Assembly (NCBI GenBank): GCA_002731295.1
Contig: PCBE01000031.1
Coordinates: forward strand, 2,391 to 8,153
Origin: Acidiferrobacteraceae bacterium
Lineage (GTDB): Bacteria > Pseudomonadota > Gammaproteobacteria > Arenicellales > UBA868
DNA: 5,763 nucleotides
Direction of reading: 5' to 3'
In this document: positions 1-5,763 of the stretch, piece by piece
How positions within the stretch are numbered: the stretch's first letter is position 1
Layout: every line of letters begins with the position of its first letter
Notes under the pieces: model-generated
What the model was told of the DNA's origin: nothing
What the model saw: the letters and a program-made list of their open reading frames with translations, nothing else
Databases searched by the model: none
Translations under genes and position numbers: made by a program

Positions 1-446
1 TGTTCTTCGACACTCATTGATGCACCCGGTGCACAGACGAGGCATGTCAGGTCATCACTGGCCGTAAATTCAACCTCTTCACCGGGAGCGCTATCTGAAC
101 TAAATAGTGGTATTGCTAGCGCATTGTCCAGCGTGATATCTAATGCTGATAGTCGCTGAGCCAGGGATCCTGTGTTCATGTCTCGATTGGCGAGGATAGA
201 ACCAAGGCCTGTTGGTTTCTGTACAGGATAGTTGCCCAGAGCGCCTGGGGCTGGGCGCCCGTTTCTATCGAAGACAATAACTTCACCGACCTGTCGCCCC
301 TGAGGATCGTGGATGGTAATGGTATCTCCTGCCTGTAATCGGACAACAATTGAACCTCCTCCCTGTACTTGGTAGCGTTCTAAACTAGGGTCGCTGCGCC
401 AGAGTCCGGGTTCAAGCAGCGATGGAGTGATGCTTAAGGCAGCCAT
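1..446 (-). CDS. DUF1989-like N-terminal domain protein, probable aminomethyltransferase (GcvT) fusion, partial at 3' end
   Basis: An open frame runs from ATG at 446-444 off the left edge, giving 148 complete codons with no stop. The start is constrained by an in-frame TGA at 456-458, and no strong Shine-Dalgarno is visible. Residues about 28-60 carry a beta-rich segment VVRLQAGDTITIHDPQGRQV followed by GEVIVFDRNGR. The visible end has a CLVCAPGASMSVEE motif. From family memory these match the DUF1989/urea-carboxylase-associated domain, especially the version placed before a GcvT-like folate-dependent aminomethyltransferase domain in proteins of roughly 700-800 residues. The GcvT part would lie outside the window and cannot be confirmed. 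DUF1989 itself has no proven activity that I can cite. The gene is on the same strand as amt and the small ORF but is separated from them by a terminator, so it probably has its own promoter between about 447 and 515. No clear -35/-10 pair stands out there. Confidence 0.6.
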   Translation of the reverse strand, partial: MAALSITPSLLEPGLWRSDPSLERYQVQGGGSIVVRLQAGDTITIHDPQGRQVGEVIVFDRNGRPAPGALGNYPVQKPTGLGSILANRDMNTGSLAQRLSALDITLDNALAIPLFSSDSAPGEEVEFTASDDLTCLVCAPGASMSVEE

Positions 447-515
447 GATGGTCAGTCATCCATTCATAAAAAATCCAAGCAGCTATTGTCACCAATAGGA
501 TGCAGTTGTAAAGAA

Positions 516-547
516 AAAAGCGGCTCGACAGGTGCCGAGCCGCTTTT
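516..547 (-). terminator. Rho-independent terminator, probably bidirectional, ending the amt/small-ORF transcript
   Basis: A perfect 12-bp inverted repeat (AAAAGCGGCTCG at 516-527 and CGAGCCGCTTTT at 536-547) surrounds an 8-nt loop. Read on the minus strand the GC-rich stem is followed by TTTTTTCTTT (519 down to 510), a good U-tract. It lies 31 bp after the stop of the 55-codon ORF. Read on the plus strand it ends in a shorter TTTT, so weak bidirectional action is possible, but no plus-strand gene leads into it. It insulates the DUF1989-like gene from the amt unit. Confidence 0.92.
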
Positions 548-578
548 AGCTACATAAGGTTACGGAGAATAGGTGGGT

Positions 579-746
579 CTATCCGTGCTTTTTCTCCGTC
601 TCGTTCTCGTGTCGAATAGCCGAGATGATCGGGATGATGCACAACACGCATGCGATCAGGAACCAGATCCACACGCCACCACTCCCCGCGCTGTTGAAGA
701 CGTGCTCAGCACCCTCCCACTGGGTGATTGGGCTTGAGTTAAACAT
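579..746 (-). CDS. Small single-pass membrane protein (55 aa) co-transcribed with the ammonium transporter
   Basis: ATG at 746-744 to TAG at 581-579 encodes 55 residues. A strong AAGGAG ribosome binding site (754-759) sits 7 nt upstream of the start. The gene begins 36 bp after the amt stop on the same strand and ends 31 bp before a strong terminator, so it is the last gene of an amt transcript. Residues 1-24 are polar to neutral and begin MFNSSPITQWEGAEHVF. Residues 25-44 (GVWIWFLIACVL then CIIPIISA) form one hydrophobic helix, and residues 45-55 (IRHENETEKKHG, counted from I44) are charged. The acidic N-terminus and the Arg/Lys/Lys after the helix predict N-out, C-in topology. I do not recognise a named family. 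The position suggests a partner, stabiliser or regulator of Amt; this is an inference. The good RBS, sensible topology and terminator make it a convincing real gene. Confidence 0.85.
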   Translation of the reverse strand: MFNSSPITQWEGAEHVFNSAGSGGVWIWFLIACVLCIIPIISAIRHENETEKKHG

Positions 747-753
747 ATTGTTT

Positions 754-759
754 CTCCTT
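754..759 (-). promoter_or_regulatory. Shine-Dalgarno site of the 55-aa membrane protein
   Basis: AAGGAG on the minus strand, 7 nt before the ATG at 746. It falls in the 36-bp gap after the amt stop and supports independent translation of the small ORF. Confidence 0.85.
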
Positions 760-782
760 GATTAAATCGCTCGAAACCACGG

Positions 783-2114
783 TTAGCTATAGTTGCGGGA
801 TTGCATGCCTTCCGGATAAGCTGCAGCGGGCACTTCCGCATCGACGCCAATTTCTTGGACCGCATCAGAGGTTCGTAGAATCCCACACTGTTTCAGGATC
901 CACGAGACGACGTAACCTGGGATAAATCCACCTAATCCCATGGCTATGGCACCGACTAACTGACCCGTAAAGCTGATTGCTACGCCATCACCCACAGCGG
1001 GATAGCCACCGAGCAGAACACCCACGGCCATGACACCAATGAATCCGCAGGTACCGTGCACGGACACCGCACCGACTGCATCATCAATACCCCAACTGGT
1101 AATGAGCTTGTGGCTGTATGGAATTACGACGCCCCCTAAGAAGCCCAATGCAAATGCAGTCCCGGGATACCACAGGTCGAGACCTGCTGCCGCGCAGAAA
1201 ATACCTGCCAGTGCGCCTGACATCATCCAGAACGGGTCTTTGGTGATGAAATATGCGCCGATGACGCCACCGCTGAAACCCATCAGCGTGTTGAAAGCAA
1301 ACGTCGACAGGTTAGTAGGACCACCGTAGATATTTTTCCAGCCGCCAACTATGTCGATTTCCGCTAAGGGTGACGGATAAAGAAGGCAGGCGCCGAGAAA
1401 GCCGAAGAAGCCGATGATTATAATCATCAGACCGGCGATGGTCATTGGCTGACTGTGTCCCGCAAGATCATTAGCCGAACCGTCAGCATTGAATTTTCCG
1501 ACTCGCGGCCCAAGATTGATCAGGATTCCAAGGGCAAAGAATCCAGAGATCATGTGGACGCAACCCGCCGCCCCTACATCATGGAAACCCCACCGTACGA
1601 CCAGCCAGCCACCTTGTGACCAGCCCCATCCGGCAGCGATGATCCAGACGACCGAACCGACGAGTACTGAAAGTATGATCCAGGAGCTAATCCGGATTCG
1701 TTCAATGACTGAACCGGATACGATGGACGCTGTCGTTGCTGAGAACAGGGCGAATGCTGACCAGAATACGCCCCAACCAGGAAATCCAAGATTCGGGCCC
1801 ATAAAGTTACTCCACGGCACAGCGTATTGGGCGTAAGAACCGGATTCAGCGCTGAAAACGGGTAGGAAAATATTGTTCATCGCGTAAGCCCAGTAGAGCC
1901 ACCACCCGAACAAGAAGAACGTCGGAATAATAAACACAAACGCTAGGATATTTTTCACGCCGGACGCCAGCACGTTTTTCACGCGTGACTGGCCCATTTC
2001 ATACATCATAAAACCGGCGTGGATAGCTACCATGATGCCGGTTGCCCACCAGTAATATGCTTCTGCACTGGCGTTGGCCATGGCGTTGGTTAATGCAACG
2101 ACTTCATCGCTCAT
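783..2114 (-). CDS. amt: Ammonium transporter, Amt/MEP/Rh family
   Basis: A 443-residue inner-membrane channel for ammonium (possibly methylammonium), with about 11 hydrophobic segments. Aligned by eye to E. coli AmtB, the pore twin histidines are present: Asp179-x7-His187 (HDVGAAGCVH) for Asp160/His168, and His353 (SVHGTCGFIG) for His318. Phe124, Phe239 and Trp165 match the Phe gate (Phe107, Phe215) and the periplasmic Trp148. The vestibule Ser219 position is Cys243, and the usual FGFNAGSA motif reads FGFLGACL. The cytoplasmic tail keeps the Gly423-x-Asp425 core, but the HGE of the PII (GlnK) contact region reads roughly PAA before AlaTyr433, so PII control may be altered. The N-terminus shows no typical cleavable signal peptide. 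Start: ATG at 2114 with GGAGGA 6 nt upstream. Its neighbours are a 55-aa membrane protein directly downstream and a divergent glutamine synthetase-like gene. This fits nitrogen uptake; the exact amine carried is not shown by the sequence. Confidence 0.95.
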   Translation of the reverse strand: MSDEVVALTNAMANASAEAYYWWATGIMVAIHAGFMMYEMGQSRVKNVLASGVKNILAFVFIIPTFFLFGWWLYWAYAMNNIFLPVFSAESGSYAQYAVPWSNFMGPNLGFPGWGVFWSAFALFSATTASIVSGSVIERIRISSWIILSVLVGSVVWIIAAGWGWSQGGWLVVRWGFHDVGAAGCVHMISGFFALGILINLGPRVGKFNADGSANDLAGHSQPMTIAGLMIIIIGFFGFLGACLLYPSPLAEIDIVGGWKNIYGGPTNLSTFAFNTLMGFSGGVIGAYFITKDPFWMMSGALAGIFCAAAGLDLWYPGTAFALGFLGGVVIPYSHKLITSWGIDDAVGAVSVHGTCGFIGVMAVGVLLGGYPAVGDGVAISFTGQLVGAIAMGLGGFIPGYVVSWILKQCGILRTSDAVQEIGVDAEVPAAAYPEGMQSRNYS

Positions 2115-2116
2115 AA

Positions 2117-2132
2117 CAACTCCTCCGAGTTG
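2117..2132 (-). promoter_or_regulatory. amt ribosome binding site displayed in a small hairpin
   Basis: On the minus-strand mRNA, CAACUC-GGAG-GAGUUG forms a perfect 6-bp stem with a GGAG tetraloop, and UU then AUG follow directly. The Shine-Dalgarno GGAGGAG covers the loop plus the first three bases of the 3' arm. The site is therefore partly paired and partly exposed. This may be chance or may tune amt translation. Confidence 0.55.
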
Positions 2133-2224
2133 AGTTAATCCCGCAGGGAATTTACTGCTTTGTACACTCGGCGCCGAAACAGAAGCGGTCGGGTGTCTCT
2201 AATATTCCCTGACCCACTAATGAA

Positions 2225-2247
2225 GCACCTTGCAGATGGGTGCACCC
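2225..2247. promoter_or_regulatory. Candidate operator: overlapping dyads GCACC-N9-GGTGC and GGGTGCACCC
   Basis: GCACC at 2225-2229 pairs with GGTGC at 2239-2243, and the right half is also part of a perfect 10-bp palindrome GGGTGCACCC (2238-2247). Two nested symmetrical sites lie about 110-130 bp upstream of the amt start and about 260-280 bp upstream of the ligase start, a reasonable place for a regulator serving one or both promoters. The arms recall NtrC half-sites, but the spacing (GCAC-N11-GTGC) differs from the usual GCAC-N7-GTGC. Confidence 0.4.
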
Positions 2248-2270
2248 GAGCCAAATCTGGCTGCAGATGG
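2231..2270. repeat. Pair of 9-bp direct repeats TGCAGATGG, 31 bp apart
   Basis: TGCAGATGG occurs at 2231-2239 and again at 2262-2270, start to start 31 bp, close to three helical turns, so both copies would face the same side of the DNA. The second copy also forms an inverted repeat ATCTG-GCTG-CAGAT (2255-2259 with 2264-2268). This is the arrangement expected of a regulator binding site, but no regulator gene is in the window to name it. Confidence 0.45.
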
Positions 2271-2490
2271 ACAACCAGTTTACAGGAAAAATACACTGAA
2301 TACTAAGGAATTACTCTAAAACGGGTTGCTGTTTAGGAATCTAAAAGAATGTCCTAATACTATGAAATTACGTGTGTTTAGTCTGGATTAGAATCAACCA
2401 ATTCTGTACGATCAAAAATAATACTTCAGAACTTTGTACTATTCGCGGTCCCGGGAATGATCGGCTGGATGTTTTGACCAACTATTATGC

Positions 2491-2496
2491 GAGGAG
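2491..2496 (+). promoter_or_regulatory. Shine-Dalgarno site deciding the GTG start of the ligase gene
   Basis: GAGGAG lies 10 nt before GTG at 2507-2509. It is the only good ribosome binding site near the 5' end of this reading frame and coincides with the point where similarity to the glutamine synthetase family begins. Confidence 0.75.
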
Positions 2497-2506
2497 AAAA
2501 CAGAAC

Positions 2507-3859
2507 GTGACCAACGATTCCTTGCGCCAGTTAAAGAATTCCCTTGAAGAGCAGGGCGTTCGCTATTGCCTTCCCAGCTACGTCGATATTCATGGCGTAT
2601 CGAAATCCAAGTTTGTACCGATCTCCCACTTCGATCGGATGATGGCCGGTTCAGAATTGTGCACAGGCGCGGCGCTCGATGGTGTTCCGCAGGATGTCAG
2701 TGATGAGGAGGTCTCATCGCATCCGGACCCTGAAAGCGTAATTATTTTGCCCTGGAAAAAAGATGTGGCCTGGTTCGCGAGCGATTTGTGGTGTGAAGGC
2801 AAGCCGTTCGAGCCATGCAGTCGGAACATCTTTAAAGCGATACTGGCGCAGGCGGCGGATATGGGCTACACCTTTAATTTTGGCATTGAGCCTGAATTTT
2901 TTCTGCTCAAACATACGGACGATGGCGGATTCGGCCCCATTGGTCCACGCGATGATCTCGCGAAACCCGCCTACGATATTCGATCTACGCTTGACAGTTT
3001 CGAGCTTTTGGAGGAAATCGTCGACACATTAAACAGTGTTGGATATGACGTTTATTCTTACGATCACGAAGATGGAAACGGACAGTTTGAAATCGACTTT
3101 ATGTATCGCGATGGTCTCACTATGGCAGACCGTTTCGTGTTTTTTCGGCACCTGATACAAGAGCTGGCACATCGCAAGGGCTACTTCGCATCATTTATGC
3201 CTAAACCATTCTCAGATCGTGCCGGCAGCGGTGCTCATTACAATATGTCTCTTGCAGACATACAGTCAGGGGAAAATCTTTTTAAGTCTGACGATGATCC
3301 GCGAGGTTGCGGTATTACGGAACTTGGCTATTGGTTTATTGGTGGGATACTGAAGCATTTGCCGGCATTGTCGGCAGTCATATCACCCACCGTGAACAGT
3401 TATAAACGGCTGATCAAAACAGGCAGCATGTCGGGGTTTACCTGGGCGCCAGTCTTTGCCTGCTTTGGGAACAACAACCGAACGAATTCAATTCGGGTCC
3501 CACTGGGCGGGGAGCGGGTAGAACTACGCGCTGCAGATATTGCCAACAACCCTTATCTGGGCGGCGCTATGGTGCTTGCTGCGGGGTTACAAGGCGTGCG
3601 CGAAAGGATTGATCCCGGTCCACCGCATACCGAGAATATGTACCTCAAGTCGGATGCGGAACTGGCCGAACTGGGGGTCGGATATCTGCCGCGCAGCCTC
3701 GGAGAGGCCATTGATGCTTTTGAGGCCGACGATCTGGGTCGAGAGGTGATGGGAGATCTCATGTTTAAAACCTTTGCTGAATTCAAGCGGGCCGAGTGGG
3801 ACAGCTATTTGACCCATGTCAGTGACTGGGAAGTCGACCGTTACCTTAAGCTGTGGTAA
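2507..3859 (+). CDS. glnT: Type III glutamine synthetase-like gamma-glutamyl amine ligase (GlnT/GmaS type)
   Basis: A 450-residue cytoplasmic ATP-dependent ligase joining glutamate to ammonia or an amine. Visible motifs, numbered from the GTG at 2507: GIEPEFFL (126-133), YDHEDGNGQFEIDF (185-198, with Glu188 and Glu195), MPKPFSDRAGSGAHYNMSL (231-249), NSYKRL (297-302), NNNRTNSIRVP (322-332), VELRAADIANNPYL (338-351) and a C-terminal WEVDRYLKLW. This order and length match type III glutamine synthetases of the methylamine (N-methylglutamate) type. By eye alignment to E. coli GlnA, the ammonium-site Asp50 is Thr53 and the flap Glu327 is Trp313, while His271 is Asn246; this favours a non-ammonia amine such as methylamine. 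The frame is open back to GTG 2372 (45 extra codons), but that extension lacks a Shine-Dalgarno and does not resemble the family. It heads an operon with the alpha/beta hydrolase 40 bp downstream and diverges from amt. Family is secure; the amine substrate is inferred. Confidence 0.9.
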   Translation: MTNDSLRQLKNSLEEQGVRYCLPSYVDIHGVSKSKFVPISHFDRMMAGSELCTGAALDGVPQDVSDEEVSSHPDPESVIILPWKKDVAWFASDLWCEGKPFEPCSRNIFKAILAQAADMGYTFNFGIEPEFFLLKHTDDGGFGPIGPRDDLAKPAYDIRSTLDSFELLEEIVDTLNSVGYDVYSYDHEDGNGQFEIDFMYRDGLTMADRFVFFRHLIQELAHRKGYFASFMPKPFSDRAGSGAHYNMSLADIQSGENLFKSDDDPRGCGITELGYWFIGGILKHLPALSAVISPTVNSYKRLIKTGSMSGFTWAPVFACFGNNNRTNSIRVPLGGERVELRAADIANNPYLGGAMVLAAGLQGVRERIDPGPPHTENMYLKSDAELAELGVGYLPRSLGEAIDAFEADDLGREVMGDLMFKTFAEFKRAEWDSYLTHVSDWEVDRYLKLW

Positions 3860-3899
3860 TTACAGTTATTCCAGGCTCGATTCAAGTCGAAAGCAAAAA

Positions 3900-4910
3900 A
3901 TGACGGAAGAGATCATCGAATACGAACTGGATGACGTTACTCTGGTGTCCGGAGAAACGCTCAAATCCGCAGTTCTGGTTGCGAAAACCTGGGGACAGTT
4001 GTCGGCTACGCGAGACAACGTGATTGTATTGCCGACCTATTACACGGGTACGCACGAGGGATATGCGCCGCTTGTCGGACCCGGCAACGTTTTCGATACG
4101 AATCACTATTTCGTGATCTCACCGAATCTTTTTGGAAATGGGTTGTCGACTTCACCCAGCAATGCGGTTGACTCGAACTCAGGCCCACGTTTTCCGCAGG
4201 TCGATGTTTATGACAATGTATTATGTCAGCATCGCCTATTGACTGAGAAGTTTGGTGTTACCGATATTCAATTGGTGGCTGGCTGGTCAATGGGTGCCAT
4301 CCAGGCTTTTCACTGGGCAGTGGCATTCCCAGATCTGGTGCGGCGGATCCTACCCTGGTGCGGATCTGCCCGCTGCTCCCCCCATAACCAAGTGTTTCTC
4401 GCTGGTGTTGAAGCGGCGCTGACTGTAGATCCCGTCTATGCTGAGGGCCATTATGATGTGCCTCCCGAGGCGGGCCTGAAGGCCTTCGGGCGGGTGTATT
4501 GTGGTTGGGCTTATTCGCAGGCCTTCTTTCGGGAGTCGCTCTGGCGGCAACTGGGGTTTGAGACGCTTGATGCCCTGCTTTCTTTTTGGGAGACAGACCA
4601 TCTTGAATGGGATGCCAATAATCTTTTAGCCAAGCTCAGAACCTGGCAGTCAGCCGATGTTGGAAAATTACAGTCTTTAGAAGGGGGTTACGAACAGGCG
4701 CTATCATCGATCAAAGCACAGGCAATCATTATGCCATCAAGAACTGATCTCTACTTCACCCCCGAGGACAGTGCTGTGGAAGTGCAGCACATGTCACATG
4801 CGGAATTGCGGGTGATCGAATCGGACTGGGGTCATTGTGCTGGAGGACCAGGCAGAGAGGATGCCGCCATGCGCCAACTCGGTGGTGCCGTAGACGATCT
4901 GCTCGGCTAA
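3900..4910 (+). CDS. Alpha/beta-fold hydrolase, homoserine O-acetyltransferase (MetX)-like
   Basis: A 336-residue predicted cytoplasmic enzyme with the MetX fold. Numbered from ATG 3900: an N-terminal beta region with SGETLKSAVLVAKTWGQL (residues 17-34), DNVIVLPTYYTGTHEGYAP (39-57), NLFGNGLSTSPSN (76-88, the counterpart of the GSTGPSS stretch of MetX), the nucleophile elbow GWSMG with Ser130, the acid in SRTDLYF (Asp283) and the general base in DWGHCAG (His312). The triad is complete, so the enzyme should be active, by acyl transfer or hydrolysis. True MetX usually has GGSMGG at the elbow and is somewhat longer, so methionine biosynthesis is not assumed. The frame extends upstream to ATG 3816 inside the ligase gene, but ATG 3900 is preferred because family similarity starts just after it and it avoids a 44-bp overlap; its Shine-Dalgarno is weak. 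The 40-bp gap to the ligase gene suggests one operon. The acyl substrate is unknown. Confidence 0.85.
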   Translation: MTEEIIEYELDDVTLVSGETLKSAVLVAKTWGQLSATRDNVIVLPTYYTGTHEGYAPLVGPGNVFDTNHYFVISPNLFGNGLSTSPSNAVDSNSGPRFPQVDVYDNVLCQHRLLTEKFGVTDIQLVAGWSMGAIQAFHWAVAFPDLVRRILPWCGSARCSPHNQVFLAGVEAALTVDPVYAEGHYDVPPEAGLKAFGRVYCGWAYSQAFFRESLWRQLGFETLDALLSFWETDHLEWDANNLLAKLRTWQSADVGKLQSLEGGYEQALSSIKAQAIIMPSRTDLYFTPEDSAVEVQHMSHAELRVIESDWGHCAGGPGREDAAMRQLGGAVDDLLG

Positions 4911-4932
4911 TCAAAATTTGGCCGTCTTATAA
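4911..4932. other. 22-bp gap between convergent stop codons, no visible terminator
   Basis: The hydrolase TAA ends at 4910 and the oxygenase TAG begins at 4933. The short AT-rich gap has no GC-rich hairpin with a T-run on either strand, so the two opposing transcripts may overlap at their 3' ends or end by a Rho-dependent route. Confidence 0.6.
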
Positions 4933-5763
4933 CTAGTCCATAGTTGAAGTTGTTATTGACTTGATCCCCGGTGTGCGGTGCCCATCCTCCCGCCACAAGA
5001 TGGGAAAGTAGTTTTCGTCTAGTTCACAGTCATCGAGATGTTTGTAACGGCTGTAGACGGGACCATTCCCGTGGTTGAGATGTTCCGGTGCGAACTGAGC
5101 ATCGGACCGCATACCATGTAAGACAAGGGCTCGGCGCCAGTTGTGTGACCGGTTCACACCAGATCCATGCCAGGTCCAGCCGTGGTGGAATGAGCCACCA
5201 CCCCGCGGGACCTCGACATAGATCACCTCCGGGGTCAGGTCTTCCTGTTGGGCAGCAGTTCTCATAACCTGTCTGTAATCGGGTGGATCGTGAAATGCAC
5301 CCTCGGGTGTTTGTTGGCCGTGCCATCGATGTGATCCACGCACAAATTCAAGGGTGCCATTATCTTGTGAGGTATCGTCCAGCGCGATCCAGCAGGTGAG
5401 CATCTCACGCGGTGTGTACCAGGCGAGGTATGCGTTATCCTGGTGGTACCCAAGCGCGCGTGCTGCGGGAGGTTTGCTGAGTACATTGTCCTGTACGATC
5501 CGTGTGCCAGGCCAGTCACCCAGTTGGGCCAGTGCTTGTCCGAGATCTTCACGAAGCACTGTTGCAGCAACGCAGCGGTCGGATTTCCAGGCATTGCAAA
5601 TCTGACGGGTCAGTTCCGGATCACTGTCACCTTCCTGCCAGTTCACCTCGTCGGGTCTGACCCCGGTTTCGAATTCCCCTCGAAACATCCGATCGAATCG
5701 TGTGTGCAGTTGCGTGATTGTTTTCTCGTCCAGTAAGTTGTCAACGATTAGATAACCATCATC
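4933..5763 (-). CDS. Phytanoyl-CoA dioxygenase (PhyH) family Fe(II)/2-oxoglutarate oxygenase, 5' end outside window
   Basis: The frame is open from the right edge (5763) to TAG at 4935-4933, giving 276 visible residues. The ATG at 5688 is internal: the 25 codons before it, starting DDGYLIVDNLLDEKTI, match the usual PhyH N-terminal opening, so the true start lies past the window, probably only a few residues away. Numbered from the edge, the iron ligands are His107-Gln-Asp109 (GYHQDNAY) and His199 in TWHGSGVNRS; Arg210 or Arg211 in NWRRALVLH is the likely 2-oxoglutarate salt-bridge residue. The middle has CWIALDDTSQDNGTLEFVRG, typical of the family. These oxygenases hydroxylate small molecules or CoA esters, with succinate and CO2 as co-products; the substrate here is unknown. 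It converges on the hydrolase gene with 22 bp between the stop codons. It may act in the same pathway, but it is not in the same operon. Confidence 0.9.
   Translation of the reverse strand, partial: DDGYLIVDNLLDEKTITQLHTRFDRMFRGEFETGVRPDEVNWQEGDSDPELTRQICNAWKSDRCVAATVLREDLGQALAQLGDWPGTRIVQDNVLSKPPAARALGYHQDNAYLAWYTPREMLTCWIALDDTSQDNGTLEFVRGSHRWHGQQTPEGAFHDPPDYRQVMRTAAQQEDLTPEVIYVEVPRGGGSFHHGWTWHGSGVNRSHNWRRALVLHGMRSDAQFAPEHLNHGNGPVYSRYKHLDDCELDENYFPILWREDGHRTPGIKSITTSTMD

Follow-up and report, generated by a model that had tools for sequence, protein, structure and literature searches.

A small membrane protein gene accompanies one lineage of proteobacterial Amt channels and likely encodes a channel subunit

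The locus and its small reading frame

We analysed a stretch of 5,763 nt (the window) from Acidiferrobacteraceae bacterium (assembly GCA_002731295.1, contig PCBE01000031.1, positions 2,391 to 8,153 of the forward strand). In it, an amt gene is followed on the same strand by a short reading frame, which an earlier note on this DNA had described as an overlooked gene for a membrane protein. The features used below are as follows (coordinates within the window).

3..446, minus: 5' part of tdm (trimethylamine N-oxide demethylase), cut by the window edge; the whole gene on the contig scores 1199.6 bits against NF053776 (cut-off 1100)
516..547, minus: terminator-like hairpin ending the amt-small unit (14-bp stem, T-run), 31 nt past the small ORF
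579..746, minus: small-protein ORF (55 aa, stop codon included in the coordinates), ATG start, predicted single-pass membrane protein
582..614, minus: residues 45-55 of the small protein, charged, predicted cytoplasmic end; Glu47 and Glu51 are conserved
615..674, minus: residues 25-44 of the small protein, predicted transmembrane helix
675..737, minus: residues 4-24 of the small protein (SPI..WEGA....A..GG), highest conservation, presumably outside the membrane
754..759, minus: Shine-Dalgarno site AAGGAG, 7 nt from the ATG; comparable sites in relatives
783..2114, minus: amt of the partnered lineage (443 aa), its stop 36 nt before the small ORF
1386..1388, minus: Amt Cys243, at Ser208 of A. 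fulgidus Amt-1 (outer ammonium site)
1395..1397, minus: Amt Leu240, at Asn205 of A. fulgidus Amt-1
2507..3859, plus: type III glutamine synthetase family gene, GMAS-like (TIGR03105, 549.2 bits; 9qur, 409.7 bits)

The 55-aa ORF is real by all the positional details that the earlier note had given (its place, the AAGGAG site and the distances to amt and to the terminator), each of which we confirmed. Its translation is MFNSSPITQWEGAEHVFNSAGSGGVWIWFLIACVLCIIPIISAIRHENETEKKHG. The single transmembrane helix claimed for it agrees with prediction, the Kyte-Doolittle maximum being 2.66 at residue 26 (19-residue window). The statement that a standard gene caller would miss the ORF held in part: it was overlooked here, but its counterparts are annotated as 'hypothetical protein' on all five plasmid records inspected (see below).

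A homologue of the small protein (E 0.001 or better) is found in 27 of 100 relative genomes, and a profile built from 31 members, run against 5.8 billion proteins, retrieved 388 homologues (E 0.01 or better). Among the best 120 of these 388, none has a Pfam domain, and they are named 'hypothetical protein' or by a bare coordinate string. No Pfam or NCBIfam family matched the window protein above its curated cut-off, and seven of its relatives gave sub-threshold matches only. Homology to CcmD (heme exporter protein D) was considered and rejected (the best PDB match of the profile has E 0.058 and covers only 26 residues around the transmembrane helix).

A chance reading frame, or the mere end of a transcript, might be suspected since the ORF is short and the rule by which we recognise partner ORFs (see below) is also passed behind 26 of 1021 other reading frames of at least 250 aa, real or not, in the same stretches. 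Against this, pN/pS among ten members is 0.04-0.59 and below 1 in 45/45 pairs (many of them saturated at synonymous sites), the motif is retained in homologues down to about 30-50% identity, and 86/86 Amt genes of the lineage carry the ORF. At the level of sequence this reading is already refuted, and we give it virtually no probability. Both checks proposed in the earlier note favour a gene: the ORF is present behind orthologous amt genes, and the bias at synonymous sites indicates purifying selection. The small ORF is a conserved, previously unnamed gene and protein family.

The family comes in two sequence types. Window-type members follow the pattern SPI..WEGA....A..GG-TM-E...E..H, and sister-type members (1360 homologues) the pattern T....W.....IG.IYPFVG.E-TM-W..WH..Q...E. 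The two types align end to end by hhalign (probability 44.7%, E 2.3e-4), and one profile match links them (E 5.6e-5, in a small set); we call their common origin probable only. Mean entropy of the window type is 0.86 before the helix, 1.54 in the helix and 1.60 in the tail, and that of the sister type is 0.87, 1.42 and 2.36, respectively, so that in each type conservation is highest ahead of the helix (each computed from the best 120 matches, of 388 and of 1360, sets that are biased towards the profile).

At six loci of one subclade, the frame opens (ATG behind AAGGAG) with a stretch that resembles a Sec signal peptide as judged by reading the sequence, e.g. MNAIRQKTTAVLSALALVLGMTTTAQA, followed by the conserved motif; an 83-aa form of this kind is found in 8 of the best 120 of the 388 homologues. 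With such a start, the conserved segment would be expected on the outer side of the membrane, in agreement with the N-out/C-in single-pass topology predicted in the earlier note. An AlphaFold2 model of the small protein alone has a mean pLDDT of 72.6 (59 for residues 11-20 and 74 for residues 21-30). For a read-through Amt-small fusion the mean is 85.7 (77 for residues 15-24 of the small part), in a construct whose linker at the Amt C-terminus cannot properly place an N-out protein; several Mep2 rows in the VIA table of this fusion model reach the small helix (up to residues 508-510), matches to the C-terminal part of Mep2 that we consider loose and gave no weight.

Pairing with one Amt lineage

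We searched with the Amt protein alone as the probe, so that the presence of the small gene had no influence on selection. The 100 relatives (E 1e-60) contain 53 Amt places, of which 29 share at least 59% identity with the window Amt and the other 24 share 42-48%; 397 genomes of the phylum (E 1e-60) gave 17 places and 370 genomes of the class (E 1e-50) gave 21, both counts including the window's own genome. A partner ORF was defined as one on the same strand with a Shine-Dalgarno site, a start between -12 and +111 nt relative to the Amt stop, a length of 45-110 aa and a Kyte-Doolittle window above 1.2 (a rule that was fixed only after the ORFs had been seen).

The searches yielded 89 distinct Amt genes of the lineage, three of which end at a contig edge. 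All of the remaining 86 are followed, after 2-98 nt, by a small single-TM ORF of 54-106 aa: 50/50 in the 100 relatives (own genome included), another 16/16 in the phylum genomes and 20/20 in the class genomes. Among canonical Amts (listed high scorers and those of the own genome), none of 27 rows, i.e., 23 distinct genes, has such an ORF by the same rule. The pairing with amt is thus strict, and the partner is present across the whole Amt lineage, a larger range than the earlier note supposed. When the small protein is used as the probe, an Amt gene lies directly upstream in 29/30, 14/15 and 18/19 loci of three sets (the 14/15 set overlaps the 29/30 set, with several identical loci). The exceptions are one contig end that cannot show an Amt (L025 and L039) and a marginal match (L078, E 8.8e-4) within a 653-aa frame.

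An Amt tree was built from 82 sequences (50 window-type, 23 sister-type and nine without a partner), after removal of a duplicate row and of a locus where no Amt match could be read; the sister-type L113, whose downstream end is cut, was labelled by clade. The partner state needs two changes on this tree, and the partnered Amts form one side of a branch with support 100/99; support for the window-type group alone is weak (37/62). All 86 cases may trace to one ancestral pairing, so they count retention and not independent events; the striking point is that no loss of the small gene is seen among them. Two genomes, G043 (L023, L029) and G095 (L017, L030), contain two distinct Amt-small pairs each, and the second small protein in these genomes (MGSPITTW...) is much diverged from the first.

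The own genome has three Amt genes and two P-II genes, the latter on contigs C85 and C7 and not on the window's contig (C38). The C85 Amt gene is immediately preceded by a P-II gene, and by the partner-ORF rule no small TM ORF follows either this gene or the C26 Amt. Not counting the window's own contig, P-II genes are found in 0/37 window-type and 0/23 sister-type stretches, as compared to 17/20 canonical stretches. The partnered Amts therefore do not belong to the GlnK-linked AmtB type (P-II gene beside amt), in agreement with the contrast that the earlier note drew between this locus and the usual pairing of Amt with glnK. The same note had also called the tail of this Amt altered. The window Amt ends ...AAAYPEGMQSRNYS and the glnK-linked Amt of the same genome ...LEAYPEFTGNR, and this detail is weaker than was claimed.

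Outer-site residues and amine-catabolism setting

By profile score, fold and pore residues, the window Amt is a member of the Amt/Mep family (PF00909). The marine ammonium transporter subtype TIGR03644 was rejected as a classification, as the window Amt scores 165.8 bits and four relatives 142.8-181.4 against a cut-off of 514. We aligned 86 Amts (77 partnered and nine unpartnered) with A. fulgidus Amt-1 (2b2f) as the reference for residues. Phe96, Trp137, Asp149, His157, Phe204 and His305 are conserved in 86/86. The Ser208 position, which corresponds to the Ser where AmtB recruits ammonium, is Cys in 77/77 partnered Amts (L113 being assigned by clade) and Ser in 9/9 unpartnered ones. The Asn205 position is Leu, Ile or Phe in 51/51 window-type, Tyr in 26/26 sister-type and Asn in 9/9 unpartnered Amts. 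Phe, Trp and Ser residues are named at the ammonium-recruitment site in the accessible part of PMC9277239. In the 77 partnered Amts, the switched Cys and Leu/Ile/Phe/Tyr positions adjoin the second Phe of the outer gate.

The window lies in a methylamine-degradation cluster of its own contig (C38; L046, 485-17079), which includes Tdm, the amt-small pair, the GMAS-like gene, Tmm (812.6 bits, cut-off 675), glutamate-synthase-like genes and a second type III glutamine synthetase gene. For the GMAS-like gene beside amt, the closest solved structure is a glutamate--methylamine ligase (409.7 bits), followed by the type III enzyme 7cql (318.1) and plain glutamine synthetase (272.5). The glutamate-synthase-like genes are like parts of N-methylglutamate synthase, by resemblance only. 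Between the GMAS-like and Tmm genes lie a MetX-like alpha/beta hydrolase (PRK07581 family, 427 bits; 3900-4910, plus) and a PhyH-type dioxygenase (4933-5763, minus).

We counted a stretch (4.5 to 20 kb) as carrying methylamine genes if it had a match (30% or higher identity across 40% of the query) to at least one of Tdm, Tmm, GmaS, GlnT, MgsC, DmmA and DmmC. Such genes are found in 29/37 window-type stretches (four of the 37, L206-L209, were first found via the small protein), 14/23 sister-type and 0/20 canonical stretches; some glutamate-synthase and synthetase matches are only 30-52% identical and may be paralogues. Seventeen of the 60 partnered stretches have no methylamine gene by this rule. 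In one of them, L200 (6520-10350, genome G595), the ethanolamine ammonia-lyase genes eutB and eutC come immediately before the amt-small pair, so this Amt lineage also occurs outside methylamine clusters. On Thioclava plasmid p3, none of the genes annotated in the 15 kb displayed around the pair is a methylamine gene. In view of these cases, "amine-catabolism-associated" is the safer wording. GMAS as a constant neighbour was rejected, as a close GMAS (at least 84% identity) is found only in the window's own family.

Partnered-type Amts are also present on 10 plasmid records; in all five that were inspected, amt is followed by a gene of the small-protein family. The order on plasmid p2 of Thioclava sp. 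GXIMD4215 is flavin oxidoreductase, DUF1989 protein, regulator, amt, small gene, aminomethyltransferase and dmmA. On plasmid p-SCP4 of Ponticoccus alexandrii, dmm genes precede the amt-small pair, and three glutamate-synthase-like genes and glnT come after it. On Pseudomonas aeruginosa RW109 plasmid 1 (L168, 435190-446344), the pair lies beside betaine-aldehyde dehydrogenase, aminomethyltransferase and SugE-like genes; its location on a large plasmid hints at horizontal transfer of the amt-small unit. A tblastn search of plasmids with an alphaproteobacterial small protein gave no match although family members adjoin the plasmid Amts, so this search is too weak for short divergent proteins.

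Proposed role and relation to known systems

The small gene is found as the next gene after amt, is under purifying selection and is absent behind the canonical Amts examined. On these grounds we regard the small protein as a likely obligate subunit of the amine-cluster Amt channel lineage, and among the roles offered in the earlier note, Amt subunit or stabiliser appears to be the best reading. In size the family resembles transporter-bound single-TM subunits of the AcrZ-like type (one helix in a protein of no more than about 100 aa): all 86 have a hydrophobic stretch and the lengths given above. Counting against a subunit, no Amt-small fusion protein was seen by length among the matches listed (including the best 120 of 388 and the best 120 of 1360). 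Each Amt protomer would have one small-protein helix packed against it, with the conserved outer segment (SPI..WEGA) placed at the periplasmic mouth, near the site where Cys replaces Ser and Leu or Tyr replaces Asn. In this place it may stabilise the working form of the channel and influence how the substrate enters, the predicted substrate being methylammonium (mono-, di- or trimethylated) rather than ammonium released by amine breakdown. A further-reaching proposal, which we put forward tentatively and consider possible though doubtful, is that the pair would be a dedicated methylated-amine uptake channel of marine bacteria and the first two-component Amt, in which an outer-cap subunit together with the Ser-to-Cys and Asn-to-Leu/Tyr changes would convert an ammonium channel to one for mono-, di- and trimethylammonium, freed from P-II control.

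An assembly or stability factor, which would aid folding or trimerisation of Amt or shield it from membrane proteases without being a lasting part of the channel, accounts equally for the strict pairing, and small proteins of such a kind, MgtS and MgtU, are known for other transporters (PMC10710835, as far as its accessible part goes). It fits less well with the fact that the most conserved part is the N-terminal segment, presumably outside the membrane, and that the outer-site residues of Amt change in step with the partner. The conserved outer segment and the outer-site switch favour the channel mouth over general protection, and we regard an assembly or stability factor as an unlikely reading that still keeps some weight. 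That the small protein belongs to methylamine metabolism instead, working in the membrane with Tdm, GMAS or another enzyme and lying behind amt by happenstance, is suggested by the many loci with methylamine genes; yet the pair persists in the 17 stretches that lack those genes, and no Amt-free small homologue was confirmed among the loci fetched, which makes this reading very improbable.

Nearly as improbable is the idea, raised in the earlier note, that the small protein is a P-II substitute and acts as the nitrogen-status regulator of Amt. The distribution of P-II genes (absent in 60/60 partnered stretches, present in 17/20 canonical ones) would suit it. P-II, however, is a regulator on the cytoplasmic side that depends on a body able to bind effectors, whereas the window protein has about 11 predicted cytoplasmic residues, less conserved than its N-terminal part. 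Its conservation peaks in that presumed outer segment, and the own genome keeps two P-II genes, one of them beside another Amt; the suggestion finds no support here.

The subunit reading can be compared with several known systems. The sensor Amts Sd-Amt1 and Ks-Amt5 (8qpf, 8qj3, 6eu6; chains of 644 and 661 residues) carry C-terminal signalling domains, whereas here a separate small membrane protein is encoded. GlnK-AmtB shares with our pair a co-encoded small partner of the Amt trimer. GlnK is soluble and cytoplasmic (PMC10710835, accessible part), in contrast to the predicted membrane protein with its presumed outer segment described here, whose gene lies downstream of a different Amt lineage without a P-II gene in any of the 60 stretches. 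The nearest idea is sP36, a 61-aa protein of Methanosarcina mazei that is reported to bind AmtB1 and GlnK1 (PMC10714827). According to that paper, sP36 lacks a transmembrane helix, stays spread through the cytoplasm until an ammonium upshift and brings about the binding of GlnK1. It is likewise a small protein tied to an Amt, but by this description of a different kind, as a transmembrane helix is predicted here and the small gene adjoins Amts with no P-II gene nearby. AcrZ, MgtS, MgtU and WatS1 are small modulators (28-55 aa) tied to transporters. In the accessible part of PMC10710835 none of them is described as acting on Amt, which is discussed with P-II only, and, unlike in that account, the small protein here is always found beside its presumed target.

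In marine bacteria, amt or amtB recurs in clusters for TMA, DMA and MMA (PMC7574528, PMC5520151), the same genomic setting as here; the accessible parts of these papers call the transporter an ammonium or ammonia transporter and do not mention a downstream small gene. TmoXWV and TmoP are known importers of TMAO, and no importer of TMA, DMA or MMA is named in the accessible parts of the marine methylamine literature (including PMC7574528 and PMC5520151). Our literature search, with thin coverage of subscription papers and without bioRxiv, found nothing on a small membrane protein beside a bacterial amt.

Amt channels are treated as single-polypeptide trimers under P-II control. The proteobacterial lineage described here keeps a second, family-less membrane protein beside the channel, with no exception in 86 readable cases, and many of the partnered clusters degrade methylated amines, a marine nitrogen pool. 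If the small protein is a subunit, the lineage would offer a direct test of how the selectivity and gating of an Amt can be altered from outside the membrane.
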